Shown here piece by piece: positions 1-64,000 of a stretch of 64,000 nucleotides of DNA; position 1 is the stretch's first letter, and every line of letters starts with the position of its first letter. The stretch spans positions 62,001 through 126,000 of the forward strand of contig NZ_LT629780.1 of the NCBI RefSeq assembly GCF_900105885.1, written 5' to 3'. The stretch comes from Pseudomonas guangdongensis (GTDB lineage: Bacteria > Pseudomonadota > Gammaproteobacteria > Pseudomonadales > Pseudomonadaceae). A model generated the notes under the pieces. The model saw nothing but the letters and a program-made list of their open reading frames with translations, made no database searches and had not been told where the DNA came from. Position numbers and translations under genes: made by a program.

Positions 1-917
1 TGCCCGAACCGCCGGTGCCGCAGCAGACCCAGCAGAGCGCCGCGCGCTACGGGCTGAGCCACCAACTGATCTCGGTGCTGGTGCTGATCGTGCTGCTGAT
101 CTCGGTGCCGGCGATGTTCACCCAGCTCTACCACAGCGGCGTGGACGGGGTGTTCAGCAGCCGGGTGACCCTGCTCGACCTGATCCTCGACGACCGCGCC
201 TTCCTGCGCTTCACCCTCTACACCCTGCTCACCCTGCTGTGCCTGTCGTCCTTCGGCCGCCGCGGCCTGGCGCCGGTGCTGACGCCGATCAGCGACTTCA
301 TCCAGCGCTACCGCTGGCAGGCGCTGGTGCTGCTCGGACTGATCGCCACCTACCGGATGTCGGACACGGTGATGGGGGTGATGGCCAACGTGTTCTACAT
401 CGACCTGGGCTTCTCCAAGGACCAGATCGCCAGCGTCAGCAAGCTGTTCGGCCTGGTGATGACCCTGCTCGGCGCCGGGGTCGGCGGCGTGCTGATCGCC
501 CGCTTCGGCATCCTGCCGATCCTGTTCATCGGCGGCCTGGCCTCGGCGGCGACCAACCTGCTGTTCGCCATGCTCTCCGGCATGGGCCCCAACCTGCAGA
601 TGCTGGTGTTCACCATCTCGGCGGACAACTTCAGCGGCGGCCTGGCCACCGCGGCCTTCGTCGCCTACCTGTCGAGCCTGACCAACCTGCAGTTCTCCGC
701 CACCCAGTACGCCCTGCTCAGCTCGATCATGCTGCTGCTGCCGCGCCTGATGGGCGGCTACTCGGGGGTGATGGTGGAGAAGCTCGGCTACGCCGACTTC
801 TTCCTAGTCACCGCGCTGATCGGCGTACCGACCCTGCTGCTGATCGGCCTGCAGTGGGGCCGCGAGCGGCGCCAGCCACTCCCGGCGCCGGCCACCGGCG
901 AGTCGCCGCCGCACTGA
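1..917 (+). CDS. ampG: AmpG-like muropeptide permease, C-terminal part (5' end outside window)
   Basis: This is an inner-membrane MFS permease that in Gram-negative bacteria imports anhydro-muropeptides for cell-wall recycling and so influences AmpR/AmpC beta-lactamase induction. About 304 residues are visible. The frame is open from base 3 to the stop at 917, so the gene begins before the window. The visible part is highly hydrophobic, with some eight membrane helices. One stretch (near base 350) reads YRMSDTVMGVMANVFY, followed by GFSKDQIASVSK, which is characteristic of AmpG. The tail is hydrophilic and proline-rich. It is followed at once by a strong hairpin and converges on mscS. The AmpG-mscS-yajQ-panE neighbourhood matches Pseudomonas. 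Identity is recognised by sequence and context. Confidence 0.9.
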   Translation, partial: PEPPVPQQTQQSAARYGLSHQLISVLVLIVLLISVPAMFTQLYHSGVDGVFSSRVTLLDLILDDRAFLRFTLYTLLTLLCLSSFGRRGLAPVLTPISDFIQRYRWQALVLLGLIATYRMSDTVMGVMANVFYIDLGFSKDQIASVSKLFGLVMTLLGAGVGGVLIARFGILPILFIGGLASAATNLLFAMLSGMGPNLQMLVFTISADNFSGGLATAAFVAYLSSLTNLQFSATQYALLSSIMLLLPRLMGGYSGVMVEKLGYADFFLVTALIGVPTLLLIGLQWGRERRQPLPAPATGESPPH

Positions 918-930
918 ACGGGTCATGATG

Positions 931-962
931 CAAAAGGCCGATCCCGGAGGATCGGCCTTTTG
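931..962. terminator. Bidirectional intrinsic terminator between ampG and mscS
   Basis: A perfect 14-bp stem (931-944 with 949-962) closes a CGGA tetraloop. The stem ends in AAAA on one side and TTTT on the other. It lies between two convergent genes, 13 bases after the ampG stop and 20 bases beyond the mscS stop, so it can serve both. Confidence 0.85.
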
Positions 963-982
963 CAGGGTGGCGGCGCCGCGAC

Positions 983-1822
983 TCAGTTGCCGGGCTGCAC
1001 CAGATGCACTACCCGCTGCGGAAAGGGAATGCCGATGCCGGCATCGGCCAGCTGCTCCTTGGCCCGCTCGGTGAACTCGAAGGTCACCGCCCAGAAGTCG
1101 ACGGTATCCACCCACACCCGCAGCGACAGGTTGACCGCGTTGTCGCCCAGTCCGGTCACCCAGACCACCGGCGCCGGCTCGGCCAGCACGCGCGGGTCGG
1201 CGGCAATCGCCAGCAGCACCTCGCGGGCGCGCTTGATGTCGCTGGCGTAGTCGATGCCGATGTTGATGTCGACACGCCGACGCCCTTCGCGCGAGTGGTT
1301 GACGATGGTGCCGTTGGACAGGCTGCCGTTGGGCACGATCACCGTCTTGTTGTCGCCGGTCTTCAGCACCGTATGGAAGATCTGGATGCTGTCCACGCTG
1401 CCGGCCACGCCCTGCGCCTCGATCCAGTCGCCGATGCGGAACGGCCGGAAGAACAGGATCAGCACGCCGCCGGCGAAGTTGGCCAGGCTGCCCTGCAGGG
1501 CCAGGCCGATGGCCAGGCCGGCGGCGCCGAGGGCGGCGATGAACGAGGTGGTTTCCACGCCGACCATCGAGGCCACGCTGATCAGCAGCATGACCTTGAG
1601 GGCGATGCCGGCCAGGCTGCCGACGAAGCCGGTCAACGCCTTGTCGACGCTGCGCGCGGCCAGCAGGTTGCCGACCCGGCGGGTCAGCTTGCCGATCAGC
1701 CACCAGCCGACCAGCAGGGTCAGCAGCGCCAGGGTCAGCTTGCCGCCGTACTCCAGCAGGATCGGCAACCAGCTCTCCGACAGCCTGACCAGTTCCTGCA
1801 CGTTCAGATCCAGGGGCTCCAT
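983..1822 (-). CDS. mscS: Small-conductance mechanosensitive channel MscS
   Basis: This inner-membrane channel opens under membrane tension to release solutes on hypo-osmotic shock. The protein has 279 aa, the usual MscS length. It has an N-terminal amphipathic segment and three transmembrane helices. TM3 is glycine/alanine-rich (AALGAAGLAIGLALQGS) and runs into the beta domain through LFFRPFRIGDWIEAQG. The ATG at 1822 is chosen because AAGGAG lies 7 bases upstream; a longer frame to 1912 adds residues foreign to the family. It is monocistronic, converges with ampG and sits downstream of yajQ on the same strand. Confidence 0.95.
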   Translation of the reverse strand: MEPLDLNVQELVRLSESWLPILLEYGGKLTLALLTLLVGWWLIGKLTRRVGNLLAARSVDKALTGFVGSLAGIALKVMLLISVASMVGVETTSFIAALGAAGLAIGLALQGSLANFAGGVLILFFRPFRIGDWIEAQGVAGSVDSIQIFHTVLKTGDNKTVIVPNGSLSNGTIVNHSREGRRRVDINIGIDYASDIKRAREVLLAIAADPRVLAEPAPVVWVTGLGDNAVNLSLRVWVDTVDFWAVTFEFTERAKEQLADAGIGIPFPQRVVHLVQPGN

Positions 1823-1841
1823 GACACATCTCCTTCTGTGA

Positions 1842-3545
<1,704 letters not shown>

Positions 3546-3595
3546 CGCCCGGCTACCCTGCCGGCTTTCCGCCCCCGCAACAGGAAGCCGCCTTC

Positions 3596-4174
3596 ATGGG
3601 TTACCGCTTGTCGAAGATCTACACCCGCACCGGCGACGCCGGCGAGACCGGCCTGGCCGACGGCCGCCGGGTCACCAAGGACCATCCGCGCATCGAGGCG
3701 ATGGGCGAGGTCGACACCCTGAACAGCCAGCTCGGCCTGCTGCTCGCCGAACTGGCCGAGCAGGAAGCCCTGTGGCCGGGCCTGAGCGAGATCCTCGAGG
3801 TGCTGCTGCCCTGCCAGCACCGCCTGTTCGACCTCGGCGGCGAGCTGGCGATGCCCGAATACCAGGCCCTGCAGGCGCCGGAAATCGCGCGTCTGGAGCA
3901 GGCCATCGACGCCTGGAACGAGGAAGTCGGCCCGCTGAAGAACTTCATCCTCCCCGGCGGCTCGCGCCTGCTGGCGCAGGCCCACGTCTGCCGCAGCTTC
4001 GCGCGCAGCGCCGAGCGCCGCTGCCAGCACCTCAACGCCGTCGAGCCGCTGCGCGGCGAATGCCTGGCCTACCTAAACCGCCTCTCCGACCTGCTGTTCG
4101 TCGCCGCCCGGCTGATCGCCAAGCGTCAGCAGATCGGCGAAGTGCTCTGGCAGGCCGCCAGGCCCGAGACCTGA
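3596..4174 (+). CDS. PduO-type cob(I)alamin adenosyltransferase
   Basis: The enzyme transfers the adenosyl group of ATP to cob(I)alamin or cob(I)yrinate diamide, making coenzyme B12. The protein has 192 aa, a usual length. The N-terminal ATP-binding motif is YTRTGDAGETGLADGRRV (residues 8-25), followed by EVDTLNSQLG. The C-terminal active-site helix contains CRSFARSAERRC, and FILPGGS lies between. These define the PduO/MMAB family rather than CobA/BtuR. AGGAAG lies 8 bases before the ATG. It is probably co-transcribed with panE upstream and the small DUF3820 gene downstream, whose start lies one base beyond this stop. Confidence 0.92.
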   Translation: MGYRLSKIYTRTGDAGETGLADGRRVTKDHPRIEAMGEVDTLNSQLGLLLAELAEQEALWPGLSEILEVLLPCQHRLFDLGGELAMPEYQALQAPEIARLEQAIDAWNEEVGPLKNFILPGGSRLLAQAHVCRSFARSAERRCQHLNAVEPLRGECLAYLNRLSDLLFVAARLIAKRQQIGEVLWQAARPET

Positions 4175-4175
4175 G

Positions 4176-4394
4176 ATGAACGGCAGCGACCTGCTCCTGC
4201 TGGTGCGCCGCGAAATGCCCTTCGGCAAGTACCAGGGCCGCCGGCTCTGCGAGCTACCCGGCCCCTACCTGGCCTGGTTCGCCCGCGAGGGCTTCCCGGC
4301 GGGCGAGCTGGGTCGCCTGCTGGCGCTGATGCACGAGATCGACCACAACGGCCTGCGCGGCCTGCTCGAACCGCTGCGCCAGCCGGGGCGCTAG
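4176..4394 (+). CDS. DUF3820 family small protein (function unknown)
   Basis: This 72-residue acidic/basic mixed protein has the DUF3820 core MPFGKYQGRRLCELP followed by YLAWFAREGFPAGELG. The family is sometimes labelled a putative quorum-sensing-regulated virulence factor after a P. aeruginosa structure, but its biochemical function is not established. The ATG lies one base beyond the stop of the adenosyltransferase gene, so translation is probably coupled. No signal peptide or membrane segment is visible. Confidence 0.82.
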   Translation: MNGSDLLLLVRREMPFGKYQGRRLCELPGPYLAWFAREGFPAGELGRLLALMHEIDHNGLRGLLEPLRQPGR

Positions 4395-4493
4395 CAAGAG
4401 GCTGTGCATGGGCTGGCCGGGCGCGGCGCACGCAGGCTCAAACGACCGCGAAGCCCGCCCGCCGACCGCAAGCCGGCGCGGCGGAAACCGCGC

Positions 4494-4868
4494 TCAATGC
4501 GGCCGCCACAGCCACAGCGCGCCGCCCAGCGCCAGGCCCAGCACGGCCACCACGAGATTCACCGCCAGGCCCCATTTCACCCCATAGCCCGGAGGAAACT
4601 CGGCCGGCGTCAGCGAGCGCAGCACGCTCAGGTATTGCCTGGCCGAATAGGCTGACGCCGCACTGCCCAGCAGGATGAACGCCAGACCCAACCAGAAACT
4701 CGCCAGCAGGCTCTGGTGCTGCTGGGGATCGGACGACAGGGCCCGGATCAGCAGCCCCGAGCGCTCGACGACGAAGCCGAACGCGATGAGCGACAGGCTG
4801 GTCCGGTTCCAGGCCAGCAAGGTGCGCTCTGCGGCAAAGAGCACCCGGGGATCTTTCAGGTCGGACAT
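4494..4868 (-). CDS. YidH/DUF202 family small inner-membrane protein
   Basis: This 124-residue protein begins with the DUF202 signature DPRVLFAAERTLLAWNRTSLSLIAFGFVVER (residues 6-36). It has three predicted helices: about 24-40, 58-76 and 98-118. DUF202 proteins (YidG/YidH) are membrane proteins of unknown function. The ATG at 4868 is preceded by CAGGAGGATGG, a near-perfect ribosome site. It is divergent from the DUF3147 gene with 75 bases between starts, so both promoters must overlap there. Confidence 0.87.
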   Translation of the reverse strand: MSDLKDPRVLFAAERTLLAWNRTSLSLIAFGFVVERSGLLIRALSSDPQQHQSLLASFWLGLAFILLGSAASAYSARQYLSVLRSLTPAEFPPGYGVKWGLAVNLVVAVLGLALGGALWLWRPH

Positions 4869-4943
4869 GCCATCCTCCTGCACAGCTACGCTGAAATTCG
4901 ACAGACCGTCCGCGCACGGCGGTTTTGCGCCGAGGAGCACACC

Positions 4944-5294
4944 ATGAGCTGGATCGTCGCCAAGTATGCACTGACCGCCGCCCTGGTCGTGCTGGTCTCG
5001 GAAATCGCCAAGCGCAGCGACAAGCTCGGCGGTTTCGTCGCCGCGCTGCCGCTGGTCACCCTCCTGACCCTGGTCTGGCTGTATGTGGAGCGCCAGTCGC
5101 CGGAAAAGATCGCCAACCACGCCTGGTACACCTTCTGGTACGTGCTGCCGACCCTGCCGATGTTTCTCGCCTTCCCGGCGCTGCTGCCGCGCCTGGGCTT
5201 CTGGCCGACCCTGCTGGCCTGCGTGCTCATTACCGTCGTCTGTTTCGGCCTGTTCGCCCTGGCCGTGCGCCGCTTCGGCATTGAGCTGCTGTGA
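4944..5294 (+). CDS. DUF3147 family small membrane protein
   Basis: This 116-residue protein is almost wholly hydrophobic, with four predicted helices. The family-type segment SEIAKRSDKLGGFVAALPLVTLL (residues 19-41) carries the few charged residues in the first half. DUF3147 has no assigned function. The ATG at 4944 has AGGAG 6-10 bases upstream. The gene converges on apbE with only 18 bases between the two stops. Confidence 0.85.
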   Translation: MSWIVAKYALTAALVVLVSEIAKRSDKLGGFVAALPLVTLLTLVWLYVERQSPEKIANHAWYTFWYVLPTLPMFLAFPALLPRLGFWPTLLACVLITVVCFGLFALAVRRFGIELL

Positions 5295-5312
5295 GCCGGC
5301 GGCCACGCCGGA

Positions 5313-6236
5313 TCAGAGTCCCACTGTGACCTCGCAGATCCGCTCGCCCTCGCGCAGCAGGAACACCACGCCCAGGCCCTGCTCGCGGGCCAGCCGGGCA
5401 CCGCGCTCGACGCCCAGCACCATCAGCGCCGTGGCCCAGGCGTCGGCGTACAGGCAACTGCCGGCCAGCACGGTGACCGAGGCGATGCCGTTGTGCAGCG
5501 GCGCGCCGCTGTGCGGGTCGAGGGTGTGGGAATAGCGCTGGCCGTCGCGCTCGCGCCAGTGGCGGTAGTCGCCGGAGGTGGCGATGGCCGTGTCGGCCAG
5601 TTCCAGGCTGGCGAACACCTCGCGGCGGCCGTACTCGGGCTTCTCCAGGGCGACGCGCCAGGCGCCGTCGGGCTTCGCGCCGCGGGCGCGCAGCTCGCCG
5701 TCGATGCCCACCAGATAGCGCTGGATGCCGTGGCGCTCCAGGCAGCGGGCCAGTTCGTCGACGCCGAAGCCCTTGGCGATGCCGTTGAGGTCGAGGCTGA
5801 CCTCGGCCTCCTTGCGCACGGCGCGCCGCTCGGTGTCGAGGGTCAGCGCCGTGGCCGCCGTGCAGCGAGGCGTTGCGCTTGCGCCTGCCGGCGCCGGGCC
5901 GAAGCCCCAGGCGCTGACCTGCGCGCCGAGGGCGATGTCGAAGGCACCGTGCGACAGGCTGCCGACGTGCAGGCCGGCGAGCAGCACCTGGTACAGCTCG
6001 TCCGGCAGCTCGAACCACTGGCCGAGCGGTGTGCGGTTCAGTTGCATCAGGGTGGAGTCCGGCTTCCAGGTCGACATCTGCGCATCGACCCGGTCCACCG
6101 CCGCCTGCAGTTCGGCCTGGATGGGCCGGGTGTCGAGCCCGGCGGCGGCGAAGAACACCGCGGTGAAGCGGCTGCCCATGGTCGGCCCGCTGAGGCTGTA
6201 GCGCAGCAGCGGTTCGCAATCAGTAAACGTCTTCAC
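5313..6236 (-). CDS. apbE: ApbE-type FAD:protein FMN transferase, apparently without export signal
   Basis: ApbE attaches FMN from FAD covalently to a Thr/Ser in target proteins. The 307-aa product carries the family motifs: GPTMGSRF (18-24), SLDLNGIAKGFGVD (147-160), VGIDGEL (176-182), TSGDYRHW (220-227), YSHTLDP (235-241) and the Mg-binding ADAWATALMVLG (264-275). The start is inferred to be GTG at 6236, 17 bases inside the upstream reductase gene and preceded by AGGGG. No hydrophobic signal or lipobox precedes the motif GPTMGSRF, unlike most Gram-negative ApbE lipoproteins. An internal ATG at 6179 would be even shorter. Its likely target is the DUF2271 protein encoded two genes upstream in the same transcription unit. 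Confidence 0.92.
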   Translation of the reverse strand: MKTFTDCEPLLRYSLSGPTMGSRFTAVFFAAAGLDTRPIQAELQAAVDRVDAQMSTWKPDSTLMQLNRTPLGQWFELPDELYQVLLAGLHVGSLSHGAFDIALGAQVSAWGFGPAPAGASATPRCTAATALTLDTERRAVRKEAEVSLDLNGIAKGFGVDELARCLERHGIQRYLVGIDGELRARGAKPDGAWRVALEKPEYGRREVFASLELADTAIATSGDYRHWRERDGQRYSHTLDPHSGAPLHNGIASVTVLAGSCLYADAWATALMVLGVERGARLAREQGLGVVFLLREGERICEVTVGL

Positions 6237-8439
6237 GGAAGCGCCCCTGTGCCTTGAGTTGATCGAGGTTGCTGCCCATCTCGGCCAGCAGGGTTTCCAG
6301 CACGGCGCGCACGCCGGCGGCCATCTCCCGCGAGCCGCAGACCAGCACCTGGGCGCCCTGTTGCAGCAGTGCGCGGATACTGGCGCCATCCTCGCGCAGG
6401 CGGTCCTGCACGTAGGCCGGCGTCGGCCCCTCGGAGAAGGCCCGCTGCAGGCGCTGCAGGCGGCCGTCCGCCAGACACTGCCGGAGCTCCTCGCCATACA
6501 GCTGGTCGCTGGCGTGGCGTCCGCCCCAGTAGAGCTGGATGGGGCGGCGGGATTCATTCCTGCGCACGAAGCCGATCAGCGGCGCCACACCCACGCCGGC
6601 GCCGATCAGCAGCACCGGATGCTCGCCGGCCTGCGGACGGAAGCCCGGATGCGGCTGGAGGCTCGCCGCCAGCTCGGCGCCCGGCTGCAGGTCGTGCAGG
6701 TAGCTGGAGCACAGCCCCTGCGGATGCCGGCGCACGCAGATCTCGACGAAACCGTCGTCAGCGGCGCTGGCGATGGAGTACAGGCGCGGCGCAGTGTCTT
6801 TCTGCGAAGCGTCGGCCTGCGCGGTATCGACCGCCGCGGTGTCGAGCGGACGGATGGCCAGCAGGTCGCCGGGGGCGAAGCGGGTGCTGCCGGGGGCCAC
6901 GGAGAAGCGCAGCACAGCGGCCGGCTGGCCGCCGCGCTCGCTGTAGCACTGGCGCTCCTGCAGGGTCAGGCGCACCGCGCTGCTTGCCAGCAGCGCCGAT
7001 TGCAGGCGCAGCGGGGTACCGAGACATTCGCCGAGCTGCCCGGCCCAAGCGTTCAGCTCGCCGCTAGCCTGGCGGTCGACGCGCTGCAGCGGCAGCAGCG
7101 GCTGGCAACCGCGTTGCAGCAGGGCCTGCTCGACCGCTTCGGCATAGGCGCAGAAGCGCGGGAACTGGCGATCGCCGAAGCCGAGCACCGCCACCGGCAG
7201 GCCGCGGGCGGGCCAGCGGACTTCGGCCAGGCGGCCGAGGAACTGTGCGGCGCTGTCCGGCGCCTGGCCGTCGCCGTAGGTGGCGGCGAGCAGCAGCAGG
7301 CAGCGTGCCTGCGGGTAATCGTCCTGCACGGCGTTCATGGCGGCGACGTGCACCGGCCAGCCGGCAGCCTCGAGTTGCGCCTGCAGCTGGCGGGCGTAGG
7401 TCCAGGTCGAGCCGCCCTGGCTGCCGACCAGGATCACCGCCCGGGCCTCATCGGCCGGTACGCCCTGGTCCTGCACGCCGGCGCGGCTGCGCCGCTGCCA
7501 CCAGCCGAGCAGGCCGCTGCCGCCGAGGAACAGGGTGGACAGCGACAGGCCGGCGAGGACCATGGACCACAGCGGCATGCCCTCGCCGGTGTGCAGGGCG
7601 TAGGCGGTCTCAAAGAGGTTCTGCGCCGCGCCGTTGCGCTGGAAGCTGATCCACTGGCCGCTGGCGGCGTTGACGAAACCGCTGCCGCTGGCGGTACGCA
7701 CGCCGAGGTAGTGGATGTCGTCCGCGGCGCTGGGGAATTCCAGTTCGCGCAGCTGGGGCAGCTCCACCTGGCGCAGCGCCGCGAGGCTGCCCAGCGGCAG
7801 GTGTGGGGTGGCCTGGATGCCTTCCGGCCAGGCCGGCTCGTTGTCGGCGCCGTCGCCGAGCAGGCCCAGGCTGGTCGCCGACAGGTACAGGCCGCTGAGG
7901 GCGAGCACGGCCAGCCCCGGCAGAGTCCAGCGGGCGATCACCGTGTGCCAGTGCAGCATGCCCTGGCCGGCGCGGATCGGCGTCAGCAGGCGGCGCCAGC
8001 CACCGAGGCGGCGGGCCAGCAGGATCGCGCCGCTGATCGCCAGCAGCGCCAGGGCCAGCGCCGCCAGGCCGCTCAGCCAGCGGCCGGTCGAGCCGAGCAG
8101 CAGCTCGCGGTGCAGGTCGCGCAGCCACTCGAGGGTGGCCGACGGGGCGTAGGGGCCGAGGTCTGCGCCGGTCGCCGGGTCGACCACGTGTACCGGCTCC
8201 TCGACATCGCCGCCGAGGGTGGCGAGCAGGGTGCCGTTGGCGCTGCGCTCCAGGCGCTCGACGTTGGGCAGGTGCTGGCTGACGCGCTCGGCGACGACGG
8301 CCACGCTGTCGCCGGGGGCGTCCAGCTGGCCGAACTGTTCGCTCAGGCTGGCGCCCGACAGCACCAGCCCGGTGGCGGCGGAAACCAGCAGCAGGGCGCC
8401 GAGCAGGAGGCTGGTCAGCAGATGCAGGCGACGATTCAT
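6220..8439 (-). CDS. PepSY-domain membrane reductase with flavodoxin, FAD and NAD(P) domains (PiuB-like)
   Basis: This 739-aa protein resembles a PepSY transmembrane module fused to a CysJ/P450-reductase-like C-terminus. Helices lie near residues 7-29, 120-143, 170-190 and 296-315. Histidines fit b-type heme ligands: H110, H163/H165 and H283. The C-terminal half holds a flavodoxin domain (from about 335, ILVGSQGGST; AATYGDGQAPD), a FAD-binding segment RLYSIASA and a nucleotide-binding segment GVGVAPLIGF. Such proteins carry electrons from cytosolic NAD(P)H across the inner membrane; PiuB of P. aeruginosa belongs to iron-siderophore uptake. The stop overlaps apbE and the start lies 16 bases after the DUF2271 gene. 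No TonB receptor is nearby, so a siderophore role is not supported here. Confidence 0.88.
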   Translation of the reverse strand: MNRRLHLLTSLLLGALLLVSAATGLVLSGASLSEQFGQLDAPGDSVAVVAERVSQHLPNVERLERSANGTLLATLGGDVEEPVHVVDPATGADLGPYAPSATLEWLRDLHRELLLGSTGRWLSGLAALALALLAISGAILLARRLGGWRRLLTPIRAGQGMLHWHTVIARWTLPGLAVLALSGLYLSATSLGLLGDGADNEPAWPEGIQATPHLPLGSLAALRQVELPQLRELEFPSAADDIHYLGVRTASGSGFVNAASGQWISFQRNGAAQNLFETAYALHTGEGMPLWSMVLAGLSLSTLFLGGSGLLGWWQRRSRAGVQDQGVPADEARAVILVGSQGGSTWTYARQLQAQLEAAGWPVHVAAMNAVQDDYPQARCLLLLAATYGDGQAPDSAAQFLGRLAEVRWPARGLPVAVLGFGDRQFPRFCAYAEAVEQALLQRGCQPLLPLQRVDRQASGELNAWAGQLGECLGTPLRLQSALLASSAVRLTLQERQCYSERGGQPAAVLRFSVAPGSTRFAPGDLLAIRPLDTAAVDTAQADASQKDTAPRLYSIASAADDGFVEICVRRHPQGLCSSYLHDLQPGAELAASLQPHPGFRPQAGEHPVLLIGAGVGVAPLIGFVRRNESRRPIQLYWGGRHASDQLYGEELRQCLADGRLQRLQRAFSEGPTPAYVQDRLREDGASIRALLQQGAQVLVCGSREMAAGVRAVLETLLAEMGSNLDQLKAQGRFREDVY

Positions 8440-8455
8440 GGTGGCCTCGTGGGGA

Positions 8456-8926
8456 TCAGAAACGGTAGCTGAGGCGGTCGATGTAGCCGCTGCCGCTGGC
8501 TTCGCCCGGCTCGCGGGTCAGCGGCAGGCGGACCTCGGCGCGGTTGTCACGCTTGTCCTCGACCGCGCTGTCGACGCGGATCTCGTAGCCGGCATCGAGC
8601 AGGGCCTGCTCCAGTTCGACCTCGACCGTCAGGTTGTCGCCACTGCCGACGCTGGCGCCGGTCAGGCCGTCGTACTCGGCGCTCTGCGCGCCGCCACCGC
8701 GGGTCCAGTCGCGCAGGTGGCGGTAGTACTTGGCCTTCTTGCCGGCGACCCACAGGGTCTTCTGGTACTGGCCGTCGGCATCGGTCAGGTAGATGGCCAG
8801 GTAGGCGCCCTTGCCGCGGTATTCCTTGAGGGTGACGTCCAGGGTCAGGGACTGGGTCTGTGCCTGGGCCAGCAGCGGTGCGGCGGTGGCGCCGGCCAGG
8901 GCCAGCGAGATGAGCGTCTTGTGCAT
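8456..8926 (-). CDS. Exported DUF2271 protein with predicted FMN-attachment motif
   Basis: This 156-aa precursor has a clear Sec signal peptide: MHK, then a hydrophobic stretch, with probable cleavage after AQA at about residue 23. The mature part is a beta-rich DUF2271 domain. At residues 86-92 it reads DGLTGAS, matching the ApbE flavinylation consensus D-x-x-S/T-G-A-S/T, with Ser92 the predicted FMN acceptor. This suggests a periplasmic flavoprotein that exchanges electrons with the adjacent PepSY reductase. Family function is unproven. AGGAG lies 8 bases before the ATG. It is the first gene of a three-gene unit with the reductase and apbE. Confidence 0.88.
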   Translation of the reverse strand: MHKTLISLALAGATAAPLLAQAQTQSLTLDVTLKEYRGKGAYLAIYLTDADGQYQKTLWVAGKKAKYYRHLRDWTRGGGAQSAEYDGLTGASVGSGDNLTVEVELEQALLDAGYEIRVDSAVEDKRDNRAEVRLPLTREPGEASGSGYIDRLSYRF

Positions 8927-9003
8927 GGGGCGACTCCTGCAGGTTCGATGTGGCCAGGTTAGGCAACCGCGATGAATTCAGGCTGAAGGCCTGCGGGACG
9001 CGG

Positions 9004-9019
9004 CTTAATCAGGACTTAA
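9004..9019 (+). promoter_or_regulatory. CTTAA-N6-CTTAA direct repeat, PmrA/QseB-type response-regulator box
   Basis: Two CTTAA half-sites start exactly 11 bases apart (9004 and 9015), with TCAGGA between them. This arrangement is the known binding pattern of PmrA/QseB-type OmpR-family regulators. The site lies in the 131-base divergent region between the DUF2271 gene and the P1B-5 ATPase gene, 38 bases before the latter's ATG. GATACC at 9023-9028 could be its -10 element. The assignment rests on the motif alone; no regulator gene is in the window. Confidence 0.5.
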
Positions 9020-9057
9020 GCTGATACCTGTAAGCCCGTGCGACCGGGGAGGAGAAC

Positions 9058-11358
9058 ATGGACCTGAGCATCTGGGAGCGCCTGCTGCGCTGGCGCGACC
9101 CGGCACTGTTGCTGCTGAGCGGACTGGCGCTGCTGGCCGGCGGCCTGGCCCAGTGGCGGGGCGACGCCGGACTGGCGGCGGCGAGCTGGGCGGCGGGCAG
9201 CCTGCTGATGGCGCTGGTGCTGGGCGTCGAGATCGTCCGCCGCCTGCTGCGCGGCGAAACCGGCGTCGACCTGCTGGCCCTGCTGGCCATCGGCGCCGCC
9301 CTGGCGTTCGAGCAATGGCTGGTCGCCGCGGTGGTGGCGCTGATGCTGGCCAGCGGCCGCACCCTGGAGTTCCTCACCCACCAACGCGCCGAGCGCGAGC
9401 TGCGCGCGCTGATCGACCGCGCGCCGCGCGAGGCCTGGCTGGACGAGGGCGGCGACCTGCGCCGGGTGCCGGTCGAGCAGGTGCGGATCGGTCAGGTGCT
9501 GCTGGTGCGCCTGGGCGAGGTGGTGCCGGTCGACGGCCGGCTGCTCAGCCCCAGCGCCAGCCTCGACGAGTCGGCACTGAGCGGCGAGTCGCTGCCAGTG
9601 ACACGCCCGTGCGACAGCCTGCTGGCCAGCGGCGTGGTCAACATCGGCGCGCCGTTCCAGCTGCAGGCCACGCAGACCGCCGCGCAGAGCACCTATGCCG
9701 GGGTGGTGCGGCTGGCCGAGGCGGCGCGCCGCTCGCGCGCGCCCTTCGTGCGCCTGGCCGACCGCTACGCGCTGTTCTTCATCCCCTTGAGCCTGGCGCT
9801 GGCGGGACTGGCCGGATGGCTGAGCGGCGATCCGCTGCGCGTGCTGGCGGTGCTGGTGGTGGCCACGCCCTGCCCGCTGATCCTCGCCGTGCCGATCGCC
9901 ATCATGGGCGGCATCTCGCGGGCCGCGCGGCGCGGCATCCTGATCAAGGACGGCGCCACCCTGGAGGCGCTGGCCGGGGTGCAGCAGCTGTTCCTCGACA
10001 AGACCGGCACCCTGACCAGCGGCCAGGCCCGGCTGCAGTCGGTGGAGGTCAGGGACGACGGCGATCCGCAGCGGGTGCTCGGCTGGGCGGCGTCGCTGGC
10101 CCAGGCGTCGGTGCACCCGATCTCCCAGGCCATCGTCTGCGCCGCCCAGCAGCAAGGGTTGCCGCTGCAGGCGCCGCAGGCGGTGGAGGAAAGCCCCGGC
10201 GCCGGGCTGTGCGGTCGGGTCGACGGCCATCGGGTGCGGCTCGGCACCCTGTCGTTCGCCCAGGCCGAGCAAGCGGACAACCGCTGGGCGGCGAGCATCC
10301 TGCGGCGCATGGACTACGCCGCCTGCGGCGGCAGCTTCGTGCAGGTCGACGGCGAGCTGGTCGGCGCCCTGCTGTTCGCCGACAGCGTGCGCCGGGAAAC
10401 GCCGCGGGTGATCCGGCGCCTGCGCGCCGCCGGCATCCGGCGCATCGTCATGCTCACCGGCGACCGCCTGGAAACCGCCGAGATGATCGCCCTGGCCGCC
10501 GGCATCGACGAGCTGCGCGCCGGGCTGTCCCCGGCGGACAAGGTATGCGCCGTGCAGGAGGCGCGCAGCGCCGGGATGACCCTGATGGTCGGCGACGGCA
10601 TCAACGACGCGCCGGCGCTGGCGGCGGCCGACGTCGGCATGGCGATGGGCGCGGCCGGCGCCACCGCCTCGGCGGAGGCGGCGGGCGCGGTGTTGCTGGT
10701 CGACCGTCTGGATCGCCTGGTCGAGGCGCTGGAGATCGCCCGGCAGACCCGCGCGATCGCCCGCCAGGGCGTGCTGGCCGGCATGGGGCTGTCGCTGTTG
10801 GCCATGCTGGCCGCGGCCTTCGGCTACCTGCCGGCGCTGGCCGGCGCGGTGGTGCAGGAGCTGATCGACGTCGCGGTGATCCTCTATGCGCTGCGCGCGC
10901 TAGGCCCGCACGGGGCGGCGACACCCTGGCTCAGCGGCGAGCAGATCGACCGTCTGCAGGACAAGCACGCCCAGCTGACGCGCGTGCTGGATCGCCTGCA
11001 GCAACTGGCCGTGGAGTACCACCGGCTGGAGCCGGAGGCCGGACGCCGGGCGTTCGCCGCACTGGTGGATGACCTGCAGCTGCTGCTGGTCGAACACGAG
11101 CACGACGACGAGCGCAGCCTCTACCCCTGGCTGTCGGCGCAACTGGCCGGCGAAGACCCGCTGTCGGCGCTGAGCCGCGGGCATCGTGAGATATTCCGCC
11201 TGATTCACCTGCTGACTCGCATGCGTGACGACCTGCTGGAGGATCCGGCGGCCATCCCGAGCGATGAGCTGCAGACGCTGCTGATTCGCCTGGACACCCT
11301 GGTGCGCCTGCACTTCGAGCAGGAGGAGGAGCTGTTCGAGTGCCTGGACAGGCGTTGA
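9058..11358 (+). CDS. P1B-5-type metal-transporting ATPase with C-terminal hemerythrin domain
   Basis: This 766-aa inner-membrane P-type ATPase has SGES (175-178), the membrane metal motif TPCP (270-273), phosphorylated Asp314 in DKTGT, HP at 353-354, TGDR (467-470) and GDGIND (512-517). It lacks an N-terminal metal-binding domain. TPCP together with QELID (600-604) in a late helix fits subgroup P1B-5, whose studied members move Ni or Fe. Residues from about 625 form a hemerythrin-like four-helix domain with candidate di-iron ligands H655, H680, H682, H709, E711, H752 and E756. GGGGAGGAG precedes the ATG. It is divergent from the DUF2271-reductase-apbE unit, which suggests shared control and an iron-related role; the substrate is inferred. 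Confidence 0.9.
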   Translation: MDLSIWERLLRWRDPALLLLSGLALLAGGLAQWRGDAGLAAASWAAGSLLMALVLGVEIVRRLLRGETGVDLLALLAIGAALAFEQWLVAAVVALMLASGRTLEFLTHQRAERELRALIDRAPREAWLDEGGDLRRVPVEQVRIGQVLLVRLGEVVPVDGRLLSPSASLDESALSGESLPVTRPCDSLLASGVVNIGAPFQLQATQTAAQSTYAGVVRLAEAARRSRAPFVRLADRYALFFIPLSLALAGLAGWLSGDPLRVLAVLVVATPCPLILAVPIAIMGGISRAARRGILIKDGATLEALAGVQQLFLDKTGTLTSGQARLQSVEVRDDGDPQRVLGWAASLAQASVHPISQAIVCAAQQQGLPLQAPQAVEESPGAGLCGRVDGHRVRLGTLSFAQAEQADNRWAASILRRMDYAACGGSFVQVDGELVGALLFADSVRRETPRVIRRLRAAGIRRIVMLTGDRLETAEMIALAAGIDELRAGLSPADKVCAVQEARSAGMTLMVGDGINDAPALAAADVGMAMGAAGATASAEAAGAVLLVDRLDRLVEALEIARQTRAIARQGVLAGMGLSLLAMLAAAFGYLPALAGAVVQELIDVAVILYALRALGPHGAATPWLSGEQIDRLQDKHAQLTRVLDRLQQLAVEYHRLEPEAGRRAFAALVDDLQLLLVEHEHDDERSLYPWLSAQLAGEDPLSALSRGHREIFRLIHLLTRMRDDLLEDPAAIPSDELQTLLIRLDTLVRLHFEQEEELFECLDRR

Positions 11359-11505
11359 GCAGCGCCTGCCGGCACCGCACGGCCTTCCCGCCGCCAGCCG
11401 GGACTCTGGCGCATCGACGCTCCGCCAGGCCCGCCCCTCTGCGCACGATGGGCGGCGCGACGGGCCAGCGCCCGCGCCGCCCGCCGCGCAGCCGACCTCA
11501 GGCCG

Positions 11506-12447
11506 TCAGCACGGCCACAGGCCCCGAATCCCCGCCACGCCCTGGGCGCCGCTGCGCCAGGCGCGCTCGCGCTCGTCTGGGCCGAGCCCGCCGAGCAGGT
11601 AGACCGGCTGGTTGAAGCCGCGGATCAGCTCGGCGGCACGCTCCCAGCCCAGCGGTGCGACCCCGGGATGGCTGGCGGTGGGCTGCACCGGCGACAGGGT
11701 GGCGAAGTCGACGCCCAGTTGCGCGGCCAGCGCCAGCTCCTCGGCGTCGTGGCAGGAGGCGGCCAGCCAGCGGCCGGCGGGCAGCGGGCGCGGTGCGCCG
11801 GCCAGTTCGCGCAGCTGCGCGGCCGTGAGGTGCCAGCCGGCGGCGGGGAAGTCCGCCACCCAGGCCAGCGGCCCCTTGAGCAGCACCTCGGCGCGTCCGG
11901 CGCACAGCGCCAGCACCTCGTCGGCCAGGGCGCGATAGGCGCTGACCGACAACTGCGGCGCGCGCAGCTGCAGCAGACGAACGCCGCGCGCCAACGCCCG
12001 CTCGATGCCCGCCAGCAGCTCGGCGGCGGCCCCTGCGGCCGGGGTGATCAGGTAGTCGGCCGGCAGGCGCGCGGCAGTGACGATCGGCCGGTTGGCGGCG
12101 GGGAACTGGAAGTCGTCCAGCGCGCTCTCCTCCGCCCAGACCAGCGGCTGGCCTTCCATGCCGCGCGGCGTGCCGGCGAAGCCACTGACCTCCCAGACAT
12201 CCAGCAGCACCGAGAGATCGGGGTAGTCGTGGCGCACCTCGATCAGCGGGCGGGCCTGTTCGACGCGGATGTCCAGTTCCTCGTGCAGCTCGCGGGCCAG
12301 CGCCGCCTCGACCGGCTCGCCGGCCTCGACCTTGCCGCCGGGGAATTCCCACAGCCCGCCCTGGTGCTTGTCCGCCGGTCGTTGCGCCAGCAGGATGCGC
12401 CCGTCCGTGCCGCGGATCACCGCGGCCACCACATGCAATGCCTTCAC
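11506..12447 (-). CDS. mutT: Nudix hydrolase (MutT-type) fused to a ThiE/TenI-like domain
   Basis: Residues 1-130 of the 313-aa product form a Nudix hydrolase with the Nudix box starting GGKVEAGEPVEAALARELHEEL. This is the MutT class that removes 8-oxo-dGTP. The rest is a TIM-barrel domain like thiamine-phosphate synthase, with QLRAPQLS, GWHLTAAQL, ATLSPVQPTASHPG and LLGGLGPDE. The usual catalytic Lys after QLR and the NDR loop are not evident, so the second domain may not make thiamine phosphate. A GTG start at 12447 is chosen because GGGGAG lies 9 bases upstream and homologues begin near VKALHVVAAVI. The same fusion lies next to argJ in other pseudomonads. Confidence 0.88.
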   Translation of the reverse strand: MKALHVVAAVIRGTDGRILLAQRPADKHQGGLWEFPGGKVEAGEPVEAALARELHEELDIRVEQARPLIEVRHDYPDLSVLLDVWEVSGFAGTPRGMEGQPLVWAEESALDDFQFPAANRPIVTAARLPADYLITPAAGAAAELLAGIERALARGVRLLQLRAPQLSVSAYRALADEVLALCAGRAEVLLKGPLAWVADFPAAGWHLTAAQLRELAGAPRPLPAGRWLAASCHDAEELALAAQLGVDFATLSPVQPTASHPGVAPLGWERAAELIRGFNQPVYLLGGLGPDERERAWRSGAQGVAGIRGLWPC

Positions 12448-12471
12448 GTTTTCGCTCTCCCCAATGCACGA

Positions 12472-12501
12472 GGGCGTGCAGCACTCGCGCGCTGCACGCC
12501 C
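12472..12501 (-). other. Intercistronic hairpin between argJ and mutT
   Basis: An 11-bp perfect inverted repeat (12472-12482 with 12491-12501) encloses an 8-base loop between the argJ stop and the mutT start. No U-run follows on the minus strand, so it may act as an mRNA processing or stability element rather than a terminator. Confidence 0.5.
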
Positions 12502-12523
12502 CCGGTCCTTCACCGCCTGCCGA

Positions 12524-13741
12524 TCAGGAACGGTATTCGGCGTTGATCCGCACGTACTCGTGGGACAGGTCGGTGGTCCAGATGGTCTCGCTGCAGTCGC
12601 CGCGGCCCAGCTCGATGCGGATGGCGATTTCCTCGCGGGCCATCACCGCCGCGCCCTGCTCCTCGGTGTAGGTCGCGGCGCGGCCGCCCTGGCGGGCGAT
12701 GCACACGTCGCCGAGGAACACGTCGATCAGGCTGACGTCGAGGTTGGCCACGCCGGCGTAGCCGACCGCAGCGAGGATGCGCCCCCAGTTCGGGTCGGAG
12801 GCGAACAGCGCGGTCTTGATCAGCGGCGAATGAGCCACCGCGTAGGCGACGTCCAGGCACTCCTGGTGATTGCCGCCGCCGTTGACCTGCACGGTGACGA
12901 ACTTGGTGGCGCCCTCGCCGTCGCGGACGATGGCCTGGGCGACTTCCATGAACACCTCGAACACCGCCTGCTTGAGCTGGGCGTACAGCTCGCCGGCCTT
13001 CTCGGTGACTTCCGGCAGGGCGGCCCGGCCGGTGGCGATCAGCATGCAGCAGTCGTTGGTCGAGGTGTCGCCGTCGATGGTGATGCGGTTGAACGACTTG
13101 TTGGCGGCGTCGCGCACCAGGTCCTGCAGCACCGGCTGGGCGACCTTGGCGTCGGTGGCGATGTAGCCGAGCATGGTGGCCATGTTCGGGCGGATCATCC
13201 CGGCGCCCTTGCTGATGCCGGTGACGGTGACGGTGACGCCGTCGTGCTGGAACTGGCGGCTGGCCCCCTTGGGCAGGGTGTCGGTGGTCATGATGCCTTC
13301 GGCGGCCAGCGCCCAGTTGTCTTCCTTGAGGTCGGCCAGCGCGGCCGGCAGCGCGGCCTCGATCTTCTCAACCGGCAGCGGCTCGCCGATCACCCCGGTG
13401 GAGAACGGCAGGATCGCGTCCTCGGCGACGCCGGTCAGCGCGGCCAGCGCGGCGCAGCTGCGGCGGGCGTTGGCCAGGCCGTCGGCGCCGGTGCCGGCGT
13501 TGGCGTTGCCGGTGTTGGTCAGCAGGTAGCGCACCGCGCCGCCGAGGCGCTCGCGGGTGATCAGCACCGGCGCGGCGCAGAAGGCGTTGGTGGTGGTCAC
13601 CCCGGCGATGGTCGAGCCTTCGGCGCAGCGCATCACCACCACGTCCTTGCGGCCGACGCGCTTGATGCCGGCCGAGGCGATGCCGAGTTCGAAACCGGGA
13701 ACCGGGTGCAGGGTGGGCAGGGGACCGAGACCGACAGCCAT
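12524..13741 (-). CDS. argJ: Bifunctional ornithine acetyltransferase / N-acetylglutamate synthase ArgJ
   Basis: ArgJ recycles the acetyl group from N-acetylornithine to glutamate in arginine biosynthesis. The precursor has 405 aa and is autocleaved before the nucleophilic Thr189 in the motif [14 protein letters not shown]. The oxyanion-hole segment STGVIGEP (114-121) is also visible, and the C-terminus contains [18 protein letters not shown] lies 7 bases before the ATG at 13741. It is read in the same direction as secA upstream and the Nudix gene downstream; a secA terminator lies between secA and argJ. Confidence 0.96.
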
Positions 13742-13790
13742 GGGGTAGCTCCTAGAAATGCGCGCTGCGCGAAAGGGATGGGAACAGTAT

Positions 13791-13826
13791 CAAAAACGCC
13801 GCGAGCGGCAAGGCCGGTCGCGGCGT
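13791..13826 (-). terminator. Intrinsic terminator of secA
   Basis: A 9-bp stem (13796-13804 with 13818-13826) encloses a GC-rich loop and is followed on the minus strand by TTTTTG. It lies 19 bases beyond the secA stop and before argJ. Confidence 0.8.
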
Positions 13827-13844
13827 GGGCAGGCCCTCGGCCGA

Positions 13845-16586
13845 TCAGCTGATCTGGCCGTGGCAGTGCTTGTACTTCTTGCCGGAGCCGCACGGACAGG
13901 GCTCGTTGCGACCGACCTTGGGCTCCTGGCGCACCGGCACCTGGGCCACCGCCACGTCGCCATCGGCCTGGGTCTCGGCGGCCGGAGCGTCGTCCAGGGC
14001 CGGCGCGGCGGCATGCTGGAACTGCATGCGCGCGGCCAGGGCCTCGGCCTCGCGGCGCAGGCGCTCCTCTTCCTCGGCCGGGTCGTTCTGGCGCACCTGG
14101 ACGTGGGACAGCACGCGGATGGCGTCGCGCTTGATGTTCTCCAGCAGCTCCTGGAACAGGGCGAAGGACTCGCGCTTGTACTCCTGCTTGGGGTTCTTCT
14201 GCGCGTAGCCGCGCAGGTGGATGCCGTGCCGCAGGTGGTCCATGGTCGACAGGTGGTCCTTCCACAGGTCGTCCAGCACACGCAGCAGGATCTGCTTCTC
14301 GAAGGTGCGCAGGGTTTCGCTGCCGGCCAGCTCTTCCTTCGCCTGGTAGGCCTGGACCAGTTCGTCGAGGATGCGCTGGCGCAGGGTTTCCTCGTAGAGC
14401 TTGTCGTCCTCGTCGAGCCACTGCTGGATCGGCAGCTGCAGGCCGAAGTCGCCGTAGAGGACGGCTTCCAGGCCGGCGATGTCCCACTGCTCGGGCAGCG
14501 ACTGCGGCGCGATGTGGGCGTCGATGGCACGTGCCAGCACCTCGGTGCGGAACTCGGCGATGGTCTCGCCGACATGCTCGGCGGCCAGCAGGCTGTTGCG
14601 CATGTGGTAGATCACCTTGCGCTGCTCGTTGGCCACGTCGTCGAATTCGAGCAGCTGCTTGCGGATGTCGAAGTTGCGCCCCTCGACCTTGCGCTGCGCC
14701 TTCTCGATGGCGTTGGTGACCATGCGGTGCTCGATGGCCTCTCCGGACTGCATGCCGAGGGCCTTCATGAAGTTCTTCACCCGGTCGGAGGCGAAGATGC
14801 GCATCAGGTTGTCTTCCAGCGACAGGTAGAAGCGGCTGGAACCCGGGTCGCCCTGGCGACCGGCACGGCCGCGCAGCTGGTTGTCGATGCGTCGCGATTC
14901 GTGGCGCTCGGAGGCGATCACGTGCAGGCCGCCGGCCTCGATCACCTGCTGGTGGCGCTTCTGCCAGTCGGCCTTGATCTGCGCGACCTGCTCGTCGGTC
15001 GGATTCTCCAGGGCGGCGACCTCCACCTCCCAGTTGCCGCCGAGGAGGATGTCGGTACCGCGGCCGGCCATGTTGGTGGCGATGGTCACCGCGCCGGGAC
15101 GACCGGCCTGGGCGATGATCTCGGCTTCCTTGTCGTGGAACTTGGCGTTGAGCACCTTGTGCTCGATGCCGGCCTTGCCGAGCAGCTGCGACAGGTACTC
15201 GGAGCCCTCCACCGAAGCGGTGCCGACCAGCACCGGACGGCCCTGGGCCTGGCATTCCTTGACGTCGGCGATGATCGCCGCGTACTTCTCTTCCTGGGTC
15301 AGGTAGACCAGGTCGTTGAAGTCCTTGCGCGCCACCGGGCGGTGGGTGGGGATCACCATCACGTCGAGGCCGTAGATCTGGCGGAACTCGAAGGCTTCGG
15401 TGTCGGCGGTGCCGGTCATGCCGGCGAGCTTGCCGTACAGGCGGAAGTAGTTCTGGAAGGTGGTCGAGGCCAGGGTCTGGCTCTCGGCCTGGATCTGCAC
15501 GCCTTCCTTGGCCTCGATGGCCTGGTGCAGGCCCTCGGACAGGCGGCGGCCCTGCATGGTGCGCCCGGTGTGCTCGTCGATCAGCACCACCTGGCCGTTC
15601 TGCACGATGTATTCGACGTTGCGGTGGAACAGGGTGTGGGCACGCAGCGCGGCGTAGGCGTGGGTCAGCAGACCGAGGTTGTGCGCCGAGTAGAGGCTCT
15701 CGCCCTCGGCCAGCAGGCCGGCCTGGGTGAGCAGTTCCTCGAGGAACTGGTGACCCTGTTCGGTCAGTTCGACCTGACGACTCTTCTCGTCGATGATGTA
15801 GTGGCCTTCCTGGCCCTCGGCACCCTCTTCCGCCTCGACCTGGCGCTCCAGGCGCGGGATCAACTGGTTCATCTGCAGGTACAGACGCGAGCTATCCTCG
15901 GCCGGGCCGGAGATGATCAGCGGGGTACGCGCCTCGTCGATGAGGATCGAGTCCACCTCGTCGACCACGGCGAAGTTCAGCTCGCGCTGGAACTTGTCTT
16001 CCAGGCTGAAGGCCATGTTGTCGCGCAGGTAATCGAAGCCGAATTCGTTGTTGGTGCCGTAGGTGATGTCGGCGGCATAGGCGGCGCGCTTGTCGGTCGG
16101 GTCCTGGAAGGGAGTGACCACGCCGACGCTGAGGCCGAGGAACTCGTACAGCGGACGCATCCAGTTGGCGTCGCGGCGCGCCAGGTAGTCGTTGACGGTG
16201 ACCACATGGACGCCCTTGCCGGACAGCGCATTGAGGTAGACCGCCAGGGTGCCGACCAGGGTCTTGCCCTCGCCGGTACGCATCTCGGCGATCTTGCCCT
16301 CGTGCAGGGTCATGCCGCCGATCAGCTGCACGTCGAAGTGACGCATGCCCATCACCCGCTTGCCGGCCTCGCGGGCCACGGCAAAGGCCTCGGGCAGCAG
16401 CTTGTCGAGCGACTCGCCCTGGGCCAGACGCGCCCTGAACTCTTCGGTCTTGGCCTTGAGCTGCTCGTCGGAGAGCGCAACCATCCGCTCTTCCAGCGCA
16501 TTGATGGCCTGGACCGCCTTGCTCATGCGCTTGACTTCACGGTCGTTCCGGCTTCCAAAGAGTTTCTTCAACAAAGGCGCAAACAT
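13845..16586 (-). CDS. secA: Preprotein translocase ATPase SecA
   Basis: SecA is the peripheral inner-membrane motor that drives unfolded preproteins through SecYEG. The protein has 913 aa, close to the 916 of P. aeruginosa. Walker A lies in [19 protein letters not shown] and Walker B in [21 protein letters not shown]. The helicase motif [17 protein letters not shown] and the C-terminal zinc/SecB-binding tail [16 protein letters not shown] are intact. The start at [21 protein letters not shown] (16586) follows the family; an ATG six codons upstream is possible, and neither has a strong ribosome site. It is divergent from dciA. No secM-like leader is evident. Confidence 0.96.
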
Positions 16587-16820
16587 ATCGAGAGGGTCAT
16601 CCATCTGGAGTCATGGAGGACACTCCCAGGGGAGTGCCCGGTGCCGTCAATGCGGCCGCGAAAGAGGCATTCTACCCGGAAACGCCGGCGAGAAAAGACG
16701 CCGCATGCGCATGTCCCAGCGCCCGCCAGAGCGCACCCGGCATGCTCGCCGGACGCTGCGACGGCTGCGCGCGACGCCATCTGCTACCATGACGATCCGC
16801 TCTGCCCCAGGCCCTTCGCG

Positions 16821-17285
16821 ATGACCTTCCGCCCCCTGCCCGCCCGCGCGCCGGCCGTCCTGCTGCGCGGGACGAAGACCCTCCAGCAGCTGTTCGGCGA
16901 GGCGCAGCGCCTGGCGCGCCTGCAGCAATTGCTGGAGAGCCAACTGCAGCCGGCCGCCCGCATGCACTGCCAGGTGGCCTCCTGGCGCCATGGCTGCCTG
17001 CTGCTGATCGTTACCGACGGGCAATGGGCCACCCACCTGCGCTACCAGCAGAAGCGTCTGCTGCGCCAGTTGCAGACCTGCAAGGAGTTCGCCGGGCTGG
17101 AGCGGATCCTGATCAAGGTGCAGCCCGCAACGCCCGCTCCGCAGAGCCGCCGCGCGCAACCGAGGCTCACCGACAGCGCCGCACAGACCCTGCGCAGCAC
17201 CGCGGCCGGCATCGCCGACCCGCGCCTGCGCGCCGCTCTGGAGCGGCTGGCCAGCCACACCGAGCCGGCGGCGCGCGACGACTGA
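16821..17285 (+). CDS. dciA: DciA family (DUF721) replicative helicase loader
   Basis: DciA proteins replace DnaC as DnaB loader or operator in most bacteria. The 154-aa product has the DUF721/KH-like core with LQQLFGEAQRLARLQQLLES at the start and a WATHLRYQQKRLLRQL helix near residues 70-85. The C-terminal tail (from about 110) is polar and predicted disordered, as in other DciA proteins. The ATG lies about 234 bases from the secA start on the opposite strand and converges with lpxC. This is the usual dciA position between secA and lpxC in Pseudomonas. Confidence 0.88.
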   Translation: MTFRPLPARAPAVLLRGTKTLQQLFGEAQRLARLQQLLESQLQPAARMHCQVASWRHGCLLLIVTDGQWATHLRYQQKRLLRQLQTCKEFAGLERILIKVQPATPAPQSRRAQPRLTDSAAQTLRSTAAGIADPRLRAALERLASHTEPAARDD

Positions 17286-17299
17286 AGCGGACGCCGGAC

Positions 17300-17326
17300 A
17301 AAAAAAGGCCACCGCGAAGGGTGGCC
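17300..17326 (-). terminator. Intrinsic terminator of lpxC and the dcw operon
   Basis: Stem GGCCACC/GGTGGCC (17307-17313 with 17320-17326) has a 6-base loop. On the minus strand it is followed by a run of seven T. It closes the long minus-strand cell-wall/division operon; in the dciA direction there is no U-run. Confidence 0.85.
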
Positions 17327-17351
17327 TCAAGAAAAGGGAGGGTACTGCGCG

Positions 17352-18299
<948 letters not shown>

Positions 18300-18374
18300 T
18301 CAGCAATGGGCGGGATGATAGCAGACCCCGCCTTTGCTGAACACCAATCAGAACAATCCTCCTGATACAGAATA

Positions 18375-19571
18375 TCAATCGGCCTGACGACGCAGGAACG
18401 CCGGAATGTCCAGATAGTCGAGGTCTTCCTGGGTATTGAGCTTGACCGCCGGAGTGCTGGCCGGACGCTGCGCGCCGCGCATCGACGGGTGCAGGTCGTA
18501 GTTGGTGCCCGCATAGTCGCGCCCCACCGGAGCCGCACTCGCCATGGCTGCCGGCGCCGCGCCGACCGACGCCTGCAGGGTGTTGTCGACCACCTTGGTG
18601 GGCTTCTCCATGCGCGCACCCAGGCCGGTGGCGACCACGGTGACGTGCAGCTCGTCGCGCATTTCCGGATCGATCACCGCACCGATCTTCACGGTGGCGT
18701 GCTCGGAGGTGAACTGCTCGATGATGCTGCCCACCTCGGTGTACTCGCCCAGCGACAGGTCGAGACCGGCGGTGATGTTGACCAAGATGCCGCGCGCGCC
18801 CTGCAGGTTGATGTCCTCCAGCAGCGGGTTGCGGATCGCCGCCTCGGTGGCTTCGCGGGCGCGGTTCGGGCCGCTGGCGTGGCCGGTACCCATCATCGCC
18901 ATGCCCATCTCGCTCATCACGGTACGCACGTCGGCGAAGTCGACGTTCATCAGACCCGGACGCTGCATGATGTCGGAGATGCCGCGCACCGCGCCGGCCA
19001 GCACGTCGTCGGCCTTGGCGAAAGCGGACAGCAGGCTGGCGTCCTTGCCGAGGATGGTCAGCAGCTTCTCGTTGGGGATGGTGATCAGCGAGTCGACGTG
19101 CTCGGACAGGGCGCGGATGCCCTCGTCGGCGATCTGCATGCGCCGGCGGCCTTCGAAGGGGAACGGCCGGGTGACCACCGCAACGGTGAGGATGCCCATC
19201 TCCTTCGCCACTTCGGCGATGATCGGCGCCGCACCGGTGCCGGTGCCACCACCCATGCCGGTGGTGATGAACACCATATTGGCGCCGTCGAGCAGCTCGG
19301 CGATGCGCTCGCGATCTTCCAGCGCGGCCTGGCGACCGACTTCCGGGTTGGTGCCGGCGCCCAGGCCCTTGGTGATGTTCTGGCCCAGTTGCAGGACGGT
19401 CTTGGCCTCGACCTTCTTCAGCGCTTGGGCATCGGTGTTGGCGCAGATGAAGTCGATATCCTCGATGTTGCTGCGCAGCATGTGATTGACCGCGTTGCCG
19501 CCGCCACCGCCGACACCGATGACCTTGATCACCGCGCTGGATTGGAAGTTGTCGACCAGTTCAAAATTCAT
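18375..19571 (-). CDS. ftsZ: Cell division GTPase FtsZ
   Basis: FtsZ polymerises with GTP to form the Z ring. The 398-aa protein has the tubulin signature GGGTGTGAAPIIAE (about 107-120), IKVIGVGGGGGNAVNHM at the N-terminus and the T7 loop MNVDFADVR. A variable linker leads to the C-terminal peptide LDYLDIPAFLRRQAD, which binds FtsA, ZipA and other partners. AAGGAG lies 7-9 bases before the ATG. It follows ftsA by 51 bases in the dcw cluster. Confidence 0.98.
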   Translation of the reverse strand: MNFELVDNFQSSAVIKVIGVGGGGGNAVNHMLRSNIEDIDFICANTDAQALKKVEAKTVLQLGQNITKGLGAGTNPEVGRQAALEDRERIAELLDGANMVFITTGMGGGTGTGAAPIIAEVAKEMGILTVAVVTRPFPFEGRRRMQIADEGIRALSEHVDSLITIPNEKLLTILGKDASLLSAFAKADDVLAGAVRGISDIMQRPGLMNVDFADVRTVMSEMGMAMMGTGHASGPNRAREATEAAIRNPLLEDINLQGARGILVNITAGLDLSLGEYTEVGSIIEQFTSEHATVKIGAVIDPEMRDELHVTVVATGLGARMEKPTKVVDNTLQASVGAAPAAMASAAPVGRDYAGTNYDLHPSMRGAQRPASTPAVKLNTQEDLDYLDIPAFLRRQAD

Positions 19572-19622
19572 TTTCCCTCTCCTTATCCCTTTCTACTCGT
19601 TATTTGCCGGGGCCCGTCGAAC

Positions 19623-20861
19623 TCAGAAGTTGCCCTGTACCCAGCGCTTGAGGCGCTCGAACATCGGCGGCTTGTTCTCTTCGACCGCACTGCCGGCAAA
19701 GGTTGCCCCATTCTGTTTTTTCAGCCCGTACAGCAGCAAGCCTACCCCCGTGGCGTAGACGGGGTTGCGCACCACGTCATCCAGACCACGGATCCCCTGC
19801 GGCACGCCCAGGCGTACCGGCATGTGGAAAATCTCCTCGGCCAGCTCGACCGCGCCCTCCATCTTCGCGGTACCGCCGGTCAGCACGATCCCCGCCGGGA
19901 TCAGATGATCGAAGCCGCTGCGCCGCAGCTCGCCCTGGACCAGATTGAACAGTTCCTCGTAACGCGGCTCGACCACCTCGGCCAGCGCCTGGCGCGACAG
20001 CTCGCGCGAGGGACGGTCGCCGACGCTCGGCACCTTGATGGTTTCGCTGGCCCCGGCCAGCTTGGCCAGCGCACAGGCGTAGCGGATCTTGATTTCCTCG
20101 GCGTACTGGGTCGGCGTACGCAGCGCCATGGCGATGTCGTTGGTCACCTGGTCGCCGGCGATCGGGATCACCGCAGTGTGGCGGATCGCACCTTCGGTGA
20201 AGATCGCGATGTCGGTGGTGCCGCCGCCGATGTCGACCAGGCACACGCCCAGCTCCTTCTCGTCGTCGTTGAGCACCGAGGCCGACGAGGCCAGCTGTTC
20301 GAGAATGATGTCGTCGACTTCCAGGTTGCAGCGCCGCACGCACTTCTCGATGTTCTGCGCCGCATTCACCGCGCAGGTGACCACATGCACCTTGGCCTCC
20401 AGGCGCACGCCGGACATGCCCAGCGGCTCGCGTACGCCGCCCTGGTTGTCGATCGCGTAGTCCTGGGCCAGGGTGTGCAGCACCCGCTGGTCGGCGGGAA
20501 TCGCCACCGCCTGGGCGGCATCCAGCACCCGCTCGATGTCCGCGGGGCTGACCTCGCGCTCGCGGATGGCGACGATGCCATGGGAGTTGAGGCTGCGGAT
20601 GTGGCTGCCGGCCACCCCGACGAACGCCGAGTGGATGCGGCAGCCGGCCATCTGCTGCGCCTCGTCGATGGCATGCTGGATGGCCTGCACGGTGGACTCG
20701 ATGTTGACCACCACCCCCTTCTTCAGGCCGCGGGACGGATGGGTACCGATCCCGACCACTTCCAGCTGACCGTCCGCCGCCACCTCGCCGACCAGCGCCA
20801 CCACCTTGGAGGTGCCGATATCCAGGCCAACGATCATCTTGCCGCTCTGCACGCTTGCCAT
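19623..20861 (-). CDS. ftsA: Divisome actin-like protein FtsA
   Basis: FtsA tethers FtsZ to the inner membrane and recruits later divisome proteins. The protein has 412 aa. The actin/Hsp70-type nucleotide motifs VGLDIGTSKVVALVGE (12-27) and VCLVDIGGGTTDIAIF are present. The C-terminal amphipathic membrane anchor is FERLKRWVQGNF. AGGAGA precedes the ATG. It lies between ftsQ and ftsZ, 21 bases after the ftsQ stop. Confidence 0.98.
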   Translation of the reverse strand: MASVQSGKMIVGLDIGTSKVVALVGEVAADGQLEVVGIGTHPSRGLKKGVVVNIESTVQAIQHAIDEAQQMAGCRIHSAFVGVAGSHIRSLNSHGIVAIREREVSPADIERVLDAAQAVAIPADQRVLHTLAQDYAIDNQGGVREPLGMSGVRLEAKVHVVTCAVNAAQNIEKCVRRCNLEVDDIILEQLASSASVLNDDEKELGVCLVDIGGGTTDIAIFTEGAIRHTAVIPIAGDQVTNDIAMALRTPTQYAEEIKIRYACALAKLAGASETIKVPSVGDRPSRELSRQALAEVVEPRYEELFNLVQGELRRSGFDHLIPAGIVLTGGTAKMEGAVELAEEIFHMPVRLGVPQGIRGLDDVVRNPVYATGVGLLLYGLKKQNGATFAGSAVEENKPPMFERLKRWVQGNF

Positions 20862-20882
20862 GATCCCAGTTCTCTCCTCAAT

Positions 20883-21740
20883 TCACTGCCCGGCCGCGGG
20901 AGTTGTCCCGCCGGCCGCTGCCGCGGGCGACTCGCGCCACGCCACGGCCAGGCCGTTGGGGTAGCGCAGGTCGACGCGCGCGATATTCGCTATGTGCTCT
21001 TTCAGGGCCGCATCGTAGACGCTGACGAAGCGGCGCATCTTGTCCACTACATGATCACGCCCGAGCAGCAGCTCGAAGCCCTGCCCGGTCGTGAGATACC
21101 AACTGCCGCGCTCGCGCATTTCCAGGCTCGCCACGGTGAAATCCAGCGGCCGCAGCAGCTGGCTGAACATCTGGTACTGCTGCATCACGCGCTGCTGGGC
21201 GCGCTGCGGCCCCCACAGCTTGGGCAGGTGCTCGTAACCGGCGACCTGCCCAGGCGCGAAGGCCTGGCCCTGGTTGTTGAGCAGCGCCTGATCGCCCCAG
21301 CGCGCCACCGGCAGCTGCTCGTCGAGATGGACGATCAACTGGTCCGGCCACACCTTGCGCACATGCGCCTCGGCGATCCACGGCATGGCTTCCAGCTCGC
21401 TGCGCATCGCCGCCAGGTCGACGCCGAAGAACGTGGTCTGGATCAGCGGAGCGATCCGCTGCTGCACCTCTGCGCGGCTGACGTAGTGCAGGTCGCCCTC
21501 CACGCTGACCCGCCCGATCGGCTGGTCGGCATAGGGCTTCAGGCGCCCGCCCAGCTCGAAGGCAGCGTACCCCAGCCCGGCCAGCAGCAGTGGCCAGAAC
21601 AGGCGCAGAAAACCGCTCAGCGACGGACGGGGCAGACGCTTGCGCAGAGGTTCGCGCACCACCAGCCGACTGGCACCGCGCGGGCTCGGCTTGCGCAGCC
21701 CTCCGGGAGTCGGGCGCTGGTGATGCAGCAGCAGGATCAT
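20883..21740 (-). CDS. ftsQ: Cell division protein FtsQ
   Basis: FtsQ is a bitopic inner-membrane protein that links FtsB/FtsL to the divisome. The protein has 285 aa. It begins with a basic, proline-rich cytoplasmic tail of about 45 residues. A single helix follows ([16 protein letters not shown], about 48-63). Next come the POTRA domain ([20 protein letters not shown]) and the beta domain. AAGGAG lies before the ATG at 21740; the ddlB stop lies 3 bases upstream. Confidence 0.96.
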
Positions 21741-21743
21741 GAC

Positions 21744-24146
<2,403 letters not shown>

Positions 24147-24154
<8 letters not shown>

Positions 24155-25217
24155 GCGCCACCTCCAGGCAGATGTCGACCACCGCGCGGGTGGCCTCGGG
24201 CTTGGCCAGGCGACGCGCGATGGCGCCCATGGCTGCGAGTTTTTCGCTGTGCATCAGAACCTCGGTCAGCTGCGCGGCCAGCCCGGCCGCGTCGGTCGTG
24301 CGTTGCGGCAGCAGGACGGCGGCGCCGGCCCGGGCCAGGAATTCGGCATTGCGCGTCTGGTGATCGTCGATCGCATGGGGCAGCGGCACCAGCAGCGACG
24401 GCAGGCCGGCGGCGGCCAGCTCGCTGACGGTCAGCGCGCCGGCGCGACAGATCACCAGATCGGCGGCGCGGTAGGCGGCGGCCATGTCGGCGATGAACGG
24501 CAGCACCTCGGCCTCGATCCCGGCCTCGCGGTAGCGCGCGGCGGTGACCTCGGCATGCTGACGTCCGGCCTGGTGGCAGACCTGCGGACGCAGCTCGGCG
24601 GGCAGCAGCGCCAGCGCCGCCGGCAACAGCTTGTTCAGCGGCTCGGCGCCCAGGCTGCCGCCCAGCACCAGCAGACGCCGCGGCTCTGCCGGTGCGCTTG
24701 GATGCGCCGCCGGCGCGAACAGTTCCGCGCGCACCGGGTTGCCGGTGGTGCGGCGTTTGGCGGACGCGGCGAAGGTGTCCGGGAAGGCCTCGCAGATCCG
24801 CGCGGCGAACGGCGCCAGGGCGCGGTTGGCGGTGCCGGCCACGGCATTCTGCTCGTGGATCACCAGCGGGATGCCGGCCAGCCGCGCCGCCCAGCCGCCG
24901 GGGCCGGTGACGAAGCCGCCCATGCCCAGCACGCACACCGGCTCGATCTCGCGCAGCACGCGGCGCGCCTGCCAGAGCGCCCTGGCCAGGCGGAACGGCG
25001 CCTTGAGCAGCGACAGCAGGCCCTTGCCGCGCAGGCCGCTCATCTCGATGCGGTGCAGCGGCAGGCCGGCCTGGGGCACCAGCTCGTTCTCGATGCCACG
25101 CGGGGTGCCCAGCCAGTGGACGGTATAGCCACGGGACTGGAACTCGCGGGCGCAGGCCAGCGCCGGAAACACATGGCCGCCGGTTCCCCCGGCCATGATC
25201 AGGACGTTAGCGGCCAT
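24147..25217 (-). CDS. murG: UDP-N-acetylglucosamine--lipid I transferase MurG
   Basis: This peripheral membrane GT28 glycosyltransferase converts lipid I to lipid II. The protein has 356 aa. The N-terminal glycine loop [14 protein letters not shown], the second G-loop [17 protein letters not shown] and the donor-site motif [14 protein letters not shown] are present. The ATG at 25217 is chosen because the product then begins [11 protein letters not shown] as in homologues. It lies 11 bases inside the end of ftsW. Confidence 0.97.
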
Positions 25218-26421
25218 GACGCGGCTCCTCTTCGGCAAAATCCGCTTCGGTGAATTCGATCTCGGCGTTGCCGAGCTGGTTGCGCCGCTCCCAGTCGATG
25301 CGCAGCAGCAGGGCCAGGCTGACGCAGCAGATCACCAGCGAGCTGCCGCCATAACTGAGGAACGGCAGGGTCAGCCCCTTGGTGGGCAGCAGGCCGACGT
25401 TCACGCCGATGTTGATCAGGAACTGGCCGACCCAGAGGATCGCCAGGCCGTAGGCCACGTAGGCGGCGAAGAACTGCTGCTCGCGCTCGGCGCGCAGGCC
25501 GATGTACAGGGCGCGCAGGGTGACCAGCACGAACAGGCCGACGGTGAGCAGCGCGCCGATCATGCCCAGCTCCTCGGCGAGCACCGCGAAGACGAAGTCG
25601 GTATGCGCCTCGGGCAGGTAGAACTGCTTCTGCACGCTGTTGCCCAGGCCCACGCCCAGCCACTCGCCGCGGCCGAAGGCGATCAGCGCCTGGCTGAGCT
25701 GGTAGCCGGCGCCGAACTGGTCGGCCCAGGGGTCGATGAAGTTGGTCAGGCGCTTGAGGCGATAGGTCTGGCTGGTCATCACCACCACGCCGACCAGCAC
25801 CACGGCGGCCACCATGGGCAGGAAGCGCACCAGGCTCACCCCGCCGAGGAACAGCATGCTGATCCCGGCGCCGACCAGCACCACGGTGGCGCCGAAGTCC
25901 GGCTCGGCGAGCAGCAGCGGCGCCATGATGCCCAGCACGATCAGCGGCATGAACAGGCCCTTCCAGCTGCTGCGCACCTGCGCCTGACGGCGCACCAGGT
26001 AGCTGCCGAGGTAAATCACCGCGAACAGCTTGGCCAGCTCGGAGGGCTGCACGTTGAAGATGCCGAAGCCGATCCAGCGCCGCGCGCCGTTGACCTCGCG
26101 GCCGATGCCCGGAATCAGCACCAGCACCAGCAGGGCGATGGCGGCGAGCAGCAGCTTACCGCTGTGCTTCTGCCAGCTGGCCAGCGGCACCAGCAGGATC
26201 GCCCCGCCGATGGCGAAGCCGATGGCCAGGTAGACCAGATGGCGGATCGTGTAATACAGCGAGTTGCCCGACTGCGCCGCCGCCACCTCGGAGGACGCCG
26301 AGGTCACCATCACGAAACCGAGGCCGAGCAGCGCAAGACAACCCGCCAGCAGCGGGAAGTCCAGGTCGACGCCGCGGCGACTGTGCAGCGGGGATGGCGA
26401 AAGACGCAGGGGCAGGCGCAT
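25207..26421 (-). CDS. ftsW: Septal peptidoglycan polymerase FtsW (SEDS family)
   Basis: FtsW is a ten-helix inner-membrane glycosyltransferase that polymerises lipid II with FtsI at the septum. The protein has 404 aa. SEDS landmarks are GARRWIGFGIFNVQPSELAKL, LLAEPDFGATVVL, YLPEAHTDFVFAVLAEELG (containing the catalytic Asp) and LTLPFLSYGGSSL. The ATG at 26421 shares one base with the murD stop (TGATG). The N-terminal 20 residues are basic and cytoplasmic. Confidence 0.97.
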   Translation of the reverse strand: MRLPLRLSPSPLHSRRGVDLDFPLLAGCLALLGLGFVMVTSASSEVAAAQSGNSLYYTIRHLVYLAIGFAIGGAILLVPLASWQKHSGKLLLAAIALLVLVLIPGIGREVNGARRWIGFGIFNVQPSELAKLFAVIYLGSYLVRRQAQVRSSWKGLFMPLIVLGIMAPLLLAEPDFGATVVLVGAGISMLFLGGVSLVRFLPMVAAVVLVGVVVMTSQTYRLKRLTNFIDPWADQFGAGYQLSQALIAFGRGEWLGVGLGNSVQKQFYLPEAHTDFVFAVLAEELGMIGALLTVGLFVLVTLRALYIGLRAEREQQFFAAYVAYGLAILWVGQFLINIGVNVGLLPTKGLTLPFLSYGGSSLVICCVSLALLLRIDWERRNQLGNAEIEFTEADFAEEEPRHGR

Positions 26422-27782
26422 CAGGGCAGTTCCTCGACCGCGTTGGCGAAGCGCCGGCCGCGCTGCTCGAAGTTCTTGAACATGTCCAGGCTGGCGCAGG
26501 CCGGCGAGAGCAGCACCACATCGCCGGCCTGGGCCAGCTCGGCGCAGCGGCGCACCGCGTCCTCCAGACTGTCGACCCGCGTCAGCGGCACCACCGGCTG
26601 ACCGTCGTCGCCCTGCAGCGCAGCGGCGATCAGCCCGGCATCGCGTCCGAGCAGCACCACGGCGCGGCAGTAGCGCGCCACGCTGGCGCGCAGCGGCGCG
26701 AAGTCGGCGCCCTTGCCGTCGCCGCCGGCGATCAGCAGCAGCCTGCCGTCGATCTCCACGCCCAGACCGTCGATGGCCGCCAGGGCGGCGCCGACGTTGG
26801 TGGCCTTGGAGTCGTCGTACCAGGTCACGCCGCGGCGCTCGCGCACCCACTGGCAGCGGTGCGGCAGGCCGGTAAAGTCGTGCAGCACTTCGAGCATCGG
26901 CGCCACCGGCAGGCCGACGGCATGGCCGAGAGCCAGCGCGGCGAGGGCATTGGCCTGATTGTGCGCGCCCCGGACCTTCAGTTCGCGCACCGACATCAGC
27001 TTGGCGAACTGGAAAGCGAGGAACTTCTCGCCGTTGTCCTCGATGAGACCGAACGAGCGGAAGTCCGGCTTGTCCAGTCCGAAGCTCCAGCACGGCACCT
27101 GATCGGCGATCAGCGGGCGCGACAGCGGGTCCTGGCGATTGACCACCACCTGGCGGGCGCCGCGGAAGATCCGGTGCTTGGCCAGATGGTAGGCCTCGAT
27201 GCCGTCGTAGCGGTCCATGTGGTCGTCGCTGACGTTCAGGCAGGTGGCCACCTCGGCGTTCAGCCGCTCGGTGGTCTCCAGCTGGAAGCTGGACAGCTCC
27301 AGCACATACAGCTCCACGTCGTCGCGCAGCAGATCCAGCGCCGGGGTGCCGAGATTGCCGCCGACCGCGACCTTGCGCCCGGCAGCGGCGGCCATGGCGC
27401 CGACCAGGGTGGTCACGGTGCTCTTGGCGTTGGAGCCGGTGATGGCGACGATCGGCGCCTTGGCGTGGCGGGCGAACAGGTCGATGTCGCCGGACAGCTT
27501 CACCCCGCGCGCGGCAGCCGCCTGCAGCGCCGGGGTGGCCAGCGCCAGGCCGGGGCTGACGTACAGCTCGCTGGCACGGCAGAGGAAGTCGACATCCAGC
27601 GCGCCGCAGCGCACCTCGACCTGCGGGAAGTCCTCGCGCAGGCTGGCCAGTTCGGGCGGGTTGTCGCGGGTGTCGACCACCGCGAAGGGCAGCCCCTGGC
27701 GGGCCAGGAAACGCACCAGCGACATGCCGCTCTTGCCGAGGCCGACGACGATGCGGAACTGGTCGGAAGCGATCAGGCTCAT
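26421..27782 (-). CDS. murD: UDP-N-acetylmuramoyl-L-alanine--D-glutamate ligase
   Basis: MurD adds D-glutamate. The protein has 453 aa. The N-terminal dinucleotide-like fold is VVGLGKSGMSLVRFLA. The ATP loop reads GSNAKSTVTTL rather than the more common GTNGKST. The carbamylated-lysine region and GDGKGADFAPL are also visible. The ribosome site GAGGTAAG lies within the end of mraY, 6 bases upstream of this gene. One base overlaps ftsW. Confidence 0.97.
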   Translation of the reverse strand: MSLIASDQFRIVVGLGKSGMSLVRFLARQGLPFAVVDTRDNPPELASLREDFPQVEVRCGALDVDFLCRASELYVSPGLALATPALQAAAARGVKLSGDIDLFARHAKAPIVAITGSNAKSTVTTLVGAMAAAAGRKVAVGGNLGTPALDLLRDDVELYVLELSSFQLETTERLNAEVATCLNVSDDHMDRYDGIEAYHLAKHRIFRGARQVVVNRQDPLSRPLIADQVPCWSFGLDKPDFRSFGLIEDNGEKFLAFQFAKLMSVRELKVRGAHNQANALAALALGHAVGLPVAPMLEVLHDFTGLPHRCQWVRERRGVTWYDDSKATNVGAALAAIDGLGVEIDGRLLLIAGGDGKGADFAPLRASVARYCRAVVLLGRDAGLIAAALQGDDGQPVVPLTRVDSLEDAVRRCAELAQAGDVVLLSPACASLDMFKNFEQRGRRFANAVEELP

Positions 27783-27788
27783 GTGTGC

Positions 27789-28871
27789 TTACCTCAGCTT
27801 GAGGGTGGCCAGGCCGACCAGCACCAGCACCACGGTGATGATCCAGAAACGCACGATCACCCGCGGCTCGGGCCAGCCCTTGAGTTCGAAGTGGTGGTGG
27901 ATCGGCGCCATGCGGAACACCCGCTTGCCGGTCAGCTTGAAGGAAGCGACCTGGATCATCACCGACAGGGTTTCCATGACGAACACCCCGCCCATGATGA
28001 ACAGCACCACTTCCTGGCGGACGATCACCGCGATGGTGCCCAGCGCCGCGCCCAGGGCCAGGGCACCGACGTCGCCCATGAACACCTGCGCCGGATAGGT
28101 GTTGAACCACAGGAAACCCAGGCCCGCGCCGATCAGCGCGCCGCAGAACACGATCAGCTCGCCGGCCCCCGGCACGTAGGGGATCAGCAGGTACTCGGCG
28201 AAGTTGGCGTTGCCCGACAGGTAGCAGAAGATCCCCAGGCCGCCGCCGACCATCACCGTGGGCATGATCGCCAGGCCGTCGAGGCCGTCGGTGAGGTTCA
28301 CCGCGTTGCTCGAACCGACGATCACGAAGTAGGTCAGGACGACGAAAAAGATCCCCAGCGGGATCTCGATGTTCTTCAGCAGCGGCAGGATGAAGGTGGT
28401 TTCCACCGGGGTCTGCGCGGTCGTATAAAGGAAGAGCGCAGCGCCAAGGCCGAACACCGATTGCCAGAAGTACTTCCAGCGACTCGGCAGGCCGCGGGAG
28501 TTCTTCTCGATCACCTTGCGGTAGTCGTCGACCCAGCCGATGGCGCCGAACAGCAGGGTCACCGCCAGCACCACCCAGACGTAGCGGTTGGACAGGTCGG
28601 CCCACAGCAGGGTGCTGATGGCGATGGCCGAGAGGATCAGCGCACCGCCCATGGTCGGCGTGCCCTTCTTCGACAGGTGCGACTGCGGGCCGTCGTCGCG
28701 CACGGACTGGCCGATCTGCCGGCTGCGCAGGGTGCGGATCATCCACGGCCCCAGCCACAGCGACAGTACCAGGGCGGTGAGCACGCCGAGAATGCCGCGC
28801 AGGGTCAGGTATTGAAAGACCGCGAAGCCCTTGTGGAACTGCTGCAGATACTCGGCCAACAGCAAAAGCAT
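27789..28871 (-). CDS. mraY: Phospho-N-acetylmuramoyl-pentapeptide transferase
   Basis: MraY transfers phospho-MurNAc-pentapeptide to undecaprenyl phosphate, making lipid I. The 360-aa protein has ten predicted helices. Conserved cytoplasmic segments are [17 protein letters not shown], the Asp-rich WVDDYRKV and [13 protein letters not shown], and the [11 protein letters not shown] region near the C-terminus. The ATG follows the murF TAA with no gap; GGAGAAC, ending 7 bases upstream, serves as ribosome site. Confidence 0.98.
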
Positions 28872-30245
28872 TTAGTGTTCTCCCGCACGGGCACAGAGCG
28901 CCGCGACGACCTTGTCCATCGCCGCGCTGCGCGATCCCTTGATCAGTAAGGTGGTTTCCGGAGAGCGTTCGGCAGCCAGCGCGGCGATCAGTTCAGCCTG
29001 GCCGGCGAAATGTCGCGCGCCCGGGCCGAACGCCTCGACCGCGTGGCGCATCAGCGGGCCGACCGCATACAGCGCGGCCACCTTGTCGCGGGCGTACTCG
29101 CCCACCTCGCGGTGCCCCTGCGCGGCCCATTCGCCCAATTCGCCCATGTCGCCGAGCACCAGAACGGTGCGTCCGGAAAAGCCGGCGAGTATATCAACCG
29201 CCGCACACATTGACGCGGGGTTGGCGTTGTAACTGTCGTCGATGAGGCGCATGCCAGAGGGGTCGAGCTGCGCCACGCCGCGCCCCGGCACCGGCTGCAG
29301 GCTGTGCAGGCCGGCGACGATGGCCGCCAGCGGCACACCGAGAGCATGGGCGGCGGCGGCGGCGGCCAGGGCGTTGGCGACGTTGTGACGCCCCAGCAGG
29401 TTGAGCTGGATGCGTGCCGTGCCGGCTGCACCGGTCAGGGTGAAGCCGATGCACCCGCGTGCATCGCCGCACAGGTCGCTCGCACCGATATCGGCCGCGG
29501 CCTCAAGGGCGAAGCTCAGCACCCGGCGCCCGGCGGCGCGCTTCACCCAGATGGCGAAGGCCGCATCGTCGGCATTGAGGATCGCCACGCCGTCGGCCGC
29601 CAGGCCTTCGAGAATCTCGCCCTTGGCCTCGACGATCTTTTCCGGACCGCCGAACTCGCCGACGTGGGCGCTGCCGGCATTGGTGATGATCGCCACCTGC
29701 GGACGGGTCAGGCCGACCGTATAGGCGATCTCGCCGACATGGTTGGCGCCCAGCTCGATCACCGCGCTGCGGTGCTGCGGGGCCAACTCGAGCAGGGTCA
29801 GCGGCGCGCCCAGATCGTTGTTGAGGTTGCCACGGGTGGCCAGCACCGCCGCGGCGTCGCCATGGGCGGCGCGCAGGATGGCGGCGAGCATTTCCTTGAC
29901 CGAGGTCTTGCCGCTGGAACCGGTCACCGCCGCGACCTGGCCGGCGAACGCGGCGCGATTCAGCGCGCCGAGGCGTCCCAGCGCCAGGCGGGTGTCGGCG
30001 ACCTGCAGCTGCGGCAGTTCGAGGTCCGGCTGCGCGCGCTCGACCAGCGCGCAGGAGGCGCCACGCGCCGCCACTTCGGCGAGAAAGTCGTGGCCGTCGA
30101 AACGCTCGCCCGGCAGAGCGACGAACAACTGGCCGGCGGCGACGCTGCGGCTGTCGATGCTCACCCCGCTGAAGAAGGCGTCGGCCTCCACCAAGCGGCC
30201 GTCCAGCGCCGCACAGACGCGACTCAGGGTCCAGGTCTCAAGCAT
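28872..30245 (-). CDS. murF: UDP-MurNAc-tripeptide--D-alanyl-D-alanine ligase
   Basis: MurF adds D-Ala-D-Ala to the UDP-MurNAc-tripeptide. The protein has 457 aa. The ATP loop is AVTGSSGKTSVKEMLAAIL. ELGANHVGEIAYTVGL and the C-terminal DDSYNANPASMCAAVD are typical. The ATG at 30245 lies 8 bases inside the murE end; the longer upstream frame is just murE in another phase. Confidence 0.97.
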   Translation of the reverse strand: MLETWTLSRVCAALDGRLVEADAFFSGVSIDSRSVAAGQLFVALPGERFDGHDFLAEVAARGASCALVERAQPDLELPQLQVADTRLALGRLGALNRAAFAGQVAAVTGSSGKTSVKEMLAAILRAAHGDAAAVLATRGNLNNDLGAPLTLLELAPQHRSAVIELGANHVGEIAYTVGLTRPQVAIITNAGSAHVGEFGGPEKIVEAKGEILEGLAADGVAILNADDAAFAIWVKRAAGRRVLSFALEAAADIGASDLCGDARGCIGFTLTGAAGTARIQLNLLGRHNVANALAAAAAAHALGVPLAAIVAGLHSLQPVPGRGVAQLDPSGMRLIDDSYNANPASMCAAVDILAGFSGRTVLVLGDMGELGEWAAQGHREVGEYARDKVAALYAVGPLMRHAVEAFGPGARHFAGQAELIAALAAERSPETTLLIKGSRSAAMDKVVAALCARAGEH

Positions 30246-31703
30246 CGGGCACCTCGCGGGCAGCCAGCGCGCGCGCGGCCTGTTCGATATCGGAGAAGGG
30301 CTGGCGCACCCCGGCGATTTCCTGGTAGTCCTCGTGGCCCTTGCCGGCCAGCAGGACCACATCCTCGGGGGCCGCCGCGGCGATCAGCGCCCGGATCGCC
30401 GCGGCGCGACCGGGCATGAAGGTCACTGCGGCGGGATTGGCAAAACCGGCGCGGATGTCGGCGAGTATCCGCTCGGCCGGCTCGCCGCGCGGGTTGTCGT
30501 CGGTCACCCAGACGGCATCGGCGCGCGACTCGGCGACCGCGGCCATCAGCGGACGCTTGCCGCGGTCGCGTTCGCCGCCACAGCCGAACAGGCACAGCAG
30601 ACGGCCGCGCGCATGCGGACGCAGGGCGTCGAGAACCTTTTCCAGGGCGTCGGGGGTATGCGCGTAGTCGACCACCACCAGAGGCTGCGTGCCACCGCCG
30701 AGGCGCTGCATGCGCCCGGCCGGGCCCTGCAGCTGCGGCAGCACGCGGAGAATCTCGTCGAGCGGATGACCGAGGCCCATCAGCGCGCCGACCACCGCCA
30801 GCAGGTTGCTGAGGTTGAAGCGGCCGAGCAGCGGGCTGACCAGCAGGCCGTCGCCCTGGGCGGTGACCAGCCGGGCGCGCACGCCGTCCTCGCCGAACTC
30901 GGCCTCGGCGCAGTACAGGGTCGCAGCCGGGTCGTCCAGGCTGTAGCCTATCAGCCGCGAAGGCGCCTCGCGGGCGGCCAGTTCGCGGCCGAACGGATCG
31001 TCGAGGTTGATCACCCGACAGCACAGCCCCGGCCAGGCGAACAGCCGCGCCTTGGCCTCGCCGTAGGCGGCCATGTCGCCGTGGTAGTCGAGGTGATCGC
31101 GGGACAGGTTGGTGAACACCGCCACGTCGAAGTCCAGCGCCTCGACCCGACCCTGGTCGAGGCCATGGGAGGAAACCTCCATGGCCACCGCGCGGGCGCC
31201 GGCCTGCTTGAGGCGCGCCAGCTCGGCCTGCACGGCGAGCGGATCGGGGGTGGTGTGGCGACCGCATTGCAGGTCGTCGTAGAAGCCGATTCCCAGAGTA
31301 CCGATCAGCCCGCAGCGGGTGCCGAGCAGATCGAGGGCCTGGGCGACGAGCTGGCTGACGCTGGTCTTGCCGTTGGTGCCGGTCACACCGACCAGTTCCA
31401 GGCTGCGGCTCGGATCGCCGTAGAAGCGCCCGGCAATCGCCGACAACTGCGCCTGGAGGCCCTTGACCGGCACCAGCACGGTCGCCGCCGCCTCGGCCAG
31501 CGGCGGCGCACCCTCGGCCTCGTAGGCCACCGCCGCCGCCTCGCGGGCGATGGCGTCGGCGATGTAGGCGCGTCCGTCGCTGCGGGTTCCGGGCACGGCG
31601 AGGAACAGGTCGCCCGGACGCAGCGCGCGGCTGTCCAGGGTCAGTTCGCGGATCAGCGCGTCGCGACGCGCCTGGGGAAACATCTTCAGCAGACTCATCG
31701 GCA

Positions 31704-31704
<1 letters not shown>
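30238..31704 (-). CDS. murE: UDP-MurNAc-L-Ala-D-Glu--meso-diaminopimelate ligase
   Basis: MurE adds the third stem residue. The protein has 488 aa. The ATP loop VTGTNGKTSVSQLVAQAL and the motif DDNPRGEPAE are present. The DNPR signature marks meso-diaminopimelate as substrate, as expected in a Gram-negative. The ATG at 31704 gives MPMSLL as in P. aeruginosa. It shares one base with the ftsI stop and overlaps murF by 8 bases. Confidence 0.97.
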
Positions 31705-33717
<2,013 letters not shown>

Positions 33718-33721
<4 letters not shown>

Positions 33722-34662
33722 CGCAGCTTCTCCGCCACGCGCATCACTGCGCTGCGCGCGCGCGGGTTGGCCTTGAGTTCGTCGGCCGCGGCGTACTGCG
33801 GCTTGCCGAGCAGCTTCAGGCGCGGCTCGAACTTCGCCACCTGCACCGGCAGATGGCGCGGCAGATTGTCCGCCTCGCCCTTCACCTGGCGACGCATGAA
33901 CTGCTTGACGATCCGATCCTCCAGCGAGTGGAAGCTGATTACCACCAGCCGGCCGCCGACCGCCAGTGCTTCCAGCGCGGCATCCAGCCCGCGCTCGAGA
34001 TCGCCCAGCTCGTTGTTGATATGGATGCGCAGCCCCTGGAAGGCACGGGTGGCCGGATTCTTGCCCTTTTCCCAGGCCGGATTGGCAGCGGCGATCACCT
34101 CGGCCAGATCGGCGGTACGGGTGAACGGCTGCTCGGCGCGGCGCTGCACGATGGCCCGCGCCATGCGCCGCGAAAAACGCTCCTCGCCGTATTCGTAGAA
34201 CACCCGGGCGATCTCTTCCTCGGCGGCAGTGGCGATCCATTCGGCGGCGCCGATCCCGGCAGCGGGGTTCATGCGCATGTCCAGCGGACCGTCGTTCATG
34301 AAGCTGAAGCCGCGCTCGGGATCGTCCAGCTGCGGCGACGACACGCCGAGATCCAGCAGGATGCCGTCGACCCGACCGTTCAGGCCGCGCGCCGCCAACT
34401 CCTCGCCCAGCTCGGCGAAGCTGCGCTGGACGATCTGGAAGCGGGCGTCCTCGGCCGCCAGCGCCAGGCCGCTGGCGATCGCCAGCGGGTCCTTGTCGAA
34501 GCCCAGCAGGCGCCCCGACTCGCCCAGCGCGCGCAGCACCTCGCGGCTGTGGCCGCCACGACCGAAGGTGCCATCCAGATAACAGCCATCGGGGCGTACG
34601 GCGAGGGCCGCGACAGCCTCGTGCAGCAGGACGGTGACATGGCTGAAGTTTGCTGCATTCAT
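33718..34662 (-). CDS. rsmH: 16S rRNA (cytosine1402-N4)-methyltransferase RsmH
   Basis: RsmH (MraW) methylates C1402 of 16S rRNA with SAM. The protein has 314 aa. Motifs are [10 protein letters not shown], the SAM loop [36 protein letters not shown] and [16 protein letters not shown]. It starts 3 bases after mraZ and overlaps ftsL by four bases. RsmI, whose gene lies at 35.8-36.7 kb, methylates the ribose of the same nucleotide. Confidence 0.97.
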
Positions 34663-34665
34663 AGG

Positions 34666-35121
34666 TCAAAGAATCAGGTCGAGTAAGTCGTCCGGCAATG
34701 CGCCGGGTTCTTGGAGGCGCTGGAGGTCTTCGGCGCAGCGGGCGTCCCAGGCGGCCTCGTCCCACAACTGGAACTTGTTGAGCTGGCCAACCAGCGCTGC
34801 ACGCTTGTCCAGTGCGGCCTGGCTGCGTAATCGCGGCGGGAGCAGGACGCGACCGGCGCCGTCCAGCTCCAGATCGACCGCATGACCGATCAGCAGGCGC
34901 TGCAGGCGACGGGTTTCCTCACGCAGGGAAGGAAGGGCGCGCAAACGATCCTCGATCAGGCTCCACTCGGCGAGCGGGTAGATGCACAGGCAGGGGTCGG
35001 TCACATCCAGGGTGACCACTAGCCGACCATTCGATGACGCCAAAATCTCGTCGCGATACCGGACCGGCATCGCAAGGCGACCCTTGGCGTCAAGAGTTAC
35101 GATATTGGCCCCACGAAACAC
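34666..35121 (-). CDS. mraZ: Transcriptional repressor MraZ of the dcw cluster
   Basis: MraZ is a ring-forming AbrB-fold DNA-binding protein that represses its own operon. The protein has 151 aa with two swapped-hairpin repeats, each with a DxxGR core: [16 protein letters not shown] and [16 protein letters not shown]. Two GTG codons lie in tandem at 35124 and 35121. The second gives the family start MFRGAN, the first adds one residue; the GGGGG upstream could serve either. Its binding repeats lie 43-68 bases upstream of this start. Confidence 0.94.
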
Positions 35122-35164
35122 CACTGCGCGCCCCCGGAATGGTCAATCTGACCTGGCGGTAATA

Positions 35165-35189
35165 CCCACTTCGCCCCACTTTTCACCAC
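35165..35189 (-). promoter_or_regulatory. MraZ operator: three GTGG(G/T) repeats at 10-base spacing
   Basis: On the minus strand three 5-base repeats read GTGGT, GTGGG and GTGGG (plus-strand 35185-35189, 35175-35179 and 35165-35169). Their starts are exactly 10 bases apart. This is the GTGGG-N5 tandem arrangement known for MraZ binding upstream of mraZ. The repeats lie immediately downstream of the predicted -10 element, where binding would block initiation. Confidence 0.8.
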
Positions 35190-35197
35190 CAATGCAC

Positions 35198-35227
35198 ACT
35201 ATAGAAATGCACCCACAACCCAGTCAA
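35198..35227 (-). promoter_or_regulatory. Predicted sigma-70 promoter of the dcw operon (Pmra)
   Basis: On the minus strand TTGACT (plus 35222-35227) and TATAGT (plus 35198-35203) are separated by 18 bases. Initiation would fall near 35190, at the edge of the MraZ repeats. This fits autorepression and a leader of about 70 bases. Confidence 0.7.
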
Positions 35228-35452
35228 GGCGCGCTCGGCGGGAAAACTCCTTAACGGACGGCAACTTAGCGAAGAGACGAAAGATCGGAACCGTTCCGCG
35301 CAACTTTGCCGAGCCGCACCTCAAGAAAAGCAACGTGCGCGACAGCCAAAGATGCCTCGGCAAACTATGGGCAATTCCAATTCGAAATCTTGGAGCAAGG
35401 GGAAATAGCGCAGGGATTTAAAACGGCAGGAACAATTAAGAAGGGAGGGGGA
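35228..35452. other. Intergenic region with no gene seen
   Basis: About 225 bases between the mraZ promoter and the 3' end of rnpB are less GC-rich than the genes around them. I find no open frame with family features, no ribosome site plus ORF and no clear hairpin terminator. It may hold the rnpB 3' processing or termination zone and upstream control sequence of the dcw promoter. Confidence 0.5.
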
Positions 35453-35800
35453 CGGAGAGCCGGCCTGTAAGCCGGGTTTTGTCGAGGACAGTCATTCCTC
35501 TAGGATCGCCATCGCTGACGACCTCAAGCAACCTACCCGGATCCAGCGCGGGCCACGCCAATGGATCCCTATTTGGTCTTGCTCCGAGTGGGGTTTACCT
35601 AGCCACGAACTGTTGCCAGCCGTGCGGTGCGCTCTTACCGCACCTTTTCACCCTTACCGGCGCTTGCGCGCTTAGGCGGTTATTTTCTGTGGCACTTTCC
35701 GTAGGCTCGCGCCTCCCAGGCGTTACCTGGCACTCTGCCCTATGGAGCCCGGACTTTCCTCCCCCCTGCAAGCAGGGCAGCGACTGTCCGGCCGACTCTC
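35453..35800 (-). ncRNA. rnpB: RNase P catalytic RNA (type A)
   Basis: This is the ribozyme that cleaves tRNA 5' leaders with RnpA. On the minus strand the RNA begins GAGAGUCGGCCGGACAGUCGC, as bacterial RNase P RNAs do. It contains the conserved AGGAAAGUCCGGGCUCC-type segment (plus 35747-35765). Its 3' end GGCCGGCUCUC pairs with the 5' end to make helix P1. ACAGAAAAUAACCGCC and the GGUAAGGGUGAAAAGGUGCGG-type stretch are also recognisable. The length of about 348 nt suits Pseudomonas. Exact ends are estimated from the P1 pairing. Confidence 0.95.
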
Positions 35801-35808
35801 CGGCGCGC

Positions 35809-35837
35809 AGGGTACTCACTGCGCCCACGGATAACAA
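35809..35837 (-). promoter_or_regulatory. Predicted rnpB promoter overlapping the rsmI stop region
   Basis: On the minus strand TTGTTA (plus 35832-35837) and TACCCT (plus 35809-35814) are 17 bases apart. They lie just upstream of the RNA 5' end and are followed by a GC-rich discriminator, GCGCGCCG. Such a discriminator is typical of stable-RNA promoters under stringent control. Confidence 0.6.
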
Positions 35838-35839
35838 GC

Positions 35840-36694
35840 TCAATCCATCGTTTTGTGCCGTTCCAGCGCCTGCTGATAGAGTAGGTTCTTGCGTACCCCG
35901 GTGATCTCCGCCGCCAGCGCCGCCGCGCGCTTGAGCGGCAACTCCGCCAGCAGCAGATCGAGCACGCGCAGCGCCTCGGCGCTTAACGCCTCCTCCCCCA
36001 CCGGCGCCTGCCAACCTTCGATCAGCAGCACGCATTCGCCGCGCTGCTGGTTGCTGTCGGCCGCCACCCATGCGCACAACTCGCCCAGCGACGCCCCCTT
36101 GATGGTTTCGAAGGCCTTGGTCAGCTCACGCGCCAGCACCGCCGGCCGATCATCACCAAACAGCACGCGCATGTCCTCCAGGCTTTCCAACAGACGATGC
36201 GGCGCCTCGTAGAAGATCAGCGTGCGCGGCTCCTCGACCAGCGCCTGCAGGCGCTGGCGCCGGCCTGCAGCGCGGGCCGGCAGGAAACCCTCGAAGATGA
36301 AACGGTCGGAGGCCAGACCGGCCGCCGACAGCGCGGCGATCAGCGCGCAGGCGCCCGGCACCGGCACCACCCGCACGCCGGCCGCCCGCGCATTGCGCAC
36401 CAGGTGATAACCGGGATCGGAGATCAGCGGCGTGCCGGCGTCGGAAATCAGCGCCAGATCCTCGCCGGCCAGCAGGCGCCCGACCAACCGACCGCCCTGG
36501 TCGCGCTCGTTGTGTTCGTGACAGGCGACCAGCGGCGTGGCGATGCCGAAGTGCTGCAGCAGGCGCGCCGAGTGCCGGGTATCCTCGGCGGCGATCAGCG
36601 CCACCTCGCGCAGCACCCGCAAGGCCCGTGCGCCGATGTCTTCGAGATTGCCGATCGGCGTTGCCACCACATACAAAGTCCCCGAAACGCTCAC
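35840..36694 (-). CDS. rsmI: 16S rRNA (cytidine1402-2'-O)-methyltransferase RsmI
   Basis: RsmI methylates the ribose of C1402. The protein has 284 aa. Motifs are [54 protein letters not shown] and [17 protein letters not shown], all of the tetrapyrrole-methylase fold. A GTG start at 36694 with GGGGT 8 bases upstream gives the usual N-terminus. The gene is divergent from lpoA and directly upstream of rnpB. Confidence 0.95.
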
Positions 36695-36815
36695 ATCGCC
36701 ACCCCGCAACCGTCAAAGCGGCGGATTGTAGCGGGTTTCGCACCGACAAGATCGCGCCCGCCGCGAGCCTTGAGTACAATCGCGACCTTTGAAGACTGCG
36801 AATCGGATACCGCTC

Positions 36816-38626
36816 ATGATCGCCAGCCTGCGCCCCCTTTCCATCCTCGGCCTCAGCGCACTGCTCGCCGCCTGTGCCGGCCAGCACGGCTCGGGGCTCG
36901 GCGAACTGCCGAGCAGCCCGCCCGGCAGCATCGCCCAGCTGCTGCAACAGGCCGAGCAGAGCAAGCCCCAGCAGGCCCTGCTGCTGCGCCTGAGCGCGGC
37001 CGACCAGGCCCTGCAGCAGCACGATCTGGCCCAGGCCCAGCGCATTCTCGACGCCCTGCCGCTCGACACCCTGGCGCCGGCCCAGCAGATGTTCGCCAGC
37101 ACCCTGAGCGCCGAGCTGGCACTGGCCCGCCAGAAACCCAAGAGCGCTCTGCAGGCCCTGCAGCACCCGAGCTTCGCGCGCCTTGGCGAGCTGCCGATGA
37201 CCCAGCAGGCGCGCAGCCGCCTGGCCAGAGCCGGCGCCCTGGAGCTCGACGGTCAGACCCTGGAAGCGGTGCGCGAGCGCATCGCCCTGGCCAAGCTGCT
37301 CGATGCCCGCCACAGCCAGGACAACCACGAGACCATCTGGCGGCTGCTCTCCGGCCTGTCCAGCGAGCGACTCGACGGCATCGCCGATACCGAGCGCGAA
37401 CTGGCCGGCTGGAAGCAACTGCTCAAGCTGACCCGCAGCAACGCCAGCCCGGCACGCCAGGTCGCCGACATCGCCCAGTGGCAAGCCGCCAACCCGCAGC
37501 ACCCGGCCGCCCTGCAGCTGCCGCTGGCGGTGGTCCAGCTGCAGGAAATCGCCAACCGCCCGCTGACCCATGTGGCCCTGCTGCTGCCCAGCCAGGGACA
37601 GCTGGCCAGCGTGGCCAGCGCCTTGCGCGACGGCTTCCTGGCCGCCCATTACCAGAGCGGCGCCCGCGGCGAGCTGAAGATCAGCCTGCACGACAGCAGC
37701 CAGCTCAACAACCTCGACGCCTTCTATCGCCAGGCGCGCAGCGAAGGCGTCGAACTGGTGGTCGGCCCGCTGGAGAAGCCCCTGGTCAACCAGCTCAGCC
37801 AGCAGGCGCAATTGCCTATCCCGACCCTGGCGCTCAATTACAGCGAAGGCCGCCAGGAAGGCCCGCCGCAACTGTTCCAGTTCGGCCTCTCCGCCGAGGA
37901 CGAGGCCCGCGAGGTGGCCAACCGCGCCTGGGCGGACGGCCTGCGCCGCGCCGTCGCGCTGGTGCCGAGCGGCGAGTGGGGCGAGCGCGTGCTCGCCGCC
38001 TTCCGTCAGGACTGGGAAGCCCGCGGCGGCAGCCTGCTCGCCGCCGAACATGTCGACCAGCCGGTGCAACTGGCCCAGCAGATCGCCAACCTGCTGCAAC
38101 TGCGCGACAGCGAGAACCGGGCCCGCACCCTTCAGGCCGGGCTCGGCAGCGCGGTCGCCGCACAGCCGGCGCGGCGCCAGGACATCGATTTCGTGTTCCT
38201 CGCCGCCACTCCGGCGCAGGCGCGGCAGATCAAGCCGGCCCTGTCCTTCCAGTACGCCGGCGACCTGCCGGTCTATGCCACCTCGCACCTGTTCACCGGC
38301 AGCAACGACCCGGCCCGGGACCGCGAACTCAGCGGCATCCGCTTCTGCGAAACGCCCTGGCTGCTGGGCAGCGACGGCGAAGGCCTGCGCAGCCAGGTGG
38401 TCGGCCAATGGCCCGCCGCCGCCGGCAGCCTCGGCCGCCTGTACGCCATGGGCGCCGACGCCTATCGCCTGGCGCCGCGCCTGAGCCAGCTGCAGATGGC
38501 TCCGGGCGTGCGCGTGGAAGGCCTGAGCGGCAGCCTGGCCCTGGCCCCCGGCCAGCGGATCAGCCGCAGCCTGCCCTGGGCCGAATACCGCGACGGCCGC
38601 CTGCAACGTCTGGAGCCCTCCCGGCA

Positions 38627-38630
<4 letters not shown>
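36816..38630 (+). CDS. lpoA: Outer-membrane lipoprotein activator of PBP1a (LpoA family)
   Basis: LpoA reaches through the periplasm to activate the peptidoglycan synthase PBP1a. The 604-aa precursor has a lipoprotein signal ending in LLAAC near residue 19. A helical TPR-like N-domain, rich in Ala, Leu and Gln, follows. The C-terminal half is a periplasmic-binding-protein fold (HVALLLPSQGQLASVASALRDG; LVVGPLEKPLVNQLS; VYATSHLFTGSNDP). The ATG at 36816 gives the P. aeruginosa length. yraN begins in a four-base GTGA overlap with its stop. It is divergent from rsmI. Confidence 0.92.
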
Positions 38631-40147
<1,517 letters not shown>

Positions 40148-40164
40148 GGGAGTCGTGCGGACAC

Positions 40165-40196
40165 AAAAAAGGCGATCCACATGGATCGCCTTTTTT
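40165..40196. terminator. Bidirectional terminator between dolP and sspB
   Basis: GGCGATCC/GGATCGCC (40171-40178 with 40183-40190) closes an ACAT loop. It is flanked by six A upstream and six T downstream, so it reads as an intrinsic terminator on both strands. The right-hand end touches the sspB stop region. Confidence 0.95.
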
Positions 40197-40197
40197 C

Positions 40198-40611
40198 TTA
40201 CTTGACCACCTTAAGACTCGGCCGGCCACTAGGGCGCGGCGGCGGCGCATCGTCCTCGGGACCATCCTCCCCACCGGCATCGCCCTCCTCGTCCGGACCG
40301 GGCTCCTCGAACTCGAAAAACATGCCCTGGCCGTTCTCGCGGGCGTAGATCGCCTGCACCGCCTGCACCGGCACGTAGAGGCTCTGCGGCACACCGCCGA
40401 AGCGCCCCTCGAAGGTCAGCACCTCATCACCCAGTTCCAGGTAACGCACGGCGCTGGGGGAAATGTTCAGCACGATCTGCCCGTCCTTGGCATAACCGGC
40501 AGGCACCCGGGTCCCCGGATACTCGCTGGCAACCAGGACATGGGGCGTGCAGCCGTTGTCGACGATCCATTCGTACAGGGCACGCAGCAGATAGGGTCGG
40601 CTGGAATTCAT
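40198..40611 (-). CDS. sspB: ClpXP adaptor / stringent starvation protein SspB
   Basis: SspB delivers ssrA-tagged proteins to ClpXP. The protein has 137 aa. The folded part has RPYLLRALYEWIVDNGCTPHVLV and LEGRFGG-like FEGRFGGVPQSLYVP. An acidic, proline-rich linker (about residues 101-128) leads to the C-terminal ClpX-binding tail RPSLKVVK. Two ATGs lie in tandem at 40614 and 40611; GGAG lies 7 bases before the second. It is coupled to sspA upstream. Confidence 0.95.
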   Translation of the reverse strand: MNSSRPYLLRALYEWIVDNGCTPHVLVASEYPGTRVPAGYAKDGQIVLNISPSAVRYLELGDEVLTFEGRFGGVPQSLYVPVQAVQAIYARENGQGMFFEFEEPGPDEEGDAGGEDGPEDDAPPPRPSGRPSLKVVK

Positions 40612-40613
40612 CA

Positions 40614-41240
40614 TCAAGCTCCTCGGCGCAAGGCCCGTTCGGTGGTACTCAGACTGGCCTGGAAGCTGTCGCGGGCGAACTGCCGCTCCATATACTCCAG
40701 CAACGGCTTGGCCTGACGCGGCAGCTCGATATCCATGCTCGGCAGGCGCCAGAGAATCGGCAGCAGGCAGCAATCGACCAGACTGAATTCGTCACTGAGA
40801 AAGAATGGCTGGGCAGCGAACACTGGCGCAACCGCGCTGAGGCTCGCACACAGCTCGGCGCGTGCCGCCTCGCGCCCTCGCTCATCGGCACACGTATCGA
40901 GCAGGCGGTCGGCCAGCGAGCACCAGTCGCGCTGGATGCGGTGCATCAGCAGCCGGCTGTTGGCACGGGCCACCGGATACACCGGCAGCAACGCCGGATG
41001 GGGGTAGCGCTCTTCCAGATACTCCAGCAGCACGCCCGGCTCGTAGATCGCCAGATCGCGATCCACCAGGGTCGGCAGGCTGCGGTAGGGATTGGCGGCG
41101 GCAAGGGCAGGCGGGCATTGACCCGCTGCGACATCGACGATCTGCACGGCAACACCCTTCTCGGCCAGCGCCAGGCGCACGCGATGCGAGTAGTGGTCGG
41201 CAGGGTCGGAATAGCAGGCCAGGCGATTGACTGCGGCCAT
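40614..41240 (-). CDS. sspA: Stringent starvation protein A, RNA polymerase-associated GST-fold protein
   Basis: SspA binds RNA polymerase and modulates transcription in stationary phase and virulence. The protein has 208 aa. An N-terminal thioredoxin-like domain has [24 protein letters not shown] and [18 protein letters not shown], followed by a helical GST C-domain with [15 protein letters not shown]. The stop touches the sspB start. It lies about 90 bases downstream of the cytochrome c1 gene, the usual Pseudomonas order. Confidence 0.95.
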
Positions 41241-41327
41241 GATGGCCCTCCTGACAGGCGGATTGCGCTAGGCAGAAACACATGCGCGCCCCGGAGGGCG
41301 CGCATGCTTCAGGCAGGTCAGGCGCGC

Positions 41328-42110
41328 TTAGTGCACGTCTTTCCAGTACTCACGCTTGAGCAGGTAGGCGAACACGAAGAAGAACGCCAGGAACAGCAGC
41401 ACATAGGTACCGATACGCTGGCTCTCCAGCTTCACCGGGTTGGCCGAGTAGGCCAGGAAGCTGACGAGGTTCTTGATCTTCTCATCGAACTCCGCCTCGC
41501 TCAGCGAACCGGTCTTCGGCACGATGGTCAGCTGGTCGCAGGCCTCGTCGGTGACCGGCGCACCGGTCAGCGGATCGAAGACCTTCTTGCCGTCTTCGAC
41601 GATCTGCACCTGCTTGCAACCGATGACCTGGCGACCCTGCAGCTCGGACAGCACGTTCGGCATGCCCACGTTCGGGAACACCTTGTTGTTCACGCCGTAG
41701 GGACGCGCCGGATCTTCGTAGAAGGTGCGCAGGTAGGTGTACAGCCAGTCCTCGCCACGCACACGGGCGACCAGGGTCAGATCCGGCGGCGCAGCGCCGA
41801 ACCAGACCTTGGCATCGCTGGCCTGCATGCCGGTCTTCATGTGGTCGCCGATCTTGGCACCAGTGAAGACCAGATTTTCCATCATGACGTCTTCGGGAAT
41901 GCCCAGGTCGGTGGCGACGCGCTCGTAACGCTGGTACTCGGCGCCATGGCAACCCATGCAGTAGTTGGCGAAGGTACGCGCGCCATCCTGCAGGGCAGCC
42001 TTGTCGCTCAGATCGACGTCGACCTTGTCCAGCGGGTACTCAACGCCGCCCGCAGCGAAGGAAAAGGTCGGCAGCAGCGCGAAAATCAGTGCAGCGAATT
42101 GCTTTTTCAT
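41328..42110 (-). CDS. petC: Cytochrome c1 of the bc1 complex
   Basis: This is the heme-c subunit of ubiquinol-cytochrome c reductase, anchored in the inner membrane with the heme domain in the periplasm. The protein has 260 aa with a signal peptide ending FSFAAG. The heme site is CMGCH (around residues 51-55), with the methionine ligand region following. A C-terminal anchor helix (TYVLLFLAFFFVFAYLL) precedes KREYWKDVH. The ATG at 42110 shares a base with the stop of the cytochrome b gene. Confidence 0.97.
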   Translation of the reverse strand: MKKQFAALIFALLPTFSFAAGGVEYPLDKVDVDLSDKAALQDGARTFANYCMGCHGAEYQRYERVATDLGIPEDVMMENLVFTGAKIGDHMKTGMQASDAKVWFGAAPPDLTLVARVRGEDWLYTYLRTFYEDPARPYGVNNKVFPNVGMPNVLSELQGRQVIGCKQVQIVEDGKKVFDPLTGAPVTDEACDQLTIVPKTGSLSEAEFDEKIKNLVSFLAYSANPVKLESQRIGTYVLLFLAFFFVFAYLLKREYWKDVH

Positions 42111-43321
42111 CAGCCAGTCACCCTTTCCGGAACCGGTTTGGTCTTCTCCATCCGGGTGTAGAACGGCATCAGGATGAAGAAGGCGAAGTACAGAATGGTG
42201 CAGATCTGCGACAGCAGGGTGCGGCCCGGAGTCGGCGACAGCACGCCCAGCACGCCGAGGATCACGAAGGACACGCAGAACACCAGCAGCCAGATCTTGC
42301 TCAGCCAGCCCTTGTAGCGCATCGAGCGTACCGGGCTGCGATCCAGCCACGGCAGCACGAACAGCACGGCGATGGCGGCGCCCATGGCGATCACACCGAG
42401 CAGCTTGTCCGGAACGGCGCGCAGGATGGCGTAGAACGGAGTGAAGTACCACACCGGAGCGATGTGTGCCGGAGTCTTGAACGGGTTGGCGGGTTCGAAG
42501 TTCGGCTTCTCGAGGAAGTAACCACCCATCTCCGGGAAGAAGAAGATCACGGTGCAGAACACGAACAGGAACACCACCACGCCGACGATGTCCTTGACGG
42601 TGTAGTAGGGATGGAACGGGATGCCGTCCAGCGGAACGCCGTTCTCGTCCTTCTTCTTCTTGATGTCCACGCCATCGGGGTTGTTGGAGCCGACTTCGTG
42701 CAGTGCCAGGATGTGCAGGACCACCAGGCCGAGAATCACGATCGGCAGGGCGATCACGTGCAGGGCGAAGAAGCGGTTCAGGGTGATGCCGGAGATCAGG
42801 TAGTCACCACGGATCCACTGGGTCAGGTCGGCACCGATCACCGGGATCGCACCGAACAGCGAGATGATCACCTGGGCGCCCCAGTAGGACATCTGGCCCC
42901 ACGGCAGCAGGTAGCCCATGAAGGCCTCGGCCATCAGCGCCAGGTAGATCAGCATGCCGAAGATCCACACCAGTTCGCGCGGCTTCTGGTAGGAGCCGTA
43001 CATCAGGCCGCGGAACATGTGCAGGTACACCACCACGAAGAACGCCGAAGCGCCGGTGGAGTGCATGTAGCGCAGGATCCAGCCGTACTCCACATCACGC
43101 ATGATGTATTCGACGGAGGCGAAGGCGCCTTCTGCGGACGGCTCGAAGCTCATGGTCAGCCAGATACCGGTGAGGATCTGGTTGACCAGCACCAGCAGCG
43201 CCAGGGAGCCGAAGAAGTACCAGAAGTTGAAGTTCTTCGGTGCGTAATATTTGGACAGATGGTCTTCCCACATCTTGGTCGCGGGGAAACGCGCATCGAC
43301 CCATTCCATGAATTTGCTCAT
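42110..43321 (-). CDS. petB: Cytochrome b of the bc1 complex
   Basis: This is the integral membrane subunit holding both b hemes and the quinol sites. The protein has 403 aa. Recognisable parts include GAFASVEYIMRDVEYGWILRYMHSTGAS, VYLHMFRGLMYGSY, GYLLPWGQMSYWGAQVI, the second heme ligands around FALHVIALP and the Qo motif replaced in this lineage by the PDG-type loop LDGIPFHPYYTVKD. Eight or more helices are predicted. It overlaps by one base both petA upstream and petC downstream. Confidence 0.97.
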   Translation of the reverse strand: MSKFMEWVDARFPATKMWEDHLSKYYAPKNFNFWYFFGSLALLVLVNQILTGIWLTMSFEPSAEGAFASVEYIMRDVEYGWILRYMHSTGASAFFVVVYLHMFRGLMYGSYQKPRELVWIFGMLIYLALMAEAFMGYLLPWGQMSYWGAQVIISLFGAIPVIGADLTQWIRGDYLISGITLNRFFALHVIALPIVILGLVVLHILALHEVGSNNPDGVDIKKKKDENGVPLDGIPFHPYYTVKDIVGVVVFLFVFCTVIFFFPEMGGYFLEKPNFEPANPFKTPAHIAPVWYFTPFYAILRAVPDKLLGVIAMGAAIAVLFVLPWLDRSPVRSMRYKGWLSKIWLLVFCVSFVILGVLGVLSPTPGRTLLSQICTILYFAFFILMPFYTRMEKTKPVPERVTG

Positions 43322-43914
43322 CAGGCTTTCTCCTGATCCACACCGACGATGATCACATCATCGGACTCGTAGGTGTGCGGCGGGACCGGCAGGTTCAACG
43401 GCGCGGGCTGCGCCTTGTACACGCGGCCAGCCAGGTCGTAGCGGGAGCCGTGGCAGGGGCAGAAGTAGCCACCCACCCAATCGGCACCCAGGTCGGCCGG
43501 GGCGACTTCGGGACGGAAGGACGGCGCGCAGCCCAGATGGGTACACAGGCCTTCGACGACCAGCAGATCGGGCTTGATCGAACGAACCTTCGGGTCCACG
43601 TAGGTCGGTTGCTCGGAAGCCTTGGATTCCGGGTCTGCCACGGCACCCTCGAGCTTGGCCAGATTGGCCAGGATCTCGTCGGTGCGGCGAACGATGAACA
43701 CCGGCTTGCCGCGCCACTCAGCAACGATCTGCTGACCCGGCTCGATCTTCGCCACGTTCACCTTCACCGGAGCACCGGCGGCCTTGGCCTTGGCACTGGG
43801 GAACCATGACCCCACGAACGGGACCGCAGCACCGACAGCTCCAGCCGCCCCCACCACCGAAGTGGCGGCGACGAGGAACCGACGCCGGCCCACATTCACG
43901 CCGTCATTACTCAT
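43321..43914 (-). CDS. petA: Rieske iron-sulfur subunit of the bc1 complex
   Basis: This subunit passes electrons from quinol to cytochrome c1. The protein has 197 aa. A twin-arginine signal-anchor (GRRRFLVAATSVVGAAGAVG, residues 9-28) is followed by the globular domain. The 2Fe-2S ligands are in CTHLGC and CPCHGS, with an insertion between them as in proteobacterial Rieske proteins. It is the first gene of petABC; its promoter should lie in the 249 bases up to rpsI. Confidence 0.97.
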   Translation of the reverse strand: MSNDGVNVGRRRFLVAATSVVGAAGAVGAAVPFVGSWFPSAKAKAAGAPVKVNVAKIEPGQQIVAEWRGKPVFIVRRTDEILANLAKLEGAVADPESKASEQPTYVDPKVRSIKPDLLVVEGLCTHLGCAPSFRPEVAPADLGADWVGGYFCPCHGSRYDLAGRVYKAQPAPLNLPVPPHTYESDDVIIVGVDQEKA

Positions 43915-44076
43915 TCAGTCGTCTCCCATCAGCTTTCTGTGACCTGCTCGGGCAGGCACTATAGTTAAAACCAGCTGCGCAAAAAATCCGCCAGATGGTA
44001 ATGAAAAGCCCCTTTTCTGACAAGGTAATAACTGGCAACAACCGCAGGTAAAGCCTTGTGGATCAGGGAATTACGC

Positions 44077-44095
44077 CTGCGACAGACTGTCGCAG
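44077..44095. repeat. Perfect 19-base palindrome upstream of petABC
   Basis: CTGCGACAG-A-CTGTCGCAG is a 9-bp perfect inverted repeat around one base. It sits between the rpsI terminator and the petA start, 163-181 bases upstream of the petA ATG. Symmetry of this kind suggests a dimeric regulator site, but no family can be named. Confidence 0.55.
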
Positions 44096-44114
44096 ACAAA
44101 TCTGGCGGATACGA

Positions 44115-44147
44115 AAACGCCCAGATCCCGAAGGAGTCTGGGCGTTT
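44115..44147 (-). terminator. Hairpin terminator of rplM-rpsI
   Basis: An 11-bp stem AAACGCCCAGA/TCTGGGCGTTT (44115-44125 with 44137-44147) starts 17 bases after the rpsI stop. The minus strand continues TTTT within and just after the stem, which fits termination of the ribosomal operon. Confidence 0.75.
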
Positions 44148-44163
44148 GCCAGAGCGTTGTCGA

Positions 44164-44556
44164 TTAACGCTTGGAGTATTGCGGACGCTTACGGGCTTTG
44201 CGCAGACCAATCTTCTTACGCTCGACCTCACGGGCGTCACGAGTGACGTAACCGGCTTTACGCAGCGGGCTGCGCAGCGTCTCGTCGTACTCGATCAGGG
44301 CGCGAGTGATGCCATGACGGATAGCACCGGCCTGGCCGCTGACACCGCCACCGGCGACGGTGACGTAAACGTCGAACTTCTCGACATTCTCGGTCAGCTC
44401 GAGCGGCTGGCGCACGACCATGCGAGCGGTCTCGCGGCCGAAGAACTGCTCCAGGCTGCGATTGTTGATGGAGATCTTGCCAGTGCCCGGACGCAGGAAT
44501 ACACGCGCGGTAGCGGTCTTGCGACGGCCGGTGCCGTAGTTTTGAGTCGCCGACAT
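44164..44556 (-). CDS. rpsI: 30S ribosomal protein S9
   Basis: The protein has 130 aa, the normal length. It contains the N-terminal [33 protein letters not shown] and the basic C-terminal tail [14 protein letters not shown] that reaches the P-site tRNA. It follows rplM by 14 bases in the conserved rplM-rpsI operon. Confidence 0.98.
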
Positions 44557-44570
44557 TTGAGCCTACTCCG

Positions 44571-44999
44571 TTAAATCTTCAGTTCTTGGGGCTGCTGAGC
44601 GGTGTGCGGGTGGCTGGCACCAGCATACACTTTCAGCTTGCGATACATGTCGCGACCCAGCGGGTTCTTCGGCAGCATGCCCTTGACGGCGGTCTCGATC
44701 ACGCGCTCGGGAGCACGAGCGATCAGCTTCTCGAAGTTGATCGACTTGATACCACCCGGGAAACCGGAGTGATGGTAGTACATCTTGTCGGAGCTCTTGG
44801 CACCGGTGACACGCACCTGCTCGGCGTTGATCACGACGATGTAGTCGCCGGTATCGACGTGCGGAGTGTACTCCGGCTTGTGCTTGCCACGCAGACGGCT
44901 GGCGATTTCAGTGGCAAGACGACCCAGGGTCTTGCCAGCGGCGTCGACAACGTACCAGTCGCGCTTGACGGTTTCCGGTTTCGCAGAGAAAGTTTTCAT
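44571..44999 (-). CDS. rplM: 50S ribosomal protein L13
   Basis: L13 is an early 50S assembly protein. The product has 142 aa. Segments [44 protein letters not shown] and the C-terminal [18 protein letters not shown] are typical. It is the first gene of the operon. In E. coli L13 represses its own operon through the mRNA leader, and a hairpin lies in the leader here. Confidence 0.98.
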
Positions 45000-45017
45000 T
45001 GGTTTATAGCCTCAGAG

Positions 45018-45038
45018 GCCGCCTGATAATCAAGCGGC
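45018..45038 (-). promoter_or_regulatory. Leader hairpin upstream of rplM (candidate L13 autoregulatory element)
   Basis: On the minus strand GCCGCTTGATTATCAGGCGGC folds into a stem GCCGCTTG/CAGGCGGC (one T-G pair) with an ATTAT loop, 19 bases before the rplM ATG. If transcription starts at the upstream promoter near 45193, the hairpin is in the leader and could mediate feedback by L13. That role is inferred from E. coli. Confidence 0.5.
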
Positions 45039-45199
45039 GAATCTTACTGGACAGTACTTGCCTCATTCAAGGCAATCGCAGTCGCGTGCGGACACTAATC
45101 GGGGGCTCGGGTCAGTGCGTCCGCTACGACAAATCGGCAGGCTAGGCATTCCCGCCGAGCAAGATGGGCTTGGCATCCCCCATCCATAAAAGCCCGCGA

Positions 45200-45227
45200 A
45201 TTTTACCGACCCGACAGAAAAATACAA
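45200..45227 (-). promoter_or_regulatory. Predicted promoter of rplM-rpsI
   Basis: On the minus strand TTGTAT (plus 45222-45227) and TAAAAT (plus 45200-45205) are 16 bases apart, giving a leader of about 190 bases. A second candidate, TTGAAT and TAAGAT, 18 bases apart (plus 45065-45070 and 45041-45046), would start inside the hairpin. Confidence 0.5.
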
Positions 45228-45263
45228 GTCACCTCAACGACAAATTCACGCCCCGAACACGCC

Positions 45264-46094
45264 TCAACGCTGACCGCGCGCCTGTTCGTAAAGAGGCATT
45301 ACGCGCGGAATCGCGGCGCGCAGGTTGGCTTGTCGCGTCGACGAAGCCGGGTGGGTGCTCATGAACTCGGGCGGCGCACCATTGCCGGCCTGCGCCATCT
45401 TGTTCCACAGGGTGATGGCGGCATTCGGATCGAAGCCGGCGCGCGCCGCCAGCTCCAGACCGATCAGGTCGGCCTCGTTCTCGTGACCGCGGCTGTTGGG
45501 CAGGGTCATGCCGTACTGCACGGCGACATCGGCCAACTGGCCGCCCGCTTCGCCCAGCCCGAGCAGGGCAACAGCCCCTTGCTTGGCCAGCTCGGCACCA
45601 TAGGCCTTGGAAATCGCCTCGCGACTGTGCTCGCGCAGGGCGTGGGCGATCTCGTGACCCAGCACCGCGGCCAGCTCGGCATCGTTCAGATTGAGCTGAC
45701 GCACCAGCCCGCTGTAGACGATGATCTTGCCGCCCGGACCGACATTGGCATTCAGCTCGTCGCTGTCGATCAGGTTGATTTCCCAGTTCCAGTTCAGCGC
45801 ATCGGCACGGAACGCCGGCGCCTGGGCGATCAAGCGCCGGGCCACGCCGTCGACCCGCTGGGCCAGCGCGCTGCTCTTGTCCAGCTTGCCGCTGCTGGCC
45901 GCCTTGCTCAGGGTTTCCCGGTAAGACTGGGCATACATCTGGTTCAGCTGGTCGCTGGACAGCATGCTGAACATGTACTGCTGGCGCTGCACCCCCACGG
46001 CACCGCCGCTGGTGGTATTGACCGCCTGGCAGCCGCTCAGCAGCAACGCACCGGCAAGACCGGCAAGACCGGCAAGACGCAAGACACGGGGCAT
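45264..46094 (-). CDS. M48 family metalloprotease lipoprotein (LoiP/YcaL-like)
   Basis: This membrane-bound zinc endopeptidase of the M48 family is probably in the outer membrane facing the periplasm. The precursor has 276 aa. The signal peptide contains three LAG units and ends in the lipobox LLSGC near residue 21. The zinc site is LGHEIAHALREHS, with the third ligand in SRGHENEADLIGLELAARAGFDP. AGGAGAG lies 7 bases before the ATG at 46094. E. coli relatives (LoiP, BepA, YcaL) act in outer-membrane protein quality control. The gene is read in the same direction as the YedK-like gene upstream. Confidence 0.9.
   Translation of the reverse strand: MPRVLRLAGLAGLAGALLLSGCQAVNTTSGGAVGVQRQQYMFSMLSSDQLNQMYAQSYRETLSKAASSGKLDKSSALAQRVDGVARRLIAQAPAFRADALNWNWEINLIDSDELNANVGPGGKIIVYSGLVRQLNLNDAELAAVLGHEIAHALREHSREAISKAYGAELAKQGAVALLGLGEAGGQLADVAVQYGMTLPNSRGHENEADLIGLELAARAGFDPNAAITLWNKMAQAGNGAPPEFMSTHPASSTRQANLRAAIPRVMPLYEQARGQR
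46051..46077. repeat. Three tandem 9-base repeats in the M48 lipoprotein signal peptide
   Basis: CCGGCAAGA occurs three times in a row (46051, 46060 and 46069). It encodes the Leu-Ala-Gly units of the signal peptide in frame. Copy-number changes would lengthen the hydrophobic core by three residues without a frameshift. Confidence 0.85.
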
Positions 46095-46171
46095 GGATAT
46101 TCTCTCCTGAAGGCGCAAGGCCATCATCTTAGGGCGCTGGCCGAAATCGGACAATTTGCCCGCCGGCAAGT

Positions 46172-46789
46172 TCAGGCCGGGGTCAGGCATTGCGGGCCCT
46201 CCTCCTGCGGACTGTTGCCCAGCCCGGCCAGCAGTCGCTCGCGCAAGCCCACCCGGCCAGCGCCCAGCAGGGCCTGCAGCGCCTGCGGGTCGGCCTGCGG
46301 GTCCAGCCACAAGGCCTCGCCGGCGGCGTCCAGCAGCAACGGCCGGCGCTGCGGTCCGGCTGCCACGGTGACCACCGCGGCGCTCAGGTAGGTACGACCA
46401 CCGACCGGATAGGCCTCCCACAACGCCGCCATCGACAGCAGACCGCCCTGCTCCGCGCTCATCCAGAACGGCCGACGCCGCGGGCCGCGCCACTCATAGA
46501 AGCCGTTGGCCGGCAGGATGCCGCGGCGCCGGGCGAACGCCTCGCGAAACAACGGCTGCTCGGCGAGGGTTTCCGCACGCGCCTGGGCCGGCGCTCGCGA
46601 CAGGTCTGCCAGCCAGGGCGGCGTCAGCCCCCAGTGCACCGCAGCCGCCTCGCGCCCGTCGGCCGTTGCGCGCAGCAGCAGCACCGACTGGCCGGGCGAG
46701 ATGTTCCAGCGCGACTCCAGGCGCGCCGGAAAGCCGGGCACGGCCGCCAGGGACTCCGGCCAGCGAAACAGGGCAAAACGTCCGCACAT
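46172..46789 (-). CDS. YedK/HMCES-like SOS response-associated protein with altered active site
   Basis: YedK/HMCES proteins crosslink through Cys2 to abasic sites in single-stranded DNA. The 205-aa product starts MCGRFALF, so Met removal exposes Cys2. It has WNISPGQSVLLL, WGLTPPWL, ARAETLAEQPLFREAF and GFYEWRG with the catalytic Glu99. Two usual residues are missing. The Asn of the N-A-R-x-E-T motif is Gln69. The His of the HDRRP motif is replaced, since the segment here reads GPQRRPLLLD. The ATG at 46789 is chosen over an upstream codon at 46807 because Cys2 must follow Met. Activity is therefore doubtful. Confidence 0.85.
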   Translation of the reverse strand: MCGRFALFRWPESLAAVPGFPARLESRWNISPGQSVLLLRATADGREAAAVHWGLTPPWLADLSRAPAQARAETLAEQPLFREAFARRRGILPANGFYEWRGPRRRPFWMSAEQGGLLSMAALWEAYPVGGRTYLSAAVVTVAAGPQRRPLLLDAAGEALWLDPQADPQALQALLGAGRVGLRERLLAGLGNSPQEEGPQCLTPA

Positions 46790-46822
46790 GAGAAAGGCCT
46801 TATCCACAGCAAACAGGACAGC

Positions 46823-47086
46823 TCAGCAATCGAGCACCCCGGGCTCCCCGCCCGGCTCGCCGCTGTCGTCCAGCGGCCGGGCGCTATTGTACGCCGCGAT
46901 CAGCGCCCGGGCGCGCGGCGCATCGGCATCCGCCACCTGGATCGCCAGCAATCCGGCCAGCGGCAGCTCGCCCAGCGCACCGAGCAGATAACCGCCCAGC
47001 AGGCGCGCATCGATGCTCTCGCCGGCCAGCATGTCGACCAGCCGCTCACCTTCCAGCCCGTCGGCCGGCTCGTAGATCCGCTGCAT
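46823..47086 (-). CDS. DUF2007-type small protein
   Basis: This 87-residue protein has the look of DUF2007 putative signal-transducing proteins: MQRIYEPADGLEGERLVDMLAGESIDARLLGGYL, then an acidic tail. The fold resembles PII-like small alpha/beta domains, but no ligand is known. Its ATG shares one base with the stop of the upstream CPXCG gene (TGATG). It ends 33 bases before the YedK-like gene start. Confidence 0.78.
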   Translation of the reverse strand: MQRIYEPADGLEGERLVDMLAGESIDARLLGGYLLGALGELPLAGLLAIQVADADAPRARALIAAYNSARPLDDSGEPGGEPGVLDC

Positions 47087-47268
47087 CAGTCGTCCTCGCG
47101 CCCGACCCGCAGCGTCCAGCTGCGGCCATCGGTGCGCAGCTCGAAACATACCGGTCGACAGCAGACCGGACAGTCCTCGACATAGGACTGGTCGCCGGCC
47201 GACAGATCGAGCAGCGTTTCTACCGACTCGCCGCAATACGGACAGTCATAGCCCTGAACTTCCAGCAT
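47086..47268 (-). CDS. CPXCG-motif cysteine-rich small protein
   Basis: This 60-residue protein carries two cysteine pairs, DCPYCGESVE (C9 and C12) and DCPVCCRPV (C33 and C36/C37), a layout that suits one zinc ribbon. It belongs to the CPXCG cysteine-rich family, function unknown. It is coupled to the DUF2007 gene by one-base overlap. The two are often found together in Pseudomonas. Confidence 0.82.
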   Translation of the reverse strand: MLEVQGYDCPYCGESVETLLDLSAGDQSYVEDCPVCCRPVCFELRTDGRSWTLRVGREDD

Positions 47269-47292
47269 CCACGCCTCCCGGAACTCTTCGTT

Positions 47293-47298
47293 TATAAT
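47293..47298 (+). promoter_or_regulatory. Consensus -10 element upstream of the acyltransferase gene
   Basis: TATAAT lies 59 bases before the acyltransferase ATG. The region 17 bases upstream shows no good -35 hexamer, so an activator or an extended element may be needed. Confidence 0.5.
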
Positions 47299-47357
47299 CG
47301 ACTTCCTGCCTGGCGGAACTCACGGACCGCCCCCGATATCCTGATCAAGAGACGACA

Positions 47358-48518
47358 ATGGGCGAGTTCGAAGCCATCCGACCCTATGCCGACACGGAAG
47401 TGCGCGCCGTTCTGGCGCGCCTGCTCACCGACGACGCCTTTCTTTCCATCCTGACACGCTATCGCTTCCCGCGCCTGGCCGGCCCCTGCGGCTGGCTGCT
47501 CAAGCCGATCATCGCCCATTACCTGCGCCGCGAGATCCAGGGCGTGGACAGCGTGGCCGCCCTGCAGGCGCGCATCGAGCCCTATGTCGACCGCAGCATC
47601 GAGCGGGCCAGCGACGGCATCACCTACTCCGGCCTGGAAAACCTGCAGAAGGGGCGCGCCTACCTGTTCCTCAGCAATCACCGCGACATCGTCATGGATC
47701 CGGCGTTCGTCAACTACGCGCTGTACCACGCCGGGCATCCCACGCCACGCCTGGCGATCGGCGACAACCTGCTGCAGAAGCCCTTCGTCAGCGACCTGAT
47801 GCGCCTGAACAAGAGCTTCATCGTGCACCGCTCGATCAGCGGTCGGCGCGAGAAGCTGGCCGCTTTCCAGACCCTGTCGGCCTACATCAACCACTCGATC
47901 CGCACGGAAGGCGAGTCAATCTGGATCGCCCAGGCCGAGGGCCGCGCCAAGGACGGCGACGACCGTACCGATTCGGCGATCCTCAAGATGTTCCACATGA
48001 GCCGCAAGGACGAAGCCTTCGCCAGCGTGCTGCGCGAACTCCATCTGGTGCCGATCGCCATCAGCTACGAGTACGATCCCTGCGACCTGGCCAAGGCCCG
48101 CGAGCTGTACATCCGCGCCAGCACCGGCAGCTACAGCAAGGCGCCAGGCGAGGACGACGCCAGCATCGCCCTGGGCATCACCGGCTACAAGGGGCGCGTG
48201 CACATCCACTTCGGCGCCGAGATCGACACCCCGGAGGACGACGCCAAGCTGCTGGCACAGCGCATCGACCGCGAGATCCTCGGCCATTACCGGCTGTTCC
48301 CGGTGCACTATCTGGCCTACGCCATGTGGGACGAGCGCGACCCGCAACTGGCGGTGCCGCCGGCGGACAGCCTGTTCGAGGCTGACGAGCTGGCGCGCGC
48401 GCGCAGCGAATGGCAACGCCGCCTCGACGCCTGCCCGGCCGAGCAGCGCCCGTGGCTGATCATGCAGTACGCCACCCCGCTGCGTAACCGCTACGCCGCG
48501 CTGTACAGCGCGACCTGA
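47358..48518 (+). CDS. Glycerophospholipid acyltransferase-like (PlsC/GPAT domain) protein
   Basis: This 386-residue protein has an acyltransferase domain. LSNHRDIVMDPAF (near residue 106) is a variant of the NHxxxxD catalytic box. LNKSFIVHRSISGRREKL and IWIAQAEGRAKDGDDRTD match the later substrate and P-E-G blocks, with AEGR in place of PEGT. The C-terminal third has no clear family. Transfer of a fatty acyl chain to a phospholipid precursor is inferred; the acceptor is unknown. No signal peptide is seen. It is divergent from the CPXCG gene and converges on a small membrane protein gene. Confidence 0.82.
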   Translation: MGEFEAIRPYADTEVRAVLARLLTDDAFLSILTRYRFPRLAGPCGWLLKPIIAHYLRREIQGVDSVAALQARIEPYVDRSIERASDGITYSGLENLQKGRAYLFLSNHRDIVMDPAFVNYALYHAGHPTPRLAIGDNLLQKPFVSDLMRLNKSFIVHRSISGRREKLAAFQTLSAYINHSIRTEGESIWIAQAEGRAKDGDDRTDSAILKMFHMSRKDEAFASVLRELHLVPIAISYEYDPCDLAKARELYIRASTGSYSKAPGEDDASIALGITGYKGRVHIHFGAEIDTPEDDAKLLAQRIDREILGHYRLFPVHYLAYAMWDERDPQLAVPPADSLFEADELARARSEWQRRLDACPAEQRPWLIMQYATPLRNRYAALYSAT

Positions 48519-48548
48519 GGAGAACGGCGGCGCTCTGCGCCGCCACGC

Positions 48549-48860
48549 TCAGCCGGCGAGCGACGTGCCCAGGGTGGTGCTGAACCACGACAGGGCCAGC
48601 CCGGCGCCCAGGCTGACCAGCCCGAAGGCATAGAAGAAGCGGTTGAGGCGGTCGAGCGCCGCATCGGCCGCCGACGGCGCCAGAGCCTCCAGCAGCGCCT
48701 CCCCCTCGCTTTCCATCAGCACGCGCGCCAGCGCGCGGCGCTCGCGCCAGCGGGTGGCCAGCAGCAGCCAGCTGCCGGCCAGCGCCAGAAACAGGGCCAG
48801 CCCATTGACGACCTGGGCCGGATAGGCCAGTCCCAGCGACCACAGCACTTCAAGCGACAT
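48549..48860 (-). CDS. Small predicted membrane protein, function unknown
   Basis: This 103-residue protein has two hydrophobic helices (about 12-33 and 76-98). They flank a charged middle part (TRWRERRALARVLMESEGEALLEAL) that would lie in the cytoplasm. I do not recognise the family. The ATG at 48860 has GGGGAGG 7 bases upstream; a GTG six bases earlier is less likely. Confidence 0.65.
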   Translation of the reverse strand: MSLEVLWSLGLAYPAQVVNGLALFLALAGSWLLLATRWRERRALARVLMESEGEALLEALAPSAADAALDRLNRFFYAFGLVSLGAGLALSWFSTTLGTSLAG

Positions 48861-48996
48861 CCACACCTCCCCGACGGCCTGCCGGGCAGGCCTTGCGATG
48901 ACTGACCGGCGCCGCGCGGCCGGTCGAAACGCCGCGCAGTCTAACCGCCGCCGCCGCGGCGCTCGGCAGCTATCCGACGAGCGCAGCGTCCGGGCA

Positions 48997-49027
48997 TGAA
49001 AAAAGGCGATGGGGTCACCATCGCCTT
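48997..49027 (-). terminator. Intrinsic terminator of yajG
   Basis: Stem AAGGCGATGG/CCATCGCCTT (49003-49012 with 49018-49027) has a five-base loop and is followed on the minus strand by a T-run. It lies 25 bases beyond the yajG stop. Confidence 0.88.
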
Positions 49028-49052
49028 GCGCTCGCCGGACAGCAGCCGCGGC

Positions 49053-49640
49053 TTACTGGTTGTTCAGCAACTGGCCGACGGTGGGATCCTTGAACACCCG
49101 GGTCAGCGCATCGCTGACCACATCGCTGACCAGCTTGCTGTTGGTCTGCTGATTGGGCGCCATGCCGAAGCGCTGGTTCAGCGAGGCGCCGTAGCGGCCG
49201 CTGTAGCGGCGCACGCTGTTCTGCACGTCGGCGCGGATGCTGGCGCTGATGTTCGCCTCGGTGACGTAGCTGCCATCCTTGGGCGACTGGTACTTCAGGT
49301 CGGTCAGGGTCAGGGTCAGCTGCGGCGCGTTGTAGGCGTTGGGTGTCGGGGTGAAACCGAGCAAGCGTACCGCCGCCTCGGCCTGACCCTGCAGCTTGGG
49401 CAGCAGGTCCTGCGGGTTGACGCTGATCGCGCTGGTTTCCGGGTAGAGGCCGCCACGGGTGCCGAGCACCGGCGAGGGACGTCCGTCGACAACCCGCACC
49501 ACCACCGGCTGACCCTGACCGACCGGCGTCAGCGGCGCGGTGACCATCGGTTGCAGACTGAGTTGTTGCGGGCTGTGCGCACAGCCCGCCAGGGTCAGAC
49601 TGGCGGCGGCGAACAGGCCAAGCAGCAGACGGGGCAGCAT
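49053..49640 (-). CDS. yajG: YajG family lipoprotein
   Basis: This 195-residue precursor has a lipobox LTLAGCAHSP (cysteine near residue 20), so it is a membrane lipoprotein. The mature part has GQPVVVRVVDGRPSPVLGTRGG and a long LTLTLTDLKYQ segment, as in YajG/DUF4823-like envelope proteins. Precise function is unknown; in some enterobacteria yajG sits beside ampG, while here ampG is 48 kb away. CGGAGA precedes the ATG at 49640. It is transcribed in line with zapE upstream, with a hairpin between. Confidence 0.82.
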   Translation of the reverse strand: MLPRLLLGLFAAASLTLAGCAHSPQQLSLQPMVTAPLTPVGQGQPVVVRVVDGRPSPVLGTRGGLYPETSAISVNPQDLLPKLQGQAEAAVRLLGFTPTPNAYNAPQLTLTLTDLKYQSPKDGSYVTEANISASIRADVQNSVRRYSGRYGASLNQRFGMAPNQQTNSKLVSDVVSDALTRVFKDPTVGQLLNNQ

Positions 49641-49708
49641 GTCGATTTCTCCGGAAAGGGACTGGAAGGAACGGAGCGCAGTATATCCACACCGCCCGGG
49701 AGCGGAAA

Positions 49709-49738
49709 CGACGAGGGCACCCGCAGGTGCCCTCGTCG
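49709..49738 (-). terminator. Hairpin between zapE and yajG
   Basis: A 12-bp perfect stem (49710-49721 with 49726-49737) with a CGCA loop lies just after the zapE stop. Only GTTTCC follows on the minus strand, so termination may be partial and allow read-through to yajG. Confidence 0.65.
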
Positions 49739-49741
49739 AGG

Positions 49742-50839
49742 TCACGGCTTGTGCGGCCGGGCGAGGAATTCGTGGGACTGCATCTCCAGCAGGCGACTCA
49801 GGGTGCGCTGGAACTCGAACTCCAGGCGGCCGCCGGTGTAGAGATCCTTGAGTTCCACCTCGGCGGAGAGGATCAGCTTGACGTTGCGGTCGTAGAACTC
49901 GTCCACCAGGTTGATGAAGCGCCGCGCCATGTCGTCCTTGGCGGTGCCCATCTGCTCGACATTGGAGATCAACACCGCGCCGAAGATCTTGCCCAGCTCG
50001 ATGTAGTCGTTCTGGCTGCGCGGGCCGTCGCACAGGGCGCGGAACTCGAACCAGGCAACGTCGTTGGCGGTCTTGCGCGCGCGGATCTCGCGGTTCTCGA
50101 TCAGCAGCACGTCATCGTCCTTCACCGTGCAGTTCTCGGTGAGCAGGCTCTTGAAGCTGCGCTCCAGGCTCAGCTCGGCCTCGGCGTCGAGCGGGCAGTG
50201 GTACAGCTCGGCCTGCTCCAGGGCGCGCAGGCGGTAGTCGATGCCGCTGTCGACGTTGACGATCTCGGTGTGCTGCTTGAGCAGGGCGATCGCCGGCAGG
50301 AAGCGGGCACGCTGCAGGCCGTCCTTGTACAGGCCGTCCGGCACGATGTTGGAGGTCGCCACCAGACTCACGCCGTTGTTGAACAGCTCCTCGAGCAGGG
50401 TGGCGAGGATCATCGCGTCGGTGATGTCGGAGACGAAGAATTCGTCGAAGCAGATCACCCGTGCCTCGTCGGCGAAGCGCTTGCCGATGATGGTCAGCGG
50501 GTTCTTCTCGCCCTTGAGGGTCTTCATCTCCTCGTGGACGCGCTTCATGAAGCGGTGGAAGTGGGTGCGCATCTTCTGCTCGAACGGCAGGGCATCGAAG
50601 AAGGTGTCGACCAGGTAGGTCTTGCCGCGACCGACGCCGCCCCAGAAGTAGATGCCCTTGACCGGCCCCTGCGGCTTCTTGCGGCCGAACAGCTTGCCGA
50701 ACAGGCCCGCCGACTCCTGCTGGCCGCTGACCAGGTCGTCGTAGAGACGCTGCAGATGACGCACGGCATTTTCCTGCGCGGCGTCGTGGAAGAAGTCGGG
50801 GCGTTTCAGATCGGCCTGGTAGCGTTCGAGCGGGGTCAT
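49742..50839 (-). CDS. zapE: Cell division ATPase ZapE (AFG1-like)
   Basis: ZapE is a cytoplasmic ATPase that joins the Z ring late and affects FtsZ bundling. The protein has 365 aa. It starts MTPLERYQADLKRPDFFHDAAQ. Walker A is IYFWGGVGRGKTYLVD and Walker B is ARVICFDEFFVSDITDA. A sensor region LVATSNIVPDGLYKDGLQR is also intact. The start at 50839 lies 86 bases after the trpS stop, same strand. Confidence 0.95.
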   Translation of the reverse strand: MTPLERYQADLKRPDFFHDAAQENAVRHLQRLYDDLVSGQQESAGLFGKLFGRKKPQGPVKGIYFWGGVGRGKTYLVDTFFDALPFEQKMRTHFHRFMKRVHEEMKTLKGEKNPLTIIGKRFADEARVICFDEFFVSDITDAMILATLLEELFNNGVSLVATSNIVPDGLYKDGLQRARFLPAIALLKQHTEIVNVDSGIDYRLRALEQAELYHCPLDAEAELSLERSFKSLLTENCTVKDDDVLLIENREIRARKTANDVAWFEFRALCDGPRSQNDYIELGKIFGAVLISNVEQMGTAKDDMARRFINLVDEFYDRNVKLILSAEVELKDLYTGGRLEFEFQRTLSRLLEMQSHEFLARPHKP

Positions 50840-50925
50840 GACGGCAACACGGTTAAGAAACGGGGCCGCCACTTTAACGGCGCACCCCGCCCTTGGCAAT
50901 TCGCCGGACCGCCGCGCGCGGCACC

Positions 50926-52440
50926 CTACTCTTCCTGCGGCGCCAGCACCTCGCCGAGACGACGCATCGCCGCATCGCGCGCGGCATTGTCGGCATAGGC
51001 CGGGCTGTGCGCCACCGGCGCATCGTCCAGCCACACGGCAAAGCCGCTGCCGTCCTTGCGCAGATCCAGCTCCTCGTCCTGCAGGCGCTTGCTCGCCGCG
51101 CCGGCACTCTTGCCGTCGGCGAAGCCGATCGACAGCAGCAGCGGGCTGCCGTCGACGTCCAGCAGGCGGAAGCGGAAGCTGCCGTCGCCGTCGCGGAAGC
51201 TGACCAGACGCGACTTCTTCGCCGCCTTGGGTGCGGCCTTGTCGGCGGCGACTGCGGCGACCGGGGCCGGCGCGGCGGCAGGAGCGGCGGGCGCGGCCGC
51301 CGGGACCGGTGCGCCGCGCTTGGCGGCCTGCGCCATGTTCATGTCCACCGCCACCTCGTCGAGGAAGCTGACGAAGGCGCCCAGCGCCTGGCCCAGCGAG
51401 GCGCCCGCCGGCTTGGCGACCGGCGCGGCCACGAAGGAGCGCAGGCCCACCGCCTCGCGCAGCTCGCCGAGGAACGGCGTGGCGATCTTGCGGGCCTTGG
51501 CGGCGCCGGCCAGCAGGATGTCCTCCAGATCGTTCGGCCGGGCGATCAGCGCGTTGTAGCGCTCGCGGGCCGCACCCAGCTCGCCTTCGAGCAGCTCGGT
51601 CAGGCGGCGCTTGGCCTCGCCCCAGCCCAGGCCATCCTGCAGTTCGGCACGGAATGCCGCGCCCTGCTCGGCGCTGGCGAAAGCCTGGTAGAGGGTGCAG
51701 AGATGCGAGCTGTCGGCATCCTTGGGCTCGCCCGGCAGCTTCGAGTCGGTGACGATGCGCGCCACCGCGTCCTTGAGCTGCTTGCTGGTGCCGAACAGCG
51801 GGATGGTGTTGTCGTAGCTCTTGCTCATCTTGCGCCCGTCGAGGCCCGGCAGGGTCGCCACGCTCTCCTCGATCAGCGCCTCGGGCAGGGCGAACAGCTC
51901 GCGGCCGTTGCCGAACAGGTGGTTGAAGCGCTGGCCGATGTCGCGGGCCATTTCCACGTGCTGGATCTGGTCGCGACCGACCGGCACCTGGTTGGCGTTG
52001 AACATCAGGATGTCGGCAGCCATCAGCACCGGGTAGCTGAACAGGCCCATGGTCACCCCGGCGTCCGGATCCTCGCCCCTGGCCAGGTTCTGGTCGACCG
52101 AAGCCTTGTAGGCGTGGGCACGGTTGAGCAGGCCCTTGGCCGCCACGCAGGTGAGCAGCCAGGTCAGCTCGGGGATCTCGGGGATGTCCGACTGGCGATA
52201 GAAGGTCACCCGCTCGGGGTCGAGGCCGCAGGCCAGCCAGGTGGCGGCGATCTCCAGGCGCGAGCGCTGGATGCGCTGCGGATCGTCGCACTTGATCAGC
52301 GCGTGGTAGTCGGCCAGGAAGTAGAAGGAGTCCACATTGTCCGCGCGGCTGGCTCTGATCGCCGGGCGGATGGCACCGGCGTAGTTGCCCAGGTGCGGCG
52401 TGCCGGTGGTGGTGATGCCGGTAAGAATACGGATGGTCAT
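50926..52440 (-). CDS. trpS: Tryptophanyl-tRNA synthetase with extended C-terminus
   Basis: This class I synthetase charges tRNA-Trp. The first about 335 residues are the normal enzyme: [14 protein letters not shown] is the HIGH-like motif and KMSKS lies at 204-208. The whole protein has 504 aa because of a C-terminal addition. An Ala/Pro-rich linker (about 393-412) leads to a basic/acidic domain of some 90 residues containing [28 protein letters not shown]. Pseudomonas TrpS proteins are longer than the E. coli one, but the function of the added part is unknown to me. It lies between zapE and the hydrolase gene. Confidence 0.94.
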
Positions 52441-52463
52441 GATCTATCGCTTGTCGGACTGCG

Positions 52464-53099
52464 TCAGGAGTGGAGGCGGGGCAGAACCAGCGCTTTCAGC
52501 TCGTTCAGCTTGCCGTGGAAGAAGTGCCCGCATTCTGCCACCTTGAGCAGCTCGTGGGGACGCTCGAGGGCCGCCGACCAGGCGTACACCGCCGCCGGCG
52601 TGACCACCTCGTCGTCCTCGGGCTGGATCACGTACAGCGGCCCCGCCTCGGGCAGACGGCCATCGACGGCGAAGCGCTCGACCGGCGGCGCCAGCATCAG
52701 CAGCTGCGCGACCTCGACGCCACGCCGCTCCAGCCGGCCGCCCAGGCAGGCCGCCACGCAGGCGCCGAAGGAGAAGCCGCACAGGGTCAGCGGCAGGCCG
52801 GGATGTTCGGCCAGCAGCCAGTTCGCGGCCGCCTCGGCATCGTCGATCTCGCCCTCGCCGTTGGCATGCTCGCCCGGGCTCTGGCCGACGCCACGGAAGT
52901 TGAAGCGCAGGGTGGCGTAGCCGGCGTCGCGCGCCGCGCGCTGCAGGGTGGCCACCACCTTGTTGTGCATGCTGCCGGCGAACAGCGGGTGGGGATGGCA
53001 GATCAGCGCCAGGCCGCGCGCATCGGCGCGACCCAGGTACAGCGCTTCGAGGGCACCGGCGGGGCCGTCGAGCAGCAGGGGGATTTCCGTCAAAGACAC
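52464..53099 (-). CDS. Alpha/beta hydrolase, DUF-type dienelactone-hydrolase-like
   Basis: This 211-aa cytoplasmic protein shows ALICHPHPLFAGSMHNKVV, LRFNFRGVGQSPGEH and the nucleophile elbow CGFSFGACVAA (Gly-Phe-Ser-Phe-Gly). A later Asp (PEDDEVV) and His (CGHFFHG) complete the triad. This is the short PA4440/YbbA-type family; substrate unknown. A GTG start at 53099 has GGAG 6 bases upstream and is preferred to an upstream start at 53204 that adds low-complexity residues. It is divergent from zapG and ends 23 bases before trpS. Confidence 0.85.
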   Translation of the reverse strand: MSLTEIPLLLDGPAGALEALYLGRADARGLALICHPHPLFAGSMHNKVVATLQRAARDAGYATLRFNFRGVGQSPGEHANGEGEIDDAEAAANWLLAEHPGLPLTLCGFSFGACVAACLGGRLERRGVEVAQLLMLAPPVERFAVDGRLPEAGPLYVIQPEDDEVVTPAAVYAWSAALERPHELLKVAECGHFFHGKLNELKALVLPRLHS

Positions 53100-53248
53100 A
53101 AGGTACTCCGTGACCCCGACCAGGGGCGACTCGTCTGTGGCCTGCAGGGCGCACGCGGCCCTGCTGCAGGCTGGCTGAGCGCCGATGCTATACAGCGCCG
53201 GCACAAGCCGTTAACGTAATGCAAATACCGTCTATAGAGGAAGGATTC

Positions 53249-53677
53249 GTGGAACAGTCTCTTGCTGGCTGGCTGCTGCCAGTCGTGGCGCTGATCGTCG
53301 GCGTCGTCATCGGCTTCCTGCTCGCGCGCCTGCTGCCGGGCGCCGCTCCCGGTCGCGCCCAACACAAGATGGACGAGATGCAGGAGCGCTTCGAGGCCTA
53401 CCAGAGCGAGGTGATCAATCACTTCAACGCCACCGCCAACCTGGTGCAGAAGCTCAACCAGAACTATCAGGACATCCAGGAGCACCTCTCCGAGGGTGCC
53501 AGCCGTCTGGCACTCGACGAGCTGACCCGCCAGCGGCTGATCGCCGCCCTCAGCGACGGCGCCCAGCCGCCGCGCGAGCGCCTGTCGAGCAACGTCAGCG
53601 GCACCGAGCCGCCGAAAGACTACGCCCCCGGCCAGTCCGGCATACTCAGCGACGAGCCGGTGGTCAAGCACGGCTGA
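53249..53677 (+). CDS. zapG: Envelope/division protein ZapG (YhcB, DUF1043)
   Basis: YhcB/ZapG is an inner-membrane protein linked with cell division and envelope biogenesis. The product has 142 aa. A GTG start preceded by GGAAGG gives VEQSLAGWLLPVVALIVG, then one N-terminal helix. A cytoplasmic coiled coil follows (MDEMQERFEAYQSEVINHFNATANLVQKLNQNYQDI), with a polar, disordered tail. It is monocistronic and followed by a strong terminator. Confidence 0.92.
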   Translation: MEQSLAGWLLPVVALIVGVVIGFLLARLLPGAAPGRAQHKMDEMQERFEAYQSEVINHFNATANLVQKLNQNYQDIQEHLSEGASRLALDELTRQRLIAALSDGAQPPRERLSSNVSGTEPPKDYAPGQSGILSDEPVVKHG

Positions 53678-53697
53678 CGCCACCTCCGCGACACGAC

Positions 53698-53723
53698 AAA
53701 AGCCCTGCAACTGCAGGGCTTTT
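53698..53723. terminator. Terminator after zapG
   Basis: AAAAGCCCTGC/GCAGGGCTTTT (53698-53708 with 53713-53723) forms an 11-bp stem with a four-base loop, 21 bases after the zapG stop. It can work in both directions. Confidence 0.92.
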
Positions 53724-53753
53724 GCTTATCTGGCGGCGGCATTACCCCAGAAG

Positions 53754-53788
53754 CGACAAGGCCCCGGCATTGCGCCGGGGCCTTGTCG
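53754..53788 (-). terminator. Long GC-rich hairpin after cysNC
   Basis: A 15-bp perfect stem (53754-53768 with 53774-53788) with a five-base loop lies 16 bases beyond the cysNC stop. There is no U-run, but the A/T-ended zapG terminator is just downstream on this strand and may complete termination. Confidence 0.65.
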
Positions 53789-53803
53789 TCTGGCGGATGC
53801 GGA

Positions 53804-55705
53804 TCAGATCGCGCCGCGGCTGCGCAGCAGCGCCAGCACCTGGGCCACGCCCTCCTCCACCGAGGTGGACTGGGTGTCGATCACCAGATCGGCATCCAAC
53901 GGCACGTCGTAGGGGAAGGACTCGCCGGGGATGTTGTCCTCGCCGGCGGCGTACAGGCCCTGCGGATCGCGCTCGCGGCAGGCCTGCGGCGAGGCCTGCA
54001 CGTAAACGGTGATCAGCCGCTCGGCGCCGATGACGGCCCGGGCCTGCTCGCGCCCCTCGGCATCCGGGGCGACGAAGGCCGCCAGGGTCAAGAGACCCGC
54101 CTCGTTGAACTGCTTGGCCACCTGGGCGGCGCGGCGCCAGTTCTCGGCGCGGCCGGCGCGATCCAGCGGCAGGCCCTTGTTCAGGTCGTGACGCAGATTC
54201 TGGCCGTCCAGCACGTAGACCGCGCGACCACTGTCGAACAGCTTGCGCTCGACGGCATAGGCCAGGGTGCTCTTGCCGGCGCCGGAGAGCCCGGAGAACA
54301 GCACGGTGGCCGGCTGCTGACCGAAGCGCGCGGCGCGCTCCTCGGTGCTGACGTGGGCCAGGCGCCCATGGTGACCGTGGCTGTTCTGCCCGGCCAGCGG
54401 GTCGGCGACGATCATCCCGGCACCGACGGTGCCGTTGGTCAGCCGGTCGACGACGATGAACGCGCCGGTGGTGCGGTTGTGGGCGTAGCCATCGAGGGCG
54501 ATGGGCGCATCCAGGCTGACGCGCACCTTGCCGATCTCGTTGAGCTTCAGCTCGCTGGCGGCCAGCTGCTCGAGGCTGTTGACGTCGACACGGTGCTCGA
54601 TGCCGACGATGTTGCCCGGCACATAGCTGGTGGCGCGCTTGATGTCGTATTTCTTGCCCGGCAGCATCGGCTCCTCAGCCATCCACACCAGCATGGCGTC
54701 GAAGCTGTCGGTGACCTGCGGACGGTTGTCGGCATGCACCAGCATGTCGCCGCGCGACACGTCGATCTCGTCTTCCAGGGTCAGGGTCACCGCCTGGCCG
54801 GGGATCGCCTGCTCCAGCTCGCCGTCGAAGGTGACGATGGACTTGACCTTGCTGGTCTTGCCCGACGGCAGCACGGCAATCTCGTCGCCCTTGTGCACGA
54901 TGCCGCTGGCCAGGGTGCCGGCGAAACCGCGGAAGTTCAGGTTCGGGCGGTTGACGTACTGCACCGGGAAGCGCATGTCAGTCAGGTTGCGGTCGGCGGC
55001 GATCTCGACGGACTCGAGGATCTCCATCAGCGACGGCCCCTGGTACCAGGGCGCACGCTCGCTCTTGTTGACCACGTTGTCGCCCTTGAGCGCCGACATC
55101 GGGACGAAGTGCAGCGAGCTGGGCTGCATGCCGATGCGCCCGGCGAACTGCAGGTAGTCGGCCTTGATCGCCTCGAACACGCCCTGATCGAAGTCCATCA
55201 GGTCCATCTTGTTGATGGCCACGACGATGTGCTTGATGCCCAGCAGCGAGGCGATGAAGCTGTGCCGGCGGGTCTGGGTCTGCACGCCGTAGCGGGCATC
55301 GACGAGGATGATCGCCAGGTCGCAGGTCGAGGCGCCGGTGGCCATGTTGCGGGTGTACTGCTCGTGGCCCGGGGTGTCGGCGATGATGAACTTGCGCTTG
55401 GCGGTGGAGAAGTAGCGGTAGGCCACGTCGATGGTGATGCCCTGCTCGCGCTCGGCCTGCAGGCCGTCGACCAGCAGCGCCAGGTCGACGTCATCGCCGG
55501 TGGTGCCGACCTTCTTGGAGTCGCGGGTGATCGCTTCCAGATGATCCTCGTAGATCATCTTGGAATCGTGCAACAGGCGGCCGATCAGCGTGCTCTTGCC
55601 GTCGTCGACGTTGCCGCAGGTGAGGAAGCGCAGCAGCTCCTTGCGTTCGTGCTGGGCCAGGTAGGCGAGGATGTCCTCGCCGATCAGATCAGATTGGTGC
55701 GACAT
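53804..55705 (-). CDS. cysNC: Bifunctional sulfate adenylyltransferase large subunit / APS kinase
   Basis: The 633-aa protein joins two steps of sulfate activation. The N-terminal CysN GTPase has GNVDDGKST (31-39), [11 protein letters not shown] and NKMD, and drives ATP sulfurylation with CysD. The C-terminal CysC kinase has GLSGAGKST near residue 470 and [13 protein letters not shown], and phosphorylates APS to PAPS. The catalytic APS-kinase Ser region ([13 protein letters not shown]) has Ala in the place often held by Ser in SPF-type sequences. The start lies 12 bases after cysD. Confidence 0.96.
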
Positions 55706-55717
55706 GATGCGAAACCC

Positions 55718-56635
55718 TTAGAAGTAGCCCTGACGTTTCTTTTCTTCCATCGAGCCTGCGCCATCGTGGTCGATGACCCGGCCCTGGCGCTCGGAAGTGC
55801 GGGTCAGGAGCATTTCCTGGATGATCTCCGGCAGGCTGGTGGCGGTGGATTCCACCGCCCCGGTCAGCGGGTAGCAGCCGAGGGTGCGGAAGCGCACCAT
55901 GCGCTTCTCGATGCGCGCCTTCTCCTCGTCGGACAGGTGTTCGAGGATGCGCTCGTCGTCGATCATGATCAGCGTGCCGTTCTTCTCGATCACCTCGCGC
56001 TCGGCGGCAAAGTACAGCGGCACGATCGGGATACCTTCCAGGTAGATGTACTGCCAGATGTCCAGCTCGGTCCAGTTGGACAGCGGGAACACGCGGATCG
56101 ACTCGCCCTTGGTCACCTTGCCGTTGTAGACGTTCCACAGCTCGGGACGCTGGTTCTTCGGGTCCCAGCGGTGCTTGCTGTCGCGGAACGAGTAGACGCG
56201 CTCCTTGGCGCGCGACTTCTCCTCGTCGCGACGCGCGCCGCCGAAGGCGGCGTCGAAGCCGTACTTGTCCAGCGCCTGCTTCAAGCCTTCCGTCTTCATG
56301 ATGTCGGTGTGCTTGGCGCTGCCGTGGGTGAAGGGGTTGATGCCCTGCGCCACGCCGTCCGGGTTGACATGGGTGATCAGGTCCAGGCCCATCTCGGCGA
56401 CCATCTTGTCGCGGAAGCGGTACATCTCCTGGAACTTCCACTGGGTGTCGACGTGCATCACCGGGAACGGCAGCTTGCCGGGGAAGAAGGCCTTGCGGGC
56501 CAGATGCAGCATGACGGCAGAGTCCTTGCCGATGGAGTACAGCATCACCGGGTTGTCGAACTCGGCGGCCACCTCGCGGATGATGTGGATGCTTTCCGCC
56601 TCCAGCTGCTTCAGATGCGTCAGTTTGTCGACCAT
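55718..56635 (-). CDS. cysD: Sulfate adenylyltransferase small subunit CysD
   Basis: CysD forms APS from sulfate and ATP together with CysN. The protein has 305 aa. The PP-loop is [38 protein letters not shown] and the C-terminal EKKRQGYF are typical. It is the first gene of cysD-cysNC. Its upstream region holds an inverted repeat that could be a CysB site. Confidence 0.97.
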
Positions 56636-56727
56636 GGCTACTCACATAAGACAGACGGATTGCGGCCAGCGGGCCGCGGACGTGCGCGCACGATAGCACG
56701 CTCCTCGACTTCTAATAAGCCGACACA

Positions 56728-56746
56728 ATAGAACCAATCATTCTAT
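56728..56746. repeat. Inverted repeat ATAGAA-N7-TTCTAT upstream of cysD
   Basis: The two perfect 6-base arms (56728-56733 and 56741-56746) lie in an A/T-rich strip between cysD and the nif3-like gene, 93-111 bases upstream of the cysD ATG. The place suits a transcription factor such as CysB, though CysB sites are weakly conserved and the assignment is a guess. Confidence 0.45.
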
Positions 56747-56771
56747 AAATATGCCGGGATTCCTGCGCCGT

Positions 56772-57530
56772 TCAGACCGGGTTGTCGCAGTCGACGAAGC
56801 GATGCTCGATGCCGAAGCGCTCGGCCAGCCATTCGCCCAGCGCCTGCACGCCGTAACGCTCGGTGGCATGATGGCCGGCGGCGAGGTAGCTGATGCCGCT
56901 CTCGCGGGCGCTGTGCACGGTGGACTCGGACACCTCGCCGCTCAGGTAGGCGTCCACGCCGGCGGCCAGCGCCTGCTCGATGTAGCCCTGCGCCGCGCCG
57001 GTGCACCAGCCGACCCGACGGATCGGCCGCCCGGCGTCGATCAGCAAGGGCGCGCGGCCCAGTACCTGCGCCACCTGTGCGGCGAACGCGGCCGGTTCCA
57101 GCATCTGCGCCAGGCTGCCGACCAGGCCCACCGAGCGCGGATTGCCCGGCTCCAGCGGCCCCTCGATGCGCAGGCCGAGACGGCGGGCCAGCTGCACGTT
57201 GTTGCCCAGCTCGGGATGCACGTCCAGCGGCAGGTGGTAGGCGACCAGGCTGATGTCGTGGGTCAGCAGGGTCTTCAGCCGGCGCTGCTTCATGCCGACC
57301 ACGCAGGGGTTCTCGCTCTTCCAGAAGTAGCCGTGATGGACCAGCACCAGGTCGGCCTGGGCCTCGACCGCCGCATCGAGCAGCGCCTGGCTGGCGGTCA
57401 CCCCGCTGACGATGCGGCGCACCTCGGCGCGGCCCTCGACCTGCAGGCCGTTGGGGCAGTAGTCGCTGATGCGCGCCGCATCCAGATGGCGGTCGCATTC
57501 GGCGACCAGGGTGTTCAGGGCAACGCTCAC
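56772..57530 (-). CDS. Nif3/YbgI-like dinuclear metal-binding protein
   Basis: This 252-aa protein of the Nif3-like (DUF34) family binds two metal ions. Candidate ligands are in VHHGYFW (63-69), AYHLPLDVHPELGNN and, near the C-terminus, AGHHATERYG. ISDYCPNGLQVEG near the start is the family hallmark. The old label GTP cyclohydrolase type 2 is unproven; a general role in metal or nucleotide homeostasis is suggested. It is divergent from algW (107 bases between starts) and lies upstream of cysD on the same strand. Confidence 0.92.
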   Translation of the reverse strand: MSVALNTLVAECDRHLDAARISDYCPNGLQVEGRAEVRRIVSGVTASQALLDAAVEAQADLVLVHHGYFWKSENPCVVGMKQRRLKTLLTHDISLVAYHLPLDVHPELGNNVQLARRLGLRIEGPLEPGNPRSVGLVGSLAQMLEPAAFAAQVAQVLGRAPLLIDAGRPIRRVGWCTGAAQGYIEQALAAGVDAYLSGEVSESTVHSARESGISYLAAGHHATERYGVQALGEWLAERFGIEHRFVDCDNPV

Positions 57531-57578
57531 GGTGATCCTCCGTTACAGTTGGCGACTGCCGGGCAGCCACCAGCCTCG

Positions 57579-57584
57579 TATAAT
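57579..57584 (+). promoter_or_regulatory. Consensus -10 element of algW
   Basis: TATAAT lies 54 bases before the algW ATG. No matching -35 hexamer is seen at 16-18 bases, so strength is uncertain. Confidence 0.5.
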
Positions 57585-57637
57585 GCCCGCCACCTTAATT
57601 GGCCCTCCTCTTTTCCTGCAAGCCCAAGGATGCCGCG

Positions 57638-58783
57638 ATGCACAAGGCCCTGCGCTACCTCGGCGGACCGGCGATTGCCGGTCTGCTGCTGGCACTTCTG
57701 ATCATCCTGCTGTTCCCCCAGTGGCTCGGCCTGGAGCGCTCGGAACTCGACCTGCGCGAGGCGCCGCGCCTGGGCATCGCGCAGAGCGGGCCGGTGTCCT
57801 ACGCCGATGCGGTGGAGCGCGCCGCGCCCACGGTGGCCAACCTGTACACCACCAAGGTGGTCAGCAAGCCGAGCAATCCGCTGTTCGGCGACCCGCAGTT
57901 CCGCCGCTTCTTCGGCGACAACCTGCCCCAGCAGCGGCGCATGGAGTCGAGCCTGGGCTCGGCGGTGATCATGAGCCCCAAGGGCTACCTGCTGACCAAC
58001 AACCATGTGGTGGCCGGCGCCGACCAGATCGTCGTGGCCCTCAAGGACGGTCGCGAGACCCTGGCACGGGTGATCGGCAGCGACCCGGAAACCGACCTGG
58101 CGGTGCTGAAGATCGACCTGCCGGCGCTGCCGGCGATCACCCTCGGCCACTCCGACGACATCCGCATCGGCGACGTTTCGCTGGCCATCGGCAACCCGTT
58201 CGGCGTCGGCCAGACGGTGACCATGGGCATCATCAGCGCCACCGGGCGCAACCAGTTGGGCCTGAACACCTACGAGGACTTCATCCAGACCGACGCGGCG
58301 ATCAACCCGGGCAATTCCGGCGGCGCGCTGGTGGACGCCCACGGCAACCTGATCGGCATCAACACGGCGATCTTCTCCCGCTCCGGCGGCTCGCAGGGCA
58401 TCGGCTTCGCGATTCCCACCAAGCTGGCGCTGGAAGTGATGCAGGCGATCATCGAGCACGGCCAGGTGATCCGCGGCTGGCTGGGCATCGAGGTGCAACC
58501 GCTGACTGCCGAACTGGCCGAGTCCTTCGGCCTGGCCGGGCGCAGCGGGATCATCGTCGCCGGCATCTACCGCGCCAGCCCGGCGCTGCGCGCCGGGCTG
58601 CAGCCGGGCGACGTGATCCTCGCCCTCGACGGCGAACCGGTCAGCGACGGCCGTCAGGCGATGAACCAGGTGGCACGCAAGCGTCCCGGCCAGGGCGTGC
58701 GCATCGACGTCGTGCGCGGCGGCGAGCAGCTCACCCTGAGCGCCGAGGTCGGCGTGCGCCCGGCGCCATCCGGCGCCGAATGA
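57638..58783 (+). CDS. algW: Periplasmic site-1 serine protease AlgW (DegS-like)
   Basis: AlgW senses misfolded outer-membrane proteins and makes the first cut in anti-sigma factor MucA, releasing AlgU (sigma E). The 381-aa protein has an N-terminal anchor helix (about 13-26) and a trypsin-like domain with triad H123 (TNNHVV), D153 (TDLAVLKI) and S227 (NPGNSGGAL). A single PDZ domain follows (GIIVAGIYRASPALRAGLQPGDVIL). One PDZ plus a membrane anchor marks the DegS type rather than DegP. The ATG at 57638 is preferred to an upstream codon that lacks a ribosome site. Confidence 0.95.
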   Translation: MHKALRYLGGPAIAGLLLALLIILLFPQWLGLERSELDLREAPRLGIAQSGPVSYADAVERAAPTVANLYTTKVVSKPSNPLFGDPQFRRFFGDNLPQQRRMESSLGSAVIMSPKGYLLTNNHVVAGADQIVVALKDGRETLARVIGSDPETDLAVLKIDLPALPAITLGHSDDIRIGDVSLAIGNPFGVGQTVTMGIISATGRNQLGLNTYEDFIQTDAAINPGNSGGALVDAHGNLIGINTAIFSRSGGSQGIGFAIPTKLALEVMQAIIEHGQVIRGWLGIEVQPLTAELAESFGLAGRSGIIVAGIYRASPALRAGLQPGDVILALDGEPVSDGRQAMNQVARKRPGQGVRIDVVRGGEQLTLSAEVGVRPAPSGAE

Positions 58784-58807
58784 GCGGGCGCGTCTGCCCG
58801 AGAAACA

Positions 58808-58833
58808 CGAACGGCGCCCGCAGGCGCCGTTCG
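58808..58833. terminator. Hairpin between convergent algW and hisC
   Basis: CGAACGGCGCC/GGCGCCGTTCG (58808-58818 with 58823-58833) is an 11-bp perfect stem with a CGCA loop. It lies 25 bases after the algW stop and 17 beyond the hisC stop. U-runs are absent, so it is called terminator by place and shape. Confidence 0.7.
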
Positions 58834-58849
58834 CAGCTCAGCAGCGGAC

Positions 58850-59908
58850 TCAGGCCAGCAGCTCGCCCAGCGCCTCCTGCAGCGCCATGTTCTGCTCGGC
58901 GTCGCCGACGGTGATGCGCAGGAACTGACTGATGCGCTCCTGCTTGAAGTGGCGCACGATCACCCCGCGCTCGCGCAGCCCGGCGGCCAGCTCGGCGGCG
59001 TCACGCTGCGGATGGCGGGCGAACACGAAGTTGGCCGCCGAGGGCAGCACCTCGAAGCCCAGGTCCTGCAGGTCCACCACCAGTTGCTCGCGGCTAGCGA
59101 CCACGGTCTGGCAGGTCTGCTCGAAGTAGTCCTGGTCCTCGAAGGCCGCCACCGCCCCGGCCAGCGCCAGGCGATCCAGCGGGTAGGAGTTGAAGCTGTT
59201 CTTGACCCGCTCCAGCGCCTCGATCAGCTCGGCGTTGCCGACCGCCAGGCCGACCCGCAGGCCGGCCAGCGAGCGCGACTTGGACAGGGTCTGGGTGACC
59301 AGCAGGTTGGGGTACTCGTCGACCAGGCTGATCGCGCTTTCGCCGCCGAAGTCGATGTAGGCCTCGTCGACCACCACCACCGAGTCGCCGTTGTCTTCCA
59401 GCAACTGACGGATCGCCGCCAGCGGCAGCAGGCAGCCGGTCGGCGCGTTGGGGTTGGGGAAGATGATCCCGCCGTTGGGCCGTGCGTAGTCGGCGACCGC
59501 GATGCGGAACTGTGCGTCCAGCGGCACCGCCTCGAAGGGAATGCCGTACAGGCCGCAGTACACCGGATAGAAGCTGTAGCTGATGTCCGGGAACAGCAGC
59601 GGCTGGCCGTGCTGGAACAGCGCGTGGAACACGTGGGCCAGCACCTCGTCGGAGCCGTTGCCGACGAACACCTGGGCGGGCTGCACGCCGTAGTAGTCGG
59701 CCACGGTCTGCTTGAGCCGCTCGCCGTTGGGGTCCGGGTACAGACGCAGGTCGTCGCCCAGCTCGGCGCGGATCGCCTCCAACACCTTGGGCGACGGGCC
59801 ATAGGGGTTCTCGTTGGTGTTGAGCTTGACCAGCCGGCTCATCTTCGGCTGCTCGCCCGGCACATAGGGCACCAGGTCCTTGACGAAGGGGCTCCAGAAT
59901 TTGCTCAC
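58850..59908 (-). CDS. hisC: Histidinol-phosphate aminotransferase
   Basis: This PLP enzyme converts imidazole acetol-phosphate to histidinol phosphate. The protein has 352 aa. The PLP lysine is in [38 protein letters not shown] and VDEAYIDF are typical. It lies 110 bases downstream of hisD on the same strand, with two imperfect palindromes between, in the order hisG-hisD-hisC. Confidence 0.96.
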
Positions 59909-59939
59909 GCCCTTCTCTCCTCGAATTCGATCTGCTTGG

Positions 59940-60016
59940 CGTCGGGTGGGAAACCGCGCAGCGCTTCCCCCCAGTTACGTCAGGTGGAAAAGGCCTACGG
60001 CCGTTTCCACCCCACG
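59940..60016. repeat. Two adjacent degenerate palindromic elements between hisD and hisC
   Basis: The better unit has arms GGTGGAAA (59983-59990) and TTTCCACC (60004-60011) around AGGCCTACGGCCG, itself symmetric. The left neighbour (59944-59973) has similar GGGTGGGAA and CTTCCCCCC arms. Both are flanked by CGTC or ACG-like ends. They resemble dispersed REP-like palindromes seen in pseudomonad intergenic DNA. Confidence 0.55.
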
Positions 60017-60018
60017 GC

Positions 60019-61326
60019 TTACTTGATGCGGTACTCGGCGCTGCGCGCGTGGGCGGTCAGCGACTCGCCGCGCGCCAGCACCGAGGCGGTCTTGCCCAGC
60101 TCGGAGGCACCTTCGGCGGAACAGAAGATGATCGACGAGCGCTTCTGGAAGTCGTAGACCCCCAGCGGCGAGGAGAAGCGCGCGGTGCCGGAGGTCGGCA
60201 GTACGTGGTTGGGGCCGGCGCAGTAGTCGCCCAGCGCCTCGGCGGTGTAGCGCCCCATGAAGATCGCGCCGGCATGGCGGATCTGCGGCAGCCAGGCCTG
60301 CGGATCGGCCACCGACAGTTCCAGGTGCTCGGGGGCGATGCGGTTGGCCACGGCGATGGCCTGCTGCATGTCGGCGACCTGGATCAGTGCGCCGCGGCCC
60401 TCCAGCGAGGTGCGGATGATCTCGGCGCGTTCCATGGTCGGCAGCAGGCGGGCGATACTCTCGGCCACCTTGTCGAGGAACCCGGCGTCCGGGCTGACCA
60501 GGATCGACTGGGCGTCCTCGTCGTGCTCGGCCTGGGAGAACAGGTCCATGGCGATCCAGTCCGGATCGGTCTGGCCGTCGCAGACCACGAGGATCTCCGA
60601 GGGACCGGCGATCATGTCGATGCCGCACTGGCCGAACACGTGGCGCTTGGCGGTGGCTACATAGATGTTGCCCGGGCCGACGATCTTGTCGCACTGCGGC
60701 ACACTCTCGGTGCCGTAGGCCAGTGCGGCCACGGCCTGGGCGCCACCGATGGTGAACACCCGGTCGACCCCGGCCACGCAGGCAGCGGCCAGCACCAGCT
60801 CGTTGAGTTCGCCGCGCGGGGTCGGCACCACCATCACCACCTCGGGCACCCCGGCGACCTTGGCCGGAATGGCGTTCATCAGCACCGAGGACGGATAGGC
60901 AGCCTTGCCGCCTGGCACGTACAGGCCGGCGCGGTCCAGCGCCGTGACCTGCTGGCCGAGCACGGTGCCGTCGGCTTCGGTGTAGGTCCAGGAGTCCTGC
61001 TTCTGCCGCTCGTGGTACCGGCGCACGCGCTCGGCGGCCTGCTCCAGCGCCGTGCGCTGCTCGGCGCTGATGCGGCTCAGCGCCAGCTCCAGACGCTCGC
61101 GCGGCAGGATCAGCTCGGCCATGGCTGTCGCCGGGACACCGTCGAAGCGCTGGGTGAACTCCACCAGCGCGGCATCGCCCCGCTCGCGCACGGCCTGGAT
61201 GATCTCCAGCACCCGCTGGTTGACTGCGTCGTCGGACACGCTCTCCCAGCTCAGCAGATGATCCAGATGAGCGGCGAACTGCGGATCGGCGGCATCGAGT
61301 CGGCGGATGGCGAGTGGTGCGGTCAT
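60019..61326 (-). CDS. hisD: Histidinol dehydrogenase
   Basis: HisD oxidises histidinol to histidine in two NAD-dependent steps with bound zinc. The protein has 435 aa. [69 protein letters not shown] and the catalytic EHLELSV are all present. It lies 165 bases downstream of hisG. Confidence 0.97.
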
Positions 61327-61491
61327 GGCAAAGCCTCTCTGGCGTCAGCGTGTTGGGGCGCCGCTAGATTATCAGGCCTTCCGCACGGGCACCCGGCAAT
61401 TGTGGCTATGACGCGGATAGGCCGGCGCGACGGGAAGTCGCGACGGGGGTTGCCGGCCGGCCCGCGGCGGGCGGGCCGGCGGCAGGGCTCC

Positions 61492-62127
61492 TCAGGCGTC
61501 GTGGCGGGAGGCCACGGCCTGGCGCAGGGTGTCGATCAGGGCCTGGATGCGCGCGTGCTGCATCTTCATCGAGGCCTTGTTGACCACCAGGCGCGAGCTG
61601 ATGTGAGCGATCAGCTCCTGGGGCTCCAGGCCGTTGGCGCGCAGGGTGTTGCCGGTGTCGACCACGTCGATGATCTTGTCGGCCAGCCCCACCAGCGGCG
61701 CCAGCTCCATCGAGCCGTACAGCTTGATGATGTCGACCTGGCGACCCTGTTCGGCGTAGTAGCGCTTGGCGACGTTGACGAACTTGGTCGCCACCCGCAG
61801 GCGGCCGCGCGGCTCGGCGGCGCCGACCGCGCCGGCGGTCATCAGCTTGCAGCGGGCGATCTGCAGGTCCAGCGGCTCGTAGAGGTTCTGCGCGCCGTAC
61901 TCCAGCAGCACGTCCTTGCCGGCCACGCCGAGGTCGGCGGCGCCGTGTTCGACATAGGTCGGCACGTCTGTGGCGCGCACGATCAGCAGGCGCACGTCGG
62001 GCTGGGTGGTGGGAATGATCAGCTTGCGGCTCTTGTCCGGATTCTCGGTCGGCGCGATGCCGGCCGCGGCCAGCAGCGGCAGGGTGTCGTCGAGGATGCG
62101 GCCCTTGGACAGCGCGATGGTCAGCAT
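61492..62127 (-). CDS. hisG: ATP phosphoribosyltransferase, short form HisG
   Basis: HisG catalyses the first step of histidine synthesis. The protein has 211 aa, so it is the short form that lacks the regulatory C-terminal domain and needs HisZ, which is not in the window. [38 protein letters not shown] and the phosphate-binding [14 protein letters not shown] are typical. The start lies 9 bases after the murA stop. Confidence 0.96.
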
Positions 62128-62136
62128 GAGTTACCC

Positions 62137-63665
<1,529 letters not shown>

Positions 63666-63710
63666 AACTCAACCTCGATGGGGACCTGCTGGAACGGGCG
63701 GCCATCATAC

Positions 63711-63750
63711 AAAAAAGCCCCGCCGGCTGCGAATCCCGCGGCCAGCGGGG
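63711..63750 (-). terminator. Intrinsic terminator of the mla operon
   Basis: On the minus strand CCCCGCTGGC pairs with GCCGGCGGGG (one T-G pair) around a 13-base loop. TTTTTT follows (plus 63711-63716). It begins directly after the mlaB stop. Confidence 0.88.
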
Positions 63751-63752
63751 AC

Positions 63753-64000
63753 TCAGTCGGCCAGCGGCAGCAGTTCGAGCAGACCGTAGACCTCGGCGAC
63801 CTGGCGCAGGTCGGCGGGCAGGTTGCAAATCCGCAGACGCTTGCCGGTGGCCTGGGCGTCGCGCAGCAGACAGAGCAGCAGCGACAGGCCGACGCTGCTG
63901 CTCTGCTCGATGCCGGCGCAGTCCAGCGTCACCTCCGCCGCGACGCCGGCGGCCAGCAGACGCCGCGCGGCGCCGCGCAGCTCGGCGCCGACATGCATGT
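63753..64000 (-). CDS. mlaB: STAS-domain protein MlaB, 5' end outside window
   Basis: MlaB is the cytoplasmic STAS subunit of the MlaFEDB phospholipid transporter that keeps outer-membrane lipid asymmetry. About 82 C-terminal residues are visible. VTLDCAGIEQSSSVGLSLLLCLLRDAQATGKRLRICNLP is the STAS core, with Ser-Ser-Ser-Val-Gly at the helix start. The first beta strands are missing, so the gene continues beyond base 64,000; an in-frame ATG at 63998 is probably internal. Place next to ibaG and murA supports the call. Confidence 0.88.
   Translation of the reverse strand, partial: MHVGAELRGAARRLLAAGVAAEVTLDCAGIEQSSSVGLSLLLCLLRDAQATGKRLRICNLPADLRQVAEVYGLLELLPLAD

Follow-up and report, generated by a model that had tools for sequence, protein, structure and literature searches.

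The apbE, reductase and DUF2271 genes found in a 64,000-nucleotide stretch of Pseudomonas guangdongensis DNA (contig NZ_LT629780.1; hereafter the window) are best read, with a probability of roughly two in three, as a PepSY-type covalent-flavin electron-transfer unit that is activated here by BqsR (CarR), and in related lineages by an adjacent, distinct two-component system. The three-gene unit probably moves electrons from the cell interior to a protein-bound flavin beyond the inner membrane, and the operon seems to be induced by a ferrous-iron sensor rather than by iron shortage. A preliminary description of the same DNA was right about the architecture, gene order and flavinylation motif, but it missed the promoter, which points to two-component control of the ferrous-iron type and not to iron starvation, and it did not mention that the ApbE protein shows no signal peptide.

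Architecture of the probable flavin electron-transfer unit

The gene order, domains and flavinylation motif of the unit are established at the level of the sequence (Table 1). The three genes lie adjacent on one strand, the DUF2271 gene being followed after 16 bases by the reductase gene and this by apbE, which overlaps it by 17 bases, as had been described. Note that the longest apbE frame given by the ORF finder, starting at an ATG at 6557, is a mere upstream extension of the apbE frame across the reductase gene.

Table 1. Operators, genes and motif of the operon and its divergent neighbor (window coordinates).
Feature	Position	Strand	Description
apbE, FAD:protein FMN transferase family	5313-6236	minus	GTG start; PF02424 E 2.9e-77
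PepSY-TM/flavodoxin/FNR reductase gene	6220-8439	minus	739 aa; Pfam domains
DUF2271 gene	8456-8926	minus	156 aa; PF10029 E 1.2e-34; Sec-type leader; predicted FMN carrier
DGLTGAS flavinylation motif	8651-8671	minus	residues 86-92; Ser92 is the predicted FMN site
Proximal operator TTCAG-N6-TTCAT-N10-TAACCT	8956-8987	minus	tandem pentamers and -10-like hexamer
Distal operator TTAAG-N6-TTAAG	9004-9019	minus	agrees fully with BqsR consensus as published; 32 bp ahead of proximal operator
P1B-5-type metal ATPase with C-terminal hemerythrin domain	9058-11358	plus	Pfam E1-E2_ATPase, Hydrolase, Hemerythrin

The reductase has the Pfam domains PepSY_TM (PF03929, residues 3-316, 122.5 bits), Flavodoxin_1 (336-459), FAD_binding_6 (barely above its cut-off) and NAD_binding_1 (611-711), confirming the NAD(P), FAD and flavodoxin domains that had been assigned to it. 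Related NCBIfam cysJ/FNR models scored below their cut-offs, and the best 60 of 178 PDB relatives included CPR, NOS and CysJ but not FoxB. The membrane histidines that had been noted as heme-type were identified as His6, His110, His165 and His283; compared among the reductases themselves, each was conserved at 99-100% in a set of 75 (74 relatives plus the protein of the window). PepSY heme proteins of the FoxB type have conserved membrane histidines for two hemes, two per site, and the membrane domain here may bind heme in a similar way.

The DGLTGAS motif of the DUF2271 protein lies where it had been placed and agrees with the [S/T]GA[S/T] signature of ApbE substrates. The preliminary description had proposed to look for the co-occurrence of motif and apbE among DUF2271 homologues, taking its absence from homologues beside apbE as evidence against flavinylation. 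The motif D..[ST]GA[ST] was present in 75/75 related loci, 64 of which had an apbE match in the fetched stretch. The protein also has a hydrophobic leader, judged from sequence and hydropathy only, which provides the exported gene expected of PepSY-like systems; leader hydropathy among the 75 relatives had a median of 2.31 and a lowest value of 1.72. The structure model of the DUF2271 protein was beta-rich (mean pLDDT 77.6, with residues 83-88 below 50) and had no PDB match at E <= 0.001, so that we make no claim about its fold. A DUF2271 protein of A. ursilacus is flavinylated, and the modification is lost when Thr in the [S/T]GA[S/T] motif is replaced by Ala (PMC8238504); we infer that the window protein carries covalent FMN on Ser92.

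A PF03929 protein clustered with adjacent ApbE and DUF2271 is the arrangement of the PepSY-like class described by Méheust 2021 (PMC8238504), which is defined by a PF03929 or PF16357 protein clustered with ApbE, FMN-bind, DUF2271 or DUF3570. That survey counted 2833 PepSY clusters containing DUF2271, and 1077 PepSY genes that encode an NAD-binding domain as well. The match to the published class supports the electron route that the preliminary description proposed. Electrons would enter from cytosolic NAD(P)H, pass via the FAD and FMN domains, reach the heme of the PepSY membrane part and be handed to the FMN at Ser92 of exported DUF2271. The final acceptor would most likely be a metal species, ferric or other, or an oxidized target in the envelope; both the direction and the acceptor are presumed.

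Location of ApbE and possible acceptors

The window apbE has a GTG start 16 aa ahead of GPTMGSR, and no signal peptide or lipobox was seen; a leader was likewise absent from 59/59 readable relatives, as judged by hydropathy, since the upstream stretches were not hydrophobic. The ADAWATAL and H237 regions are conserved. In PepSY-like systems ApbE is usually, although not necessarily, exported or lipidated, whereas the cluster ApbE shows no sign of either. It seems to remain cytosolic, unlike its presumed substrate, which is exported. Flavin is possibly attached to DUF2271 before export. We suggest tentatively that the leaderless ApbE charges the DUF2271 preprotein in the cytosol ahead of Sec export, with the unit made on demand under ferrous-iron or cation stress sensed by a two-component system. 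Modified preproteins are known to traverse Sec in E. coli (PMC3418276).

A rather doubtful alternative is that the cluster ApbE modifies a cytosolic protein or some other target, and that DUF2271 receives its flavin in the periplasm from a lipoprotein ApbE linked to nqr. Besides the missing signal, this would suit the sole other ApbE of the host, which bears an LTGC lipobox and is encoded at the end of the nqr genes, as well as nine relatives with longer flanks (L097, L098, L102-L108) in which apbE was missing from the fetched stretch. A cytosolic ApbE without signal peptide is also known to modify a cytosolic protein in Klebsiella; however, its known target is a soluble fumarate reductase (PMC12052999), whereas the presumed target in the window is exported. 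On the other hand, apbE adjoins DUF2271 and the reductase in 64/75 loci, and the flavinylation motif was found in just 1/75 cluster reductases, so that no cytosolic ApbE target is evident within the operon. If cytosolic charging ahead of export is correct, a covalent flavoprotein would be assembled in the cytosol for use beyond the membrane, and the circuit would serve metal stress instead of metal hunger.

As for the acceptor, an oxidized envelope component that is repaired by the unit, as in MsrQ/MsrP, is an unlikely substitute for a metal, but it deserves consideration given that BqsRS genes are said to promote cationic stress tolerance, that MsrP, a methionine sulfoxide reductase, receives its electrons from a heme membrane donor, and that MsrQ and PepSY are alike in fold. 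The operon lacks an acceptor gene, and metal transporters (P1B-5 and VIT1) are neighbors of the unit in two lineages; VIT1 neighbors also occur in the systems of Méheust 2021.

Promoter operators and proposed two-component control

The operon and the P1B-5 gene diverge from a common 131-bp intergenic region. A sigma-70 consensus scan of 8800-9200 returned nothing, and the promoter was instead obtained by comparison. BqsR has TTAAG-N6-TTAAG as its consensus, and in a BqsR promoter it is the downstream pentamer that overlaps with the -35 region (PMC4682146). This box occurred at one place in the window, against 0.07 matches expected with one mismatch allowed, and exactly twice in the host genome, with 0 occurrences for the reversed control. 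The exact box was upstream of DUF2271 in 7/7 own-genus genomes having the gene and in 14/38 genomes overall; of 75 loci, 12 had the exact box and 16 a box with at most one mismatch, compared with 0 and 0.26 in Markov resamples. The second exact box of the host was considered as a galU promoter and dropped, as its geometry faces a sulfatase/DUF3413 gene on the opposite strand. Single-mismatch sites were not enriched genome-wide in the host (10+6 vs 15+15 reversed), and 7/11 host places with at most one mismatch lacked the geometry, the host stretches scanned for it having mostly been picked for TTAAG-like sites.

The proximal operator follows the rule TTCAG-N6-pentamer-N10-[TC]A...T; a point against BqsR is that the second pentamer reads TTCAT here and not TTCAG. 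A spacer of 10 fitted 61/76 upstream regions (25 strictly), although the rule was derived partly from promoters later counted and the sequences are related. Control spacers of 6-9 and 11-15 gave 0, and a spacer of 5 gave 3 (relaxed). Of 30 whole-genome loci, 29 had the pair-N10 geometry upstream; it stood at the proximal place in 26 of them, whereas the other 3 had it solely at a distance of about 400 bp. The pattern was absent within 300 bp of DUF2271 in 15/75 loci (Alcaligenaceae, Oceanospirillales and others). The operator geometry and its conservation are thus evident from sequence comparison.

The host encodes BqsR at C1:2611992-2612666, whose best PDB matches were the CarR receiver (E 1.1e-63) and the CarR DNA-binding domain (1.4e-45). 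Two small PepSY genes precede it, so that the host shares both the bqsP-Q-R-S order and a CarR-like regulator with the Fe(II) sensor BqsRS (CarRS) of P. aeruginosa, in addition to the tandem TTAAG-N6-TTAAG operator (PMC4682146, PMC12666569, PMC12802237). The pair-N10-TANNNT geometry is common to the promoters of DUF2271, host bqsP (TTCAG-N6-TTAAG-N10-TAGAGT) and the carO-like BOF gene of the host (TTAAG-N6-TTCAG-N10-TAGCCT), and bqsP and carO/PA0320 are listed in the P. aeruginosa BqsSR regulon. In the favored reading, Fe(II)-responding BqsR (CarR) would bind the tandem TTAAG/TTCAG half-sites beside the -10 hexamer and activate the operon. Against it, BqsR was present in 36/38 genomes, with or without the box, and CarRS was also tied to Ca2+ in earlier P. 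aeruginosa work. The host kinase reads D45-E-A-E48 where P. aeruginosa BqsS has R44-E45-x-x-E48-N49, by our own unaligned count from an assumed start, and this carries no weight in the reading.

In 14/38 genomes a distinct regulator is encoded next to the operon, and the 14 genomes that have the exact TTAAG box are all different ones. A GTCAG half-site variant was found in 9/9 genomes with this local regulator and in 0/21 without it, indicating that relatives without the TTAAG operator have a distinct two-component system next to the operon, together with the GTCAG variant; in these lineages, the local system would activate the operon instead. It combines a response regulator and a kinase with a neighboring small PepSY gene, similar to the DbfQRS/small-PepSY modules (PMC12714742); however, the studied output of DbfQRS is biofilm control, whereas the module of the relatives adjoins a covalent-flavin operon.

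PmrA/QseB-class regulators read similar tandem half-sites, so that another host regulator could use the operator. One candidate is encoded at C1:15687 and has BasR as its nearest PDB relative, and in a comparison of four relatives the local regulator was 44-46% identical to both this protein and BqsR. Yet we regard such a reader as improbable, because the distal operator is the exact BqsR consensus, the geometry is that of the host bqsP and BOF promoters, and of the 9 loci in the host that encode an OmpR-type DNA-binding domain (scanned with about 1.5 kb on each side), the BqsR locus alone showed the geometry.

The divergent ATPase has TPCP (within a transmembrane segment), QE..D......ALR and HxE, which were kept in 7/7 aligned ATPases, and TPCP and QE..D are marks of the P1B-5 class. 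Its nearest known counterparts are hemerythrin-bearing P1B-5 ATPases such as Nia. The hemerythrin ligand motif reported for P1B-5 ATPases is H-HxxxE-HxE-HxxxxD (PMC9388753); HxE is alike in the window protein, whereas HxxxD and HxxxE stand at divergent ligand positions. The upstream box also faces this gene, but the ATPase-side -10 sequence, TAAGCC, lacks the final T and by eye is not conserved in aligned relatives, so that co-regulation with the operon is only suggested. The gene is present in 5 of 7 own-genus genomes, adjacent and divergent in 5/5. P1B-5 was rejected as a general partner, since of 8 other genomes with the gene, two had it on the operon's contig, at about 10 kb and about 33 kb, and six had it farther off or on another contig.

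Finally, an ordinary PepSY/DUF2271 iron-uptake reductase of the published kind, Fur-controlled and active in iron starvation, is very unlikely even though its families are those of the Fur-repressed Shewanella and Caulobacter systems and iron reductase activity is known for VciB, a PepSY protein (cited in PMC8238504), because the best Fur-consensus match in the intergenic region was only 10/19 bases, the operators are of the two-component type, and the operon has neither a TonB receptor nor DUF4198, both of which occur in a separate host cluster with PepSY, DUF2271 and a CysJ-like reductase.

Relation to known systems and significance

Given that the architecture is published and flavinylation has been shown for another DUF2271 protein, the core idea of the unit is already known. 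As in the systems of Méheust 2021, PepSY_TM with an NAD-binding domain, DUF2271 with [S/T]GA[S/T] and adjacent apbE occur together; unlike in those systems as described there, DUF4198 and the TonB receptor are absent, the operator is of the two-component type and not a Fur site, and ApbE is leaderless. What goes beyond the published architecture is the probable two-component, Fe(II)-type control and the leaderless ApbE topology. A search of the available text of Méheust 2021 for two-component regulators, P-type ATPase and hemerythrin returned one reference title only, and the listed rows of the P. aeruginosa BqsRS regulon contained no flavin or PepSY-TM unit. Among the matches listed from open-licence PMC, none tied DUF2271 or flavinylation to BqsR or two-component control, which is weak evidence of absence.

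Flavin units of the PepSY/DUF2271 kind are widespread and are interpreted as iron-uptake reductases. If this subfamily is switched on by Fe(II) via BqsR-type two-component systems, it would serve under the opposite condition, as part of a defense against metal or envelope stress, and the acceptor question would become testable with a defined inducer. In addition, a leaderless ApbE next to a Sec-exported substrate would offer a clean test case for ApbE action ahead of export.

The DUF2271 unit and its published class

The three genes of the unit, within positions 62001-126000 of a 3.19-Mb contig, have the coordinates given in a preliminary description, with a 16-base gap between the DUF2271 and reductase genes and a 17-base overlap between the reductase gene and apbE. 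That description read them as a probable covalent-FMN electron-transfer unit. This interpretation stands and matches a published PepSY-like kind; because the eLife 2021 survey describes PepSY-like DUF2271 systems, the unit itself is an already known kind (PMC8238504). The survey counts 3220 PepSY-like clusters (2833 with DUF2271, 1500 with DUF4198 and 167 with VIT1) and 1077 PepSY genes carrying PF00175, and shows that in A. ursilacus ApbE flavinylates DUF2271, an effect lost on a threonine-to-alanine change in the motif (PMC8238504). A DUF2271 model and PepSY heme structure are discussed in a 2024 paper (PMC11334425).

Features of the window around the DUF2271 unit
Feature	Position	Strand	Pfam domains or remarks
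DUF202-type small protein	4494-4880	-	downstream of apbE
PRK09272-type small protein	4851-5294	+	downstream of apbE
apbE	5313-6236	-	ApbE
Reductase gene	6220-8439	-	PepSY_TM + Flavodoxin_1 + FAD_binding_6 + NAD_binding_1
DUF2271 gene	8456-8926	-	DUF2271
Proximal pair and hexamer	8956-8987		TTCAG-N6-TTCAT, N10, TAACCT
Distal box	9004-9019		TTAAG-N6-TTAAG
P1B-5-type ATPase gene	9058-11358		hemerythrin domain; divergent from DUF2271

The closest named relatives by DUF2271 identity were Pseudomonas sp. A-1 (97%), P. linyingensis (91%) and P. sagittaria (89%). The flavinylation motif D..[ST]GA[ST], already noticed in DUF2271, was present in 75 of 75 related loci from named genomes (L numbers below), and is more than chance. 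A reductase match adjoined DUF2271 in 74 of them (exception L102) and an apbE match in 64, a count over loci that include L042 and L081, whose sequence stops shortly past DUF2271; no apbE was found in the fetched stretch of L097, L098 and L102-L108. Across 75 sequences, counting that of the window, the reductase membrane domain keeps His6, 110, 165 and 283 at 99-100%. FoxB, a solved PepSY protein, was absent among the best 60 of 178 PDB matches for the reductase. One of the 75 reductases (L060) has its own complete flavinylation motif (DGQTGAT, residue 80). A single AlphaFold model of DUF2271, built with 30 alignment rows out of 76 available sequences, was beta-rich (mean pLDDT 77.6), with pLDDT below 50 at residues 83-88, where the motif starts, and matched no PDB fold at E <= 0.001. 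Note that the two small-protein genes directly downstream of apbE had no visible operon link.

The N-terminus of the cluster ApbE

The cluster ApbE starts at GTG 6236, and GPTMGSR follows 16 residues further. The motif G.TMG[ST]R[FY] was readable in 59 of the 64 relatives with an apbE match (five variants were left out), and the frame was closed within 40 residues upstream of it in 53 of 60 apbE genes, the window's included. Longer open frames ran across the reductase gene end in the window, where an ATG lies 67 codons upstream, and in L037, L038, L039, L044, L055 and L109. As judged by a hydropathy measure, not SignalP, none of the 59 relatives had a hydrophobic upstream stretch (<=40 residues; median -0.44, highest 1.05); DUF2271 leaders had a median of 2.31 (n=75) and the leader of the nqr ApbE reached 2.26. 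The first 35 residues of the window's ApbE reach 1.58, owing to FTAVFFAAAG past the motif, inside the fold. Catalytic-type ApbE regions were conserved. Apart from this ApbE the host has a single further match, located where the nqr genes end and bearing an LTGC lipobox.

According to published work, most ApbEs are apparently secreted, a cytosolic Klebsiella ApbE serves a soluble fumarate reductase, seven-residue tags can be flavinylated (PMC12052999), and E. coli Sec can pass modified preproteins (PMC3418276). Given the leaderless ApbE, the cytosolic Klebsiella enzyme and the passage of modified preproteins, flavinylation of DUF2271 in the cytosol before export would be possible. A leaderless ApbE beside an exported substrate is new here, as a computed prediction.

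The predicted operator at the DUF2271 promoter

The distal box, TTAAGTCCTGATTAAG, lies inside the 131-bp divergent intergenic region and is the sole place in the 64-kb window that matches TTAAG-N6-TTAAG with <=1 mismatch in either orientation (expected 0.07). This pattern is the published operator of BqsR, and Fe2+ is sensed by BqsS (PMC12666569). Genome-wide, two exact copies and none of the reversed pattern were found; one-mismatch copies numbered 10+6 versus 15+15 reversed, so that weak matches alone carry no weight. Within 300 bp upstream of DUF2271, the box was exact in 12 of 75 loci and had <=1 mismatch in 16, as against 0 and 0.26 in Markov resamples of the same regions. The DUF2271-unit gene was present in 38 of 298 family genomes (G numbers below); comparing coordinates of gene and box placed an exact box within ~450 bp upstream in 14, including all 7 own-genus genomes with the gene.

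When the window was aligned with the 16 relatives that bear the box, a proximal pair, TTCAG-N6-TT[CA]A[GT], became visible, with a -10-like TANNNT hexamer 10 bases on. The distal pair (<=1 mismatch) started exactly 32 bp before the proximal pair in 16 of these 17 sequences, which were picked for a distal box somewhere (exception L044). Of the pair-hexamer spacers 5 to 15, each tried on 76 upstream regions, spacer 10 gave 61 regions (25 with strict TANNNT), spacer 5 gave 3 (relaxed only) and all others 0; the 61/76 count is not a probability, because the rule was derived from some of the same sequences, which are related. The pattern was absent within 300 bp in 15 of 75 loci. As background, the loci were tiled into 9672 segments of 300 bp, of which 113 contained the strict pattern. 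Counted over both strands of the 75 loci (2.9 Mb), it occurred 119 times. The 800 bp upstream of DUF2271 account for 109 of these: the DUF2271 promoter itself for 23, and the surroundings of the divergent small-PepSY and regulator genes for 46 on the plus strand and 40 on the minus strand. The remaining 10 lay at the divergent two-component promoter of five Neptuniibacter and Amphritea loci. In these loci (L103-L107) the operator is kept ~1.9 kb upstream of DUF2271, ~1.4 kb away from the small PepSY gene that adjoins DUF2271; their flanks yielded no apbE.

Speaking against Fur control, the best match to the Fur consensus in the 131-bp region was 10/19. A second host DUF2271 cluster at about 2037-2043k of the host contig (C1:2037192-2043245; L122:7193-13246) encodes a TonB receptor, a PepSY_TM-like protein, DUF2271 (DGISGAT), DUF4198 and a separate CysJ-like reductase, and looks like an iron-uptake type. 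At best, its 18-kb stretch matches the Fur consensus at 13/19, between two TonB-receptor genes, which is not decisive because a score of 13 occurs elsewhere in the 64-kb window too. Its DUF2271 would need ApbE from elsewhere, because the host's only two apbE matches both lie outside the cluster.

Local regulators, BqsR and neighbouring metal transporters

A response-regulator homologue was found by tblastn on the opposite strand <=2.5 kb upstream in 54 of 75 loci, with L060 (40% homologue) and L094 (short gene fragment) as poor cases; in most regulator-bearing loci, genes for a kinase and for a small PepSY protein were present as well. TT[AC]AG-N6-TT[AC]AG occurred in 19 loci, 17 of them without the local regulator. 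Among the 38 genomes, the local regulator was present in 14 (E <= 1e-62), none of which was among the 14 with an exact TTAAG box (hypergeometric value 2e-4, which ignores shared ancestry). Of the 10 with neither, nine were read (all but G052): 8 had a TT-type proximal pair and G045 none. Loci were obtained from 30 of the 38 genomes. With [TC]A...T allowed, 29 of these 30 showed the geometry, 26 at the proximal place; G034, G133 and G143 had it only ~400 bp upstream. The second half-site was GTCAG in 9/9 genomes with the local regulator and 0/21 without, 20 of the latter having TT-type half-sites; in G215 the GTCAG site lies 187 bp upstream and the proximal site is TTCAG. The half-site type tracks whichever regulator is available. 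In L092 and L094, local two-component genes were not found upstream of DUF2271 (L094 retains the regulator fragment) and the promoter reads TTCAG-N6-TTCAG, which looks like loss of the local system.

The host has nine OmpR-type DNA-binding-domain matches. Among solved structures, those closest to the regulator at C1:2611992 are of the CarR receiver (E 1.1e-63) and of the CarR DNA-binding domain (1.4e-45); BasR comes just behind the latter (1.2e-44). Two small PepSY genes stand before the regulator gene and a kinase gene after it, as in the P. aeruginosa bqsP-Q-R-S order, and the bqsP promoter carries TTCAG-N6-TTAAG-N10-TAGAGT. In a scan of ~223 kb of host sequence (with overlaps, window included, mostly picked for TTAAG-like sites), the geometry occurred at four distinct places, namely the unit operon, bqsP, a BOF-family gene and a sulfatase/DUF3413 gene; 7 of 11 places with an exact or single-mismatch box lacked it, as did ~1.5 kb either side of the other eight DNA-binding-domain loci. 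CarO is a BOF protein. The P. aeruginosa BqsSR regulon lists bqsP-S and carO (PA0320) (PMC12802237). The sulfatase/DUF3413 gene (L120:5081-6916; host C1:2717980), with TTAAG-N6-TTAAG-N10-TAGGCT at L120:4981-5012, is possibly an envelope-modifying BqsR target. BqsR was found in 36 of 38 genomes and thus did not discriminate between them.

The P1B-5 gene, of a class covered by a review (PMC9388753), was adjacent and divergent in 5/5 own-genus genomes having it (7 own-genus genomes have the unit). Elsewhere, L045 and L049 have it upstream in the same orientation, L080 and L096 have it no more than 10 kb away, and the rest mostly have it unlinked; a VIT1 match lay within the fetched stretch of 29 of 75 loci. 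This recurrence of metal transporters beside the unit (P1B-5; VIT1 in other lineages) is weak evidence for the acceptor. New here, as a computed prediction, is the two-component operator logic that would link this subfamily to a ferrous-iron sensor.
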